Origin: Dehalococcoides mccartyi
GTDB lineage: Bacteria > Chloroflexota > Dehalococcoidia > UBA2979
Assembly: GCA_945865925.1 (NCBI GenBank)
Contig: CAMBFG010000002.1
Coordinates: 76,421 to 140,420 of the forward strand
Direction of reading: 5' to 3'
DNA: 64,000 bases
How positions within the stretch are numbered: the first letter of the stretch is position 1; the number at the start of each line of letters is the position of its first letter. Of the stretch, positions 1 to 64,000 are shown piece after piece. The position numbers and the translations under genes were made by a program. Under the pieces are notes generated by a model. The model searched no databases. It had not been told where the DNA came from and saw only the letters and a list, made by a program, of their open reading frames with translations.

Positions 1-1175
1 CAGCCCGCCGGGGCGAGCGATCCCTTGAGGATGACGAGGCCACCGTTGGGGCTCAAGGCCTTGCTGACCGGCAGGATCACCTGCTGGCCGGGGGTTTCGA
101 CCGCGCCCGCGGCCTCCTCGGCGATGGTTTTGCCGGTGACGGTCATCACGTTGCCATGCAGTTTGCCCGCCTCGAGCAGCCGCTTTGCGAGTAGCGGCGT
201 ACCGCCCGCCTGGTCCCAGTCGAGCGCGACGAAGCGCCCGCCCGGCCGCAGGTCGCCGATGAGCGGCGTGGCGCTGGAGATGCGGTCGAAGTCCTCGATC
301 GCCAGGGGCACACCGGCCTCGGCGGCGATCGCGAGCAGGTGGAGCACCACGTTCGTGGAGCCACCGGTCGAGGCGGCACAGATGATGCCGTTCTCGATCG
401 CCTCGCGCGTGAGGAGGTCGCTGGGCAGGACGCCGCGCTTGAGGACGTCCATCACCAGTTCGCCAGCCTCGAAGGCCACGTTGTCCTTGCGGCCATCGGT
501 CGCCCCGACGGTCGCCGAGCGCATGGGCGAGAGGCCCATGAACTCCATGACGGTCGCCATCGTGTTCGCGGTGTACTGCGCACCACAGGCGCCAGCACCG
601 GGACAGGCGACGGCCTCGAGCGCGTGCAGGCGCTCCTCGCTCATCGTCCCGGCAGCGTGCTGGCCGACGGCCTCGAACACGTCCTGGATCGTCACGTCGC
701 GTCCCTCGAAGCGGCCGGGGTCGATCGATCCGGAGTAAAGGATCACGCCGGGGATGTTGAGGCGCGCGAGGGCCATCGCCCCGGCCGGGATGGTCTTGTC
801 GCAGCCGACGATCACCACCGCCGCGTCGAATGAGTAGCCGATGCCTGCCAACTCGATGGAGTCCGCGATCAGGTCGCGCGAGATGAGCGAGGCCTTCATG
901 CCCTCGGTCCCCATGGAAATGCCGTCCGAGATGGAGATGGTGTTCACCTCCATCGGTGTCCCGCCCGCGGCGCGGATGCCAGCCGAGACCTGCGCGGCGA
1001 GCGCGCGCTGGTTGAAGTTGCACGGCATGGTGCCGATCCACTCGTGCGCCACCATGACGAGCGGCTTCTTCAGGTCCTCCGGGGTGAACCCGACCGACTG
1101 GAAGTAGGAGCGCGCCGGCGCCCGGTCTGGCGCGTCGACGAGCGCTCGGCTGCGGTGGCGGGTATCGAAGGCCAT
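1..1175 (-). CDS. ilvD: Dihydroxy-acid dehydratase, partial (runs off left edge)
   Basis: Reverse-strand translation from ATG at 1175: MAFDTRHRSRALVDAPDRAPARSYFQSVGFTPEDLKKPLVMVAHEWIGTMPCNFNQ...GGTPMEVNTISISDGISMGTEGMKASLISRDLIADSIE...CDKTIPAGAMAL...ACPGAGACGAQYTANTMA; IlvD/Edd hallmark motifs. Not in ORF track because it is open at the edge. Confidence 0.95.
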   Translation of the reverse strand, partial: MAFDTRHRSRALVDAPDRAPARSYFQSVGFTPEDLKKPLVMVAHEWIGTMPCNFNQRALAAQVSAGIRAAGGTPMEVNTISISDGISMGTEGMKASLISRDLIADSIELAGIGYSFDAAVVIVGCDKTIPAGAMALARLNIPGVILYSGSIDPGRFEGRDVTIQDVFEAVGQHAAGTMSEERLHALEAVACPGAGACGAQYTANTMATVMEFMGLSPMRSATVGATDGRKDNVAFEAGELVMDVLKRGVLPSDLLTREAIENGIICAASTGGSTNVVLHLLAIAAEAGVPLAIEDFDRISSATPLIGDLRPGGRFVALDWDQAGGTPLLAKRLLEAGKLHGNVMTVTGKTIAEEAAGAVETPGQQVILPVSKALSPNGGLVILKGSLAPAG

Positions 1176-1263
1176 GTGGGGCTCCTCGCTGCGTGGCGAT
1201 CGGGTCGGGGGCGCGATCGTAGCAGCGAGCCTCGGAGAGATCAGGCGACGGTCGAGCGCCTCA

Positions 1264-1650
1264 CTACCCGCTGAGGATGGCGGCGAGGTCGCGCACGGCA
1301 TCGTTCCGCACACGGAAGTAGGCCCAGGAGCCTCGACGTTCACGCTGCAGGAGGCCCGCGTCCACGAGGACCTTCAGGTGGTGGCTGACCGTCGGCTGGG
1401 TGAGGTCGATCGTGTCCACGAGGTCGCAGACACACGCCTCGCCAGTCTGCGAGGCCGCCACGGTCGCGAACAGGCGCAGCCGCGCCGGGTCTGAGAGCGC
1501 CTTGAACGCGCGTGCGGCCAGCGTCGCGGCCTCCTCGGAGACGCAGCAGTCGAGGAGGCTCGTGCAGCAGGCAGCGAGCCCGTCGATGACGGGGAGCACC
1601 TCGAAGGATGGGGTCGTGAGTGCAGGGGGCGCTGCGGCTTTGGGGGACAT
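1264..1650 (-). CDS. ArsR/SmtB-family transcriptional regulator
   Basis: MSPKAAAPPAL...FKALSDPARLRLFATVAASQTGEACVCDLVDTIDLTQPTVSHHLKVLVDAGLLQRERRGSWAYFRV; ArsR winged helix with CVC thiol motif plus N-terminal CC pairs. Start placed at 1650 rather than 1737. Confidence 0.93.
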   Translation of the reverse strand: MSPKAAAPPALTTPSFEVLPVIDGLAACCTSLLDCCVSEEAATLAARAFKALSDPARLRLFATVAASQTGEACVCDLVDTIDLTQPTVSHHLKVLVDAGLLQRERRGSWAYFRVRNDAVRDLAAILSG

Positions 1651-1680
1651 CGATGTCAGTCTATATTGACATCCATCGAT
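1646..1680. promoter_or_regulatory. Putative ArsR operator / divergent promoter region
   Basis: Perfect 12-bp palindrome GACATCGATGTC at 1646-1657 overlapping the arsR start codon, plus related half-site TTGACATCCATCGAT at 1666-1680; 7-bp inverted pair GATGTCA/TGACATC. Confidence 0.6.
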
Positions 1681-1763
1681 ATCGCAAGCATCCTGAGCCC
1701 CGCGGCCATATAGACGCGCGTCGATGCCGCCGTCCACCCAGCGTTCGGTTCAAGGAGGTCACC

Positions 1764-1859
1764 ATGACCTTCAAGCCGTTCAACGGCACACCTCTGCCCG
1801 TCCTCAACGGCGGGGACTGCTGCGACAGCGCTTGCAGTTGCGAGCCGGGCTGCTGCTAG
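1764..1859 (+). CDS. 31-aa cysteine-rich peptide (MTFKPFNGTPLPVLNGGDCCDSACSCEPGCC)
   Basis: ATG at 1764 preceded by AAGGAGGT (1752-1759), a near-perfect Shine-Dalgarno; six Cys in the C-terminal 13 residues; divergent from arsR. Embedded in the larger track ORF 1620..1859. Confidence 0.7.
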   Translation: MTFKPFNGTPLPVLNGGDCCDSACSCEPGCC

Positions 1860-1870
1860 CAGCTTGAGCG

Positions 1871-1909
1871 GGGGTGGGGTGGCCTCGACCCCTCGAGGCG
1901 GCCCCGCCC
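1871..1909 (+). terminator. GC-rich hairpin (possible terminator/attenuator, no T-tract)
   Basis: GGGGTGGCCTCGA (1876-1888) / TCGAGGCGGCCCC (1893-1905) nearly perfect inverted repeat, CCCC loop. Confidence 0.35.
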
Positions 1910-1964
1910 TCGTGCCTCGCTCGCACGACGCCGGTACGCTGGCGCGCCTCGGAAGGAACCCGCC

Positions 1965-3032
1965 GTGGAATTCGGACTGTTCGTGGAGTGGCCGAACGCG
2001 GGCGCACGCGTCTGGCGCGAGGCATTCGAGGAGAGCGTCGCGCAGGTGCGCCTGGCCGAGGAGGTCGGGTTCGACTTCTGCCTGATCGCGGAGCACCACT
2101 TCTCCGACTACAGCATCGCGCCATCGCCGCTCCTCGAAGCGCTCGCGTTCGCACGCGTGACCTCGCGGATTCGCATCGGCACAGGCGTAGCGGTGCTGCC
2201 GGAGTGGCAGCCGCTGCGGCTCGCCGAGGAGATGGCGGTCGTCGACCAGTTGAGCGGCGGGCGCTTCATCGCCGGCGTCGGCCGCGGCTTCGTGCCCTTC
2301 GAGCAGGAGCGCCTCGGCGTCGTCGTGGACGAGGGTCGCGCGCGCTTCGAGGAGTCGCTCGATGTCCTCGTGCAGGCGTGGACGGCGACAGACTTCACGT
2401 ACGCCGGGAAGCACGTCCGCATCGACCACCCAACGACGGTGCTCCCGCGGCCGCTCCAGACACCCCACCCACCGATCTGGCTCGCCGGTGCGAGCGCGGA
2501 GTCCGTTGACCTCGTGGGACGTCGAGGGCTCACGCCGATCACCTCGGGCGCGGCGGGGGTGGAGCGGCTGCGCGAGCAGCACGGCGACTACGTGCGCGCG
2601 CGCCACCAGTACGGGCGCGGCGACGAGCCGCTACACGTCGTCGCGCAGACACAGGTACACATTGCGGAGACGACCGCCGAGGCGCACGCGACGCTCCCGT
2701 TTGCCCGCTGGCAGGCGCGCGCCGTGACCCGCCTCGTGCAGGCGCGGATCGAGGGCGGCATCCTCGATGCCACCCCGGCGGAGGACGACCCGAGCAACGA
2801 AGTGCTGCTTGGGCGTCAGTTCATCGGCACACCGGACCAGATCATCCCTCGGCTACAGGCCCTCAACGACGCGGGGGTGACGCATGTCAGCATGCTGATG
2901 GAGTTTGGCGGCCTCGATGCCGCGCGCATCGAGCGATCGATCCGCCTCGTGGGCCGCGAGGTGATCCCAGCGCTCCGAGGAGCCACCCCTCCGGCGAGCC
3001 TCACGGCCAGCGCGCTCGCAGCGAGCGGATAG
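1965..3032 (+). CDS. LLM-class flavin-dependent oxidoreductase (luciferase-like monooxygenase)
   Basis: GTG start; MEFGLFVEWPNAG...VRLAEEVGFDFCLIAEHHFSDYS...RIRIGTGVAVLPEWQPLRLAEEMAVVDQLSGGRFIAGVGRGF; LLM fold motifs; SD-like GGAAGGA at 1951. Confidence 0.9.
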   Translation: MEFGLFVEWPNAGARVWREAFEESVAQVRLAEEVGFDFCLIAEHHFSDYSIAPSPLLEALAFARVTSRIRIGTGVAVLPEWQPLRLAEEMAVVDQLSGGRFIAGVGRGFVPFEQERLGVVVDEGRARFEESLDVLVQAWTATDFTYAGKHVRIDHPTTVLPRPLQTPHPPIWLAGASAESVDLVGRRGLTPITSGAAGVERLREQHGDYVRARHQYGRGDEPLHVVAQTQVHIAETTAEAHATLPFARWQARAVTRLVQARIEGGILDATPAEDDPSNEVLLGRQFIGTPDQIIPRLQALNDAGVTHVSMLMEFGGLDAARIERSIRLVGREVIPALRGATPPASLTASALAASG

Positions 3033-3036
3033 CGGC

Positions 3037-4254
3037 GTGGGGATCGTCGCGCGCGCTCGATACTGGCGGGACGCGGTGCTCCTGGGCATCGCGACGATCG
3101 GGGCATACGGCGTCGTGTACTACGCCTTCGGCGTGTTCATCGAACCGCTGCATGACGACACGGGGTGGAGCACGGGCACGCTCTCCCTCGCCTACTCCGC
3201 AGGGGTGCTGCTTTCGGGCGTCGGAGCGGTAGTCGGCGGACGCGCGCTGGACCGGCAGGGGCCGCGGCCGGTGATGGTGACCGCCGTCGTTGTGGGGGCA
3301 CTCGGCCTGCTCGCAGCGTCCGAGGCGCGCCAGGTCGTGTGGTTCGTGGCGTGCTGGGCGGTGGCAGGCGGTGCCGTGGCGGGCGGGCTCTACTACAACG
3401 TCACGATGTCCACGACGTCGCGGCTGTATGCCGACCGGCGGGCCACCGCCGTCAGCGTGCTGACCCTCCTCGGCGCGCTGGCAAGCCCGATCTTCAACCC
3501 CCTCGTCGCGTGGATGGTGGAGGCGTGGGGCTGGCGCGAGGCGTTGCGCGCGCTCGCCGTGCTATTGGTGATCCTCGCGGGCCCAGCAGCCCTCCTCGTG
3601 CGGTCGGAGGCGGTGCCGGTGCCGCCGCGTGTCCCCGGTGACCGAGGAGCCTGGCGCGAGCCGATGGTGTGGCGGCTGATACTCGCAGCCTGCTTCTCTG
3701 CCGGAGCGACGAGCGCCCTCCTCCTCCACCAGGTGAGCGCGATCCGCGCGCTGGGTTTGTCTCTGGCGACAGCAGCCGCCCTCGGTGGGGCGCGAGGACT
3801 CATGCAGATCCCCGGCCGCCTCGTCCTGACGCCGCTCACCAATTGGCTGGGCGTCCACACGACGCAGGTGGTCTGTTACGGGATGGTCGCGGCTGGTGCG
3901 AGCGCCCTCGTCGTTGCGGACGGACTCGTGGCGGCGTGGTTCTTCGTAATCGCAGCCGGCCTCGCGATCGGACTGAGTTCACCGCTCAACGGGTTGCTAG
4001 GGGCGGAGGCGTACGGGGCACGCCTCGGCACGTTCTCCGGGATGCAGGCAGCCGCCACCAGCGTCGCGAGCGCGGGCGGCGCGTGGCTCGCGGGTGTTGC
4101 GGTGGACCGGACGGGGGACTACGGCCTCACACTCGCGGGCATCGCAACCCTCGAGGTCGGTGCGGCCGCCGCCCTGCTCTGGCAACGGCGCGCGGTGCGG
4201 GCAGCACGGGCGGGGAATGCGGTTGCACTCAGCGCCGAGGGCGAGCGGGCCTAG
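3037..4254 (+). CDS. MFS transporter
   Basis: Twelve-TM-like protein; 4-nt gap after the LLM gene; GGRALDRQGPRPVM loop typical of MFS. Confidence 0.88.
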   Translation: MGIVARARYWRDAVLLGIATIGAYGVVYYAFGVFIEPLHDDTGWSTGTLSLAYSAGVLLSGVGAVVGGRALDRQGPRPVMVTAVVVGALGLLAASEARQVVWFVACWAVAGGAVAGGLYYNVTMSTTSRLYADRRATAVSVLTLLGALASPIFNPLVAWMVEAWGWREALRALAVLLVILAGPAALLVRSEAVPVPPRVPGDRGAWREPMVWRLILAACFSAGATSALLLHQVSAIRALGLSLATAAALGGARGLMQIPGRLVLTPLTNWLGVHTTQVVCYGMVAAGASALVVADGLVAAWFFVIAAGLAIGLSSPLNGLLGAEAYGARLGTFSGMQAAATSVASAGGAWLAGVAVDRTGDYGLTLAGIATLEVGAAAALLWQRRAVRAARAGNAVALSAEGERA

Positions 4255-4817
4255 TTCGCCTCCACGTCGTCATCGTCCTCGTCGTCCGCAGCGGACTCCC
4301 GAGGCGGGACGGGCTCCTTCGAGTGGCCGTTGGTGTGGATGCATTCGTGCGGCGCATTCGCGAAGTCGAGTGGCTGTTTGCAAAGCGGGCACGTCGGGCG
4401 GCCACCAGCCACGACCTCTTCGATGATGTGGATCAGGGTGAGCGCCTGCGAGCGGCTGAATGCCATCCGCAAGGCCGGGGTGTCACGCCGGTCGGCGGCC
4501 TGCGGGTCATCCGCGAGGAAGATCGCCTGCTCCGCCTCGGCGTCATAGTCGAGCCCCATACGGGCGACCTGGAAATCCACCTGGGCGCGCTGCGGGAAGT
4601 TGCCGACCGGCTCCACGGTCGTCGCGGGCTGCCCGCGCCGCATCGAGCGTTCCGCCAGCAGTTGCGAGATGGAACGCCCGAGGGCAGCGAGTTGTTCCTT
4701 CTCGATCCAGAGCGCGACGTACGTCGCGTCCGCGCGAGCGCGCAGGCGGAAGGTGCGCTGGCCGGGCTGGCCGATCGCTTCGGCGTCTACCGCGTCCACC
4801 AGGCCGAGGTCGATCAT
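4251..4817 (-). CDS. DUF3090 family protein
   Basis: MIDLGLVDAVDAEAIGQPGQRTFRLRARADATYVALWIEKEQLAALG...CPLCKQPLDFANAPHECIHTNGH; DUF3090-like with C-terminal CxxC/HxC. Convergent overlap with the MFS stop. Confidence 0.8.
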   Translation of the reverse strand: MIDLGLVDAVDAEAIGQPGQRTFRLRARADATYVALWIEKEQLAALGRSISQLLAERSMRRGQPATTVEPVGNFPQRAQVDFQVARMGLDYDAEAEQAIFLADDPQAADRRDTPALRMAFSRSQALTLIHIIEEVVAGGRPTCPLCKQPLDFANAPHECIHTNGHSKEPVPPRESAADDEDDDDVEAN

Positions 4818-4912
4818 GGCTCCCCCATCCGCTCGGCGAGCGTAGGCACCCCCGCGCGCACGGGTCAAACCCGCGACCACTATCATCGGCCAGCCCAGCG
4901 CGAGGAGCCCCG

Positions 4913-6322
4913 ATGCCTGACACCACCCTCGACCTCGGCACCCTCACGATCGCGGAGGCCTCGGCGCAAATCGCGGATGGCACGCTCTCGCCTGTCGCGC
5001 TGACCGAGGCGGCGTTCGCGCGGATCGACGCGACCAACGGCCGTGTGAATGCCTTCGTGCGGCTGATGCGCACCTCCGCGCTCGCAGAGGCGCAGGCTGC
5101 TGAGGAGCGCGCACACGGTGGCCGACGCCTCGGTCCGCTGGACGGCATCCCGATCGCGGTCAAAGACCTGTTTGACACCGCGGGCGTCGTCACGGCGGCG
5201 GGGACCGGCGCCTACCGCGAACGCGTCCCGCTCGAGGACGCGACCGCCGTTCGCCGCCTGCACGAGGCTGGTGCGGTCATCCTCGGCAAGACGAACACGC
5301 ACGAACTGGCGCTGGGTGGGACGACGAACAACGTCCACTACGGGCCGACCAGAAACCCGTGGCACCTCGACCGAGTGCCGGGCGGCTCCTCCGGTGGATC
5401 GGGCGCGGCGTTGGCCGCTGGGCAGGCGCTGGGAGCGCTCGGCACGGACACCGGCGGCAGCATTCGCATCCCCGCCGCGTTCTGCGGCGTCACCGGCCAC
5501 AAGCCCTCGTACGGCCTCGTCGGCCGAGGTGGCGTCGTCCCGCTGTCGCTCACGCTCGACCATGCCGGCCCGATGGCGGCCACGGCCCTCGACTGCGCAC
5601 TCCTGCTCGATGTCCTCGCCGGGCACGACCCGCGTGACGACGGCTCCGTCGACCGACCATCGGAGTCGTTCAGCGCGGGCATCGAGAGTGGCGTCGCGGG
5701 GCGGCGCCTGGCCGTGATCCCCTCGCTCGTCGAGGGTTGCGACGACGCCACGCTCGCAGCATTCGAGGCAGGCCTCGACACCCTGCGCGGCCTCGGGGCG
5801 ATCGTCGACGCCGTCGAGCCGATGGCGGGGGAGGACGAGTGGCGGAACTCCATCAACGGCTTGCTGATCGCCGAGGGTGCCTCATACGTGGCGCACATCC
5901 TGCGCGAGCGACCGCACACGATCGGCGAGAGCGTGCGCCGGCGGATGATGCCGGGGCTGGATGTGACCGTGGACGCGTACCTCCGCATGCTGAAGGCGCG
6001 GGGCGTCATCGAACGGCTGTTCGAGCAGGCGCTCGCCGTCGGGGGCTTCGACGGCTACGTCACGCCGACGTCCCCGCAGCCGGCCGAGCCGATCATGCTG
6101 GACGCCAACGCCGACAGCGAACCGTGGGGGAAATTCCGCAACACGACGGTCTTCGACCTGACGCGTCAGCCCTCGATCTCTGTCCCGGCGGGATTCGACG
6201 GCGATGGGATGCCCATCGGACTGATGGTGAGCGGCGCACGCTGGGACGACGCACGAGTGCTACGGATCGCGCATGCGTTCCAGCAGGTGACCTCGTTCCA
6301 CCGCCAGCGACCCGCGCTCTGA
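4913..6322 (+). CDS. Amidase (amidase-signature / GatA-like)
   Basis: GGSSGGSGAALAAGQALGALGTDTGGSIRIPAAFCGVTGHKPSYGLV amidase signature; ATG 4913 preceded by CGAGGAG. Confidence 0.92.
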   Translation: MPDTTLDLGTLTIAEASAQIADGTLSPVALTEAAFARIDATNGRVNAFVRLMRTSALAEAQAAEERAHGGRRLGPLDGIPIAVKDLFDTAGVVTAAGTGAYRERVPLEDATAVRRLHEAGAVILGKTNTHELALGGTTNNVHYGPTRNPWHLDRVPGGSSGGSGAALAAGQALGALGTDTGGSIRIPAAFCGVTGHKPSYGLVGRGGVVPLSLTLDHAGPMAATALDCALLLDVLAGHDPRDDGSVDRPSESFSAGIESGVAGRRLAVIPSLVEGCDDATLAAFEAGLDTLRGLGAIVDAVEPMAGEDEWRNSINGLLIAEGASYVAHILRERPHTIGESVRRRMMPGLDVTVDAYLRMLKARGVIERLFEQALAVGGFDGYVTPTSPQPAEPIMLDANADSEPWGKFRNTTVFDLTRQPSISVPAGFDGDGMPIGLMVSGARWDDARVLRIAHAFQQVTSFHRQRPAL

Positions 6323-6356
6323 CACCGCCGTCGGAGGCGCGCGTTAGGATCGAGGG

Positions 6357-7289
6357 GTGAACGAACACTCCCTCGCAACCCTGCCTGACCCGCCTCCTGC
6401 CCTTGGCTTGGAGCGTGACGTGTCGCTCGCGCGCCATACCTACCTTCGGATTGGCGGAGCAGCGGCCTACTTTGGCACTCCGCCGGACATCGACACGCTC
6501 GTGCGGATCTGGGCGTGGGCGAAGTCGCACGCGATCCCGCTGCGGATCGTCGGCGGCGGGTCGAACATGCTGGTCGCCGATGAGGGAGTGCGTGCGGTGG
6601 TGATCTCGCTCCGGCGTGCCTGCGGGTACCTCGACATCGACGGCACTGCGGTCTACGCCGGCGCCGCCGTCATGCTTCCCGCGATCGCGAAGGCGGCGGC
6701 GGAGCGAGGGCTGAGCGGTATGGAGTTCGCGATCGGGATCCCGGGCGACATCGGCGGCGCGATGCAGACGAACGCGGGCATCGGCGACGGCCGCAGCATG
6801 GGTGATGTGGTGACCAGCGTGGACGTACTCCGGGACGGCGTGCCGGTCACGTTGTCACGAGAGCAGATCGCGTTCGACTACCGACACACGTCGTTGCGGA
6901 CAGCGGGCGAGATCGTGCTGGCGGCGCGGCTTGCGCTCAAGCCGCGGCCGCGCGACGAAGTCGAGGCGGAGATGAGCCGCCTCCTTGGCACGCGGCAGGC
7001 GACGCAGCCGACAGCAGAGCCCAACGCGGGCTCGGTGTTCCGCAACCCGCCCGGGGATCGCGCGGGCCAGATGATCGAGGCGGTCGGCGGCAAGAATGTC
7101 GCTTCCGGCAGCGCACACGTCTCCTCGCTGCACGCGAACTTCATCGTGCATGATGGGCACGCCTCAGCATCCGAGTACCTCGATGTGATGACCGAAGTGC
7201 AGCGGCTGGTGCTGGCGACCTATGGTGTGCGGCTCATCCCGGAGATCGAATGGTGGGGCGATGGCACACCACCGGAGGTGTTCCAGTGA
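6357..7289 (+). CDS. murB: UDP-N-acetylenolpyruvoylglucosamine reductase
   Basis: GGGSNMLVADEG, GMEFAIGIPGDIGGAMQTNAG, PNAGSVFRNPPGDRAGQMIEAVG; MurB motifs; GTG start. Confidence 0.95.
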   Translation: MNEHSLATLPDPPPALGLERDVSLARHTYLRIGGAAAYFGTPPDIDTLVRIWAWAKSHAIPLRIVGGGSNMLVADEGVRAVVISLRRACGYLDIDGTAVYAGAAVMLPAIAKAAAERGLSGMEFAIGIPGDIGGAMQTNAGIGDGRSMGDVVTSVDVLRDGVPVTLSREQIAFDYRHTSLRTAGEIVLAARLALKPRPRDEVEAEMSRLLGTRQATQPTAEPNAGSVFRNPPGDRAGQMIEAVGGKNVASGSAHVSSLHANFIVHDGHASASEYLDVMTEVQRLVLATYGVRLIPEIEWWGDGTPPEVFQ

Positions 7290-7780
7290 GCGACGCGTCC
7301 GTGCTCCGCGCCACCACTCCTCGTCCCGAACTGATCCGCGCGCTGGCCGCCACGCCCGAGGTACTCGAAGCGATGCTGCTGTCTGCCTCGGAGACGTCGA
7401 TCGACACGGCCGTGCCGGGGGAGTGGTCGGCACGCATCGTCACGGCGCACCTGCGAGACGATGAGTTCATGGTGATGCGCCTGCGCCTCGAACGGACGCT
7501 CGTCGAGGATGCACCCACGCTCGTGCCGTTCGACGAGGGTGTGTGGGCAGCATCGAGGTGGACGGCACGCGACACCATCGGTGACCTCGTCGCCGACCTG
7601 AGGATGCAGCGCGCCGCCTCGCTGCACATCCTCGCGCGCCTGTCCGAGGCCGAATGGGGACGCCTCGGCACGCAGCCGGAGATCGGCACGTTCGACATCC
7701 ACTGGTGGGTGGAGCACTGGGTCGAGCACGACGTGAACCACCTGGACCAGGTGGCGGCGAGCCTCGGCCTGACCCGCTAA
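7286..7780 (+). CDS. DinB-like / maleylpyruvate isomerase-type metal-binding family protein
   Basis: VPGEWSARIVTAHLRDDEFMVMRLRLERTL...WWVEHWVEHDVNHLDQVAASLG; DinB-fold His pattern; GTG start within the preceding stop region. Confidence 0.75.
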   Translation: MSDASVLRATTPRPELIRALAATPEVLEAMLLSASETSIDTAVPGEWSARIVTAHLRDDEFMVMRLRLERTLVEDAPTLVPFDEGVWAASRWTARDTIGDLVADLRMQRAASLHILARLSEAEWGRLGTQPEIGTFDIHWWVEHWVEHDVNHLDQVAASLGLTR

Positions 7781-8010
7781 CCCTCGATCAACGCACGCGC
7801 GACCGCGAGATCACGTGTGCCGGCAGCAAGCTCGAGGGCGTCGAGTGCGCGGACGCGGGCCGCTTCCCACGCCGCGAGGCCGGCGAGTCGCGCCGTGCGC
7901 TCGCCCGAGCCGTGGTCGTCCGGCTGCGCGAGACGCACGCACTCGGCGTCGGCGCGGTCGTAGGCGTCGAGGGCGGCGCGGATGGCCTCGATGTCGGGGG
8001 GCGAAGTCAC
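7777..8010 (-). CDS. Small hypothetical protein
   Basis: GTG at 8010 overlaps the stop of the upstream gene (GTGA); stop overlaps the convergent DinB stop. Confidence 0.5.
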   Translation of the reverse strand: MTSPPDIEAIRAALDAYDRADAECVRLAQPDDHGSGERTARLAGLAAWEAARVRALDALELAAGTRDLAVARALIEG

Positions 8011-9089
8011 CCGTTGGGGAGCGTGCGCACGACAACGATGTGGTCGGTCGCGGACTCCGGTGCCCACACCTCGCCGGGGCGGCCGTGGATCTGGCGCACG
8101 TTGCCCGCGCGACCCTCGAGTGGGAACGACTTGAACTCGGTGGTGGCAGGGTCGTACCGGACGAGGGCGTTCGCGCCGAAGTCGGAGAGCCAGATGGCAC
8201 CCCGTTCGTCGACATAGACGGCGTAGGCCTGCGGGTCAGAGCCGGGGAGTTTGCGCTCGGCCCATGACTTCGTAATGGGGTCGTAGACGCCGACCTGCCC
8301 GGCGGTCCACTCGCTCACCCACACGCGCCCCTGCGCATCGGCCCACACACGACGCGAGCCCTGCCCCTTCGTCGGCGGCTCGATGACCTCCGCACGTCCG
8401 CTGTCCACGTCGATGCGGGCGATATGGCTGGCGGCGAGCGAGGCGTACCAGACGGTGCCGTCTGGAGTGGTGGTCATGCCGTACGGGCCTGCGCCACGTG
8501 GGGCGTCGAAGACCCGTACTTCCTTCGTGGCGGGGTCGACGACGCCGTAGACGCCGGACTGGCCGGTGAACCAGACGCGACCACGCCGGTCGAAGGTGGC
8601 GGTGTTGAGGTTGGCGCGCGGACGGTCTGCGGGGAGCGGGTACACCGTGACGGCATCGGTCTTCGGGTCCACTCGGACGATCGCGTTGAGACCGCCGTCC
8701 GTGACCCAGGCGGCGCCATCCTTGTCGACGATGACGCCGTGCGGCGCGGAGCCAGCGCCAAGGGCGATCTGACGCGTCTTGCCCGTCTTCGGGTCGAGGT
8801 AGCCGAGGGCGCCCTGGCGCTGGGCGGTGTACCAGACACCCCCATCAGCGGCGGGCGCGACATCGTGCGGGCCGGCGCCGGAGGGCACGGCGTAGCGCTG
8901 TGTCTCGAAGCGGAGGGCGCCGACGACGGCCGCTGTCCCGGACGCTGCAGGCGACACCGAGGGCGATGGGGCAGCGGATGTCGCGGATGCGGCCGAAGGC
9001 ACAGCGGGTGCGCTCGGCTGTTGCGAGGCGCCACAGGCAGCGAGCATCACAGCGAACGGGAACGCGATGAGGAGTGCGCGGGCAAGCAT
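8007..9089 (-). CDS. Virginiamycin B lyase-like (Vgb/NHL-repeat) lipoprotein
   Basis: Signal peptide with lipobox MLAACG; repeated GPHDVAPAADGGVWYTAQRQGALGYLDPKTG / HGVIVDKDGAAWVTDGGLNAIVRVDPKT blades. Confidence 0.85.
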   Translation of the reverse strand: MLARALLIAFPFAVMLAACGASQQPSAPAVPSAASATSAAPSPSVSPAASGTAAVVGALRFETQRYAVPSGAGPHDVAPAADGGVWYTAQRQGALGYLDPKTGKTRQIALGAGSAPHGVIVDKDGAAWVTDGGLNAIVRVDPKTDAVTVYPLPADRPRANLNTATFDRRGRVWFTGQSGVYGVVDPATKEVRVFDAPRGAGPYGMTTTPDGTVWYASLAASHIARIDVDSGRAEVIEPPTKGQGSRRVWADAQGRVWVSEWTAGQVGVYDPITKSWAERKLPGSDPQAYAVYVDERGAIWLSDFGANALVRYDPATTEFKSFPLEGRAGNVRQIHGRPGEVWAPESATDHIVVVRTLPNG

Positions 9090-9366
9090 CGAAGGCACCG
9101 GTGACACCTCCTCGCAACGGGGTACGCTCAAACCGTAGCACTCGGATTCGCCCTCGGAGCGCCCGTTGATTCGCAAGTAAGTCCGGCCGATGACTGAGTC
9201 CCGCCCTTCGAGGCGGTGATCGGGCGCGCCTTCGGCGCGTGGACTTGCAGCATCCTCCTCGTCATCGACCGTCTCGCCTCGCGCAACCAGTCATCGGAGG
9301 GTGGGCGGTTGGTGGAGCGTGAGCCGCTGACGTGGTGAGGGTGGCGACGCCGGTATGCTGGTCGGC

Positions 9367-9567
9367 ATGTCGCGTCTCGAACCCCTGCTCGAAGAATTCC
9401 TCATCGCCCTCGGGCTGATGACCGTGCTCGCCGTGATCGTGGCGCTGCTCTTCTGGTGGGTGACGGGACAGTCACCCTGGCCGTACGTGGTGATCGCTGA
9501 GATCGGCGCATTCGGTTGGGGCACGGCGATGCTGGCGCTGGCCTCACCTCGAAATCGCCGTCGATGA
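9367..9567 (+). CDS. Small membrane protein
   Basis: MSRLEPLLEEFLIALGLMTVLAVIVALLFWWVTGQSPWPYVVIAEIGAFGWGTAMLALASP; TATGCT 7 nt upstream of ATG 9367. Confidence 0.6.
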   Translation: MSRLEPLLEEFLIALGLMTVLAVIVALLFWWVTGQSPWPYVVIAEIGAFGWGTAMLALASPRNRRR

Positions 9568-9929
9568 TGCTGGTCTGGGCTGCTCGGGTGGCCGCGCTCG
9601 TTGCGGTCGCCGTCGCGTGCTACCTCACGCTGACGCCGGACCCGACGGGCGCGGGGGCGCTCCCCGACTGGGCGGGGCACCTCATCATCTTCGCGGGCGT
9701 GGGCGCGAGTTTCGCCGTCCTGCGTCGCGTGTCCGGGTGGCGAGCGGCCTCTCTCATCGGCCTCGGGGCGGCGGTGGCCCTCGTGGGCGTCGGGACCGAG
9801 GTGGGTCAGGCGTTCACGCCGCGCGACCCAACACTGCGGGATCTGGCGTTCGATCTGGTAGGCGGACTGTCCGCGCTACTCGGTGTGGACCAGGTGGCGT
9901 CTCGACTCGGGGGACAGCGGACGGGCTGA
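9564..9929 (+). CDS. VanZ-like membrane protein
   Basis: LTPDPTGAGALPDWAGHLIIFAGVGASFAVLRR...GVGTEVGQAFTPRDPTLRDLAFDLVGGLSALLG; VanZ motifs; ATGA overlap with previous gene. Confidence 0.82.
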   Translation: MMLVWAARVAALVAVAVACYLTLTPDPTGAGALPDWAGHLIIFAGVGASFAVLRRVSGWRAASLIGLGAAVALVGVGTEVGQAFTPRDPTLRDLAFDLVGGLSALLGVDQVASRLGGQRTG

Positions 9930-10100
9930 CTGGAACGACATCGCAACGACGCGGGCGAGTCGGTTCTGCCGACGTAGGCCCGACTGCGTACGCTAGACCG
10001 GCGCACAGAAACCTCACACCGAGTTCTGACGCAGGCTCAAAGAGTTCGATACACGATAGGTCTGGCCAGACGCTCGAACCCCTGAAGGACGAAGAATCCC

Positions 10101-10913
10101 ATGGACAATGATGACGCCCCGGTCGGCCGGATCCTGTCACGACGCGAGGCACTGATCCTGCTCGGGTCGGCCTCCCTCGGTGCCGCGTTCCTCGCCGCCT
10201 GCAGCGACGACTCACCGATCGCGAGGGCGACGGCGAGCGTGACCGGTAGTCCTTCAGCCACCGAGGCGACCGCGACCGCTGCCGCCTCGGCAGCGGCGAG
10301 CGCGACAGCGGCGGTCGCTGTGCCTTCGTGCATCGTGCGGCCCGAACTGACCGAGGGGCCGTTCTTCATCGACGAGAAACTCAACCGCTCCGACATCCGG
10401 GTGGAGCCGTCCGACAACAGCATGATGCCGGGAACTCCCCTCGTCCTGACGGTGAACGTGGCGTCAATCGCGACGAACGCATGCAGCGCCCTCGTTGGCG
10501 CGGTCGTCGACATGTGGCAATGCGACGCCGCGGGGCGGTACTCCGATGTGCAGGATCAGGGAGCGGACACGCGAGGGAAGAAGTTCCTGCGCGGGTCTCA
10601 GGTCACGGACGCCAGCGGCAAGGCCACCTTCACGACGATCTACCCCGGCTGGTACCAGGGGCGCGCGACGCACATCCACTTCAAGATCCGGCGCTCCGTC
10701 GGGGGAAAGACCTCCGAGTTCACCTCGCAGTTCTTCTTCGACGAGGCCGTCTCGGACGAGGTGTACGCGAAGGCGCCGTATCTGACGACGGGCAACCGCA
10801 CGAAGAACGCGACGGACGGCATCTTCCGCGAATCGGGCGGCAAGCTGACGCTCGCGCTGACGAAGACCGCGACCGGCTACGCCTCGACGTTCGACATCGG
10901 GCTGCAGGCCTAG
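10101..10913 (+). CDS. Intradiol ring-cleavage dioxygenase-like lipoprotein
   Basis: Tat-like SRREALILLGSASLGAAFLAAC signal with lipobox; ELTEGPFFID, VVDMWQCDAAGRYSDV, IYPGWYQGRATHIHFKI. Confidence 0.9.
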   Translation: MDNDDAPVGRILSRREALILLGSASLGAAFLAACSDDSPIARATASVTGSPSATEATATAAASAAASATAAVAVPSCIVRPELTEGPFFIDEKLNRSDIRVEPSDNSMMPGTPLVLTVNVASIATNACSALVGAVVDMWQCDAAGRYSDVQDQGADTRGKKFLRGSQVTDASGKATFTTIYPGWYQGRATHIHFKIRRSVGGKTSEFTSQFFFDEAVSDEVYAKAPYLTTGNRTKNATDGIFRESGGKLTLALTKTATGYASTFDIGLQA

Positions 10914-11116
10914 CCCGCGGGCGTCGAGGTCACCCAGGCGATCGCCTGCTTCGGGCAGAGGCGGATCGCCCGATCGACCCTCACCCGCTGATCCTCAGGC
11001 ACGTCATCGACGATGACCTGACCCCAACCGTCGGCGTCGATCTTGAAGACGTCCGGTGCGGTGATCGCGCAGCGCCCATGGCCTTCACATTGGTCCGGGT
11101 TAATTTCGACTCGCAT
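10910..11116 (-). CDS. Ferredoxin (P450 partner type)
   Basis: MRVEINPDQCEGHGRCAITAPDVFKIDADGWGQVIVDDVPEDQRVRVDRAIRLCPKQAI; single-cluster ferredoxin directly downstream of the P450. Confidence 0.9.
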   Translation of the reverse strand: MRVEINPDQCEGHGRCAITAPDVFKIDADGWGQVIVDDVPEDQRVRVDRAIRLCPKQAIAWVTSTPAG

Positions 11117-11130
11117 GGCCTCGACCTCGC

Positions 11131-12411
11131 TCAGCGCGCCGGCGTGAACGTCACCGGCAGGTGCTTGATGCCGTTGATGAAGTTGGAGCGCAGCCGCTCC
11201 GGCGGACCGGCCACCTGGATGTCCGGGAAGCGGCGGAACAACTCTTCGAACATCACGCGCATCTCCTTGCGCGCAAAGCCCGCACCGAGGCAGAAGTGCT
11301 CGCCAATGCCAAATGCCAGGTGGTCGTTTGGCGTCCGCGTGATATCGAAGCGGTACGGGTCGGGGAAGATGTCCTCGTCCCGGTTGGCCGACGGGTACCA
11401 CATGAAGACGCGGTCGCCGGAAGCGATCTTCGTACCGCGCACCTCGACGTCCTCGGTCGCGACGCGCGACATGTGGTGGAGCGGGGAGGTCCAGCGCAGG
11501 ATCTCCTCGACCGCGCCGTCGATCAGCGACATGTCGGCCTGCAGGCGCGCACGCTCCTCAGGGTGCTCGCAGAGGGTCACGAGGCCGCCCGAGATGGCAT
11601 TCCGGGTCGTCTCGTTGCCCGCGAGGATGATCAGGAAGCAGAAGGCGAGGATGTCCTGCTCCGTCAGACGTTCGCCATCGACATCGGCTTCCAGCAGGAT
11701 GCTGATGAGGTCGTCCTTCGGTTCCTTGCGACGCTGGGCGAGGATCTCGGCGAAGTAGCCGAGCATGCGCATTTCGCCGCTCATGCTGGTCTGGCGCTCG
11801 GCCTCGCCAGAACCCCGGATCTCCTCGGGCACCTCAGCCTGGTACTCGGGGTCGCCGGCGCCGAGGACGCTGTTGGTGAGTTCGAACATCAGCGGCCAGA
11901 CGTCCTGCGGGAGGCCCATCATCCCTCAGATGACAGCGAGCGGGAGTTGGCTTGCGATCTCCAGGACGAAGTCGCACCCATCCCTCGATGCCACCCGGTC
12001 GAGGATCTCGTTAGTGACAGCGCGGATCTGCGGCTCCATCGCATTCACCGCACGAGGGGTGAAGCCCTTGTTCACGAGACGTCGCATCTTCACGTGGCGC
12101 GGCGGGTCCATCGTGATCAGACTCACGCCACCGTCGCCCGGTCGAGGTGGGACGTAGTCCCCGGTGTCGCGCAGCCCGGCGCCAGCGATGCCCATCGAGG
12201 AGATGAAGAGTTCAGGGTGGCGCGAGACGTAGAGGATGTCCTCGTACTTCGTGAACGACCAGAAGCCGTTCAGGCGCTCCGTGCCCGGATGCCATGGCAC
12301 CGGCCGCTCCCGACGGAGGGTGCGGAATGCCTCGTGTGCCTCGTTCTGTTCGAAGAGGTGCGCGTCCTGGAGGTTGATCCCGAACGGGAGCAGCGCGGGG
12401 TCGATCGGCAC
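11131..12411 (-). pseudogene. Cytochrome P450 interrupted by one in-frame TGA (11926-11928)
   Basis: N-part ORF 11926..12411 and C-part ORF 11131..11922 lie in the same frame, separated by TGA GGG (..LPLAVI * G MMGLPQDVWP..). C-part has LAGNETTRNAISGG and heme motif FGIGEHFCLGAGFAR. Confidence 0.88.
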
Positions 12412-12439
12412 GGGGGACCTCCTCGGACTCGCCTACTGC

Positions 12440-13171
12440 CTACTGACAGCGGGCCAGATGCTCCTTGAGTAGCCGGTTGAACTCGTCCGGCGCTTCGAGG
12501 TTGGACAGGTGCCCGGCACCCTCGATCACCGCGAGCGAGGCACCAGCGACCTGGGTAGCCATCGGCTTGGTGACGTCGGCTGGAATCAGCGCGTCCGCGC
12601 TCGACGTGATGATGAGCGTCGGCACCTTGATACCGGCGAGGTCTGGGGTCGAGTCGACGCGGTCGGCCATCGCCTCCGAGGCGCGCGCGATCGCCTCGGC
12701 GGGCTGGCGCTGGATCATCGCGCGGATCGCGATGCGCAGGTCGGGTGAGGCGTGCTCGGACAGCAGCGGCGGCGGGCTACTCGCGAGGAAGTCATTGCCC
12801 TCGGCCCGCAGTCGCGTCGCGAGGTCGGCCCGGCGCTGCTTGCCAGCGTCGTCGTCACCGCCGGATTTCGTGTTCGCCAGGACGAGGCCGGCCACGAGGT
12901 CGCGGTGTCGCCGCAGGAATGAGAAAGCGACGTAGCCACCCATCGACAGGCCACACACCATGACGCGGTCAATGCCAGTGCCTCGGAGAGCCATCGCAGC
13001 GGTGTCGGCGGCGGCATCCATCCAGCCCGCACGCTCCGCCAGCGGTGCGCCACCGAACCCCGGGAGGTTCACGGCGACCACCGGGCCGGCCTCGCTCAGG
13101 CCAGTGACCTGCGCCTCCCACATCTCGGCGTCGAGCGGAAAGGCGTGCAGCAGCAGGATGCCAGTCGTCAT
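12440..13171 (-). CDS. Alpha/beta hydrolase
   Basis: LLLHAFPLDAEMWEAQ, CGLSMGGYVAFSFLRR, VPTLIITSSADALIPADV, EGAGHLSNLEAPDEFN. Confidence 0.92.
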   Translation of the reverse strand: MTTGILLLHAFPLDAEMWEAQVTGLSEAGPVVAVNLPGFGGAPLAERAGWMDAAADTAAMALRGTGIDRVMVCGLSMGGYVAFSFLRRHRDLVAGLVLANTKSGGDDDAGKQRRADLATRLRAEGNDFLASSPPPLLSEHASPDLRIAIRAMIQRQPAEAIARASEAMADRVDSTPDLAGIKVPTLIITSSADALIPADVTKPMATQVAGASLAVIEGAGHLSNLEAPDEFNRLLKEHLARCQ

Positions 13172-13257
13172 GTTCGATCCCTCTCACACGCGGAGCGGCT
13201 CCACGTCGTCGTCAAGTCAGTGCAGCCAGTATGCCCCCTCTGCCGCGGAGACGGGAC

Positions 13258-14202
13258 TCAGTCGGCCGAACCCGTCAAGAACCGCCGAGGCACGTCGACG
13301 AGCATCGTCTGGATGTCCTTCTCGCTGACGCCGGACGCCCGCAGCGCGGGGACGGCGACGGTGCTCACGAACAGGTAGCGCGTGGGGCCGGGCGAAGCCG
13401 GGGCGGAGGCACCCGCCCGAATCGGTGCAGGCGCGTAGTCATGGCCGAGCATGAGGCGGTCGACCCAGCCTCGGTCGATCAGCGCCTTCACGGTGGCATT
13501 CCGGGTCTCCCACGAAGGGCGGCCAGCCGCGCCGGGGTAACGGTCCATCGACAGGTAGACGCCCGTCTTGAGCATGGTTTCGAGGTACGCGATGTCGTCC
13601 GTGTCCGCGCTGTGGCCGATGCAGATGCGCTCCATCGGAGCACCTTCCTCCTGGAAGATCTGCACCTGGCGCGAGCCGACCTGCTCCGGGGCCCAGTGGT
13701 GAGTGCTGATCGGGCAGTTGGTCTGCTTCAGGGCGCGCGCGGCACCTCGAAGGATGCGCTCGCCCTCGGGCGTCACGCCGCCGATGTCGTTCGCTACCTT
13801 GATGGCGCCCGCCTTGATGCCGGTGTCCTCGATGCCCACCTGGATCTCGCGGACGAAGATGCTCGCAATCTCGTCGAGGTCACGCGCCCAGAAGGACCGC
13901 GGCACGTCGCGCCAGATGCCGGTGGCTGCGATCACGTTGAGGCCGGACGCCCTCGACACCTCACGCATGAAGGAGACGTCACGGCCAAGGTCGGGCGTGC
14001 TGAGGTCGATCACCGTGCCGATGCCGCCAGCCTTCGCCTCCGCGAGCTCGCGGATGGTGTTGGCCTTCGTCAGGTCCCAGTCGAAGAGCCACGGGTAGTG
14101 CTTGTTGTCCTCGCCCATCCCCACGAGCACATGCTCGTGACTGAGCGTGACCCCCAGTTTCGAGGCGTCGACTGGTCCAAGTACGGTCTCGACTGCTGGC
14201 AT
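13258..14202 (-). CDS. Phosphotriesterase-family metal-dependent hydrolase (PTE/lactonase-like)
   Basis: LGVTLSHEHVLVG, GTVIDLSTPDLGRDV, PISTHHW, ERICIGHSADTDD, RLMLGHDYAP; PTE-family metal-ligand motifs. Confidence 0.9.
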   Translation of the reverse strand: MPAVETVLGPVDASKLGVTLSHEHVLVGMGEDNKHYPWLFDWDLTKANTIRELAEAKAGGIGTVIDLSTPDLGRDVSFMREVSRASGLNVIAATGIWRDVPRSFWARDLDEIASIFVREIQVGIEDTGIKAGAIKVANDIGGVTPEGERILRGAARALKQTNCPISTHHWAPEQVGSRQVQIFQEEGAPMERICIGHSADTDDIAYLETMLKTGVYLSMDRYPGAAGRPSWETRNATVKALIDRGWVDRLMLGHDYAPAPIRAGASAPASPGPTRYLFVSTVAVPALRASGVSEKDIQTMLVDVPRRFLTGSAD

Positions 14203-14273
14203 GCTGTACCTCCCCCGCAGGCTCTATTCCACGCCAGGCTCCCGAGGCGGCATCCTACGCTCTCGCCCCGTGC

Positions 14274-15128
14274 CTAGGTCTTCGGCGTCATCTCGCGGTA
14301 GACACGCTCCACGCCAGCGCTGAGGCCTGCGAAGCCACGCCAGTGGCCAAAGCGACCCTCGAGGGCGACGCGTACCGCCTCGATACCAGCAGGGACGGGG
14401 CGGCCCTCGCGATGCGCGGCCTGAGCGGTCGTCACGAACGCGGCGATGAAGTCGCGGGCCTCCTCCATCGCGGGCCGCGTGCCGATGGGGCCATGGCCGG
14501 AGACAAAGCGGTCGAAGGGGAGGTCGAGGATGCGGCTGTCGGTCTCGATCCAGTCCGCCATGTAGCCATCGACCATGTAGGGCACGCCAGCGTCCTGCGC
14601 CACGTCGCCCGTGAAGAGCAGGCCGTCGTCCGGAAGGTTGATGAAGATGTCACCGCTCGTGTGCGCTCGGCCGAGGTAGACGAGATCGATGCGACGGCCG
14701 CCGAAATGCAGTTCGAGGCGCTGGTCGAAGGTGAGCGTGGGCGGAGTGATGCGGACCGTCTTCATCTCCTCGGACCACGCGATATTCCGCGCGACAACAC
14801 CCTGCTTCCACCCCTCGCCGAGTTCCTCGAGCTCGCGGCGGCAGTTCACGTGACCCACGATCGTGACGTCCGTGAACTCCTCATTCCCGAAGGCATGGTC
14901 CCAGTGTGCGTGGGTGTCCACGACGTAGCGGATCGGCTTGTCGGTGATCTTGCGGACGTCCGCCCGCAGGTCACGCGCGAACGAGGGCAAGCGGAGCGAA
15001 TCGATGACGAGCACACCGTCGTCGCCGACGATGATCCCGGCGTTAGTCAGGCCCTCGTGCAGTCGTGCATAGACGCCTCGTGCGACCTCGACGATCTCGG
15101 TCCGCGCGCCGTTGCTCTGGCTCACCAT
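14274..15128 (-). CDS. MBL-fold metallo-hydrolase
   Basis: YVVDTHAHWDHAFGNEEF; LLFTGDVAQDAGVPYM; SGHGPIGTRPAM. Confidence 0.9.
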   Translation of the reverse strand: MVSQSNGARTEIVEVARGVYARLHEGLTNAGIIVGDDGVLVIDSLRLPSFARDLRADVRKITDKPIRYVVDTHAHWDHAFGNEEFTDVTIVGHVNCRRELEELGEGWKQGVVARNIAWSEEMKTVRITPPTLTFDQRLELHFGGRRIDLVYLGRAHTSGDIFINLPDDGLLFTGDVAQDAGVPYMVDGYMADWIETDSRILDLPFDRFVSGHGPIGTRPAMEEARDFIAAFVTTAQAAHREGRPVPAGIEAVRVALEGRFGHWRGFAGLSAGVERVYREMTPKT

Positions 15129-15199
15129 CGCGTGCTCCGTCCTCAGCCATCTGGCCGGCGCGAGCATACGAGGTCAGCGCGCTTCGCGGCGCCCGAGCA

Positions 15200-16048
15200 C
15201 TACTTCAGGCGCACGCCGACGGCCAGACCGTCGTGGTCGGAGCCAGGGAGGTCGAACACCTGCTCGTCGCAGGCGGCAAGGTCGCGGATCAGGACGTGGT
15301 CGATGCGGATCGAGAGATTGAGGGTCGGCGTGTGCGTCGGCTGCTGTGACGCGGTGGAGACCGGCCGCACACCAGAGCGCCTCAAAAAGTTGAGGAATTG
15401 CGGGGAGTAGATTGTGGCGTTGAGGTCCCCAATCACCACCACCGGCCCCGTGGCCTGCAGGATCTCCCATTCCAGGAGGCTGTACTGCTTGCCATGCTCC
15501 CGGTAGGTGATGGTGCTGAGCGACGGGATCTCGTGCGTGCCCAGAACCGTCACGGCCTGGTCGCCTACACGCACGCGCGCCGCGAGCGGCTCGCGTCCGG
15601 GGATCGGCGGATCGAGGGGGACGCGTCGCATGTCCTCGAGTGGCAGCCGTGAGGCGAGGGTGACCCATGGCGTCTCCGTGGAGATGCGGTACGGGTACGC
15701 CTTCGCCAGTGCCGGAGAAAAGTCCTCGAACTCCAGCGTCAACTCCTCGAAGACCACGATGTCGGGGGATTGCGCAAGGACCGCGTCCGCGAGCGCGCTC
15801 AGTTGGGGGTTGCCGACCAACACGTTCGCGGTCACGACTCGAAGGGCCGCAGTCTCGGGACATGAGCGTCCACGTACTAGTAACAGGTTCACGCTGAGCA
15901 TGACGACGGCCCACAGCATGAAGGGCACAGCTGCGAGTGCCACCAGTTTCCACCGACGAAAGATGACGACGGGAACGATGAGCAGACCGAGGGGAAGACC
16001 GAAGTAGGGCGCGAAGTTCAGCGCGCCATCGATGACCCACACGGGCAT
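15200..16048 (-). CDS. Endonuclease/exonuclease/phosphatase (EEP) family membrane-anchored protein
   Basis: N-terminal TM helices then RVVTANVLVGNPQL, DIVVFEELTLEF, VVVIGDLNATIYSPQF, IDHVLI, GSDHDGLAV. Confidence 0.88.
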   Translation of the reverse strand: MPVWVIDGALNFAPYFGLPLGLLIVPVVIFRRWKLVALAAVPFMLWAVVMLSVNLLLVRGRSCPETAALRVVTANVLVGNPQLSALADAVLAQSPDIVVFEELTLEFEDFSPALAKAYPYRISTETPWVTLASRLPLEDMRRVPLDPPIPGREPLAARVRVGDQAVTVLGTHEIPSLSTITYREHGKQYSLLEWEILQATGPVVVIGDLNATIYSPQFLNFLRRSGVRPVSTASQQPTHTPTLNLSIRIDHVLIRDLAACDEQVFDLPGSDHDGLAVGVRLK

Positions 16049-16125
16049 TGCCTCTCGTCAGAGGCAGCGGACACCACCTCGTGACAAGGATGCCATCCAG
16101 CGCGTGGTCAGCGGCTATTCAAATG

Positions 16126-16156
16126 ATATCGCGATGGCACCCCGCCATATCGATAT
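16126..16156. repeat. Imperfect palindrome, putative operator
   Basis: ATATCGCGATGGC-acccc-GCCATATCGATAT, 11/13 arm match, upstream of the membrane-protein gene. Confidence 0.4.
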
Positions 16157-16238
16157 GAGGGCGTATCTCAGCGGCACGTACATTCCGAGCACGGAGTCGC
16201 AAGGGATGCATGTCGTGGTACAGGGCGGTCAGGCAGTC

Positions 16239-17036
16239 ATGGATGAGACTCCCTCTCGACGACGAGTACGTCTGCGGGTCCCTGATCGGGTGCGCCCGTT
16301 TCTCCGCCTGGTGGTCGTCGCGCTGATCGTCGTCGCCGCCGACACGGCGACTGCCCAGCTCAGCCGTCGGGGCGGCACCTTCGATTTCGAGCCGGTCACG
16401 GTGCTGCGGATCCTCTCGGCGCTCACGATCCTGCGCTACCCCCTCGCCGGGTTCGTGCTGTCGCTCGAGGTGGACAAGTGGGACTGGTTCTGGCTGGGGA
16501 TGGGTGATCAGAGCCCGGCGGCGCAGGAGGTCTACCAGCACTGGGACAAGAGCGTTGACCTGATCTGCCTGGGCATCGCCGCGATCGTGGTCCTCAAGTG
16601 GCCCGACACGCGGGCGAAGGTATTGGCACTCGGGTCATTCGCGTGGCGGAGCATCGGACTCGCCGTGTACTTCGCCACGGATCAGCGCTGGCTGCTCATC
16701 ATTTTCCCGAACGTCTTCGAGAGCATCTTCCTGCTGTATCTGATCTTCCGAGTCCTCAGCGGCCACCAGCGGATGCTCTACAGCCGAAAGGCGATGGTGC
16801 TGGTCACCCTCGCGCTGCTGATACCAAAGGTGGCGACCGAGATCTTCCTGCACTTACTCAACGACCGCCCATGGAACCGCTACCAGCTGATGTCAGGTGA
16901 CCTCTCGATCCTTGATGCATGGATCTGGGGTGGCCTGCTGTACTTCCTGCCGCTGTTCGCCCTCGTCATGCTCGTGACTCACGCGCACGGCCGGGCCACA
17001 CACGGAGACCCCGAGGCGCAGGTGAGCGCCGTGTAG
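16239..17036 (+). CDS. Polytopic membrane protein of unknown function
   Basis: Multiple hydrophobic segments; likely start MDETPSRRRVRLRV at 16239 (N-terminal part of track ORF looks non-coding). Confidence 0.7.
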   Translation: MDETPSRRRVRLRVPDRVRPFLRLVVVALIVVAADTATAQLSRRGGTFDFEPVTVLRILSALTILRYPLAGFVLSLEVDKWDWFWLGMGDQSPAAQEVYQHWDKSVDLICLGIAAIVVLKWPDTRAKVLALGSFAWRSIGLAVYFATDQRWLLIIFPNVFESIFLLYLIFRVLSGHQRMLYSRKAMVLVTLALLIPKVATEIFLHLLNDRPWNRYQLMSGDLSILDAWIWGGLLYFLPLFALVMLVTHAHGRATHGDPEAQVSAV

Positions 17037-17067
17037 TCGAGGTGGACGAGGGCGTGGGAAGGGTTGG

Positions 17068-17139
17068 TGAGCCCGCTCGGATTCGAACCGAGGACCGATG
17101 GATTAAAAGTCCACTGCTCTACCGCTGAGCTACGGGCCC
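17068..17139 (-). tRNA. tRNA-Lys (anticodon TTT)
   Basis: Reverse complement GGGCCCGTAGCTCAGCGGTAGAGCAGTGGACTTTTAATCCATCGGTCCTCGGTTCGAATCCGAGCGGGCTCA; cloverleaf arms and GGTTCGAATCC T-loop. Confidence 0.93.
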
Positions 17140-17187
17140 CAGCCTCGGATGGTACACGGCGCGTCGGGTGACGGCCTCCGCCTTGCC

Positions 17188-20100
17188 TCAGCCTGCCGTG
17201 GGGCGGATCAACGAGGTACGCGAGTGCTTCTCCACGTGGACGCGCGAGGGCAGGCGCTCCGACAACTCCTCGACGTGGGAGATGACTCCGACCATCCGAT
17301 TGCCGTCCACGAGCGCCTCGAGGCCCTGCACGGCGAGGTCGAGGGATTCGGCATCCAGCGAGCCGAAGCCCTCGTCCAGGAAGAGGGATTCGAGCGCGAC
17401 CGCGCCGCCGGTACCGGAGATCTCCGGCAGGTGCTCGGACAGTGACAGTGCGAGGGCAAGCGAGGCGAGGAACGTTTCGCCGCCGGAGAGCGTCTTTACC
17501 GATCGTCGCTCATCGCCGTTCTGGTGGTCGAGCACGAGGAAGTCGCCCTTCGCCGTCTGCAGTTCGTAGCGGCCCGTCGAAAACTGCATGAGGCGCAGCG
17601 AGGCGTCGCGCGCGAGCAGTTCGAGCGATTCGCTGAGCAGGAAGTCGACGAAGTGGTCGCTGCGCAACTCGGTGTGGAGTTCGGTCGCCAGCCGGTGGCG
17701 CGCCTCGTGTGTGGCGATCTCGGCGACGCTGGCGGCGGCCTGCTCTGCCTGCTGCTCCGCCTGCACGACGGCCTGGCCGAGGGCACCCGCGCGCAGCGTC
17801 GCATCCTGCTGCTCGGCCTGGTGCTCGCGCTGCGCGGTCGCCAGCGCCGCCTTCGATGGCGCTCCGTCATCGAGGACGTCGCGCCAGGTCCTCGTGAGCG
17901 CATCGACCGCCTGCTGTTCGGCGTCGCGCTGCTTCGCGACGCGCGCGGCCCGTTCCCGCTCGTCTGTCTGTGCGACGTCGAGGGCCGTGCGCGCAGCAAC
18001 GGCTGAGGCCTCGGCAGCGACACATGCCGCTCGTGCTTTCGTAATTGCGGCATCGAGGGCCGCCGCCCGCGCAACCGTCTGCTCGGCAGCAGCGAAGGCT
18101 CGGCGGACTGCGGCGGAGTCACCCTCGACGGTACCCAGCGCAGTGAGACGTTCCGTCGCACCACGATCGTGGTCACGAGCGGTCCGGAGCGATTGTTCGC
18201 GCAGCGCGACTTCGCGCTGTGCAGCGTCCGCCTCGTGCTTCGCGCTGTCGAAGGCGCTGGCGGTCGTCCGCGCTGCGAGGTCCGCGGCGGCAGCCACCTC
18301 GATGGCACGCGTGAGCGCGGCTGGGGATGTGGCGGGCTCACCCGCAGGCGGTGTGGCTCCCAGCGGCCCGAGCGCCACATCGAAAGCGCGTGCGGCGGTG
18401 GAGGCCCGCTCGGCGGCTTGCTCCGCACGGGTTGCGCGGGCCTCCGCCTGCTCGGCTGCCTTCGCCTCGCGCTGCGCCTGCTTCGGCAGATCGAGCGCGG
18501 TGACGCCAAGCGCTTTCACCTCGCCTTCGATCTCGGCGCGGCGTGCGGTCGCCATCGCGAGTGCATCGGCACGCGCCTCGACCCGTTCCGCGGCGACGGC
18601 CGATGCCGAGGCGGCGGTGGAGACCGCGGCCGCGGCCTCTCGGAGAATGCGCTCCGCTTCGACGACCGCGCGTTCAGCCACGTCGAAGTCGGCCTTCGCG
18701 TGCTTCGGCGCTGCGGTCAGGATGTCGCCACAGATCGGGCAGCGGTCGCCCTTCTTCAGGCCGCGCGATAGGTCGGCGGCGGCGTTCGCGCGACGCGCGG
18801 CCTCGGCCTTCTCCCGCGCAGCCGAGGCAACCCGCTCGGCGGCGGTATGCGCCTTCGTGGCGGCCGTGGCGTCTCGCGTCGCCGCTTTCGCGTCGCGGAC
18901 CGCCTCGGCGTGGGCGAGGCTGGCGAGGCGTTCAGTCTCCGCCTCGGCCGCGAGGCGCGTCGCGACCTGTTCGATGGCGAGCACGCGCGCCTGCGACTCC
19001 TGCGCTTCCCTGCGCGCCGCACCCACCTCGGCGGATCGTGCAAGCGCCTCCGCCTGCAGGGCGTCCCGAGCAGCGACGGCGGCAGCGGAGGCACCAACGA
19101 CCTGTGCAGCCGCAGACTCGGCTTTCGTCCGAGCCTGCTGTAGCGCGCGTTCCGCCTGCTTCGAGACACGCACGGCAGCGGCAGCGCCGGCCTCGGCCGT
19201 GGCGTGGTCGCGTTCCGCGGTTGCGAGGGCGATGTGTGCCGCCTCGACGTCGCGGAGCGCCGCGTCTCGTCGGTCGAGGAGCGCGACCTGGACACGGAGC
19301 GCTTCGTGTGCCTCGCGGTCGTAGGCAAGGGCGGCACGATCCGCCTCGGCTGTGGCGGCCTGACGTTGCGCGTCGACGGCTGCTTGCTGCGCTGTATCGA
19401 GCGTCTGCTTCGCGGTCTGCGTCGCCTGTGCGGCGCGCTCCGCCTCGGCGGTTGCCTCCGATGCTGCCTGTCGAGCCGCCTCGAAGGTACGCCAGCAGTC
19501 GGCCAGGCCGCGCAGCACCTCGAAGCGTGTGGTGAGCGCTTCGAGCCGTACCCGCGCCGCTGCCTCATCGGCGCGGAGCACAGCGATCCGCTCCGGCGTC
19601 GCGAGGTCGAGCGAGGCGAGTTGCGCGCGCAGGGTGTCCGCAGCCGCCCTAGCCGTGCTGGCGCGCGTGCCAGCGATCTGACGCGCCGTCTCGTAGACAT
19701 CGAGCCCAATGAGACGCGAGAGGATCTCACGGCGGTCGCGTGGTTCGCCTCGGAGGAACGCGTCGAAGGCGCCCTGCGGCAGCACCATGGTGCGGGTGAA
19801 GGTCGCGTAGTCCATGCCGAGGAGACGCTCGACGTGCGTCTTCACCTCGGTCGTGCGGTCCGCGATCGGCTCCCAGTTGCCCGAAGCGTCGCGGCGCTCG
19901 AGGCGTACCGCGCCGGGGCCCTTGGTCAGTGCGCGACGCGCGACCTGGTAGCGACGGCCACGCGTCTCGAATTCGAGTTTGACGTGCATCGACGTCTCGC
20001 CTTGCGAGATCAGCTGGCCCACGCTGGTGCCCACGCGCGGCACTTGGCCGAAGAGTGCCCAGGTCATGGCGTCCAGCAGCGAGGACTTACCGGCGCCGGT

Positions 20101-20199
20101 GGGGCCGGTGATGACGAACAGTCGTCGCCCCTCGAAGTCGAGGGTGGCCTGCTCACGGAACGCCGTGAACCCCTGCAGTTCGAGGCGTACGGGCCTCAC
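17188..20199 (-). CDS. sbcC: SbcC/Rad50-type SMC-like ATPase
   Basis: MRPVRLELQGFTAFREQATLDFEGRRLFVITGPTGAGKSSLLDAMTWALFG; coiled coil with zinc-hook CPICGD; C-terminal LSGGETFLASLALALSLSE and LFLDEGFGSLD. Confidence 0.96.
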   Translation of the reverse strand: MRPVRLELQGFTAFREQATLDFEGRRLFVITGPTGAGKSSLLDAMTWALFGQVPRVGTSVGQLISQGETSMHVKLEFETRGRRYQVARRALTKGPGAVRLERRDASGNWEPIADRTTEVKTHVERLLGMDYATFTRTMVLPQGAFDAFLRGEPRDRREILSRLIGLDVYETARQIAGTRASTARAAADTLRAQLASLDLATPERIAVLRADEAAARVRLEALTTRFEVLRGLADCWRTFEAARQAASEATAEAERAAQATQTAKQTLDTAQQAAVDAQRQAATAEADRAALAYDREAHEALRVQVALLDRRDAALRDVEAAHIALATAERDHATAEAGAAAAVRVSKQAERALQQARTKAESAAAQVVGASAAAVAARDALQAEALARSAEVGAARREAQESQARVLAIEQVATRLAAEAETERLASLAHAEAVRDAKAATRDATAATKAHTAAERVASAAREKAEAARRANAAADLSRGLKKGDRCPICGDILTAAPKHAKADFDVAERAVVEAERILREAAAAVSTAASASAVAAERVEARADALAMATARRAEIEGEVKALGVTALDLPKQAQREAKAAEQAEARATRAEQAAERASTAARAFDVALGPLGATPPAGEPATSPAALTRAIEVAAAADLAARTTASAFDSAKHEADAAQREVALREQSLRTARDHDRGATERLTALGTVEGDSAAVRRAFAAAEQTVARAAALDAAITKARAACVAAEASAVAARTALDVAQTDERERAARVAKQRDAEQQAVDALTRTWRDVLDDGAPSKAALATAQREHQAEQQDATLRAGALGQAVVQAEQQAEQAAASVAEIATHEARHRLATELHTELRSDHFVDFLLSESLELLARDASLRLMQFSTGRYELQTAKGDFLVLDHQNGDERRSVKTLSGGETFLASLALALSLSEHLPEISGTGGAVALESLFLDEGFGSLDAESLDLAVQGLEALVDGNRMVGVISHVEELSERLPSRVHVEKHSRTSLIRPTAG

Positions 20200-20212
20200 G
20201 CCCGGCTCCCGG

Positions 20213-21376
20213 TCATGTCTGCGCCGTCGCTTCCTCCACCACCTCGCGGAACAGGGCGACGAGGTCGGGCGCCGGTTCCTTGCCGTGCGAGGAGGCGTAG
20301 TAACGGGTGAACTGCTCGGCGGGCTTCAGGTGTTTGAACTCGGGGTCGGCGAGCGCCCGCTCCTCGCGTGCCACCTCGACGCGCACGTCGACGCAGTTGG
20401 CGAGGGCCTCACGCACCCGGGGTGCGATCCCCGTCTCGTAAGCATCGAGACCCACAACTGCGCGAATGTACGCATCCGGTCGCGCGAGGCCCTGCGTGAT
20501 GACCTCGTCCAGTGTGCCGCGCACCTCGATGAGGGGCCGGCCCGAGGTGAACGGGACGAACTCACGTTGCACGGGGCGGCCGGGGTGGGCCTCGACGACC
20601 CAGACGCCCTTCTGCTGGTCGCGTTCGCCGAAGTCCATCTGAAGCAGCGAGCCGGAGTAGGCCGCTGGCGAGGGGGTACCGACGATGTCCTGCGGCTGGT
20701 GGACGTGGCCGAGAGCGGAGTAGTGCGCGTTCGTCGGGATCGCGGCGGGCGGCACGGCGTAGGTCTGGCCGATGTGCAGCCGGCGCTCAGAGCCATCGGT
20801 CATCGCGATCTGCGCGCCGTCCACGAACACGTGCGACGCGAGGATGTTCACGGTCTCCGGCGTGAACGCCTTCGCGACGTGCCGGTACAACTCCGACAGT
20901 TGCCCCGCGTAGCCCTGGAACGCCTCCTCGCGCGGGCCAAGGATCGCCTCGAGGTCAGCGGCGCGCCCCTCGGGCACCCATGGGATCGCGGCGATCTTCG
21001 CTGTTTCGCCACCACGCTCGATGGTGATGACGCCGCCATCCTCCGGGCCGCGGACAGCCGACTGCACATGGACACCGAGCAACTCCGCGAGTCTCCCCAG
21101 CGCGTCGAGGCGGCGCGGGTGGTCGTGGTTCCCGGCGATCAGCACGACCTCGACCTTTGCCTCGACGAGGGCGCGGAGCGTCGTGGTCAGCAGCCGTTCA
21201 GCCTCGGGTGGCGGCGACGTCGAGTCGTAGATGTCGCCGCAGACGAGGACGACATCGACACTCCGGTCACGCGCGATGGCGCAGACCTCGGCCAGCACCG
21301 CTTCGAACTCAATGGTGCGACTGCGACCGCGAATTGTGCGGCCGAGGTGCCAGTCGGCGGTGTGCAGGAAGCGCAC
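20213..21376 (-). CDS. sbcD: SbcD/Mre11-type exonuclease
   Basis: VRFLHTADWHLGRTIRGRSR, DVVLVCGDIYDSTSPPPEAE, VVLIAGNHDHPRRLDALG, SALGHVHQPQ. GTG start at 21376 rather than the longer track ORF. Confidence 0.94.
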   Translation of the reverse strand: MRFLHTADWHLGRTIRGRSRTIEFEAVLAEVCAIARDRSVDVVLVCGDIYDSTSPPPEAERLLTTTLRALVEAKVEVVLIAGNHDHPRRLDALGRLAELLGVHVQSAVRGPEDGGVITIERGGETAKIAAIPWVPEGRAADLEAILGPREEAFQGYAGQLSELYRHVAKAFTPETVNILASHVFVDGAQIAMTDGSERRLHIGQTYAVPPAAIPTNAHYSALGHVHQPQDIVGTPSPAAYSGSLLQMDFGERDQQKGVWVVEAHPGRPVQREFVPFTSGRPLIEVRGTLDEVITQGLARPDAYIRAVVGLDAYETGIAPRVREALANCVDVRVEVAREERALADPEFKHLKPAEQFTRYYASSHGKEPAPDLVALFREVVEEATAQT

Positions 21377-21378
21377 GC

Positions 21379-23126
<1,748 letters not shown>

Positions 23127-23130
<4 letters not shown>

Positions 23131-24119
23131 TCGGCGAGACCGCGTGCGAGGTCGGTGAGGAGCAGCCGGTAGATCAGCCGGCGGTCGCCGAGGAGATGCG
23201 TCAGCCGCGCCTCGAGGGCGCCCGTCGGCGTGAGGTTCTGCGGCGCGCGCGGGTCGCGCACGGGCGAGGAAGCGAGACGCGGCAGCAGCGTCGCGGTCAG
23301 GTCGGCGAGTTCGCGTGCGCCCTCGACCCCCACGGCCTGCGAACACTCGAGGCGCAAGACACCGCCGAGCGGATGGATGGGGCCTTCGATGTGAGCGATG
23401 CGGACGTACCAGGAATAGCGCCCGTCGCGCAGGTGGTCGGCGCCGGCGCCCTTCGCCTCGATGCTGAACAGCGGCGTGCGCTCACCGGGGAGCAGCGTCG
23501 GCAGCAGCGCGACCTCGCGGGCGGGGACGTACCACTCCTGCACGCGCTTGATGTAGCCGACGACTCGGCGGCCCGGGTGGCGCAGCCCGCGCAGCGGGCC
23601 GTCTACCAGCGTGAGCCAGGACTCGTCCTCGCTCAGCGACTCGGCGAGGTGCGCCTCCGCGTCCAGCATCGAGCGGTTCATCGCGTCGACGAGGTCGTCC
23701 GCACTCTTGGCCCGCGGCACCGCGCGCGCGCGAAAGTCGAGGCGGGCGCTGCCGGCGCGGAGGATCCGGTCGGCCGCGCCGACACCCGTGTGCAGGTACT
23801 GCCGCACGACCTCGGTCGCCTCGTCCACGACGCGCGCGGCGGCGGGCTCGCAGGCGACGACGCCGACGGCGTACGAGGCGAAGAGGCCGAACGTGGGGAG
23901 GCCATCGAGGTCGTCGTCCAGGGCGTGGGCCTCGGCGCGACGGACGCCATCGACGATGCGGACGCGGAGGGGTGGGGTGGTGCCGGGCGTGATAGGGGCC
24001 CAGATGTCCCGTTCGACACGCAGATCCACGTCGCCGCGGTCGGCCTCGTCAGCCTCGGCAGCGTCCATGCGCATCGCGGTGCCGTATTCGGGCGACCACG
24101 GGAGCAGGCGGACGGGCAT
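23127..24119 (-). CDS. nurA: NurA-domain DNA end-processing nuclease
   Basis: MPVRLLPWSPEYGTAM...LRVRIVDGVRRAEAHAL (NurA catalytic Asp region), SWLTLVDGPLRG, GYIKRVQEWYV; 4-nt overlap with herA. Confidence 0.78.
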
Positions 24120-24239
24120 GCGTCGATCCGGTGTCCTGGGGAGACCGCCCGATTGTACGCGCGCGAGGACTTCCGCACATCCGTTCGCTTACGCCTCGGC
24201 GGACGGGCCTACCATCCGCCCGCAGACCGGGGGTGCAAG

Positions 24240-25238
24240 ATGCGTATCGGGATGTCGATCGGGCTAGGCCAGGACTGGCGCGAGTCAGTCAAGACGGCGC
24301 AGATCGCGGAGGAACTCGGCGTCGAGTTCTTGTCCACCGGCGAGGCCTGGGGCGCGTCCGCGATCCCGTGGCTCGCGGTCGTCGCCGCGAACACCTCGAA
24401 GGTCACGATTGGCACCAACATCCTGAACGTGTTCTCGCGTTCCCCTGCCGCGATCGCGCAGGAATTCGCCACGATGGAACAGATCTCGGGCGGCCGGATG
24501 GCCCTCGGCCTCGGCTCCTCCGGGGAATACGTGATCGAGCACTTCCACGGCGTGCCATTCAAGAAGCCGCTGCGTCGCCTCCGCGAATACATCGAGATCT
24601 TCGACATGCTGATCGCTGGCCAGCCCCTGAACTACGAGGGCGAGATCTTCACCCTCAAGCGCGACTTCCGGCTGAATTACGAGCGCCCGAGGACCAAGGT
24701 GCCGGTGTACGTGGCCGCGATCACACCAGCGTCCATCCGCCAGACCGGTGCGATCGCCGATGGCATCCTCCCGATCCACTGGCCGAAGCAGCACTTCGAG
24801 ACGCTGCGCGGCGAACTACGCGCCGGGGCGAAGGAAGCGGGTCGGCCCGCCGACCAGCCGTTCACCATCGCCCCGTACACGAAGGTGTCGATCCTAGATG
24901 GGTCGTCTGAGGACGAGGCACTGTGGCACGAGGGGCGCCGGCTCCTCCAGTACTACATCAACCGGATGGGCGTCTTCTACTGGCAGATGCTGGAGCGCAA
25001 CGGGTTCGCGGACGAAGTGGCGAAGTCCAAGGCGGCTTGGGCCGCCCGGGACGCCGAGGGCTCGATCGCCGCGATTTCGGACGACATGGTGCGCGCCTGC
25101 CAGGTCATCGGTTCGATCGACGAGGTGCGCGAGCAGCTGAAGGAACGCGCCACCCTCGGCGCGGATCTTCAGATCCTCTACTCGCCCGCCGGCGACTCGA
25201 AGGCTGTCGGGAAGTGGCTGGAGTCCGTGCTGCGATAA
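24240..25238 (+). CDS. LLM-class (probably F420-dependent) oxidoreductase
   Basis: MRIGMSIGLGQDWRESVKTAQIAEELGVEFLSTGEAWG...ISGGRMALGLGSSGEYVIEHFHGVPF. Confidence 0.9.
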   Translation: MRIGMSIGLGQDWRESVKTAQIAEELGVEFLSTGEAWGASAIPWLAVVAANTSKVTIGTNILNVFSRSPAAIAQEFATMEQISGGRMALGLGSSGEYVIEHFHGVPFKKPLRRLREYIEIFDMLIAGQPLNYEGEIFTLKRDFRLNYERPRTKVPVYVAAITPASIRQTGAIADGILPIHWPKQHFETLRGELRAGAKEAGRPADQPFTIAPYTKVSILDGSSEDEALWHEGRRLLQYYINRMGVFYWQMLERNGFADEVAKSKAAWAARDAEGSIAAISDDMVRACQVIGSIDEVREQLKERATLGADLQILYSPAGDSKAVGKWLESVLR

Positions 25239-25308
25239 CGCACGTGGCGACCTCGATCCCGCGCCGAAGCCCCTCCCGCTCACGCACCGGCGGGCGTAGG
25301 CTCGACGC

Positions 25309-26046
25309 ATGACCGCCGACCGCACCGACCGGCTGTTCGAGGATGGCGCCGCGCGCGCCGCCTACGTCCAGACGATGTTCGGCGATATCTCTCCGCGCTA
25401 CGACCTCATGAACCGCGTGATGACCGTCGGCCAGGATCAGGGCTGGCGTCGCCGTGCCGCGCGGGCTGTCGTCCGGCCGGGCGACACCGTCGTCGATGCC
25501 GGCACGGGGACAGGCGACCTCGCGCTCGCGTGCATCGATGCCGGCGCGGCGCAGGTGATCGGCCTCGATTTCGCGGGGACCATGCTGACCCGCGCGCGCG
25601 CAAAGTCGGAACGCGAACAGTTCGGGCACACCGGGTTTGCCCTCGGCGACGCGACCCGCCTCCCGCTGCCCGATGCGAGCGTCGATGTCTGGTGTTCCGC
25701 ATTCATGGTGCGCAACATCCCCGACCTGGACGCCGCACTGCGCGAGGCGGCGCGCGTCCTCCGCCCCGGCGGACGTCTCGCCGTCCTCGAAATTCCGAAG
25801 ATGGACGGCGGGCTGCTGCGACCGTTCGCGCGCGTGCATTTCAACCAGGTGGTGCCGCGCCTCGGACGGCTGATCTCGGGTCACAGCAGCGCGTACACGT
25901 ACCTACCGGTGTCCGTCGATCACTTCCTCACGCCTCGCGAGTTCACTGCGCGCCTGCGCGCCGCGGGATTCGAGGTGACGCAGGTGCGCCGCCTGATGTT
26001 CGGGACGGTGGCTATGCACGTGGCCCGGAAGCCGGAGGTGCTCTGA
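25309..26046 (+). CDS. ubiE: Demethylmenaquinone/ubiquinone biosynthesis methyltransferase
   Basis: MFGDISPRYDLMNRVMTVGQDQGWRR, VVDAGTGTGDLALA, DVWCSAFMVRNIPDLDAALREAARVLRPGGRLAVLEIPK. Confidence 0.93.
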   Translation: MTADRTDRLFEDGAARAAYVQTMFGDISPRYDLMNRVMTVGQDQGWRRRAARAVVRPGDTVVDAGTGTGDLALACIDAGAAQVIGLDFAGTMLTRARAKSEREQFGHTGFALGDATRLPLPDASVDVWCSAFMVRNIPDLDAALREAARVLRPGGRLAVLEIPKMDGGLLRPFARVHFNQVVPRLGRLISGHSSAYTYLPVSVDHFLTPREFTARLRAAGFEVTQVRRLMFGTVAMHVARKPEVL

Positions 26047-26468
26047 TGCGTTACGAACACACCATCGACATCGCCGCGCCCGTCGACGCGATCTGGCGCG
26101 TCCTCGCGGACATCGAACACTGGCCTGACTGGACGCCCACGATGACGAGCATCGAGGCCCTCGACCCGTTGCCGCTCCGAGTCGGCCTGCGCGCGCGGGT
26201 GACGCAGCCGGGCTTGCGGCCCGCGGTGCTCACGGTCACGGCCGTCGAGGAGGGGCGGCGCTTCCTCTGGGGTACGAAGCAGCCCGGCCTCGCCTTCAAC
26301 GGAGACCATGTGATCGCATCGTCACCGGACGGTTCGCGCGTCCGCCTGCTCGCGGAGTTCACGGGCCTGCTCGCGCCCGTCGTTGGAGCGATCTACGGCA
26401 AGAAGGTGCGGGCCTACGTCACCACGGAGGCGGAGTCGCTGAAGGCGCGCGTCGAAGGCTCGAAATAG
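26046..26468 (+). CDS. SRPBCC-family (polyketide cyclase-like) protein
   Basis: MRYEHTIDIAAPVDAIWRVLADIEHWPDWTPTMTSIEAL; starts on the ubiE stop. Confidence 0.88.
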   Translation: MRYEHTIDIAAPVDAIWRVLADIEHWPDWTPTMTSIEALDPLPLRVGLRARVTQPGLRPAVLTVTAVEEGRRFLWGTKQPGLAFNGDHVIASSPDGSRVRLLAEFTGLLAPVVGAIYGKKVRAYVTTEAESLKARVEGSK

Positions 26469-26474
26469 CGACGC

Positions 26475-26927
26475 CTACTGCAGGAACGTCTCGCCGAGCG
26501 GCTCGCGCGGGACTTCGTCGCCCGCGTTGACCATGTGCTTGGCAAGCGGGCCGAGGCCGGCGAAGACCTCCTGCATCTCCCGCTCCGCCACACCTGCCGC
26601 ACGGAACGCCTCACCCATGTGGCGGAGCCAGAGGCCGGCCGCCCGCTCGTCGATGACGAAGGGGAAGTGCCGCATCCGCAGTCGAGGGTGCCCGAAGCGT
26701 TCGGAGTAGCGCGGCTCGCCCCCCAGCCACTGCTCCAGGAACAGCGCCTGCTTCTCCCGCCCCTCAGCGAGGTCGACGGGGAACACTCGCCGCAGCTCCT
26801 CGTCCGCCTCCACCCGGTCGTAGAACTCGCTGACGACACGCTCGACGACAGCGCGACCACCGACGCGCTCGAAGAGGCCCGGTTCACGACTCGCAGGCGC
26901 GCGCGGCGGGATCACTGACTCGTTCAT
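26475..26927 (-). CDS. Group II truncated haemoglobin (globin)
   Basis: LFERVGGRAVVERVVSEFYDRVEADEELRRVFP...WLGGEPRYSERFGHPRLRMRHFPFVID. Confidence 0.93.
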   Translation of the reverse strand: MNESVIPPRAPASREPGLFERVGGRAVVERVVSEFYDRVEADEELRRVFPVDLAEGREKQALFLEQWLGGEPRYSERFGHPRLRMRHFPFVIDERAAGLWLRHMGEAFRAAGVAEREMQEVFAGLGPLAKHMVNAGDEVPREPLGETFLQ

Positions 26928-27100
26928 CCCTCATCCTTCGCCAACTCGAAGCCGGCGCACTCGAGGCGCGGGAGGCTCGGGTATTTCGCGTAGCGCGCGT
27001 CGAGGTCGCTGCGACGGCAGCGCAGGAACACTGAACCTCGTGCGCTGCGGACGGCGTCCGCCCAGTCGCATGCGCCACACAGTCCCGCTTCGCCAGCCAT
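26924..27100 (-). CDS. 58-aa four-cysteine small protein (zinc-ribbon-like)
   Basis: Below ORF-track cutoff. MAGEAGLCGACDWADAVRSARGSVFLRCRRSDLDARYAKYPSLPRLECAGFELAKDEG; stop overlaps the globin ATG (ATGA). Confidence 0.72.
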   Translation of the reverse strand: MAGEAGLCGACDWADAVRSARGSVFLRCRRSDLDARYAKYPSLPRLECAGFELAKDEG

Positions 27101-27160
27101 CGCCGCCCCCGCCTCGCTTCATCGAGTGTAGACAGTAGGATGGGAGCCAGAGGTGACGCG

Positions 27161-27373
27161 ATGCGGGCAACGGTGCAGGCAGTAATGCCATTCGAACTCC
27201 ATGGCACGCGCTACTACCAGGTCATCTACCTGGCGGACGGTGCTGCCGGCGCACAGCAGGCCCGGCTCTCTCACGACATGGTGGACGCCGACCTCCAGCC
27301 CGGTGAGGCCATCGAGGTCCACGCAATCCTCGGCGTGGTGGACGGCATCCGGCGCGCGCCGGCCGAGGGCTAA
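27161..27373 (+). CDS. Small hypothetical protein
   Basis: [65 protein letters not shown]; upstream TAGGAT. Confidence 0.6.
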
Positions 27374-27420
27374 GCGCAGCCCGAGCGCGGCTATTCGCAC
27401 AGCCCGGTAGGATCGGGCCC

Positions 27421-28302
27421 GTGACGACGCCCTCCATCCCCCCGCTCCGCCTGCTCATCCAGTGCCCCGACCGGCCCGGGATTGTCGCTGCGGTCTCGAA
27501 GTTCCTCTTCGAGCATGGCGCGAACATCGTGCAGGCCGACCAGTACTCCACGGCGTTCGAGGGTGACGGCGCCGCCGGCCGCTTCTTCCTGCGTGTGGAG
27601 TTCGAGGCGACCGGCCTGGACGCGTCCGTGGAAACGCTCACCGCGCGCTTCGCCAGCGACGTCGCGACGCCGTTCGCGATGGAATGGCGACTCTCGGGGG
27701 ACCATCGCCCTCGAGTGGCGCTGATGGCGAGCCGTACCGACCACTGCCTGCTGGAACTGCTGTGGCGATGGCGACGTCACGAACTCGTGATCGACATCCC
27801 CCTCGTCATCTCGAACCACGAGGCGTTGCGCGCGGACGTCGAGGCGTTCGGGCTGCCGTTCCACGTGTTGCCCGTGACGAGTGCGACGAAGGCGACGCAG
27901 GAGACGGCGATCCGTGCCCTCCTCCAGCAGGCGGACGTCGACCTCGTGGTGCTCGCTCGCTACATGCAGATCCTCAGCAGCGAGTTCATTGCCGAGTACC
28001 CCGCGCGCATCATCAACATCCACCACTCGTTCCTGCCCGCCTTCGCAGGCGCCGACCCCTACGGCCGGGCTTTCGAACGTGGCGTGAAGATCATCGGGGC
28101 GACGGCGCACTACGCGACCCAGGATCTCGATGAGGGCCCGATCATCGAGCAGGACGTGGTGCGGGTGTCACATCGAGACGCGCGGGACGACCTCGTCCGG
28201 CTGGGACGCGAGGTCGAGCGCAGCGTCCTCGCACGCGCCGTGCAATGGCACATCGAGGATCGGGTGTTCGTCCACGGGAACAAGACCGTCGTCTTCCGCT
28301 AG
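27421..28302 (+). CDS. purU: Formyltetrahydrofolate deformylase
   Basis: ACT domain ([29 protein letters not shown]) plus formyltransferase [37 protein letters not shown]. Confidence 0.95.
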
Positions 28303-28486
28303 CCGGGGCATAGGCTGGCCCTCGGGCGTCGGGGAACACCCGTTCGCGCTCATTTGGTGGCGCTGGTAGACTGAATCCAACACAAGCCGAGGGCGCCCAA
28401 CGGCGCCGGCCGCCCCCCAACCGGGACAGACCTGCCTCCGCGCAGCGCGAAGACGCGCGCGGGACCCTCCAAACCGAAGGAACGAT

Positions 28487-31174
28487 GTGACTCCAGTCTT
28501 CCGCAGCCTGATGAAGAAGGTCCTCGGCACCACGCCCGAGGACGGCGACTCCCCCGACTCCCCTCCCCCGCCACCCAGAGCCATGCTCGACGTGGCCCAG
28601 GATGACCTCGACGACCGTCTCGATGACGGTGACAGCGCCGACGGCGACGAACCTTCCGAGGACGGTGCGCCGCGTCGCCGTCGCGGCCGCCGAGGTGGCC
28701 GCAACCGCCGCAAGCGCACAGACGGTGACACCACCGAGGCTACGGACACACCGGTAGCACCGGCCGTCCGCACCGCCCGCACCTCCACTCCCCGCGCCAC
28801 CGCCACCCGCTCCACCGCTGCCAACACCACTGCCGAGGCACCGCGCGCAGGCAGCGCTGTCGTCGCCCGCCCTATCGTCGTGGCCCGTCGGCGCCCCGGT
28901 GCCACAGCAGCACCGGTCGCGGCACCTGCCGAAGCCCGCTCGTACGGTTGGGGCCGCCGCGTCGATGGCGACGAGGCGCGCGACAGCGACCGAGGCCGCC
29001 GAGGCACACGTCGCGCCGTCCGACCGCGCGACATGCAGCACGAGCCACCGCTGCCCGAGGACCTCGCGTTCCGGTCTCCGCCCGAAGGTGGCGACCGCAC
29101 GATCTTCCCCGGACGCCGCAAACGCCCGCAGGGCATCCGCGAGGACGAGCGTGTACTGCTCGCCGGCCCGCGCAGCCTCGGCGGATGGATCGAACACGAC
29201 ATCCCGCTCCAGCCCTACGAGGCATACCTGCCGCGGCCGTACGCCGTCGCAGTCGCCCTCGGCGTCCACGACCCATTCGCGCTCGTCGCGCCGGACGGCG
29301 TCGCGATCAACCCGCCGCTTGTGCCCGCTGTCGACCCTGTGGCCGTCGCCCTCGAAATCGAGGCGATCACCGAGGTCGTCACGCCGCCCACCGATGGCTC
29401 GGAGCCTGCGGGCGAAGACGAGATGGCGCGCAAGCGCCGTCGTCGCGGCCGCCGAGGCGGACGCAACCGCCGTCGCAGCAGTGACGCGACACCCCTCGAC
29501 CCCAGCGATGACGCCGACGCCGATGGGCCGAGCGCACTCGCACCTCTCGATGACGACCACGCCATCGACCTCGATATGGACGTGGACGACGTGAATGACA
29601 CACCCCCGGCGGTCAGTGAGTTCGACGCGATCGGGTCGCCGCCCGCGATGAGCGAGTTCGATGCAATCGAGTCGCCCGCGCTCGATGTGACTCCCCCCGC
29701 GCCGGTCGTCGTGCGTGCGGCCTCGCGATTCCGGTCGCCCGCCACCGCCTCTGAGGACGACCGCCCGCGCGTCGCCGCCCGACGGAGCACGCGTGCCTCA
29801 AGCGCCGAGCCCGAGGTCGCCACGCCGCGAGTGGTGGCACCGCGTGCTGATGCACCGAAGCCTGCTGCACGAAGACGTGAAGTCGTCGAGACACCCGCGG
29901 CGGAGGCGGAGCAGCCGAAGCCGACCCCACGACGACCTCGTCCGGCCCCGGTCGTCGCCGACCCCTCGACATATCCGCAGGCCTTCGTGGCCCTCGGCGC
30001 GACCGAGCGGACACTGCCCGCACTCGCGACGTTCGGCTTCCAGACGCCAACCCCGATCCAGGAGCAGGCCATCCCGGCGCTCCTCAACGGGCGCGACGTC
30101 GTGGGCATCGCGAAGACCGGGTCCGGAAAGACCGTCGCCTTCGGTGTGCCGATGGTGGAGAAACTGGACGCCGACCTCGGTGAAGTGCAGGGCCTCGTAT
30201 TGGTGCCGACGCGCGAGCTCGCGCAGCAGGTGCTGGAGGTCCTCCAACTGATCGCCGCGCCGCGAGGTATGCAGGCCATCGGTCTGCTGGGCGGGCACGC
30301 GATCCGCAACGACCTGCAGGCCCTCGAACGGCGGCCCGCGATCGTCGTCGGGACACCGGGGCGGATCATCGACCACCTGCAGCGCGGCACGCTCTCGCTG
30401 CGCCACGTGACCTACGCCGTGCTGGACGAGGCCGACCAGATGCTGGACATCGGCTTCCTGCCGGACATCCGTCGCATCCTCGGGCGGACGCCGAAGCGTC
30501 GGCAGACGGCATTGTTCTCCGCCACCATGCCGGGCAGCATCCGCCGCCTGATCTGGCAGTTCATGGTCGACCCACAGCAGGTCGCCGTGGACGCCGAGTC
30601 GACCCCGGTGGACTCGATCGAGCAGATCTACTTCGAGGTCGCCCATCGCGATAAGGCGGCGGGCCTCCGCGAACTGATCGAGCGCGAGTTGAAGGGCCGC
30701 ACGTTGGTCTTCTGCAAGACCAAGCGTGCCGTCGACATGCTGGAGGCAAACCTCTCCCGCATGGGTGTCCGCGTCGGTGCCCTGCACGGTGACATGGACC
30801 AGCGCCACCGCGACCACGTGATCGCCGACTTCCGCGTCGGTACGCTCGATGTCCTCGTGGCGACGAATGTGGCCGCGCGCGGCCTCGACATCCCTGAGAT
30901 CACGCACGTCCTGAACTTCGACGTCCCCCAGAACGCCGAGGAGTACATCCACCGCATCGGCCGGACCGGCCGGGCCGGGCGCGAAGGCAAGGCGATTACC
31001 TTCGTCTCCGAGTGGGACATGCAGGAGTTCGACACCATCCGTGCCGAATTCGGAGAACGTCTGCACGAGGAACGCCTGGACCTCTACCGTCCGCGCGTCG
31101 CACCGCGCAGCGCCGAGGCCCCCGGTGCGGCCGAAGTCGGCGTTGACCCGGCAGGCGCTCCCGCCGCCGGCTAG
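28487..31174 (+). CDS. DEAD-box RNA helicase with ~500-aa low-complexity N-terminal extension
   Basis: GIAKTGSGKTVAFG, VPTRELAQQ, VLDEADQMLDIGF, SATMP, HRIGRTGRAGREG; two RRRGRRGGRNRR patches in the N-terminal part. Confidence 0.93.
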   Translation: MTPVFRSLMKKVLGTTPEDGDSPDSPPPPPRAMLDVAQDDLDDRLDDGDSADGDEPSEDGAPRRRRGRRGGRNRRKRTDGDTTEATDTPVAPAVRTARTSTPRATATRSTAANTTAEAPRAGSAVVARPIVVARRRPGATAAPVAAPAEARSYGWGRRVDGDEARDSDRGRRGTRRAVRPRDMQHEPPLPEDLAFRSPPEGGDRTIFPGRRKRPQGIREDERVLLAGPRSLGGWIEHDIPLQPYEAYLPRPYAVAVALGVHDPFALVAPDGVAINPPLVPAVDPVAVALEIEAITEVVTPPTDGSEPAGEDEMARKRRRRGRRGGRNRRRSSDATPLDPSDDADADGPSALAPLDDDHAIDLDMDVDDVNDTPPAVSEFDAIGSPPAMSEFDAIESPALDVTPPAPVVVRAASRFRSPATASEDDRPRVAARRSTRASSAEPEVATPRVVAPRADAPKPAARRREVVETPAAEAEQPKPTPRRPRPAPVVADPSTYPQAFVALGATERTLPALATFGFQTPTPIQEQAIPALLNGRDVVGIAKTGSGKTVAFGVPMVEKLDADLGEVQGLVLVPTRELAQQVLEVLQLIAAPRGMQAIGLLGGHAIRNDLQALERRPAIVVGTPGRIIDHLQRGTLSLRHVTYAVLDEADQMLDIGFLPDIRRILGRTPKRRQTALFSATMPGSIRRLIWQFMVDPQQVAVDAESTPVDSIEQIYFEVAHRDKAAGLRELIERELKGRTLVFCKTKRAVDMLEANLSRMGVRVGALHGDMDQRHRDHVIADFRVGTLDVLVATNVAARGLDIPEITHVLNFDVPQNAEEYIHRIGRTGRAGREGKAITFVSEWDMQEFDTIRAEFGERLHEERLDLYRPRVAPRSAEAPGAAEVGVDPAGAPAAG
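28679..28710 (+). repeat. Intragenic direct repeat copy 1 (encodes RRGRRGGRNRR)
   Basis: CGTCGCGGCCGCCGAGGTGGCCGCAACCGCCG, 30/32 identical to 29441-29472. Confidence 0.8.
29441..29472 (+). repeat. Intragenic direct repeat copy 2
   Basis: CGTCGCGGCCGCCGAGGCGGACGCAACCGCCG. Confidence 0.8.
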
Positions 31175-31276
31175 CCCTCAAACTCACTTCCCCCGCGCGT
31201 ACACTGCCCACACCGACGCGACCTGGCGTCGGAGGGCAGGCGGCGCGCCAGGGCGTCAACACGGGGGGAACCAGCG

Positions 31277-32272
31277 ATGCGACGGCTTTCGATTGGCGTG
31301 AACTGGCAGGGCGCATTCGACCTCGATCAGGTGATCGAGCAGGCGAAGGTGGCCGACGAGGCGGGCGTCGAGATGCTCTCGATCGCCGAGGCGTGGGGGC
31401 GAGACGCGCTCACGCTGCTGGCAGTGCTGGCGCGGGAGACCTCCCGCATCAAACTCGGCACTTCCATCATCAATATCTTCTCGCGCACGCCAGCGGCCGT
31501 CGCACAGCACTTCGCGACACTGGACGAGCTCTCGGGTGGTCGGATGGTGATCGGCCTCGGGTCGTCCGGCCCGAACGTCATCGAGCACTTCCACGGCATG
31601 AAGTTCGAGAAGCCGCTTCAGCGCACACGCGAGTACATCGAGATCATCAACATGCTCCTCGCTGAGGAGCCGCTGAACTACCACGGCAAGATCTTCAAAC
31701 TGGAGCGCGGTTTCACCCTGCGCTTCAAGCCGGTGCGCGCGCACATCCCGATCCACGTCGCCTCGATCACACCCAAGAGCCTGGAGCAGACCGCTCGGCT
31801 CGCGGACGGCTGGATCCCGATCTTCCTCCCGAGGCCGCAGTGGAAGCCACAGCTCGACTCCTTCTACTCAATGGTCGAGGCGGCGGGCCGCCAGCGCTCG
31901 GACGTCGATGTCCGCAACCCGAGCGGCGTCGTCGTGTCGGAGAACCGCGAAGCCGTGAAGGCAGCGGAGGCCGGCAATGCCGCGTTCTACATCGCGCGGA
32001 TGGGCGACTTCTACTATGAGCACTTCTCTCGCATGGGCTACGCCGACGAGGCGAACGCGGTGCGTCGTGCCTGGGCGGACGGCGGCAGTGCTGCCGGCGC
32101 CGCCGCGCTACCTCGGGAGTTGGTGGAGGACCTCAGCACCGTCGGCACCGCCGACGAGTGCGTCGAGGCCATCGACGAGGCGACCGAGGCTGGCTTCACG
32201 CTCCACGGGGTCAGCGTGCAGGAACGCGACCCTAAGAAGCGTTATGACATCTACCGGCGCCTCGTCGGGTAG
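31277..32272 (+). CDS. LLM-class (probably F420-dependent) oxidoreductase, paralogue of 24240..25238
   Basis: MRRLSIGVNWQGAFDLDQVIEQAKVADEAGVEMLSIAEAWGRDALTLLAVLARET...LSGGRMVIGLGSSGPNVIEHFHGMKFEKPL. Confidence 0.9.
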   Translation: MRRLSIGVNWQGAFDLDQVIEQAKVADEAGVEMLSIAEAWGRDALTLLAVLARETSRIKLGTSIINIFSRTPAAVAQHFATLDELSGGRMVIGLGSSGPNVIEHFHGMKFEKPLQRTREYIEIINMLLAEEPLNYHGKIFKLERGFTLRFKPVRAHIPIHVASITPKSLEQTARLADGWIPIFLPRPQWKPQLDSFYSMVEAAGRQRSDVDVRNPSGVVVSENREAVKAAEAGNAAFYIARMGDFYYEHFSRMGYADEANAVRRAWADGGSAAGAAALPRELVEDLSTVGTADECVEAIDEATEAGFTLHGVSVQERDPKKRYDIYRRLVG

Positions 32273-32468
32273 CGCACCGATCCAGCAGCCCCGAACAGGA
32301 CGATGCGGCCTGATCAGGCGTCGATGCGGAAGTCTGATATTCCGCCACGCTCCACCCGCCGCTCGTCGGTAGGATTGCGGAACCGCTGCGCAGGAGCCGG
32401 CCCGACGTGCCGATTAGCGCTTGCTCCGGCATAGTGGAAGTCACAGCGGGGAGCGACGGATTGCCACA

Positions 32469-32900
32469 GTGACCACCGAAGACACACGCGCCCTCGTCCT
32501 CCGCATGCTGCAGGATGCCGGTGCCACCGGTGACGTAGCCGGGGCGGTCCGCAACCTCGCGGGCCCGCAATTCGTGGTCCACCTCTCCACCGGCGAAGTC
32601 GGCGGGATCGAGCTCGGCTCTGCCACGGCTCAGGAGCTGTACCTCTCCGTCCCGGACGCGTCCCTCACGCTGGAGGGCATGATCGTGGAGAACGACCGCG
32701 CCGCGCTCCAGTTCCAACTCTCCGGGACCAACACCGGGCCTGTCCGGGGTTACCCGGCGACCGGCAAGCCCGTCAGCATCCCCTTCTGCCTGGGACTGCG
32801 TGTCGAGGGCAACGCCATCGCTGAGATCTGGTTCTACTTCAACTCCTTCGCCCCGATCATTCCGACGTACGCGGAGTCGCATCCGGACGAGCTGGTATAG
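32469..32900 (+). CDS. SnoaL/NTF2-like (ester cyclase-type) protein
   Basis: MTTEDTRALVLRMLQDAGATGDVAGAVRNLAGPQFVVHLS...TGKPVSIPFCLGLRVEGNAIAEIWFYFN. Confidence 0.75.
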   Translation: MTTEDTRALVLRMLQDAGATGDVAGAVRNLAGPQFVVHLSTGEVGGIELGSATAQELYLSVPDASLTLEGMIVENDRAALQFQLSGTNTGPVRGYPATGKPVSIPFCLGLRVEGNAIAEIWFYFNSFAPIIPTYAESHPDELV

Positions 32901-32908
32901 CCGACCGC

Positions 32909-34171
32909 ATGTCCTCCACCCCTCGCCATGATCCGGGCGCCGCGATGCGCCTGCCGGCGTTCCGCGCGTACGTCGTCTCACGGGCCGCGAGTGGCGCGGC
33001 GATGACCATCGTGCAGGCCGCGATCGCGTGGCAGGTCTACGAGATCTCTGGCTCCACGCTGCAACTCGGGCTGATCGGTCTCGTGCGCTTCGTGCCGGCG
33101 CTCGGCGTGAGCCTGCTCGGTGGCGCCGCCGCGGACGTCTACGACCGCCGCAAGATCATCCAGCTCGCGCAGATCGCCCCGCTCCTCGCCACGTTCGTCG
33201 TCCTCGCTGCCATCGCGACTGGCCAGGTGTCCCTGCTCTTGCTCTACGGCGTGGTACTCGTCTCCGGCCTCGCCTCCTCGTTCGAGAACCCCGCACGTCA
33301 GGCACTGCTGCCGCAGATCGTGCCGCGTGAGGTGTTCACCAACGCGATCACCGTGAACTCCACGGTGCAGTCGCTCTCCTTCGTCACGGGCCCCACCGTC
33401 GCCGGCGCGCTGATCGGATGGAGCGGCGAGGGCGCGGCCTATGCCGCCTCCGCCCTCTGCACCGTTGTCGCCGTCGGCTCGCTGCTGTTCGTGCGCGTCG
33501 TCGAGACGACGACTGAACAGCGCAGCGTCACCTGGGCGATGATCCGAGAGGGCATCTCATTCGTCACGCATCGTCCGGTGCTTCTGGGCGCGATGACCCT
33601 CGATATGTTCGCGGTCATCCTTGGCGGCGCGAAGGCGCTGCTGCCGGTGTACGCGACCGACATCCTGCACGTGGGCGCCGTGGGCTACGGCATCCTCTCC
33701 GGCTCGCTCGAGGTCGGCGCGTTGCTGATGTCCGGCGCGATGATCCTCTTGCCGCCGGTGAAGCAGACGGGGCGCTTCCTGTTGGGATCCGTCGCAGCCT
33801 TCGGCCTCGCGACAATCGCCTTTGGCCTCGCACGGTCGTTTCCGGTCGCGGTCGTCGCTTACGCGCTCGTCGGGATGTCTGACCAGGTGAGCGTGGTGAT
33901 GCGACAGACGACGATCCAGTTGGCGACACCGGATGCGCTGCGTGGACGTGTGACGGCCGTGAACTCGGTGTTCATCTCCGCGTCGAACCAGTTGGGGATG
34001 GTGGAGTCCGGCCTCGTCGCGGCCGTCACGAGCGCGACGTTCGCGGTCGTCTCGGGTGGCGTTGGCTGCATCGCGGTCGTGGCTGCGATGACAGCAGGCA
34101 TCCCGTCGCTACGACGCTACCGCATCGACGGAGCGACCAACGACGAAGACAGCGAGATGGCCGCCGGTTAG
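32909..34171 (+). CDS. MFS transporter (EntS-like)
   Basis: LPAFRAYVVSRAASGAAMTIVQAAIAWQVYEISGSTLQLGLIGLVRFVPALGVSLLGGAAADVYDRRKI. Confidence 0.92.
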   Translation: MSSTPRHDPGAAMRLPAFRAYVVSRAASGAAMTIVQAAIAWQVYEISGSTLQLGLIGLVRFVPALGVSLLGGAAADVYDRRKIIQLAQIAPLLATFVVLAAIATGQVSLLLLYGVVLVSGLASSFENPARQALLPQIVPREVFTNAITVNSTVQSLSFVTGPTVAGALIGWSGEGAAYAASALCTVVAVGSLLFVRVVETTTEQRSVTWAMIREGISFVTHRPVLLGAMTLDMFAVILGGAKALLPVYATDILHVGAVGYGILSGSLEVGALLMSGAMILLPPVKQTGRFLLGSVAAFGLATIAFGLARSFPVAVVAYALVGMSDQVSVVMRQTTIQLATPDALRGRVTAVNSVFISASNQLGMVESGLVAAVTSATFAVVSGGVGCIAVVAAMTAGIPSLRRYRIDGATNDEDSEMAAG

Positions 34172-35925
34172 CGCGACTGCACGTCCCCGCTCGGCTCCTC
34201 GACGACGGCAACCTCAGCGCGATCGCCTCTGTGGCGCAGCCGGTCGACGGCAGCACCAGCGGCGTTCGCGACCTTCACGGCACGCGCTGCCTGACCCGCG
34301 GCGACGCCCCGTGCCTCATCGAAACTCGGGAGCGCTTCGCCGATGACCTCGCCCAGATTGCGGAGCGCGTGAAGCGGGCCGCCGGGCGGGACGCCGATGT
34401 TGTTCAATCGCACTTCGCGACGCTGACGGCGCTGACTGCCCCGGCCGCGCATCGCCTCGGCGAGTGCGCGGCGGACGGCCGGGCGCATGAGGCGCACGGC
34501 CGCGACCGGGTCGGTGTGCGCGCCGCCCGCCGGCTCTGCAATCAGGCTGTCGACGACACCGAGCGTGTGGAGGTCCGCTGCGGCAACGCCCAGGGCCTCG
34601 GCCACCTCGGGCGCGCGAGCGCGGTCGCGGTAGAGGATCGCCGCCGCACCCTCGGGCGAGGTGATGGCGTACATCGCGTTCTGCTGCATCAGGAGACGGT
34701 CAGCCCAGGTGAGCGCGAGCGCGCCACCCGAGCCGCCCTCACCGATGACCACCGCCACACTCGGCGTCGTCAGGGACGCCATCGTCGCCAGGCAGTCCGA
34801 GATCGCGCTCGCCAGGCCCGCACCCTCGTCCGCGATGCCGTCGTGCGCCCCCGGAGTGTCGACGAAGGTCAGCAGCGGCAGGTGCAGCCGCTGCGCCAGC
34901 AGCATCAACCGCTTCGCCTTGCGGTAGCCGGCCGGAGCGACGCGCCCGTCGTGGCGTGCGCCATCGAGGGTCATGTCGCCGCGCTCCTGGCCGATCAACA
35001 CGACGTTCGTGTCACCGATACGCCCGAGGCCGCCCACGAGCGCGGGGTCATCGACGCCGCTCCGGTCGCCGCGGAGCGGGACGAAGTCTGTCGTCAGCGC
35101 CTCGATGTAGTGCAGGGCGCGCGGGCGCTGTACGTGGCGCGCCCGCTCGACGGTCGTCCAGCCGCGCTCGAGGTCCCGCGCTTCGATGACCTGGGGGAGC
35201 AGATCAAGGTCGGGCGCCGGAGTCACTCGCAGGAGATCGAGGACGCTGATCAGCACGTTGCGCAGCCCCTCGCGTGGCGCGATGAGGTCGACCAGGCCCC
35301 GTTCGTACAGGTCCTCTGCGTAGAGGGTCTCGCGCTCCTCGTCCGCGTCGTGGACGGCACGGACGCGCGGGCCGGCGAAGCCGATGAGGGCACCCGCTTC
35401 CGCGATCAGGATGTCGCCCTGCGTGCCGTAGGAGGCGAACACACCACCGGTCGTGGGGTTCGCGAGCAGCGTGACCATCGGCACGCCCGCCTCGTGCAGG
35501 CGCTGGGCGGCGGCGGCCGTCTTCGCCATCTGGAGCAGGGCGACCATGCCCTCCTGCATCCGAGCGCCACCCGAACATGTGACCGCGAGGAAGGGAGCCT
35601 TCGCCTCGTGCGCACGTTCCATCGCGTGCGCGACGCGCTCGCCCACCGCATACCCCATCGAGCCGCCGATGAAGCGGAAATCCGAGACCGCGACGACCAC
35701 CGGCAGCCCGCCGATGTGGGCCGTGCCGGTCAGCACCGCTTCCTTGCCGCCGGACTGTTCGCGCGCTTCCTTCACCCGCTCCGCATACGGCCGGGAGTCC
35801 TCGAAGTGCAGCGGGTCAGGTGTCGCGATGCCAGCGAACTGTTCTGAGAAGGAACCTTCGTCGAAGAGCAGATCCACCCACTCGCGTGCGGAGATCGAGG
35901 TTGCAGGGGTCGGGGAGTCGGCCAC
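34168..35925 (-). CDS. Acetyl/acyl-CoA carboxylase carboxyltransferase, beta-alpha fusion (AccD-AccA)
   Basis: AccD half: REWVDLLFDEGSFSEQF..FIGGSMGYAVGERVAHAMERA..CSGGARMQEGMVALLQMAKT; AccA half: GRVAPAGYRKAKRLMLLAQRLHLPLLTFVDTPGAHDGIADEGAGLASAI..VVIGEGGSGGALAL. Confidence 0.92.
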   Translation of the reverse strand: MADSPTPATSISAREWVDLLFDEGSFSEQFAGIATPDPLHFEDSRPYAERVKEAREQSGGKEAVLTGTAHIGGLPVVVAVSDFRFIGGSMGYAVGERVAHAMERAHEAKAPFLAVTCSGGARMQEGMVALLQMAKTAAAAQRLHEAGVPMVTLLANPTTGGVFASYGTQGDILIAEAGALIGFAGPRVRAVHDADEERETLYAEDLYERGLVDLIAPREGLRNVLISVLDLLRVTPAPDLDLLPQVIEARDLERGWTTVERARHVQRPRALHYIEALTTDFVPLRGDRSGVDDPALVGGLGRIGDTNVVLIGQERGDMTLDGARHDGRVAPAGYRKAKRLMLLAQRLHLPLLTFVDTPGAHDGIADEGAGLASAISDCLATMASLTTPSVAVVIGEGGSGGALALTWADRLLMQQNAMYAITSPEGAAAILYRDRARAPEVAEALGVAAADLHTLGVVDSLIAEPAGGAHTDPVAAVRLMRPAVRRALAEAMRGRGSQRRQRREVRLNNIGVPPGGPLHALRNLGEVIGEALPSFDEARGVAAGQAARAVKVANAAGAAVDRLRHRGDRAEVAVVEEPSGDVQSR

Positions 35926-36087
35926 GGGTGGCCTCCGTTCAGACGACTGGGACGCTGATCCATTGTGGCACGCGACAACCGAGGTCGTACGAGGGGGATC
36001 TGGCACGAGGCATTACGAGATCGCATCGATTTGCGGCGGCACCAGGCTCCGCGAATCAGCGAGCGTGACCCGAACCCCGATCGCTGC

Positions 36088-36975
36088 CTAGTCGGCGTGC
36101 GGCTTCCGAGGTGGCGGCGCGCCGAGGAAGTCGCGGACCAGGTCGACGAAGGTCGCCGTCTGGTCGTGGTGCAGCCAGTGGCCGGCGTCCGCGACCGTCA
36201 CCGTGCGGGAGTCGCTGAAGTACTCGTCGAGCGGCTTCGACTCGAACTGGGCCCGGGAGAAGTGCGACTTCGAGCCGACCATGTGCATGACGGGGGCGAC
36301 GACCGCTCGCCAGACCGCCACCAACTCCTCACGCGTCAGTTCAGAGGGCGTCCGGCCGCGTACCCACGGGTCGAACTTCCAGACGTAGCCGCCGTCCATC
36401 CCGTGCGAGGCCCAGCGCGCGAGGTGGTCGGCCATCTCCGGCGAAAGCGACTTGTTCGCCTCGCTCACGCGTGCGACGGCCTCCCCGAAGGTCGGATAGA
36501 CGCGCGGCGTCTGCTGCTCGTAGGAGCGCATCGTCATGACCCATTTGCGCAGTTGCTCCGGCGTGGTGGGACGCGGAGTGTCCTCCATGCGCGCGCCGGC
36601 ACCCTCGATCTCCACGATGCGATCGAACTTCTCCGGGAAGATCCCGGCCGCCAGCAGCGTGATCGCACCGCCGAACGAGTGCGAGACCACTCGCACCGGC
36701 CCACCCACCAGGTCGATCAGCGCGACGAGGTCGATCACATGCTCGGACAGCGTGTAGGTGCTGCCCTTCGCCCACTCCGAATCCCCGTGCCCGCGCAGGT
36801 CAGGGGCGATGACGTGGTAGTCGTCCCGGAACGCCTCCGCGATGCGGTCCCAGTTCCGTGCGTGGTCGCGGCCGCCGTGGAGGAGGATCAGCGGGGGCGC
36901 GTCCGCGTCACCCCAGGTCCAGTAGGCCAGCCGCAGTCGCTGCGACTGGTAGAAATGCTGCCACGGCTCCGCCAC
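36088..36975 (-). CDS. Alpha/beta hydrolase
   Basis: LAYWTWGDADAPPLILLHGGRDHARNWDRIAEAFRDDYHVIAPDLRGHGDSEW, SHSFGGAITLLAAGIFPEKF; start GTG 36975 inferred. Confidence 0.9.
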   Translation of the reverse strand: MAEPWQHFYQSQRLRLAYWTWGDADAPPLILLHGGRDHARNWDRIAEAFRDDYHVIAPDLRGHGDSEWAKGSTYTLSEHVIDLVALIDLVGGPVRVVSHSFGGAITLLAAGIFPEKFDRIVEIEGAGARMEDTPRPTTPEQLRKWVMTMRSYEQQTPRVYPTFGEAVARVSEANKSLSPEMADHLARWASHGMDGGYVWKFDPWVRGRTPSELTREELVAVWRAVVAPVMHMVGSKSHFSRAQFESKPLDEYFSDSRTVTVADAGHWLHHDQTATFVDLVRDFLGAPPPRKPHAD

Positions 36976-37050
36976 CCCGACCCCCTGACACCGCACCGAA
37001 CGACAGCCCGAGCGTAGCACCGAGGCTGGCCGTGATTGCTGGGGCTCGAG

Positions 37051-37422
37051 CTAGGGGAGCAGACGCGCGGAGTGTTCAGCCAACCAGTCGGTCGTTAGTT
37101 CAGACCACTGGAGCACGAGGATTTCCCGCGGCGGGTGACGCTTGCTCAGTTCGTTGAGGGATTTCACTGAAGGCCAGACCGCGAGCGCCGCACCTCCACT
37201 CCATCCGCAGTTCGGAAGCGTCCTATCGGTCTCGGTTCTAATCAACTGGGCAGCTGCTGCTAAGAACGGTGATTTTGACGGGTCATTCCTCAGCGGCACA
37301 AGAATGAGCGGTGAGGGAGTCTCGGAGGCATGACTCAACACCCATGTCACTCCGCGATGGATTGATAAGTCGCTACGTCGACCGTCGGACCCGTCAGGCC
37401 CGGGCAGATACCAGATGTTCAT
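37051..37422 (-). CDS. Hypothetical orphan protein
   Basis: MNIWYLPGPDGSDGRRSDLSIHRGVTWVLSHASETPSPLILVPLRNDPSKSPFLAAAAQLIRTET...GWSGGAALAVWPSVKSLNELSKRH; visibly lower GC than neighbours. Confidence 0.55.
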   Translation of the reverse strand: MNIWYLPGPDGSDGRRSDLSIHRGVTWVLSHASETPSPLILVPLRNDPSKSPFLAAAAQLIRTETDRTLPNCGWSGGAALAVWPSVKSLNELSKRHPPREILVLQWSELTTDWLAEHSARLLP

Positions 37423-37550
37423 AGAAGTCCCCAGGCAATCGTGAAACGTCTTGAGCAATTCTAACCTCGCGAGGCTCCGACGCGTCCACCGATCAGGCCT
37501 CAACGCCCTCTCGCGTTGCCCTCGCGCGCGCCCCCTCGTACCGTCGGCGC

Positions 37551-39164
37551 GTGACACCCGAGGAACTCGCCGCGCTGCCTGAGTACGTCCGTGCGTTGCT
37601 GCGCTCGGAGGCGTACCCGCACCGGCCCTCCGAGGTGACCCTGATCCAAACGCACCTCTCGTACGCGTTCCTCGCGGGCGACCTCGTCTACAAGACCAAG
37701 AAGCCGGTGGACTTCGGCTTCATCGAGCAGCTGGGGTTGGAGACGCGCGAGCGCTTCTGCCACAACGAGGTACGGCTCAACCGCCGCCTCGCGCCCGACG
37801 TCTACCTCGATGTGGCCCCCGTGGTCCGGCGACCGGACGGTTCGATCGTCATCGACGTCCCGGCATCCGAGGGCGAAGTCATCGAGTGGGCCGTGAAGAT
37901 GCGACGCTTGCCTGAGGCGGCCACCCTCGACGCCCTCGTGCGCGACGAACGTGTGCCGTACGACATGGCCGACCGGCTGGTCGCGCGCCTCGTGCCTTTC
38001 CACGATGACGCAGAGCGCGCGCCCGGTGGCCTCGCGTTCGCGGGCGTCGAGGCGGTAGCGGCGTGGTGGAAGCGCGAGGCGGGGGAGGCCGCCGGATTCA
38101 TCGGATCCACGTGGGCGCCCGAGGACGCTGCGGCCATGCACGCGATGGTGGACGGCACGCTGGCGCGCGAAGAAGCGACGTTCGCGCAGCGCGTCACGGA
38201 CGGCCGCGTCGTCCGTGGCCACGGCGACCTCCACACCAAGCACGTGTACGTCCTCGGCCCGCGTGTGGCCGACATCGTCTGCGTGGACGGCATCGAGTTC
38301 AGCGAGTGGTTCCAGATCGGCTGGCAAGACATCGGCCACGACATCGCGTTCCTCGCGATGGACCTCGAAGCACAGGGCGAAGTCAGCCTCGCGGACGAGT
38401 TCATCGGGCGCTATCTCGCCTCCACGCAGGACGAGACGCTGCCGCTGCTCCAGCCGCTGCATCGCGCCTTCCGCGCCTTCGTGCGTGGCAAGGTGGAATC
38501 GATCGGCGCCCACGCTGCCGAGGTGCCCGCGGAGCAGCGCGCTGCCCTGGCCGAGTCCGCCGCCCGCTACTTCCGCCTCGCCTCGACGTATGCCGGCAGG
38601 CGGAGTGCGCCGTGCCTCGTGGTGCTCTGCGGCCCCTCGGGCACCGGGAAGTCGACGATCGGCGGGGCGCTAGCCTCGAGGATTGGCGCGGCGATGATTT
38701 CGTCCGACGCCGTCCGGAAGCGTGTCGCCGGCCTCGATCCGCACACGCGCGTGCCGGAGGCCTTCCGCGCCGGCCTCTACTCACCCGAGATGAGCGAGCG
38801 CACCTACACCGAAATGCGCCGCCGGGCGACCGAACACCTCGCGGCGGGGCACCCGGTCGTGCTCGATGCCACCCACAGCCGCACGGAGGACCGCGCCGCC
38901 GCCCTCGCGGTCGCACGGGCTGCTGGCGTCCCGGCGCTGGTCATCTCCCTCACCCTGAGCGACGACGCCGCGCTGGCCCGCATTGAACAGCGCCAGTCCG
39001 GCACCCTGACGACCTCGGATGCCACGCCGGCGATCTACCGGCAGCAGGTAGAGCGGTTTGAGCCGCCTCGGCAGTCGGAGGGCCCGCTGCTCGTGATCGA
39101 CGCCGCCGACGACGTCTCAGCCCTCGTGGAGCGGATCGCCGAGGCGCTTCCAGCCCGGGACTAA
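37551..39164 (+). CDS. Bifunctional aminoglycoside-phosphotransferase-like / P-loop kinase protein
   Basis: N-term HLSYAFLAGDLVYKTKKPVDFGF, VVRGHGDLHTKHVYV; C-term VVLCGPSGTGKSTIGGALASRIGAAMISSDAVRKRVAG. Confidence 0.9.
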   Translation: MTPEELAALPEYVRALLRSEAYPHRPSEVTLIQTHLSYAFLAGDLVYKTKKPVDFGFIEQLGLETRERFCHNEVRLNRRLAPDVYLDVAPVVRRPDGSIVIDVPASEGEVIEWAVKMRRLPEAATLDALVRDERVPYDMADRLVARLVPFHDDAERAPGGLAFAGVEAVAAWWKREAGEAAGFIGSTWAPEDAAAMHAMVDGTLAREEATFAQRVTDGRVVRGHGDLHTKHVYVLGPRVADIVCVDGIEFSEWFQIGWQDIGHDIAFLAMDLEAQGEVSLADEFIGRYLASTQDETLPLLQPLHRAFRAFVRGKVESIGAHAAEVPAEQRAALAESAARYFRLASTYAGRRSAPCLVVLCGPSGTGKSTIGGALASRIGAAMISSDAVRKRVAGLDPHTRVPEAFRAGLYSPEMSERTYTEMRRRATEHLAAGHPVVLDATHSRTEDRAAALAVARAAGVPALVISLTLSDDAALARIEQRQSGTLTTSDATPAIYRQQVERFEPPRQSEGPLLVIDAADDVSALVERIAEALPARD

Positions 39165-39184
39165 GCTCCCAACACCAACCCTCT

Positions 39185-39212
39185 AGCGTACGTAAGCGTT
39201 AGACCGTACGCT
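39185..39212. promoter_or_regulatory. Palindromic putative operator upstream of MFS gene
   Basis: AGCGTACG-(12 nt)-CGTACGCT perfect 8-bp inverted repeat. Confidence 0.45.
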
Positions 39213-39264
39213 CGCGCCACCACCCGGTGAGGGCCACCTGCGCCACCAGCAGAAGTTTCACGCG

Positions 39265-40563
39265 ATGCCGCTCCTCAAGATCCGGACGTTCGATTCCCTG
39301 GGTCTCCGGAACTACCGGTTGCTCTGGCTGGGGCAGGTCTGCACCAGCATGGGCCAGTGGATGGACCAGGTCACCCGCGGCTGGCTCATGTATGAGTTGA
39401 CCGGCTCCGCCGCCGACCTCGGGTTCGTGACCGCCGCTCGAGGCCTGCCGCTGCTGTTCTTCGGCGTGATCGCCGGGGCGCTCGCCGACCGATCAGGACG
39501 CAAGGTCCAGTTGGTCGTCGCGCAGGTCACGAACGCCGCGCTCAACCTGGTACTCGCCACGCTCGTGCTCACGGGCCAGGTGCAACCGTGGCACCTGTAT
39601 GTCACGGCCTTCCTCGCAGGGACGGTGCAGGCGTTCCAGCAGCCGGCACGTCAGACGCTGGTGAGCGACATCGTCGGCAACGACCGCTTGATGAACGCGC
39701 TCGCGCTGAACTCGGCTGCACTCAACGGTTCGCGCGTCCTCGGACCGTCGATCGCCGGGGCGCTCATCGCCGTGATCGGCGTATCCGGCTCGTACTACAC
39801 CCAGGCCGCGATGTACGCCGTGGCCACGGTATGGACATTCCAGATGGTGGTGCCGCAGCCCCACACCGATCGCGCTGGGCGGGCCAGCGAGCCGTTCTTC
39901 TCCAGCATCAAGGAGGGCTTCGCGTTCGTCGCGAAGGAGCGGAACATCCGCTCGCTCATGATGCTGGCGCTCGGCCCGCTCACGTTCGCGATGTCCTACA
40001 CCAGCCTGATGCCGGTGATGGCCCGCACGGTGCTGAACGGCGACGCGCGGACACAGGGCCTGATCCTGTCGTGCGTGGGCGCAGGCTCGCTCATCGGCGC
40101 GCTCGTCGTCGCCTCGATGCGGCGGTCGTACGGGTACGGGTTCCCGATGGTGCTGGGGGCACTGCTGTTCAGCGGTGGTGTCTTTGCGTTCGCCTCGTCG
40201 CATGTGCTGTGGGTCAGTTGCGTCCTGGGCGTGGTGATCGGCTCGTTCAACGTGAGCTACACCACACAGAACCAGACCCTGCTCCAAGTGCTGGCACCCC
40301 GGCGGATCCGAGGGCGTGTGATGAGCATCTACCTGCTGAGCCGAGGCACGGTCCCTCTCGGCGCCGCCATCGCGGGCATCCTCGCGACTCACTTCGGCGC
40401 CCCGACCGCCATCCACATCATGTCCGGCGCGGCGATGGGGGTGATCCTCCTCGTCTGCATCACCCAGCCGCAGTTTCTCCGCCTAAAGGTGCCGCTAAGC
40501 CCGGGCAGCGAGGACGGGGCGCCTACAGATACGCCCCGCCCGAGGCGTTCCGAGGCCGTCTAG
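39265..40563 (+). CDS. MFS transporter (EntS-like)
   Basis: LGLRNYRLLWLGQVCTSMGQWMDQVTRGWLMYELTGSAADLGFVTAARGLPLLFFGVIAGALADRSGRK. Confidence 0.92.
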   Translation: MPLLKIRTFDSLGLRNYRLLWLGQVCTSMGQWMDQVTRGWLMYELTGSAADLGFVTAARGLPLLFFGVIAGALADRSGRKVQLVVAQVTNAALNLVLATLVLTGQVQPWHLYVTAFLAGTVQAFQQPARQTLVSDIVGNDRLMNALALNSAALNGSRVLGPSIAGALIAVIGVSGSYYTQAAMYAVATVWTFQMVVPQPHTDRAGRASEPFFSSIKEGFAFVAKERNIRSLMMLALGPLTFAMSYTSLMPVMARTVLNGDARTQGLILSCVGAGSLIGALVVASMRRSYGYGFPMVLGALLFSGGVFAFASSHVLWVSCVLGVVIGSFNVSYTTQNQTLLQVLAPRRIRGRVMSIYLLSRGTVPLGAAIAGILATHFGAPTAIHIMSGAAMGVILLVCITQPQFLRLKVPLSPGSEDGAPTDTPRPRRSEAV

Positions 40564-40664
40564 ACCGCGATGTCCCGCCCGCCGGAGGCGACGAGCACCG
40601 GTGCTCAATAGGCATATGGTGGTTGTGTCCGGATCCTTCTGGCCTCGGACGAACTGGAGGCCAC

Positions 40665-40889
40665 ATGAGCATCAATTGGATAGGCGTCAGCATCGCCAAA
40701 CGGATCACCGACACCGCACGACTGCTCCCGTTCACGCGTCCGGGTCGAGCCGGGAGCACTCCGCTCGAAGACGAGGCACCGCGTCGCTCGTGGCCGCGCT
40801 CGAAGCACACCGAGGCCGGCCCGCCCGAGATGAAGCCGCAGCACCACGTCCACCCCACCGACGATGAGGCGCACCACCAGCAGAACTGA
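40665..40889 (+). CDS. 74-aa small protein with His-rich C-terminus
   Basis: ATG 40665 with CTGGAGG just upstream; MSINWIGVSIAKRITDTARLLPFTRPGRAGS...EMKPQHHVHPTDDEAHHQQN. Confidence 0.55.
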   Translation: MSINWIGVSIAKRITDTARLLPFTRPGRAGSTPLEDEAPRRSWPRSKHTEAGPPEMKPQHHVHPTDDEAHHQQN

Positions 40890-40961
40890 CCGAGCGCACT
40901 CCCCGAAAGCTCCGGGTGGTGTAGCCTCGCGCCCGACATCGAGTCCGTGCGAGGAGTACGC

Positions 40962-42113
40962 GTGCCCGAGAGCCTTCCCCCTGACCTCGTCGCCCTGCGC
41001 GACCGCATCCGCACCTTCGTCGACGAGGATCTGCGCCCGCTCGAGGCCGGCCTCGACGTCGACGGACCGATCCCGGCCGAGGTGCGCGCTCGCGTCCGTG
41101 AGCGCTCGAAAGCGCTCGGACTCTTCGGAATGACGCAACCGAAGTCCATCGGCGGTACCGAGGCAGGCCCACTGGCGATGGTCGTCGCCCGCGAGACGCT
41201 CGCGGCAGGCAACAGCAGCCTGATTCGAGGCGTCTTCGGCCCCGGCCCTGGAATGCTCGCTCGCGCCGAGGGCGACCTGCGTACTCGATACCTCGATCCC
41301 GTGTTGCGCGGCGAGTCTGTCGGCGCGTTCGCGTTCACCGAACCGAGCGGTCCCGGCGCACCCGACCGCCCGACCTGGGCCAAACGCGACGGGGATGACT
41401 TCGTGGTCACGGGGAAGAAGGGGTTCGTGAGCGGCGGCGCCACCGCGGACTTCTACCAGGTCATCGTGAACGTCGACGAGGACGCCAGCGGCCCTGGTGG
41501 TACGGCGGTGCTTCTGATCGACCGAGGCACGCCCGGCGTCAGCATCGACCGCGAGTTCGTCAGCATGGAAGGTGGCGGGCACGTCGAGCTCCGCTTCGAT
41601 GGTGCGCGCATCTCGAAGGCGAACATGCTTGGCAAGGTCGGCGAGGGTATGCCTCGCGCGATGGGGAACATCAACGAAGAGCGTGTCGAGGTCGCCGCCT
41701 CCGCGTGCGGTATCGCGATGTGGACGGTCGAGTACCTCACGCGACACATCACCGGCGGACACCGCGCGGGGGGGCGTCTCAGCGACCGCGAAGGTGTGCG
41801 CCTCCGATACAGCGACCTGCGCATCGAGACCTACATCGCGCGGGCAATGCTCTACCGCACGGCGCGCCTGCTGGACTCCGGTGACGACGCAATCAACGAA
41901 GCGGCCGCGACCAAGGTGTTCTGCACGGAGGCCGCGGGGCGAATCGTGGACGGCGCCGTACAACTAGTGGGGGGGCAGGCGCTGATCGTTGGGCATCCGC
42001 TCGAACGGCTGTACCGCCGCGTGCGTTCGATGCGCCTCACCGGTGGCGCGAGTGACATCCTGCGGTTGAACGTCGCGCGCGGAATCATCGAGTTCAACGC
42101 GGGTCGCCTGTAG
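40962..42113 (+). CDS. Acyl-CoA dehydrogenase
   Basis: VGAFAFTEPSGPGAPDRP..GKKGFVSGGATADFYQVIV; C-term VQLVGGQALIVGHPLERLYRRVRSMRLTGGASDILRL. Confidence 0.92.
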   Translation: MPESLPPDLVALRDRIRTFVDEDLRPLEAGLDVDGPIPAEVRARVRERSKALGLFGMTQPKSIGGTEAGPLAMVVARETLAAGNSSLIRGVFGPGPGMLARAEGDLRTRYLDPVLRGESVGAFAFTEPSGPGAPDRPTWAKRDGDDFVVTGKKGFVSGGATADFYQVIVNVDEDASGPGGTAVLLIDRGTPGVSIDREFVSMEGGGHVELRFDGARISKANMLGKVGEGMPRAMGNINEERVEVAASACGIAMWTVEYLTRHITGGHRAGGRLSDREGVRLRYSDLRIETYIARAMLYRTARLLDSGDDAINEAAATKVFCTEAAGRIVDGAVQLVGGQALIVGHPLERLYRRVRSMRLTGGASDILRLNVARGIIEFNAGRL

Positions 42114-42137
42114 CACCCGCAGCGGAAGGGGTCATCG

Positions 42138-42752
42138 ATGCCGGGACCATGGCGCTACTGCCCGAATTGCTCGATGCCGCTGACCACGAAGATGGACGGC
42201 GGACGCGACCGGATCGCCTGTCCCGACGAGAGTTGTGGGTTCATCCACTTCGGCAACTTCTCGATCGGCTGTGCAGGCGTCGTCATCCGTGATGGCAAGG
42301 CGCTCATCGTGCAACGTGGCATCGAGCCATTCCGTGGCTCGTGGCAGATCCCCGGCGGCTACGCCGAGGCGGACGAGCCCATCCTCGAAGCGGTCGAGCG
42401 TGAGGTGCGCGAGGAGTCCGGTGTCATCGCGAAGGTGCGGGACGTCGTCGGCTTCCGGCACTCCGTCGGCGGCTCCATCGGCGGACCGGCGACGAACATC
42501 TACCTGGTCTTCCGCCTCGACTACGTCTCCGGCGAGCCCTCCGACGAGGACTCCGAGGTGATGGGCGCCGGCTTCTTCAGCCTCGAGGAGATGGAAGAAA
42601 TCCCCGGTGTGCAGGGACTCTCGAAGTGGGCGATCGCCAAGGCGATGACCGCCGACGAGGGGATCCCGGGCCTGACGCCCGACACGCTGGCCGGGCCCGT
42701 GCGGCCTGGTTTCTCGATCTTTGGCGTGGGCGGCTTCACCGAACAGGCGTAG
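42138..42752 (+). CDS. NUDIX hydrolase with N-terminal zinc ribbon
   Basis: WRYCPNCSMPL..IACPDESCGF; GGYAEADEPILEAVEREVREESGV Nudix box. Confidence 0.93.
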   Translation: MPGPWRYCPNCSMPLTTKMDGGRDRIACPDESCGFIHFGNFSIGCAGVVIRDGKALIVQRGIEPFRGSWQIPGGYAEADEPILEAVEREVREESGVIAKVRDVVGFRHSVGGSIGGPATNIYLVFRLDYVSGEPSDEDSEVMGAGFFSLEEMEEIPGVQGLSKWAIAKAMTADEGIPGLTPDTLAGPVRPGFSIFGVGGFTEQA

Positions 42753-42762
42753 GAGGACATCG

Positions 42763-43128
42763 ATGGCTGGCGCGACACCCGAGGCGACATTCCGCGCGTG
42801 GGCGAAGGCGAACGTGGCCGCTGACATGGCGACCTGGGCCACCCTCGTCACGGACGAGTTCACGTATGTCCACAGCAGCGCGAACTTCGAGACGAAGCAG
42901 CAGGTGATCGACGCTTTCAATGGCGGACGCCGTTACCACGGCTGGGAGATCCGCGAACTCGCCGAGCGATCGTACGAGGGGTGCCGGATCCTCACGGGGA
43001 CGGCCGCGCTCACCGTCGGGAAGGTCGAGGCACCGAGCATCCTCAACCTGCGCTTCACGACGACGGTGGTGCCAGCGCCCGGTGGGTGGCTGCTGGCCGC
43101 GCTGCAGACGACTCGCCTGCCGGACTAG
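42763..43128 (+). CDS. SnoaL/NTF2-like protein
   Basis: MAGATPEATFRAWAKANVAADMATWATLVTDEFTYVHSSANFETKQQVIDAF; AGGAGG SD upstream. Confidence 0.82.
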   Translation: MAGATPEATFRAWAKANVAADMATWATLVTDEFTYVHSSANFETKQQVIDAFNGGRRYHGWEIRELAERSYEGCRILTGTAALTVGKVEAPSILNLRFTTTVVPAPGGWLLAALQTTRLPD

Positions 43129-43144
43129 CCCTCGAGGGCTGGCG

Positions 43145-43624
43145 TTAGACCTCGTTGCGCATGTAGGCGGTGGCGAGCGAGTCGGCGTACTCGTTCCAGA
43201 GCGAGCCGTCGTGCGCCTTGATCCAGCGGACCTTCGCGAGCGGACGCGCGCGGACGAGCGCCCAGGCTTCCTGCACGAGTTCGAGGTTCTTCACCTCGCC
43301 GTCACGTCGCTTCCAGCCGTTGCGCTCCCAGCCGGCCGCCCACTGCGTCAGCGTATTCACGACGAGTTGCGAGTCCGTGTACACGTCCATCGGCTCGGCG
43401 GGGCCGAGCAGGTTGAGCGCCGCGATCATGGCGGTGAACTCCATGCGGTTGTTCGTTGTCTGCGGGTCGTGGCCGTGGTCCTGAGCGAGGATGCGCCCGT
43501 CCATCACGTACACCACGCCCCAGCCACCAGGTCCCGGGTTGCCTGAGCAAGAACCGTCCGTGAACACGCCGGTCTGAGGGCCTTCGGTGTACCGGGCGAG
43601 CACCTGCGCGACGGTCTGAGGCAC
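43145..43624 (-). CDS. rnhA: Ribonuclease HI
   Basis: VFTDGSCSGNPGPGGWGVVYV, NNRMEFTAMIAALNLL, VYTDSQLVVNTLTQWAAGWERNGWKRRDGEVKN, VRWIKAHDGSLWNEYADSLA. Confidence 0.92.
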   Translation of the reverse strand: MPQTVAQVLARYTEGPQTGVFTDGSCSGNPGPGGWGVVYVMDGRILAQDHGHDPQTTNNRMEFTAMIAALNLLGPAEPMDVYTDSQLVVNTLTQWAAGWERNGWKRRDGEVKNLELVQEAWALVRARPLAKVRWIKAHDGSLWNEYADSLATAYMRNEV

Positions 43625-43688
43625 GGCGGGCGGCCCGCCGCGCCGAGCGCCGCCGCCACCTCGATAGCCTGAGGGACGTCCGCCGTAC

Positions 43689-45197
43689 CTACTCAAGCGA
43701 GACGCCGTTGTAGAGCATCTCCGGGTCGCCACCGAAAACGTCACTGCGGAGATCCGCGACGACGACCACGGGGCGATCAGACACGATGACGACGCTGCCC
43801 ACCCAGTTGTCGGGGAGCTTGCCCTCATCCAGCGTGCGGAACGTGCGCGAGCCTTCGACGGGTACCGGCGAGTCCGGGAACAACCCACGCGGGAATTGTT
43901 TCGAGTAGTAGACGATGTACGCGTAGGTCGTGGAGCCGTCGAACGAGGCGACCCGGAACGTCGAGTTCCACCCGGCGCGCCCACCGAACGGGCCGTAGTT
44001 CTTGTTGATGACCGGCAGCACGACCTGACGCGACGCTTCGCCCGAGGTGAAGCCTCGGTAGTCGGAGAGCGAGCCGGTCGAAGAGAGCCGCTGCGCGACG
44101 ACCGTGATCGGCTCGATGGCCTGGATGCGCACGCTTCCCGTGAACGTCGAGGACAACGTGCGGTCCGCGGGCAGGCAGCCCAGCGTGGCGGGTTGCGACT
44201 GGTCGCACGTCATCGAGCCGAACACCGTGACCTTCGACTCGATCGAGACCTGCGCACCGGAGCCGTCACGGCCTTCAAAGCGCAGCGTGACCTCGTTCGG
44301 GGCACCGGGCGTGGCGCTGAAGATGCGGAAGCGAGTCGTGTACGACGCACCCGCCTCCACAGTCGCGCGGTCAATCATCGGCAGCAGCACGACGCGGCTC
44401 GTCTCGTCCTGCGACAGCGCACGATACGTCGACAGCCCCGCGCGCACGCGGTCGCGTGTGTCCACGGCCACGGAGAGCTGCTGCGCACTCGCGGCTACAC
44501 CCGTCGACGTGGCCAGCGTGCGCACGATTGCCGACCCGTCGAAGCCGAACGGCGCGGTGATCGTCGTCTCGTCACGCACCATCGAGGCGCGTGGCGCGAG
44601 GAACTCGCCGCCGCTCGGGCAGTTGCCCTGGCCTCCGGCTGGGTCGTTCGCCACCGGCGAAAGGCCGCCGATCGGGTAGTACTGGATCTGGACGCAGGCG
44701 CCCGAGTCCTTGCTCGTGTTCTCGATCGCGATCCGCGAGACGAGCGCCGCGGTGTTCGCCACCCATGGCAGGTAGTGCCTGTCCGTGCCGCTGCCGAGGC
44801 GCAGCGAGTCGCCGCCGAGTTGCAGCGTGCCGTCCGTCCGGATCAGGTCGCGCGCCAGCATCGCGACGAACGGCTGGTCGCCGACCAGGTATCCCGCGCC
44901 TCGATACCCCTTCGCGAGGGATTCGAGGGTCTGCTGGAAGAAGGAGCGCCCCGAGCCGGGCAAGATGGCGTCACAGACACCAACCTTCGGGCAGGAGTCC
45001 TTGGCCGCCTGCGAGCCGTCGCGGTTGTAGAAGGTGAGGTCGAGCGTCGCCGGGAGCGTCCCGACGTTCTGGACGCGAACCCAGGAGTTCTCCTCGGCCA
45101 GCCGAGCCTGCTGCGCCACGCCTCGGTCCGGCGCGAGCGCGAGTGCGCACAGCGCAGCGACCACCAGCAGCGTGGCAGCAGCCCGTCGAGGCGTCAT
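43689..45197 (-). CDS. Secreted protein of unknown function (repeat/adhesin-like)
   Basis: Signal peptide MTPRRAAATLLVVAALCALALAPDRGVAQQ; beta-rich extracellular-like sequence. Confidence 0.75.
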   Translation of the reverse strand: MTPRRAAATLLVVAALCALALAPDRGVAQQARLAEENSWVRVQNVGTLPATLDLTFYNRDGSQAAKDSCPKVGVCDAILPGSGRSFFQQTLESLAKGYRGAGYLVGDQPFVAMLARDLIRTDGTLQLGGDSLRLGSGTDRHYLPWVANTAALVSRIAIENTSKDSGACVQIQYYPIGGLSPVANDPAGGQGNCPSGGEFLAPRASMVRDETTITAPFGFDGSAIVRTLATSTGVAASAQQLSVAVDTRDRVRAGLSTYRALSQDETSRVVLLPMIDRATVEAGASYTTRFRIFSATPGAPNEVTLRFEGRDGSGAQVSIESKVTVFGSMTCDQSQPATLGCLPADRTLSSTFTGSVRIQAIEPITVVAQRLSSTGSLSDYRGFTSGEASRQVVLPVINKNYGPFGGRAGWNSTFRVASFDGSTTYAYIVYYSKQFPRGLFPDSPVPVEGSRTFRTLDEGKLPDNWVGSVVIVSDRPVVVVADLRSDVFGGDPEMLYNGVSLE

Positions 45198-45422
45198 CGA
45201 GTGCAGGAGTCGAGATGGGCGCAGCGCGTGCCGCAGCCCTCGGCGCAGGAGCACCGGCACGTCGCCCAACCTTCCATCCCCGCCGCGAATCCATAGTAGC
45301 GAGGCCGCTGGAACGGACGCACAGACAGCCGCCCACTCCTCGCGCTTGCGGCGAGGCGGGTGTTACCCTCCCCGTCGGGCCAGCCGAGGTACTCCGCAGA
45401 GGAACCACGACCGCCTGCTGTT

Positions 45423-45499
45423 CGGGGTGTAGCTCAGCTTGGCAGAGCGCTTCGTTCGGGACGAAGAGGTCCCCGGTTCAAATCCGGGCACCCCGACCA
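45423..45499 (+). tRNA. tRNA-Pro (anticodon CGG), CCA encoded
   Basis: CGGGGTGTAGCTCAGCTTGGCAGAGCGCTTCGTTCGGGACGAAGAGGTCCCCGGTTCAAATCCGGGCACCCCGACCA; acceptor CGGGGTG/CACCCCG, loop TTCGGGA. Confidence 0.95.
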
Positions 45500-45549
45500 T
45501 CACTCCCGCCTCCTCCAAAGTCCTCTCTCCGCGCGCGTAAGATGCCGCC

Positions 45550-46770
45550 ATGCCTGACGCCCCTCGACCTCGCGTCCTCATCACCCGCCTCGAGGACGAC
45601 TCGGGTGAGCGGTGGGAGGACTACGCCGACCGCGTTCGAGCCGCTGGCGGCGACCCGTTTGCCTTCGACGTCGCGGAATACCGGACTGGCGACGTCTTCC
45701 CCCCGCACGACGGTCTCGTCCTCACTGGTGGTGCCGACATCGACCCTGCGCGGTACGGCGAGCCGCCGCATGAGCGGTTAGGCACGCTCGTCCCCGCACG
45801 CGACGAGGCGGAGATTGCGCTGGCGCGGACGGCGCTCGCGGTCGGACGGCCGATGCTCGCGATCTGCCGGGGGATGCAGGTGATGAACGTCGCCTCGGGC
45901 GGCTCGTTGCACCAGCACATTGAGGAGCGCGAGCCGCACCGCAGCCGTCGCGGCGCGGACGGCGTCTCCATCGACTCCGGCTGGCACGGTGTCGAAGTGA
46001 CCAGCGGCACGCTGCTCGCTCAGATCGCGAAGGCGGTCCGGCTGCGCGTGAACTCGCGCCACCATCAGGCGGTGACGCGTGCGCGACTCGCGCCGGGCCT
46101 CGTCGCCAGCGCACTCACCTTGGAGGGCGGCTTCGAGGTCGTCGAGGCGATCGAGGCGCCGCATCATCCGTTCGCGCTGGGCGTGCAGTGGCACCCGGAG
46201 CGCACTGAGATGGCCGCCACGCCCGCCCTCGCTGCGAGTTCCGGCGCGCTGTTCGAGGCATTCCTCGGCGCGTGTGCAGCCTCGACGGCGACACCAGAGC
46301 GCGCGTTCCTGTACTTCGGGTACGGGTCGAGCATGGACGCGGAGCGCATGCGCCAGACAGCGCCGCGCGCACGGCTCATCGGCCCAGCGCGTCTGCCTGA
46401 CTATGCCCTCGCGTTCTCGATCGAGTCGAAGAATACGTGGCACGGCGGCGTGGCCGACATCGTGCCCGCACCGGGTGACGAGGTCTGGGGGGCGCTCTGG
46501 CTCATCCCAGCCGAGGAGTCGCATGCCCTCGATGAGCACGAGGGGTTGTTCCGCGAGCCGCCCGCCTACCGCCGCATGACCGTGGAGGTCACGACGCCCG
46601 CGGGTGACCGCGTACGCTGCCGCTCGTACCAGGTGGCCTCGCCCGACCCTCGGACGCCGCCGCCGTCGAAGGCGTTCAAGGACACGCTGCTGCGAGGCGC
46701 CCGCACGGTCGGCCTGCCGCCATCTTATGTCGCGCGACTCGCGGCGATCGAGGACAACGGGCGCGCCTAG
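45550..46770 (+). CDS. Fusion: peptidase C26 gamma-glutamyl hydrolase + gamma-glutamylcyclotransferase
   Basis: N-term GLVLTGGADIDPARYGEPPH..MLAICRGMQVMNVASGGSLHQH..FALGVQWHPE (C26); C-term AFLYFGYGSSMDAERMRQTAPRARLIGPARLPDYALAFSIES..VWGALWLIPAEESHALDEHEG (GGCT). Confidence 0.9.
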   Translation: MPDAPRPRVLITRLEDDSGERWEDYADRVRAAGGDPFAFDVAEYRTGDVFPPHDGLVLTGGADIDPARYGEPPHERLGTLVPARDEAEIALARTALAVGRPMLAICRGMQVMNVASGGSLHQHIEEREPHRSRRGADGVSIDSGWHGVEVTSGTLLAQIAKAVRLRVNSRHHQAVTRARLAPGLVASALTLEGGFEVVEAIEAPHHPFALGVQWHPERTEMAATPALAASSGALFEAFLGACAASTATPERAFLYFGYGSSMDAERMRQTAPRARLIGPARLPDYALAFSIESKNTWHGGVADIVPAPGDEVWGALWLIPAEESHALDEHEGLFREPPAYRRMTVEVTTPAGDRVRCRSYQVASPDPRTPPPSKAFKDTLLRGARTVGLPPSYVARLAAIEDNGRA

Positions 46771-46913
46771 TCCCGCACGCGCTCGTACGCACACCCCTCG
46801 CAAGATTTTCCGAGAAACTGGATCGACGTGATGTCGATTTCGACCGTGCGCCTTCGTTTAGGGGTTGAGAAGCCCGACACGAGGCCGGGCACGCACCGAT
46901 GAGGAGTCCCGAG

Positions 46914-47270
46914 ATGAAGCAGTACCTGTTGTCCGTCCACGGCGTCGAGGGTGAGCCGATGCCCGCGCCGGAAGTCATCGAGCACATGTACGCAGCGGTC
47001 GACGTGTTCAACAAGAAGACGATGGAGAGCGGCAACTGGGTATTCGGTGGTGGTTTGCACCCCGCGAACACCGCGACCGTCGTCCGCAACGAGGGCGGCA
47101 AGGTGACGATGACCGACGGCCCCTTCATCGAAGCGAAAGAGCAGTTGGGTGGCTTCTGGGTCCTCAAGGCCGCTGACCTCGACGCCGCACTTGCCCTCGC
47201 GACTGAGGCCTCCGAGGCCTGCGGTGCGCCGGTCGAGGTGCGCCCGTTCCAGGACGAGGCCGAGGCGTAG
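46914..47270 (+). CDS. YCII-related (DGPF-domain) protein
   Basis: [59 protein letters not shown]. Confidence 0.93.
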
Positions 47271-47274
47271 CACG

Positions 47275-48609
47275 ATGCCCCCTCGCGTGGGCGAAGCCGA
47301 CATCGAGCGGGTGTTCCGCGACGAGTCGGCACGGGCGGTGGCATCCCTGGTCCGCTTCTGCGGCGACATTTCGCTCGCCGAGGAAGCGGTCCAGGAGGCC
47401 TTCGAGGTCGCGCTCCGGCGCTGGCCGTCCGAAGGCCTGCCACCCAGCCCGGCGGGGTGGATTATCACCACCGCTCGCAATCGCGCCCTCGACTGGCTGC
47501 GCCGCGAGAGCACCCGCGACGGCCGCCACCGCCAGGCGCACCTACTCCACACTCCCGATGAACCGTCCGAGGTGGGCCCCGTGGACGACGACCGGCTGCG
47601 ACTGATCTTCACCTGCTGCCACCCGGCACTCGCGGCAGAGGCCCAGGTTGCGCTGACACTGCGCCTGATCGCCGGCCTGCAGACGCCAGAGATCGCAAGG
47701 GCGTTCCTCGCGTCCGAGTCGACGATGGCGCAGCGGTTGGTACGCGCGAAGAACAAGATCCGCGACGCCGGGATCCCCTACCGCGTGCCGGATGACGCCG
47801 ACCTGCCGGCCCGCCTGCGCCCCGTGCTGTCGGTGATCTACCTCGTCTTCAACGAGGGCTACGTGACGACCTCCGGCGAGAGCCTCGTGCGCGCCGACCT
47901 CTGCCACGAGGCGATCCGGCTCGCGCACCTGCTGCTGGAACTGATGCCGGACGAGGCAGAGGTCAAGGGACTGCTCGCACTGCTGCTGCTGACGGAGGCG
48001 CGTCGTGCCGCGCGCACGACCACCGATGGCGCCCTCGTGCGGCTGGGTGAGCAGGACCGCTCGCTCTGGGACCGCGCGTTGATCGAGGAGGGTCACACGC
48101 TCGTGCGCGCCTGCCTGCGGCTGAACCGACCGGGGCCGTACCAGATCCAGGCGGCCATCGCCGCCGTCCACACCGACGCTAGCGAGGCCGCCTCGACGGA
48201 GTGGTCGCAGATCGTCGCGCTCTACGACCAACTGCTCGTATTCATACCGACACCGATCGTCGCGCTCAACCGCGCGATCGCCATCGCGGAACTCGAAGGA
48301 CCTACGGCCGCGCTGGCCGCAGTCGAGCCGCTCGACCTCGATGGGTACTACCTGTTCCACGCCACGCGCGGCGACCTGCTCGACCGGCTGGGGCGTCCCG
48401 TCGAGGCCTCCGAGGCGTTCGCCCGCGCCCTCGCCCTGACGCAGAACGAGGCGGAGCGGACGTATCTGCGGGAACGACGCGGCGGCAGTGTGACCACTAG
48501 CGCATGGCACGGAGCCTCCTATGACCCCTCGAACCACCCGCCTCGTTGCCGCGGCATCGGCCGCCCTGTTGAGCCTCACGCTCGCCGCACCGGTGCTGGC
48601 CGGACATGA
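47275..48609 (+). CDS. ECF sigma factor with C-terminal TPR-like domain (ECF42-type)
   Basis: [93 protein letters not shown]; follows YCII gene. Confidence 0.92.
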
Positions 48610-49165
48610 CACGCGCCTGATCGGGCAGACCGATGGCGCGCTTCAGCAGGCGACCACCACGCCGACGCCCACTGGCACACCAGGACGCGGTCCCGAGGGT
48701 CGCGGCCCGGAGAACGCCCCCGGCCGAGCGACTGGGACACCGTCCGGTAGCACCACGCCGAGCGCGACGGGGCGTGATCGGGCCAAGACGCCACCGACCC
48801 TGCCGGCGAACGCCTCGGAGCGTGCGCGCACTGTCGTCCAGGCCGTTTTCGAGCGAAACCAGCAGGTGCGCGACCTCATGGCCCAACTCCGTACGGCACG
48901 TGGCCTCCCGAACAGCGGTGCGGAGGAGGACGTCACGGACGAATTCGCGAAGAACGCAAAGCAGAAGCGCTCCAGCGATCAGGTGGTCGACTCAAAGGCC
49001 CTCACGCCCGAACAGCGCGAGCAGTTCCAGGCGCAGTTGAAGGCGATTATGGCTGCGTTCGCTGAGACACTCCGCCAGTCCGCGAGCACGACTACCGAAG
49101 GCAACTCAACGGCGAGCCCCACCACGACCGCCACCGCGACGACCACGGCTACTGCGCGGCCATAG
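48521..49165 (+). CDS. Secreted low-complexity protein
   Basis: Signal peptide [28 protein letters not shown]; Thr/Pro-rich linker and tail. Confidence 0.7.
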
Positions 49166-49174
49166 GAGATCCCG

Positions 49175-49669
49175 ATGCGATACCTCGCCTTGACAGGTGC
49201 GGTCCTGGCCGCGTTCACGCTTGCAGGCTGCGGATCAGATGACCCCGCCGCACCGCCAGCCGCGACCGCCGCAGCAAGCGCTGCGTCCACCTCGGCGACG
49301 ACCGCTGGGAGCGCGAACTACGCCGGCGACGCTCGCACCCTGCTGACCGACCTCGGCACGGCGCAGCGAGGCTTAGCGGACGCACTCGCCGCGAACACGC
49401 CGCTGTCGGACGCGTGGAAACAGGGCGTCACGGCACGAGTCACAGCGCTGGCCGCCATCGAGGAACGTGCGCAGAAGCTCGTCCCACCGGCCGCGCAGCA
49501 GTCAAGTAACACCCAGTTGTTGCTCGCCATCCGGCGCACCCGCGAGGCTGCGGACACCATTTCGGTGGCTGTCTCCGAGGGCAATGTGTCGATGCTGGAG
49601 CGGGCCAATTCGTTGCTGTCAGATGCTGCCTTCCAGACCTCTGCTGCCGTCGCTGTCCTGCCCCGGTAG
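49175..49669 (+). CDS. Lipoprotein of unknown function
   Basis: MRYLALTGAVLAAFTLAGCGSDD lipobox. Confidence 0.75.
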   Translation: MRYLALTGAVLAAFTLAGCGSDDPAAPPAATAAASAASTSATTAGSANYAGDARTLLTDLGTAQRGLADALAANTPLSDAWKQGVTARVTALAAIEERAQKLVPPAAQQSSNTQLLLAIRRTREAADTISVAVSEGNVSMLERANSLLSDAAFQTSAAVAVLPR

Positions 49670-49760
49670 GTGACCTGAGGGCCGGCTGCGGGCTCCTCGC
49701 CCCCGCCATCGCAGTCCCGATGGTGGGGCGCGTCCTTCTACCCTGACCAGATTCAGAATC

Positions 49761-49801
49761 GCCCCTTCCAGAGGCCCCCCATCGGGTCGTTCGGAAGGGG
49801 C
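49761..49801. promoter_or_regulatory. Inverted repeat upstream of gyrA promoter-like sequence
   Basis: GCCCCTTCC (49761-49769) / GGAAGGGGC (49793-49801), perfect 9-bp arms; followed by GCGCTGGTAGAATT. Confidence 0.45.
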
Positions 49802-49874
49802 TGCGCTGGTAGAATTAGAAGCCTAGAAACCCCTCCGCACGACTCCCCCGTCGGACCCCGCGAAGGGTGACTGA

Positions 49875-52454
<2,580 letters not shown>

Positions 52455-52515
52455 GTCGAGGCTCGGCCTCGCGGGTACACTCACCGCGCACCGGCGGCGA
52501 GACAGGCGGGCTCGA

Positions 52516-53313
52516 ATGGCTGATCAGGACACCACGGTTGAGGTCATGCAGGCCGTGCGAGAAGGGCCCGTCGCCACGCTGTGGTTGAACCGCCCGGAGC
52601 GCCTGAACGCCCTCAACACCGCGCTGATCGAGGCCGCCGCACACCAACTCGCCACCTGGGAGGCTGACCCTGGCGTACGTGTCGTGCTGCTGCGAGGGCG
52701 CGGGCGCGCGTTCTGCGCCGGCGATGACCTCAGCGGGATGGGCGACCCCGAGGTGCGCGCAGCGATGGACTTCACGCTGCGACGTGAGCAGGGCTATGAG
52801 CGCCTGTTCAAGGTGATCTACGACCTGCGCAAACCCGTCATCGCCGTGCTCCACGGCCACGCCGTCGGCGCGGGCGCGATGATCGCGCTCGCCTCGGACG
52901 TCCGTATTGCGGCGAACGATGCGCGCATCGGCTTCCCGTTCGTGCAGCGAGGCATCACGGGCGGCACGGCACTGGTCGCGCGCTACGTCGGCTTCGGCAA
53001 GGCGCATGAGTTGCTGCTGACCGGCGACCCCGTCACCGGCGACGAGGCAGAGCGCATCGGCCTCGTGACGCAGGCGGTGCCAGCGGGCGAGCTCGATGCT
53101 GCGGCGGCGAGCTGGGCGGGCCGCTTCGCGACAGCGCCGACGAAGGTGCTGGGGTTCCAGAAGTACCAACTGCACCACGGCATGAACCAGTCCGTGGACA
53201 CCGCATTCGCGCTGAACTCGTTCGGCGCGCTGCTGTCCCCCACGGCGAAGGACTCCGAGGAAGGTCGACTCGCCTTCAAGGAGAAGCGTCGTCCCGAGTT
53301 CAAGGGCAACTGA
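52516..53313 (+). CDS. Enoyl-CoA hydratase/isomerase
   Basis: TLWLNRPERLNALNTALI, GRAFCAGDDLSGM, KPVIAVLHGHAVGAGAMIALASDVRIAANDARIGFPF. Confidence 0.93.
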   Translation: MADQDTTVEVMQAVREGPVATLWLNRPERLNALNTALIEAAAHQLATWEADPGVRVVLLRGRGRAFCAGDDLSGMGDPEVRAAMDFTLRREQGYERLFKVIYDLRKPVIAVLHGHAVGAGAMIALASDVRIAANDARIGFPFVQRGITGGTALVARYVGFGKAHELLLTGDPVTGDEAERIGLVTQAVPAGELDAAAASWAGRFATAPTKVLGFQKYQLHHGMNQSVDTAFALNSFGALLSPTAKDSEEGRLAFKEKRRPEFKGN

Positions 53314-53319
53314 CCGCCC

Positions 53320-54372
53320 ATGCCCGAAACACCCGAGGCGACTTCAGAAGCCCACGAGGCGCCGGTCAGCGTCCTCGGTGAGTTCACGCTGATCGACCGC
53401 ATCATCGCGCGCCTCGGCGAGGCTGCCGCGAGCGACCTCGTGGTCCCACCGGGCGACGACGCAGCGGCGTGGCGCACAGGCCCGGGACTCGCGGTGGGCA
53501 CCATCGACGCGCTCGTGGAAGGCACCCACTGGCGCACGGACACGATGGCCTGGGGTGACGTCGGCTGGCGCGCGGTGACGGCAAACGTGAGCGACCTGGC
53601 CGCGATGGGCGCCGAGCCGCAATATCTGCTGATCGCGACGACGCTCGGCCCCGCCCTCACCATCGACGATCTCGATGGGCTGATCGACGGCATCGCCGAG
53701 TCGTGCCGGTTCCACAGCGTGCGCGTCGCCGGCGGCGATGTCGTGCGCGGCCCCGCGACGGCGATCGCGATCGCCGCATACGGACGGATCGAGGGCGGCA
53801 CTGCCGACGCCCCCCTGCTGCGCCGCTCGCGTGCGCGTGCGGGCGACTTCGTCGCCGTCTCTGGCACCCCGGGCGCCTCGGGCGCTGGCCTCGCACTGAT
53901 CGAGGCGGGGCGCGGCGCCGAGGTGGGCATCGAGATGCTGTTGCTGGCACATCGACGGCCGGTCGCGCGCGTGGCGCTCGGGCGCGCCGCTGCGGCCTCG
54001 GGCCTGCGTTGCGGGATGGACATCTCCGATGGGCTGCTGCAGGATCTCGGCCACATCGCCGAAGGTTCGGAGGTCGGCATCGAATTGGCTGCGGCATCGC
54101 TGCCCCTTCACCCCGCTGCCGTCGAGGCGCTGGGTGCGCGCATGGCGCTCGACCTGGCACTCGGTGGTGGGGAGGACTTTGAACTGATCCTCGTCGGCCC
54201 GCGGGAGGCACTCGTGCGGCTGGACACGCCTGAGGTACCCGTCACGCTCGTGGGGCGTGTCGTCCCCGACCACCCGGGCGAGGTGGTCGTCTGGGGCGCG
54301 GACGGCGAGGCCTACGAGCCACCTCGACGCGGCTGGGACCAGACGCGCGACTCTGGCGAGCGGCGCTCCTAA
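53320..54372 (+). CDS. thiL: Thiamine-phosphate kinase
   Basis: GDDAAAW, VSDLAAMGAEPQYLLI, VAGGDVVRGP, CGMDISDGLLQDL, LGGGEDFELI. Confidence 0.94.
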   Translation: MPETPEATSEAHEAPVSVLGEFTLIDRIIARLGEAAASDLVVPPGDDAAAWRTGPGLAVGTIDALVEGTHWRTDTMAWGDVGWRAVTANVSDLAAMGAEPQYLLIATTLGPALTIDDLDGLIDGIAESCRFHSVRVAGGDVVRGPATAIAIAAYGRIEGGTADAPLLRRSRARAGDFVAVSGTPGASGAGLALIEAGRGAEVGIEMLLLAHRRPVARVALGRAAAASGLRCGMDISDGLLQDLGHIAEGSEVGIELAAASLPLHPAAVEALGARMALDLALGGGEDFELILVGPREALVRLDTPEVPVTLVGRVVPDHPGEVVVWGADGEAYEPPRRGWDQTRDSGERRS

Positions 54373-54382
54373 CCTCGTACCC

Positions 54383-54862
54383 ATGAGTACCGCCAACCGG
54401 CTCACCCTCGTCACCACCGGTGTCGCGCAGACGCGCACCCTCGGCCGCCGCCTCGCCAAGATGCTGCGCGAGGGCGATGTGGTGCTCTTGCAGGGGACGC
54501 TGGGCGCGGGGAAGACCGCGTTCGCACAGGGCGTCGGGCAGGGGCTGAAGGTCGAGACGGCCGTCACCAGCCCCACCTTCGTGCTGCTCGCCCGTCACGA
54601 CGGCCCGCGCCGCCTCTACCACGCCGACCTCTACCGCCTCACCGACCCCGCAGAGGTGGCAGACCTCCACCTGATCGAGGAAGCACACGACGGCGTCCTG
54701 CTCATCGAATGGCCCGAGCGTGGGATGGGCGTCCTTCCGGGCGAGCACCTGCTCGTCATCCTCGAAGGTGTCGAGGGCGAACCGAAGCACCGCCGGATCA
54801 CGATCGCGTCGAGCGGCACGCGGTACGACCGCGTCCTGGACGGGCTAGGCGCGCGTGGTTAG
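54383..54862 (+). CDS. tsaE: tRNA t6A modification ATPase
   Basis: LQGTLGAGKTAFAQGVGQGLKVETAVTSPTFVLLARH; YHADLYRL; IEWPERG. Confidence 0.95.
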   Translation: MSTANRLTLVTTGVAQTRTLGRRLAKMLREGDVVLLQGTLGAGKTAFAQGVGQGLKVETAVTSPTFVLLARHDGPRRLYHADLYRLTDPAEVADLHLIEEAHDGVLLIEWPERGMGVLPGEHLLVILEGVEGEPKHRRITIASSGTRYDRVLDGLGARG

Positions 54863-55541
54863 TCCTCGCTACGACCTCGGCATCGACACAGCGGCCGACA
54901 ACGCCTCGCTCGCGCTGCTCGATGGCGACCGCGTCGTCGCGGAGCACGCGTGGCATGTCGAAACGACGATGTCGCTCGAACTGCTCGAGGCGCTCGACGG
55001 GATGCTCGCGCGAGCGGGGGTCACGCGGCAGGAGATCGCGCGCATCGCGGTGTGCGCCGGGCCAGGGCAATATGGCGGCCTGCGGACGGGCATCGCGACG
55101 GCGCAAGGGCTCGCGTTGGGTCTCGGCGTGCCACTGGCGGGCGTCGGACGGCTCGAGGCGGACGCCTGGCCCCACCTCGTCGAGGGCGGGCCGGTCGTCA
55201 TCGCGATCCACGACGCAGGGCCGGAGGCGCTCGCGTGGGCGGGGTACACCCCCGGCGAGGCGGGTGGGCTGCCCTCGGTCTACGCGGAACCGCACATCGC
55301 CCGCCCCGCGGACGTGATCCGGGACGCCCCTCAGCCCTCGATCTGGGTAGGGGAACTGACCGAGGCGCTCCGCGAGGTGCGCGACATTGCGAGCCGGGGC
55401 GGCGACACTGATGCACGGGCCGAGGCTCGGGCGGCGCACCTGGTGCGGATCGCGCGAGCTCGCGACCTCTTCGGGGACCCGGGTGCGGTGGACGCCGTCT
55501 ACCTACGCCCGCCCTCGATCACTCCACCGAGACCTCGATAG
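54855..55541 (+). CDS. tsaB: tRNA t6A modification protein
   Basis: LGIDTAADNASLALLDGDRVVAEHAW; CAGPGQYGGLRTGIATAQGLALGLGVPLAGV. Confidence 0.92.
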   Translation: MVSPRYDLGIDTAADNASLALLDGDRVVAEHAWHVETTMSLELLEALDGMLARAGVTRQEIARIAVCAGPGQYGGLRTGIATAQGLALGLGVPLAGVGRLEADAWPHLVEGGPVVIAIHDAGPEALAWAGYTPGEAGGLPSVYAEPHIARPADVIRDAPQPSIWVGELTEALREVRDIASRGGDTDARAEARAAHLVRIARARDLFGDPGAVDAVYLRPPSITPPRPR

Positions 55542-55570
55542 TCGAGACGACGCAGAGAGAGAGCATCACC

Positions 55571-56023
55571 ATGGAACGCACCCTCGTCCTTATCAAGCCG
55601 GACGCAATGCAGCGCGGACTGGCCTTCACGATCCTCCAGCGCTTCGAGCAGCGCGGGCTGAAGATCGTCGCGATGCGCCTCGTGCAGGCCGACCAGGCGA
55701 TCGCCTCGGAGCACTACGCCGAGCACGTCGGCAAGCCGTTCTACTCCGGCCTGATCGAGTACATCACCGCCTGCCCGATCATCGCCGCGGTCTTCGAGGG
55801 CACGGGCGCCGTCGCTGCCTGCCGCCAGACGATGGGCTCCACCAAGCCGGTCGAGGCCAACCCCGGCACCATCCGCCACGACTTCGGCCTGGAGATCGGG
55901 CGTAACCTCGTCCATGGCTCCGCGAACCTGGACGACGCCGCCCGCGAGGCCGAGATCTGGTTCCGTGGCCTGCCTGTCCTCGATTGGAAGCGTGCGACGG
56001 ACGGCTGGGTCTTCGAGCAGTAG
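55571..56023 (+). CDS. ndk: Nucleoside diphosphate kinase
   Basis: MERTLVLIKPDAMQRGLAFTIL; KPFYSGLIEYI; GTIRHDFGLEIGRNLVHGS. Confidence 0.96.
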   Translation: MERTLVLIKPDAMQRGLAFTILQRFEQRGLKIVAMRLVQADQAIASEHYAEHVGKPFYSGLIEYITACPIIAAVFEGTGAVAACRQTMGSTKPVEANPGTIRHDFGLEIGRNLVHGSANLDDAAREAEIWFRGLPVLDWKRATDGWVFEQ

Positions 56024-56047
56024 CCTGCTGTCGTACCGAGGTGACCG

Positions 56048-56797
56048 ATGCCTGACGCCGTCCCGCAAGCCGCCGCCGAACCCGCAAACAAGCGCTTCCG
56101 CACGGTCGAGGTGCGGCGCGTCGAGCGCGTGACGCCCAAGGCCGTGCGGATCACCCTCGGCGGCGACGCCCTCGAGGGCTTCGGGACGCCGCTGCTCGGT
56201 GGGCACCTCAAGGTGATGCTCCCTGGCACCGACCAGGTGCGCGCCTACACGCCGCGCCGCTTCGATGCCGCACGTCGCGAGATCGAGATTGACGTCATCC
56301 TCCACGGCGACAGCCTCGGCTCACGCTGGGCGATCGCCGCTCAGCCGGGCGATCCGATCGACCTGCGCGGCCCCGGCGGTCGAGGCCACACGGTCGACCC
56401 GAGTGCCGCATGGCACCTGCTTGCCGGCGACGCCTGCGCCGTCCCAGCCATTGGCATGGTGCTGGAAGCGCTGCCCGCCTCGACGCGCGCCGCCGTGATC
56501 ATCGAGGTCGGCGACATCACCGAGGAGCGCCCGCTGCCGAGCCTCGCGCAGGTGCAGACGTGGTGGGTGCGCGCCGGCGAAATCCCTGGCGAAGCCCTCG
56601 AAACCGCGGTGCGTTCGATCGACCTGCCGGAGGGCGCTGGCCAGGTCTTCCTCGCCTGCGAGTCCGGCATCATGCGCCGCATCCGCCAGCACCTGATCGA
56701 GGCGCGCGGCCTCGCCCCGACCTCGATGCACACGCGCGGCTACTGGAAAGCCGGCACTGTGAATTACCCCGACCACGACTACGGCCAGGACGATTAG
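56048..56797 (+). CDS. Siderophore-interacting protein (SIP/FAD-binding 9)
   Basis: GGHLKVMLPGTDQVRAYTPRRFDAARREIEIDVILHGD..LLAGDACAVPAIGMVLEALP..RGYWKAGTVNYPDHDYGQDD. Confidence 0.93.
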   Translation: MPDAVPQAAAEPANKRFRTVEVRRVERVTPKAVRITLGGDALEGFGTPLLGGHLKVMLPGTDQVRAYTPRRFDAARREIEIDVILHGDSLGSRWAIAAQPGDPIDLRGPGGRGHTVDPSAAWHLLAGDACAVPAIGMVLEALPASTRAAVIIEVGDITEERPLPSLAQVQTWWVRAGEIPGEALETAVRSIDLPEGAGQVFLACESGIMRRIRQHLIEARGLAPTSMHTRGYWKAGTVNYPDHDYGQDD

Positions 56798-56845
56798 CCG
56801 AACTGCGCCACGCACGAGCCGAGCCTCCGTAGTACGGTGCGCGGC

Positions 56846-59050
56846 ATGAACAGACTCATCATCGCCGCCATCGCCCTCGGTGCTGCCGTCCTCGTGGTCG
56901 GGGGTACCGCCTTCACGCTTCGGGGCGGTGGTGACGGGGCGTCTACGGGCACTCTGGGTGCACAGGTGCAGACCGCGAGTGGGCCGGCGGCCTCGAGCGG
57001 GGCCCGCGCGCAGTACCTGGAGGCGGCGGGGTATCCGCGGCCGGTGCTGTTCCGGAATGGCATCGAGACCCAGGGCGTGCGAGGCGTGCCAGTTGAGGAG
57101 ATGGTCGCGCTGGTGAAGCCATACGACATGGTGATCGCGAAGGCACTCGACGAAGAAGTCGTCGACCGCGGGAAGGTCGCCCCGTACATGGTCGCGATCA
57201 AGCGAGCCGCACCCGAGAAGATCGTGATCGACCACTTCCTGTTGATCGGTCGGAACCCCAAGAGCACCACGCCGCCAGTCTGGCCCGGACACTGGCTGCT
57301 GCTCAACGGCACGACGCTCGCGAGCGACCTCGGCGACGGCGCGGGGGACACGACCCTGGTGCTGACTGATCGCGCGGCGGTGGCGGCTGGCGACGAGGTG
57401 CAGGTGATGGCCCTCGATGCCGCCGGGAAGCCGGACTACGCCCGCCTCGAGCAGATGCGCATCGTGAGCGTGAGCGGCGACCGCGCCACGGTCCAGCGGG
57501 CCAACCACGGGACAACGCGCCAACGCTTCGAGGCTCGTCGCACGCGCGTGGCCGCGCACGCTGCGGTCACCTACGGCAACGGCGATCCGATCTGGAAGTA
57601 CAACTTCTGCCGCGAGGCCCCGCGTGATGCCTCGAACAAGCGACTGATCGAGGCACTCGCGCAGCCGCTGGCGGACTACCTGAAGCCGGGCGGGATCCTC
57701 GAGGGACTCGACGGCTACCAGTTCGATGTGGCGGCGTTCAGCACCACGGGGCAGAACCAGGGACAGCGCCGCCTCGACTGCGACAACGACGGCGCGCCGG
57801 ACAGCGGCTACGTGCGTGGCGTCAGTTCGTACGGCCTCGGTGTCGTCGAGTTCCAATCGGTGCTGCGAGGACTCGTGGGCGAGAAGGTGTTGCTGATCAG
57901 CGAGGCGACCGGCTGGTGGTCAGCCCGCGACATCGCCTTCGCCAACGGCATGGAGAATGAGTCCTTCCCCGACCTCCATCACTGGGAACAATTCTCCTCC
58001 GCGTACCAGCGCTACCAGTTCTGGCGCGAGACCTCCCGCGCGCCTCGGCTTTCCTATCTGCAGTTGAAGGAGACCACCGAGGCGTTCACGCGCTGTCCGG
58101 TGGAGGACAAGGGCACCAACTGGAAGATCCGCCTGTCACTCGGGGCTGCGCTGCTCGGCGACGGCTACTTCGCCTACATCTCCACCAACGAGGAGGGTCG
58201 GCCGGAGTGCAACTACGTCGACCGCGCTCGCAACAACCTGAACGTCTCTGAGATCGAAGAGTTCTCAGCCGGTGCGGACAAGCGCTACCACTATCTCGGC
58301 GCCCCGCGAGGCGAAGCGCAGCGGGTGGACCTCCTCGGCAGCGCGCCGAACCTGATCGCCAATGGTGGCTTTGAGGGCGACACCGCGGGAGCGACGACCG
58401 TCCTGGTACGTGGTGCCGCAGCGACGCTGGCGCGCGACACCTCGAATCCCGGCGAGGGGTCGGCGTCGCTCCGTGTGGACGTGCCCTCGTTGCTGGCCGA
58501 CCCGCAGGACAACCACATCCAGGTGCGCCTCGGCCCGTTCCGCGTGGAGAAGGGCAAGGAGTACACGCTGCGTTTCCGCGTCCGTGCGGACGCCGGCTAC
58601 GGCACCCTCTCCCCGCTGTTCGCGGAGGCGCCGATGCGTGTCGCGGTGAACCTCACTGCTGGCGGGCAGACGCCTGCCGAACAGGACGTGATGGCCTCGA
58701 AGGGATGGCGGGAGTATTCGCTTTCGTTCGTGGCCGCCGCCGATGACGCGCAGGCGAACCTCTTCGTGCTGCTCGGGAAGGAGGCGGGCTCGGTATGGCT
58801 CGACTCGTTGCGCTTGCAGGCAGGTCCGGGCGACGCCTTCACCCGCCGCTTCGAGCACGGCGCCGTCCTCGTGAACGGAAGTGCCAGCCCCGCCACCTTC
58901 GACCTCGGCACGCTCTACCCCGGCACGACGTTCCGACGCCTGCGCGGCACCATCGACACCGCCTTCAACAACGGGGCAGCCGTCAGCGGTCGCGTCACCC
59001 TCGGTGCGCGTGACGCGTTGATCCTGGTGGACACGAAGAGCCTGCCGTAG
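56846..59050 (+). CDS. Secreted putative glycoside hydrolase-like protein with C-terminal carbohydrate-binding-like module
   Basis: N-terminal signal; ILEGLDGYQFDVAAF, GMENESFPDLHHWEQF; NLIANGGFEGDTAGATT.. CBM-like beta module. Confidence 0.65.
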   Translation: MNRLIIAAIALGAAVLVVGGTAFTLRGGGDGASTGTLGAQVQTASGPAASSGARAQYLEAAGYPRPVLFRNGIETQGVRGVPVEEMVALVKPYDMVIAKALDEEVVDRGKVAPYMVAIKRAAPEKIVIDHFLLIGRNPKSTTPPVWPGHWLLLNGTTLASDLGDGAGDTTLVLTDRAAVAAGDEVQVMALDAAGKPDYARLEQMRIVSVSGDRATVQRANHGTTRQRFEARRTRVAAHAAVTYGNGDPIWKYNFCREAPRDASNKRLIEALAQPLADYLKPGGILEGLDGYQFDVAAFSTTGQNQGQRRLDCDNDGAPDSGYVRGVSSYGLGVVEFQSVLRGLVGEKVLLISEATGWWSARDIAFANGMENESFPDLHHWEQFSSAYQRYQFWRETSRAPRLSYLQLKETTEAFTRCPVEDKGTNWKIRLSLGAALLGDGYFAYISTNEEGRPECNYVDRARNNLNVSEIEEFSAGADKRYHYLGAPRGEAQRVDLLGSAPNLIANGGFEGDTAGATTVLVRGAAATLARDTSNPGEGSASLRVDVPSLLADPQDNHIQVRLGPFRVEKGKEYTLRFRVRADAGYGTLSPLFAEAPMRVAVNLTAGGQTPAEQDVMASKGWREYSLSFVAAADDAQANLFVLLGKEAGSVWLDSLRLQAGPGDAFTRRFEHGAVLVNGSASPATFDLGTLYPGTTFRRLRGTIDTAFNNGAAVSGRVTLGARDALILVDTKSLP

Positions 59051-59070
59051 AACTCGGCTACTCTGCGCCG

Positions 59071-60381
59071 ATGGATCGGCGCGGCACTCTGCTTTCGGCG
59101 GCACTGGTCGCGACCGTCCTTGGAGCGCTGTACGCGTGGACCGTCGCACCGACGATCGCGGTGCTGCACAACACCGTCGACAGCGCCGAACTCGTATCGG
59201 TGGCGGCTGTCCTCGGTGTGGCGCACCCGACGGGCGAGGCGATCTGGCTACCGCTGGCGCGACTTGCGCTCGAGGTCGTGCCCGCCGACGAACCCGCGCT
59301 CCGGACGAACCTGCTCTCGGTGGTACTGATGGCGCTCGCAGGCGCCCTCGTCGCTGTCGCCGCGCGGCGATGGCGCCCCGAGACACCGTGGTGGGGCGCA
59401 GCGGTCGCCGGGCTGCTGTTCGGGCTTGCGCCGGTGGTGTGGGCACAGGCGATCGTGACTGAGGTGTATGCGCTCCAGGCGGTCATCGCCGCACTGGCGC
59501 TCACCCTCGGCGCGGACGCTGTCGAGGGGCGCCGCTGGCGTCCGTTTGCGTTTGTCCTCGGCGTGCTCGTCGCCAGTCACCTCACGGGGCTCGCGCTCGC
59601 CGCGCCGCTGCTGATGGCGGCGCTTGCTGGGCCTCGGCGTCCCCAGGGACGCGAGGCAGCGTGGTGCCTCGCACTATTCGTGTTACCGCTGCTGTACTGC
59701 GCTGGCTACCTCTGGCTGCGCGCGGACGCTGAGATCGCCTGGGGCGACACCGGCACGCTCCGAGGGCTGCTCGACCACCTCGGCGGCGCGTCGTATCGGA
59801 AGGCGGTCGACCTGTCGCCCCAGGACGTGCTGTCGGCGGTACCGGAGACGATGCGCCGGGCGCTCCGGCAACTGCCGCCGCCGGCGTGGCTCCTGCTGAT
59901 CCCGGGCACCCTCGCAGTCGTGCGGACACGAGGACGGCTCGCGCTGGTGTTGTTCGCGTGGGTGGCCGCGCTCGTGCTGTTCATCTCGGGCTACCTCGTG
60001 CTCGGACGTGAGGATTACTTGCAGGGGACGACGATGGCGCTGGCGCTCGTGGCCGGGTGGGGTGCCGTCGATGTGTGGGAGTGGATAGCCGGGCGGCTCC
60101 CCGAGCGAAGCGCGAGGGCAGCGTTGGGCCTCGTGGTTACGGGGCTCTTCGCGGTGTGGGCAGTCTGGGTAGGCGACGACGTCTCGCTCCGTGGCGACAC
60201 GACACTCGTCGACGAGGCGCGGGCGCGGCTCGCCGAGGTCGGAGACTTCGGGCACATTCAGACTGGGCGTGACCGCGAGACATTCCCGCTCTGGTACGTC
60301 ACCACCGTGCTGGGCGAGCGGGCTGACGTCACCATCATCGACGAGCGTCTGAACGCGCCCACGGTGGGACCGCGTCCCTAG
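59071..60381 (+). CDS. DUF2723-like polytopic membrane protein
   Basis: APTIAVLHNTVDSAELVSVAAVLGVAHPTGEAIWL..GLAPVVWAQAIVTEVYALQAV..ASHLTGLALAAPLL. Confidence 0.82.
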   Translation: MDRRGTLLSAALVATVLGALYAWTVAPTIAVLHNTVDSAELVSVAAVLGVAHPTGEAIWLPLARLALEVVPADEPALRTNLLSVVLMALAGALVAVAARRWRPETPWWGAAVAGLLFGLAPVVWAQAIVTEVYALQAVIAALALTLGADAVEGRRWRPFAFVLGVLVASHLTGLALAAPLLMAALAGPRRPQGREAAWCLALFVLPLLYCAGYLWLRADAEIAWGDTGTLRGLLDHLGGASYRKAVDLSPQDVLSAVPETMRRALRQLPPPAWLLLIPGTLAVVRTRGRLALVLFAWVAALVLFISGYLVLGREDYLQGTTMALALVAGWGAVDVWEWIAGRLPERSARAALGLVVTGLFAVWAVWVGDDVSLRGDTTLVDEARARLAEVGDFGHIQTGRDRETFPLWYVTTVLGERADVTIIDERLNAPTVGPRP

Positions 60382-60884
60382 CGCTGGGCGTGCGGGGGTC
60401 CGAGGCGGTGTGCGAGGGCCTGGAGGTACGCCTCCTGCGCCGCGGTCGGCTGGGCGCCTGGCCGCGCTGCGCGCACCTGGCGGTGGGCGTCGGCGAGTGG
60501 GATGTCCTGGTGCATCAAGAGGGCGATGGCGACCGTCGGCGCCCGCCCGAGGCCAGCGTGGCAGTGGAGATACATGACCACGGCGCCGTCGCCGCGCTCG
60601 TGAGTGAGCCACGCTCGCAGGTCCTCGATCTGTCCTGGGGCCGGTGCAGCGTGATCACGGATCGGGAGGCGACGCCAGTGCAATCCCAACGCCGCCATCA
60701 TCGAGGCGTCGTCTTCGGCTTCCCCGCGTAGGTCGACGACGTGGGTGACGCCCTGCGTCACCAGATCGCGGTAGCCCGCCTCATCGAGTGCAGGGCCGAG
60801 GAGGAGCCACGGGGCAAGGCGGTCGACGCGGGCACGCTTCGACCGACGTCGAAACAGCGATCGGAGGGGGATGCCGGGAGCCAT
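60378..60884 (-). CDS. Dual-specificity / tyrosine phosphatase
   Basis: VTHVVDLRGEAEDD..VVMYLHCHAGLGRAPTVAIALLM (CX5R P-loop). Start placed at 60884. Confidence 0.88.
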   Translation of the reverse strand: MAPGIPLRSLFRRRSKRARVDRLAPWLLLGPALDEAGYRDLVTQGVTHVVDLRGEAEDDASMMAALGLHWRRLPIRDHAAPAPGQIEDLRAWLTHERGDGAVVMYLHCHAGLGRAPTVAIALLMHQDIPLADAHRQVRAARPGAQPTAAQEAYLQALAHRLGPPHAQR

Positions 60885-60921
60885 GCCCGCAGGATACGGT
60901 GGCGGGGATCGGTCCGTAGGC

Positions 60922-62370
60922 CTACTCGCCGGTACCGGTCGGGCGGGCGTCTGTGGCGGGCGGGCTACCGGCCGCGAGGTTCTGCAAGCGTAGGCGCGGG
61001 ACGTCAGGTTCCGGCTCGTCACCGGCGCTATACCCGCGACCGTACTGGTAGTGGTAGTAGCCGGCGTCACGCGTACTGACACGGTTCAGCATCAGACCGG
61101 CGATGGGTCGTCCAGTCTGTGCCAGTTCTGTGATGGTGGCACGCAGTTCACCCATCCTGGTCTTCCCGGCACGCGCGACGATGATCAGCCCATCCACGAG
61201 CATCCCCAGGACGGAGGCGTCCGTCACGACGAGCGCGGGCGGCGAGTCCATGAGGACGACGTCGAACCGCTCGCGCAGCCCGTCGAGAACCTCCTGCATG
61301 CGGGCCGAGCCGAGCAGCTCCGAGGGGTTGGGCGGCAGCGGCCCGGAGGGCAGCACGGTCACGTTCGTGTGGAGTGAGCGCACGAGGGTGCGATCGATAT
61401 CAGGCTCCCGCGACAGCAGGAGCGTCGTCAGCCCCTTCGAGTTGTCGACGCCGAACACCTTGTGGATCGTCGGGCGGCGCAGGTCTGTGTCGATGACGCA
61501 AACGCGGTGCCCGGCCAGCCCGAACACGACCGCGAGGTTCGCCGCCGTCGTCGTCTTGCCCTCGCCCAGGCCGGGCGAGGTCACGAGGATCAAACGACGG
61601 TCGTGCCCCAGATCAATGGCGTAGGAGAGGTTCGTACGGGCCGCGCGATACGCCTCGGCAATCGTCGAACCCGGGCGGTTCGCGGCCGGGAGTTGTTCGC
61701 GAGCGTTGCGGCGGCGCCCAAACTGCTCGATGCGCGCGAGGATCGGTAGGCCCGTCTGCTCCGCCGCGTCCTCCCCGGACTTCACGGTGTCGTCCAGATA
61801 CTCGATGACCATGACGACCGCGATTGCCGCCAGCATGAGCAGGACGCCGCCGAGTACCGCGTTCACGAGCGGTCGAGGCGAAACGGGATCGCGAGGCGGC
61901 AGCGCCTCCTCGACGACCGAGACCTGCCCGGGACGGCTGGTCAACGCCGCCTCGTTGGATGAAATAAAGGCACGGGCGACGGTGTTCGACATCCGCGCTG
62001 CCAGGTCAGCGGTGGAGGCATGCGCGGTCACTTCTAACAACTGGGTGCCGCGAGGGTTGGTAACGCCGATCCGCTTCTCTAGTTCGGTCGTGTCGAAGGG
62101 CAGGTTGCCGTCCTGAATCGAGCGGTCGAGCACCGGACGAAGCGTGACGAGCCGGGAGAAGGTGTTTGCCAGGCGTTCAGCCGTCTGGAGGTCATTCAGC
62201 TGGACGACCCCCTCGCCCTGCCGCTGGACGACGAGGAGTGTGGTCCGGGCCTCGTAGGAGGGGGTGAGCCGGGTCGACACCAGAAATGCGGCGACACCGC
62301 CCAGGACAGCGGCACCCGCTACCAGCCACAACCACCGGCGACCGAGTTGTAGGAGGATGGCAAGATCCAT
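60922..62370 (-). CDS. Polysaccharide co-polymerase / BY-kinase (Wzz + CpsD/CapB-like fusion)
   Basis: Wzz N-term with two TM; EAYRAARTNLSYAIDLGHDRRLILVTSPGLGEGKTTTAANLAVVFGLAGHRVCVIDTDLRRPTIHKVFG; C-terminal Tyr cluster YYHYQYGRGY. Confidence 0.94.
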   Translation of the reverse strand: MDLAILLQLGRRWLWLVAGAAVLGGVAAFLVSTRLTPSYEARTTLLVVQRQGEGVVQLNDLQTAERLANTFSRLVTLRPVLDRSIQDGNLPFDTTELEKRIGVTNPRGTQLLEVTAHASTADLAARMSNTVARAFISSNEAALTSRPGQVSVVEEALPPRDPVSPRPLVNAVLGGVLLMLAAIAVVMVIEYLDDTVKSGEDAAEQTGLPILARIEQFGRRRNAREQLPAANRPGSTIAEAYRAARTNLSYAIDLGHDRRLILVTSPGLGEGKTTTAANLAVVFGLAGHRVCVIDTDLRRPTIHKVFGVDNSKGLTTLLLSREPDIDRTLVRSLHTNVTVLPSGPLPPNPSELLGSARMQEVLDGLRERFDVVLMDSPPALVVTDASVLGMLVDGLIIVARAGKTRMGELRATITELAQTGRPIAGLMLNRVSTRDAGYYHYQYGRGYSAGDEPEPDVPRLRLQNLAAGSPPATDARPTGTGE

Positions 62371-62634
62371 GGCGCGGATAGTCTCATTCCGCACAGATTC
62401 CGTCATGTGGCTGATCGAGAGTGACGCGCTCCGAGACCCGTAGGACGGCATACCCGCCCTTCCGTACGCGGTTAGCATGCGACCTAGCGCCGGTCTGCCG
62501 CGCCGACGCACGGAGCCGAGTAGGGTGCATCCTGTCCGCAGACTCGGTAAAATTCACGCGTCGCGGTGTGCAATTGAGCATCGAGATCAGCGACATTGCC
62601 GTAGCCGTCACGGCGTACCGAAGGACATGGAACG

Positions 62635-63555
62635 ATGAAGCGCACCTTCTGGCGTTCTTCTCGCGTTTGGTCCGCAGTTGCCACGCTGGTAGTGGTAGCG
62701 ATCGCGCTGCTGCCGGGCACCTGGAGCACCGCAGTCGCTCAGACCGGTGGCGGAGAGATCGCTCCGACTTCCGTTAGCACATCCACCGCCACCTCGACGA
62801 CCACCGTTACCTCGACAACCACCAGCACGGCGACATCCACCGCCGCACCAACGGCAACGTCGACCACCCTTCCCGCAGCCGGCGGTTCGGTCACCGTCCC
62901 GAACGCTGGGCTCACCATCAACTTCGGTCAGGGGGCCCTGAGTACCAACACGAAGGTGGATTTCACCCCACTCGTGCCCGCGCCGACGACCACAACGACC
63001 ACGCCGCAACAGGCGCAGCAGACGAGCACCGCAGCGGTGCAGTCGCTGACTTCGCAGAACGTCCCGCCCCCGCCCGGCGTCGGTGGGACCGGTGGCAGCC
63101 TCATCCAATCGTTGTTCACACTCGACGCTTCCAGCACCACAAACGGGGAGAAGACGAACACCTTCAATGCACCGGTGACGTTGGCGATCGTTGTGCCGCC
63201 GGCCACCCTTGGCCTCGCTGGTGGGAACCTGGCAAACGTCCAGGTCTTCCGGTTCAACGAGACCAACCGAGCGTGGGTGCAGGTCGCTTGCTCGGCCAGT
63301 GCGACCGGGCTCTCCTGCAGTACCTCTGGGTTCTCGATCTGGGCGCTGGTCGTCGCCACGCCGGCCGGTGGTCAGATTGCGCCTGCCATCGGGACTGACG
63401 CCGGTGGCGCGACACCGGTGACGCCCCGCCCGGCAAACACGGGCACGGGCGTGACTCCGGACTCGACGTCCACCCTGTCGATGCTGGCGGCGATCCTCGC
63501 GGCGGGCAGCCTCCTCGGCGCGGGCGCGTTCGCCGTACAGCGCCGCCGGTCCTAA
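62635..63555 (+). CDS. Secreted surface protein with C-terminal sorting-like signal
   Basis: Signal peptide; Thr/Ser/Pro-rich segment; C-terminus PANTGTGVTPDSTSTLSMLAAILAAGSLLGAGAFAVQRRRS. Confidence 0.78.
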   Translation: MKRTFWRSSRVWSAVATLVVVAIALLPGTWSTAVAQTGGGEIAPTSVSTSTATSTTTVTSTTTSTATSTAAPTATSTTLPAAGGSVTVPNAGLTINFGQGALSTNTKVDFTPLVPAPTTTTTTPQQAQQTSTAAVQSLTSQNVPPPPGVGGTGGSLIQSLFTLDASSTTNGEKTNTFNAPVTLAIVVPPATLGLAGGNLANVQVFRFNETNRAWVQVACSASATGLSCSTSGFSIWALVVATPAGGQIAPAIGTDAGGATPVTPRPANTGTGVTPDSTSTLSMLAAILAAGSLLGAGAFAVQRRRS

Positions 63556-63583
63556 CGACTGCAGCTTCGGCGCTAGGACCCAC

Positions 63584-63618
63584 AACGACCGCCTGTCCTT
63601 GCGGGCAGGCGATCGTTT
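63584..63618 (+). terminator. Rho-independent-like terminator
   Basis: CGCCTGTCC-TTGC-GGGCAGGCG (9-bp stem with one G-U), extended by AACGA/TCGTT, ending TTT; between convergent genes. Confidence 0.65.
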
Positions 63619-63632
63619 CGCGCGCACGAGCG

Positions 63633-64000
63633 TCAGTCGAGGCGGATCGCGCCCTCGATGACCGTCACCGCATCTCCGCCGATCTCCACGTCATCGGGTC
63701 CGCCCACGGCAACGGAGATGCGGGCGTCCCGTCCCATCTCGCGGCCCTGGGAGGCCACGTACGAGCGGCCCGTCCTCGACAGCAACCCGGTCGCGCCGAG
63801 GTACGCACCCAGCGCGGCATTGCAGGAGCCGCACGCGGGATCCTCGGGGACTCCGGCACCCGGAGCCCAGGTGCGGACGCGCACGCGCTCGGTCGCGGCG
63901 ACGTCCGAGGTGATCGCGAACGCTGAGATGCCCAGCGCCCCGACCTCGCGGCTGAATGCGTCGACGGCGACGAGGTCCGGGCGGGCCGCCGCGAGCGCGT
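63633..64000 (-). CDS. PhzF-family isomerase-like protein, partial (runs off right edge)
   Basis: RVRTWAPGAGVPEDPACGSCNAALGAYLGATGLLSRTGRSYVASQGREMGRDARISVAV; PhzF EDPaCGS motif. Confidence 0.9.
   Translation of the reverse strand, partial: ALAAARPDLVAVDAFSREVGALGISAFAITSDVAATERVRVRTWAPGAGVPEDPACGSCNAALGAYLGATGLLSRTGRSYVASQGREMGRDARISVAVGGPDDVEIGGDAVTVIEGAIRLD

Follow-up and report, generated by a model that had tools for sequence, protein, structure and literature searches.

A conserved cysteine-rich micropeptide gene beside arsR in Dehalococcoides mccartyi: a putative arsenite-binding, metallothionein-like peptide linked to arsenic operons of Chloroflexota

Results

A cysteine-rich micropeptide is encoded divergently from arsR

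The window analyzed here, 64 kb of DNA, lies on contig 2 of a genome of 2.3 Mb. The features of interest are an arsR gene, a divergent gene for a micropeptide (MTFKPFNGTPLPVLNGGDCCDSACSCEPGCC), a hairpin, and two downstream genes (Table 1). Six cysteines fall within the final 13 residues of the 31-aa peptide and are preceded by about 17 residues that are free of cysteine. An earlier note had described this open reading frame, its Shine-Dalgarno sequence and the divergent ArsR from the sequence, and the sequence, coordinates and counts that it gave were correct.

Table 1. Features of the arsR-micropeptide locus (positions in the window)
Feature	Position	Strand	Basis
arsR; ArsR/SmtB repressor of As(III)-sensor-like type, N-terminal CC pairs, ACVCDL	1264-1650 (ATG 1650, stop 1264)	-	NF033788; 6J0E
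ArsR-type operator box, 1 mismatch	1649-1664	-	box scan
ArsR-type operator box, 1 mismatch, overlaps TTGACA	1665-1680	+	box scan and gap alignment
Proposed promoter: TTGACA (1666-1671), 17 nt, CATCCT (1689-1694)	1666-1694	+	conserved in six clusters
ArsR-type operator box, exact palindromic match	1710-1725	+	box scan
Shine-Dalgarno sequence of the micropeptide, AAGGAGGT	1752-1759	+	kept in G003 and G004
Cys-rich micropeptide CDS, 31 aa, CCx3CxCx3CC-stop	1764-1859	+	kept in G003 and G004; dN/dS <1
20-bp RNA hairpin shortly 3' of the peptide stop, no U-tract	1868-1913	+	z -4.5
LLM-class flavin monooxygenase	1965-3032	+	PF00296; ortholog after arsM in G018 and G032
MFS transporter, candidate arsenite efflux pump	3037-4254	+	PF07690; synteny

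The reading frame looks to be under selection, and the gene looks genuine. Of the four further genomes in the genus, two encode the peptide (G003, MTLKPFNGVLLPALGGGDCCDSDCGCEPGCC; G004, MTLKPTSVTLLPVIGGGGCCEGDCGCEPGCC; identities of 77% and 61%, E 2.5e-12 and 4.8e-8) with the same gene order around it, and neither the peptide nor its arsR was found in the remaining two. Across the three genomes the Shine-Dalgarno sequence, all six cysteines, EPG and the stop are retained; the conserved residues other than cysteine are EPG, LP and KP. Pairwise dS/dN values (Nei-Gojobori; small numbers) were 0.51/0.14, 0.89/0.23 and 0.34/0.17. Conservation in close relatives was the check that the earlier note had proposed, and the resulting dN/dS of about 0.25-0.5 is below neutral.

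In Pfam and NCBIfam the peptide had no matching family at E values up to 1, although peptides so short may escape such models, and with the same reservation we do not assign it to the curated families of bacterial metallothioneins. A relaxed search of 149 relatives gave credible matches confined to the genus. Among matches at E >0.03, those inspected resembled unrelated frames; the inspection was partial, and several minus-strand loci were not reverse-complemented. A class-wide search for the pattern with a TRR stop was flooded by CTG-type repeats, and the matches that stood out clearly came from the genus and from G016, another member of the family. A genome-wide pattern scan returned 13 stretches, of which L066 and L069 are the known genus genomes and the others resemble chance frames. 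Searching plasmids with the peptide (tblastn) gave nothing credible; a Mycolicibacterium match was rejected because the region is unrelated.

The downstream genes belong by synteny to an arsenic cluster

The earlier note had seen no ars transport genes nearby, and this did not hold: synteny places the MFS gene and the preceding LLM gene in an ars cluster. Nor had the note recognized a link to arsM, an operator in common, a cysteine module like that of ArsM or a hairpin after the stop, all described below. Within the family, the arrangement is arsR<>arsM-LLM-MFS in two genomes (G018 and G032) and arsR<>peptide-arsM-MFS in G016, whose peptide is MRSDGTFVVIENAAAASGGCCDDDCCEDECC; arsM in these clusters was called by NF008823 above its cut-off. 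Homologs of the window MFS are present in all three arsM clusters. Based on this synteny, the window cluster is a variant of the arsenic cluster without arsM, in which the peptide takes the position held by arsM in G018 and G032. The window MFS scored 72.5 bits against the ArsK model NF033733 (cut-off 400), far too low for an assignment from the model alone, and its link to arsenic is therefore by synteny.

The window genome gave no match to ACR3 and none to ArsM at E 1e-45 (weaker matches include a UbiE-like gene inside the window). Its two ArsC-like (or low-molecular-weight phosphatase-like) matches are adjacent to each other (L301 and L302, G000:C14:7025-8052) and lie away from the arsR-peptide locus. 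The LLM flavin monooxygenase (L025 and L026 among its instances) lies between arsM or the peptide and the MFS pump in the ars clusters of the family, and may be an arsenic enzyme.

Cysteine-rich micropeptides recur beside arsM and arsR in other families

We scanned 115 and then 38 Chloroflexota arsM loci (two rounds, about 150 in all) for cysteine-rich micro-ORFs preceded by a Shine-Dalgarno sequence. Such peptides adjoin arsM or arsR in five other families (f137, f127, f103, f104 and f112); they are 19-31 aa long and the majority end in CC-stop. The gene order is arsR<>peptide-arsM in G501 (MDENTVASAVPQDCCGDCCCEGCGDDCDGCC), G536 (MSAANEPCCPEPCCPDPECCPPGEEPCC) and G441 (MPCDCPCGSCPCPCLASRHG), and arsR-peptide-arsM in G397 (MNELLVVNDDCCGGGCESSDCCGGYSGCC). 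The peptide comes after arsM in G407 (MDCTCPCCDGCNCDPTCCS) and in G654 (VIGPCCPPQPACPEDCCPPEEPCC), where it has a GTG start and overlaps the arsM stop.

With strict requirements (CC close to the C-terminus, a Shine-Dalgarno sequence and at least five cysteines) and loci picked beforehand left out, the 308 kb lying up to 1 kb from arsM contained four peptides and the other 1401 kb contained one (binomial P 0.0045). Alternative thresholds gave P values of 0.0005 to 0.023, with counts that took in G016 and the false case L172, and because several thresholds were tried the enrichment P is only a guide. L172 was rejected as the tail of a sigma-factor-like ORF, and L263 was set aside as unconvincing. 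A reading of L207 as an ArsM tail was also rejected, as it is a separate frame that overlaps the arsM stop. The G397 and G501 peptides had no match in relatives of their family or order at E 0.01, possibly because of fast turnover or because the query is short. The families share the cysteine pattern and position and little further sequence, and common descent of the peptides is therefore unproven. By eye, a 394-aa ORF of the G441 ars cluster (L166:4049-5233) looks like an aquaporin-like transporter fused to an ArsC-like reductase.

A conserved hairpin follows the peptide stop

Hairpins equivalent to that of the window occur in G003 (z -4.3) and G004 (z -3.2), with some pairs preserved despite changes, and in G397 a 16-bp hairpin (z -6.2) lies between the peptide and arsM. 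Scans found no terminator with a U-tract. The hairpin may protect the peptide message, may give an excess of peptide by limiting read-through, or may be part of an attenuator.

This strong, conserved hairpin downstream of the ORF makes attenuation the main rival to a functional peptide. The ORF would be a cis-acting leader, ahead of the operon, in which a shortage of cysteine (for example, consumed by arsenic) slows ribosomes at the Cys codons, alters the hairpin and turns on LLM-MFS, the peptide product being functionless. A hairpin that starts right after the stop in three genomes, together with that before arsM in G397, fits such a leader, and there is a precedent: polycysteine attenuating leader ORFs of mycobacteria (Canestrari et al. 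2020, described in PMC9031893) are likewise short cysteine-rich ORFs before an operon, and the RNA structure sought between such a leader and its operon is present here as the conserved hairpin. In contrast to those leaders, the peptide has a strong Shine-Dalgarno sequence and appears not to be leaderless, its residues other than cysteine (EPG, LP and KP) are conserved with dN/dS <1, and it can come after arsM, as in G407 and G654. Furthermore, the peptide-arsM gaps in G501 and G016 leave scant space for a hairpin, and the U-tract expected of a terminator is missing. On balance we consider a cis-acting leader unlikely.

The peptide shares its operator with arsM of related clusters

The window ArsR passes the metalloregulator models NF033788 (94.6 bits, cut-off 55) and PF01022 (50.3 bits, cut-off 22) and fails the Rv2640c-family model NF041413 (89.5 bits, cut-off 155). 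Its thiol pairs, pointed out earlier, are indeed there, in the motifs AACCTSLLDCC and ACVCDL. Among solved structures the arsenic repressor 6J0E, of the Corynebacterium glutamicum type, matches best (E 3e-16), and the N-terminal CC pairs of the two proteins line up; unlike 6J0E, the window ArsR carries a second CC pair and ACVCDL. The protein thus appears to have the N-terminal CC ligand pair of 6J0E-type arsenic sensors, and is a putative sensor of arsenic. The arsR start codon abuts an operator with no visible Shine-Dalgarno sequence (window 1648-1671), and the arsR message may be leaderless.

The arsR-peptide gap can be aligned with the gaps that separate arsR from arsM elsewhere in the family. 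The aligned gaps have in common ATCGATG, AGTCTATATTGACA (GTCGATATTGACA in two), a spacer of 17-18 nt, a CATCCT-like element and a second box, so that one type of promoter and operator serves the peptide here and arsM in the relatives. A consensus promoter scan did not pick out 1666-1694 and found no strict sigma-70 promoter. Within the window the box ATMGACRNNCRTCKAT, with at most one mismatch, is confined to the arsR-peptide gap, where it occupies three sites; counting both strands there are four matches, versus a chance mean of 0.36 in the window. At the same threshold a box lies upstream of the peptide or its operon in 10 of 10 loci, compared with 0.3% of 160-bp segments drawn at random from the window. 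The enrichment is partly circular because the motif was derived from the same loci, but several of these belong to other families. From these arrangements we infer that the peptide locus is controlled by arsenic.

The ArsR might instead respond to something other than arsenic, and the peptide would then serve another metal (Cd, Zn, Cu, Hg or Sb) or general thiol stress. Regulators of the ArsR/SmtB type sense several metals, cysteine clusters of this kind bind many ions, and arsM, acr3 and arsC are all absent next to the window cluster. However, the same operator drives arsM in the relatives, similar peptides recur adjoining arsM, and the nearest solved regulator is an arsenic repressor, leaving this explanation quite improbable.

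The peptide resembles cysteine modules of ArsM

Most surveyed ArsM proteins, including L241 and L242, have an N-terminal CC cluster. The one clear surveyed case without it is the ArsM of G016, and there a free peptide is encoded just upstream. Cysteine-rich C-terminal tails were found in 24 of 114 ArsM proteins, some of them worded much like the peptide (SLPVAESGCGCGSGGCC and ELPIAASGCGCGSGCC). Two tandem CCx3CC clusters, with eight cysteines, stand at the N-termini of the ArsM proteins L158, L168, L170, L173, L174, L176, L179, L184 and L186. In CmArsM the As(III)-related set comprises residues equivalent to Cys44, 72, 174 and 224 (PMC5552862); of these, Cys44 is, we infer, the counterpart of the N-terminal CC cluster.

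The earlier note had compared LPVLNGGDCC in the peptide with LPVIDGLAACC in the N-terminus of ArsR and allowed that this may be chance. The likeness recurs in N-termini and C-terminal tails of ArsM from other Chloroflexota. In 200 shuffles with cysteine positions fixed, P was 0.005 for the window peptide against the ArsM N-terminus LPVLNASGCC, <0.005 for the G004 peptide against an ArsM tail and 0.005 for the G407 peptide against an ArsM tail; these are three of 27 comparisons, and the values are uncorrected. The common wording is LPV-x3-5-CC followed by C-x-C or CC. The peptide differs from the ArsM modules in being free, with its own Shine-Dalgarno sequence and stop and without an enzyme domain. 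Shared ancestry of the peptide and the ArsM modules is plausible, not proven.

The likeness to ArsM ends, and the position of the peptide where G018 and G032 have arsM, could also mean that the window cluster lost arsM and that the ORF is a leftover cysteine-rich end of it, retained by chance. We think this very unlikely: the frame, Shine-Dalgarno sequence, cysteines and stop are kept in three genomes with dN/dS <1, and an intact arsM and a free peptide occur together in G016, G501, G536, G397, G441, G407 and G654.

The earlier note had offered two interpretations. The first, a metal(loid)-inducible thiol peptide, gains support from the ArsR-type operators, the conserved coding and the recurrence beside arsM. 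The second, a RiPP precursor with an N-terminal leader (the cysteine-free residues) and a cysteine core on which an enzyme of the cluster would act, for instance the downstream LLM flavoprotein, is not supported and seems highly improbable: outside the genus the peptide loci have no LLM gene, in G018 and G032 the LLM gene goes with arsM where there is no peptide, and no other modifying enzyme, and none conserved beside the peptides, was recognized in gene lists read by eye.

Discussion

Based on the conservation, the shared operator, the synteny with ars genes, the recurrence beside arsM and the likeness to ArsM motifs, we believe that the ORF probably, with moderate confidence, encodes a trans-acting, metallothionein-like micropeptide that would bind As(III), serving as an ArsR-induced As(III) buffer or donor and as a free-standing version of the cysteine module of ArsM. 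Under arsenite stress, ArsR would leave the shared operator and the peptide, LLM and MFS genes would be transcribed, with the peptide the first to be made. The clustered thiols of CCx3CxCx3CC would bind trivalent arsenic, lowering free As(III), and the peptide would hand As(III) to partners encoded in the operon, the MFS pump here and ArsM at other loci. The proposed parts of this scheme are As(III) as the ligand, binding in the cell and the hand-over.

A broader proposal is that a family of dedicated arsenic-binding micropeptides is encoded in ars operons of Chloroflexota. The peptides would represent a detachable cysteine module, which can be joined to ArsM (at the N- or C-terminus) or be free at 19-31 aa, with the G016 peptide supplying in trans the N-terminal cysteines absent from its ArsM. 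We put this forward tentatively, as a possibility that we would not yet favor. Its strongest version, a detachable capture module of ArsM acting in trans, rests mainly on one genome.

The metallothionein SmtA is controlled by SmtB, a relative of ArsR. The peptide resembles bacterial metallothioneins (SmtA/BmtA and mycobacterial MymT) in being small, cysteine-rich and associated with a metal-responsive repressor, and differs from them in its 31-aa length, its CC pairs, the absence of a Pfam or NCBIfam match and its linkage to arsR and arsM. A second parallel is ArsD, the As(III) chaperone of ArsA: the likeness is in the proposed hand-over of As(III) to a partner, and we claim no relation in sequence. 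Neither ArsA nor ArsD was seen in the loci examined.

The ars operon is described as encoding regulators, pumps, reductases and methyltransferases. Our literature search, in which coverage of subscription journals was limited, turned up no report of a comparable peptide from an ars operon, and a 2025 paper states that a specific gene for intracellular sequestration has yet to come to light inside the ars operon (PMC12093948). The gene described here is conserved and has no family model, and, judged from its sequence and surroundings, is a new variant of metallothionein-like peptides linked to arsenic operons. If this is true, a conserved, ArsR-controlled cysteine micropeptide would be an intracellular-sequestration gene of the ars operon that lies under the size cut-offs of annotation, and its fused and free forms would provide a testable case of the substrate-capture segment of an enzyme acting in trans.
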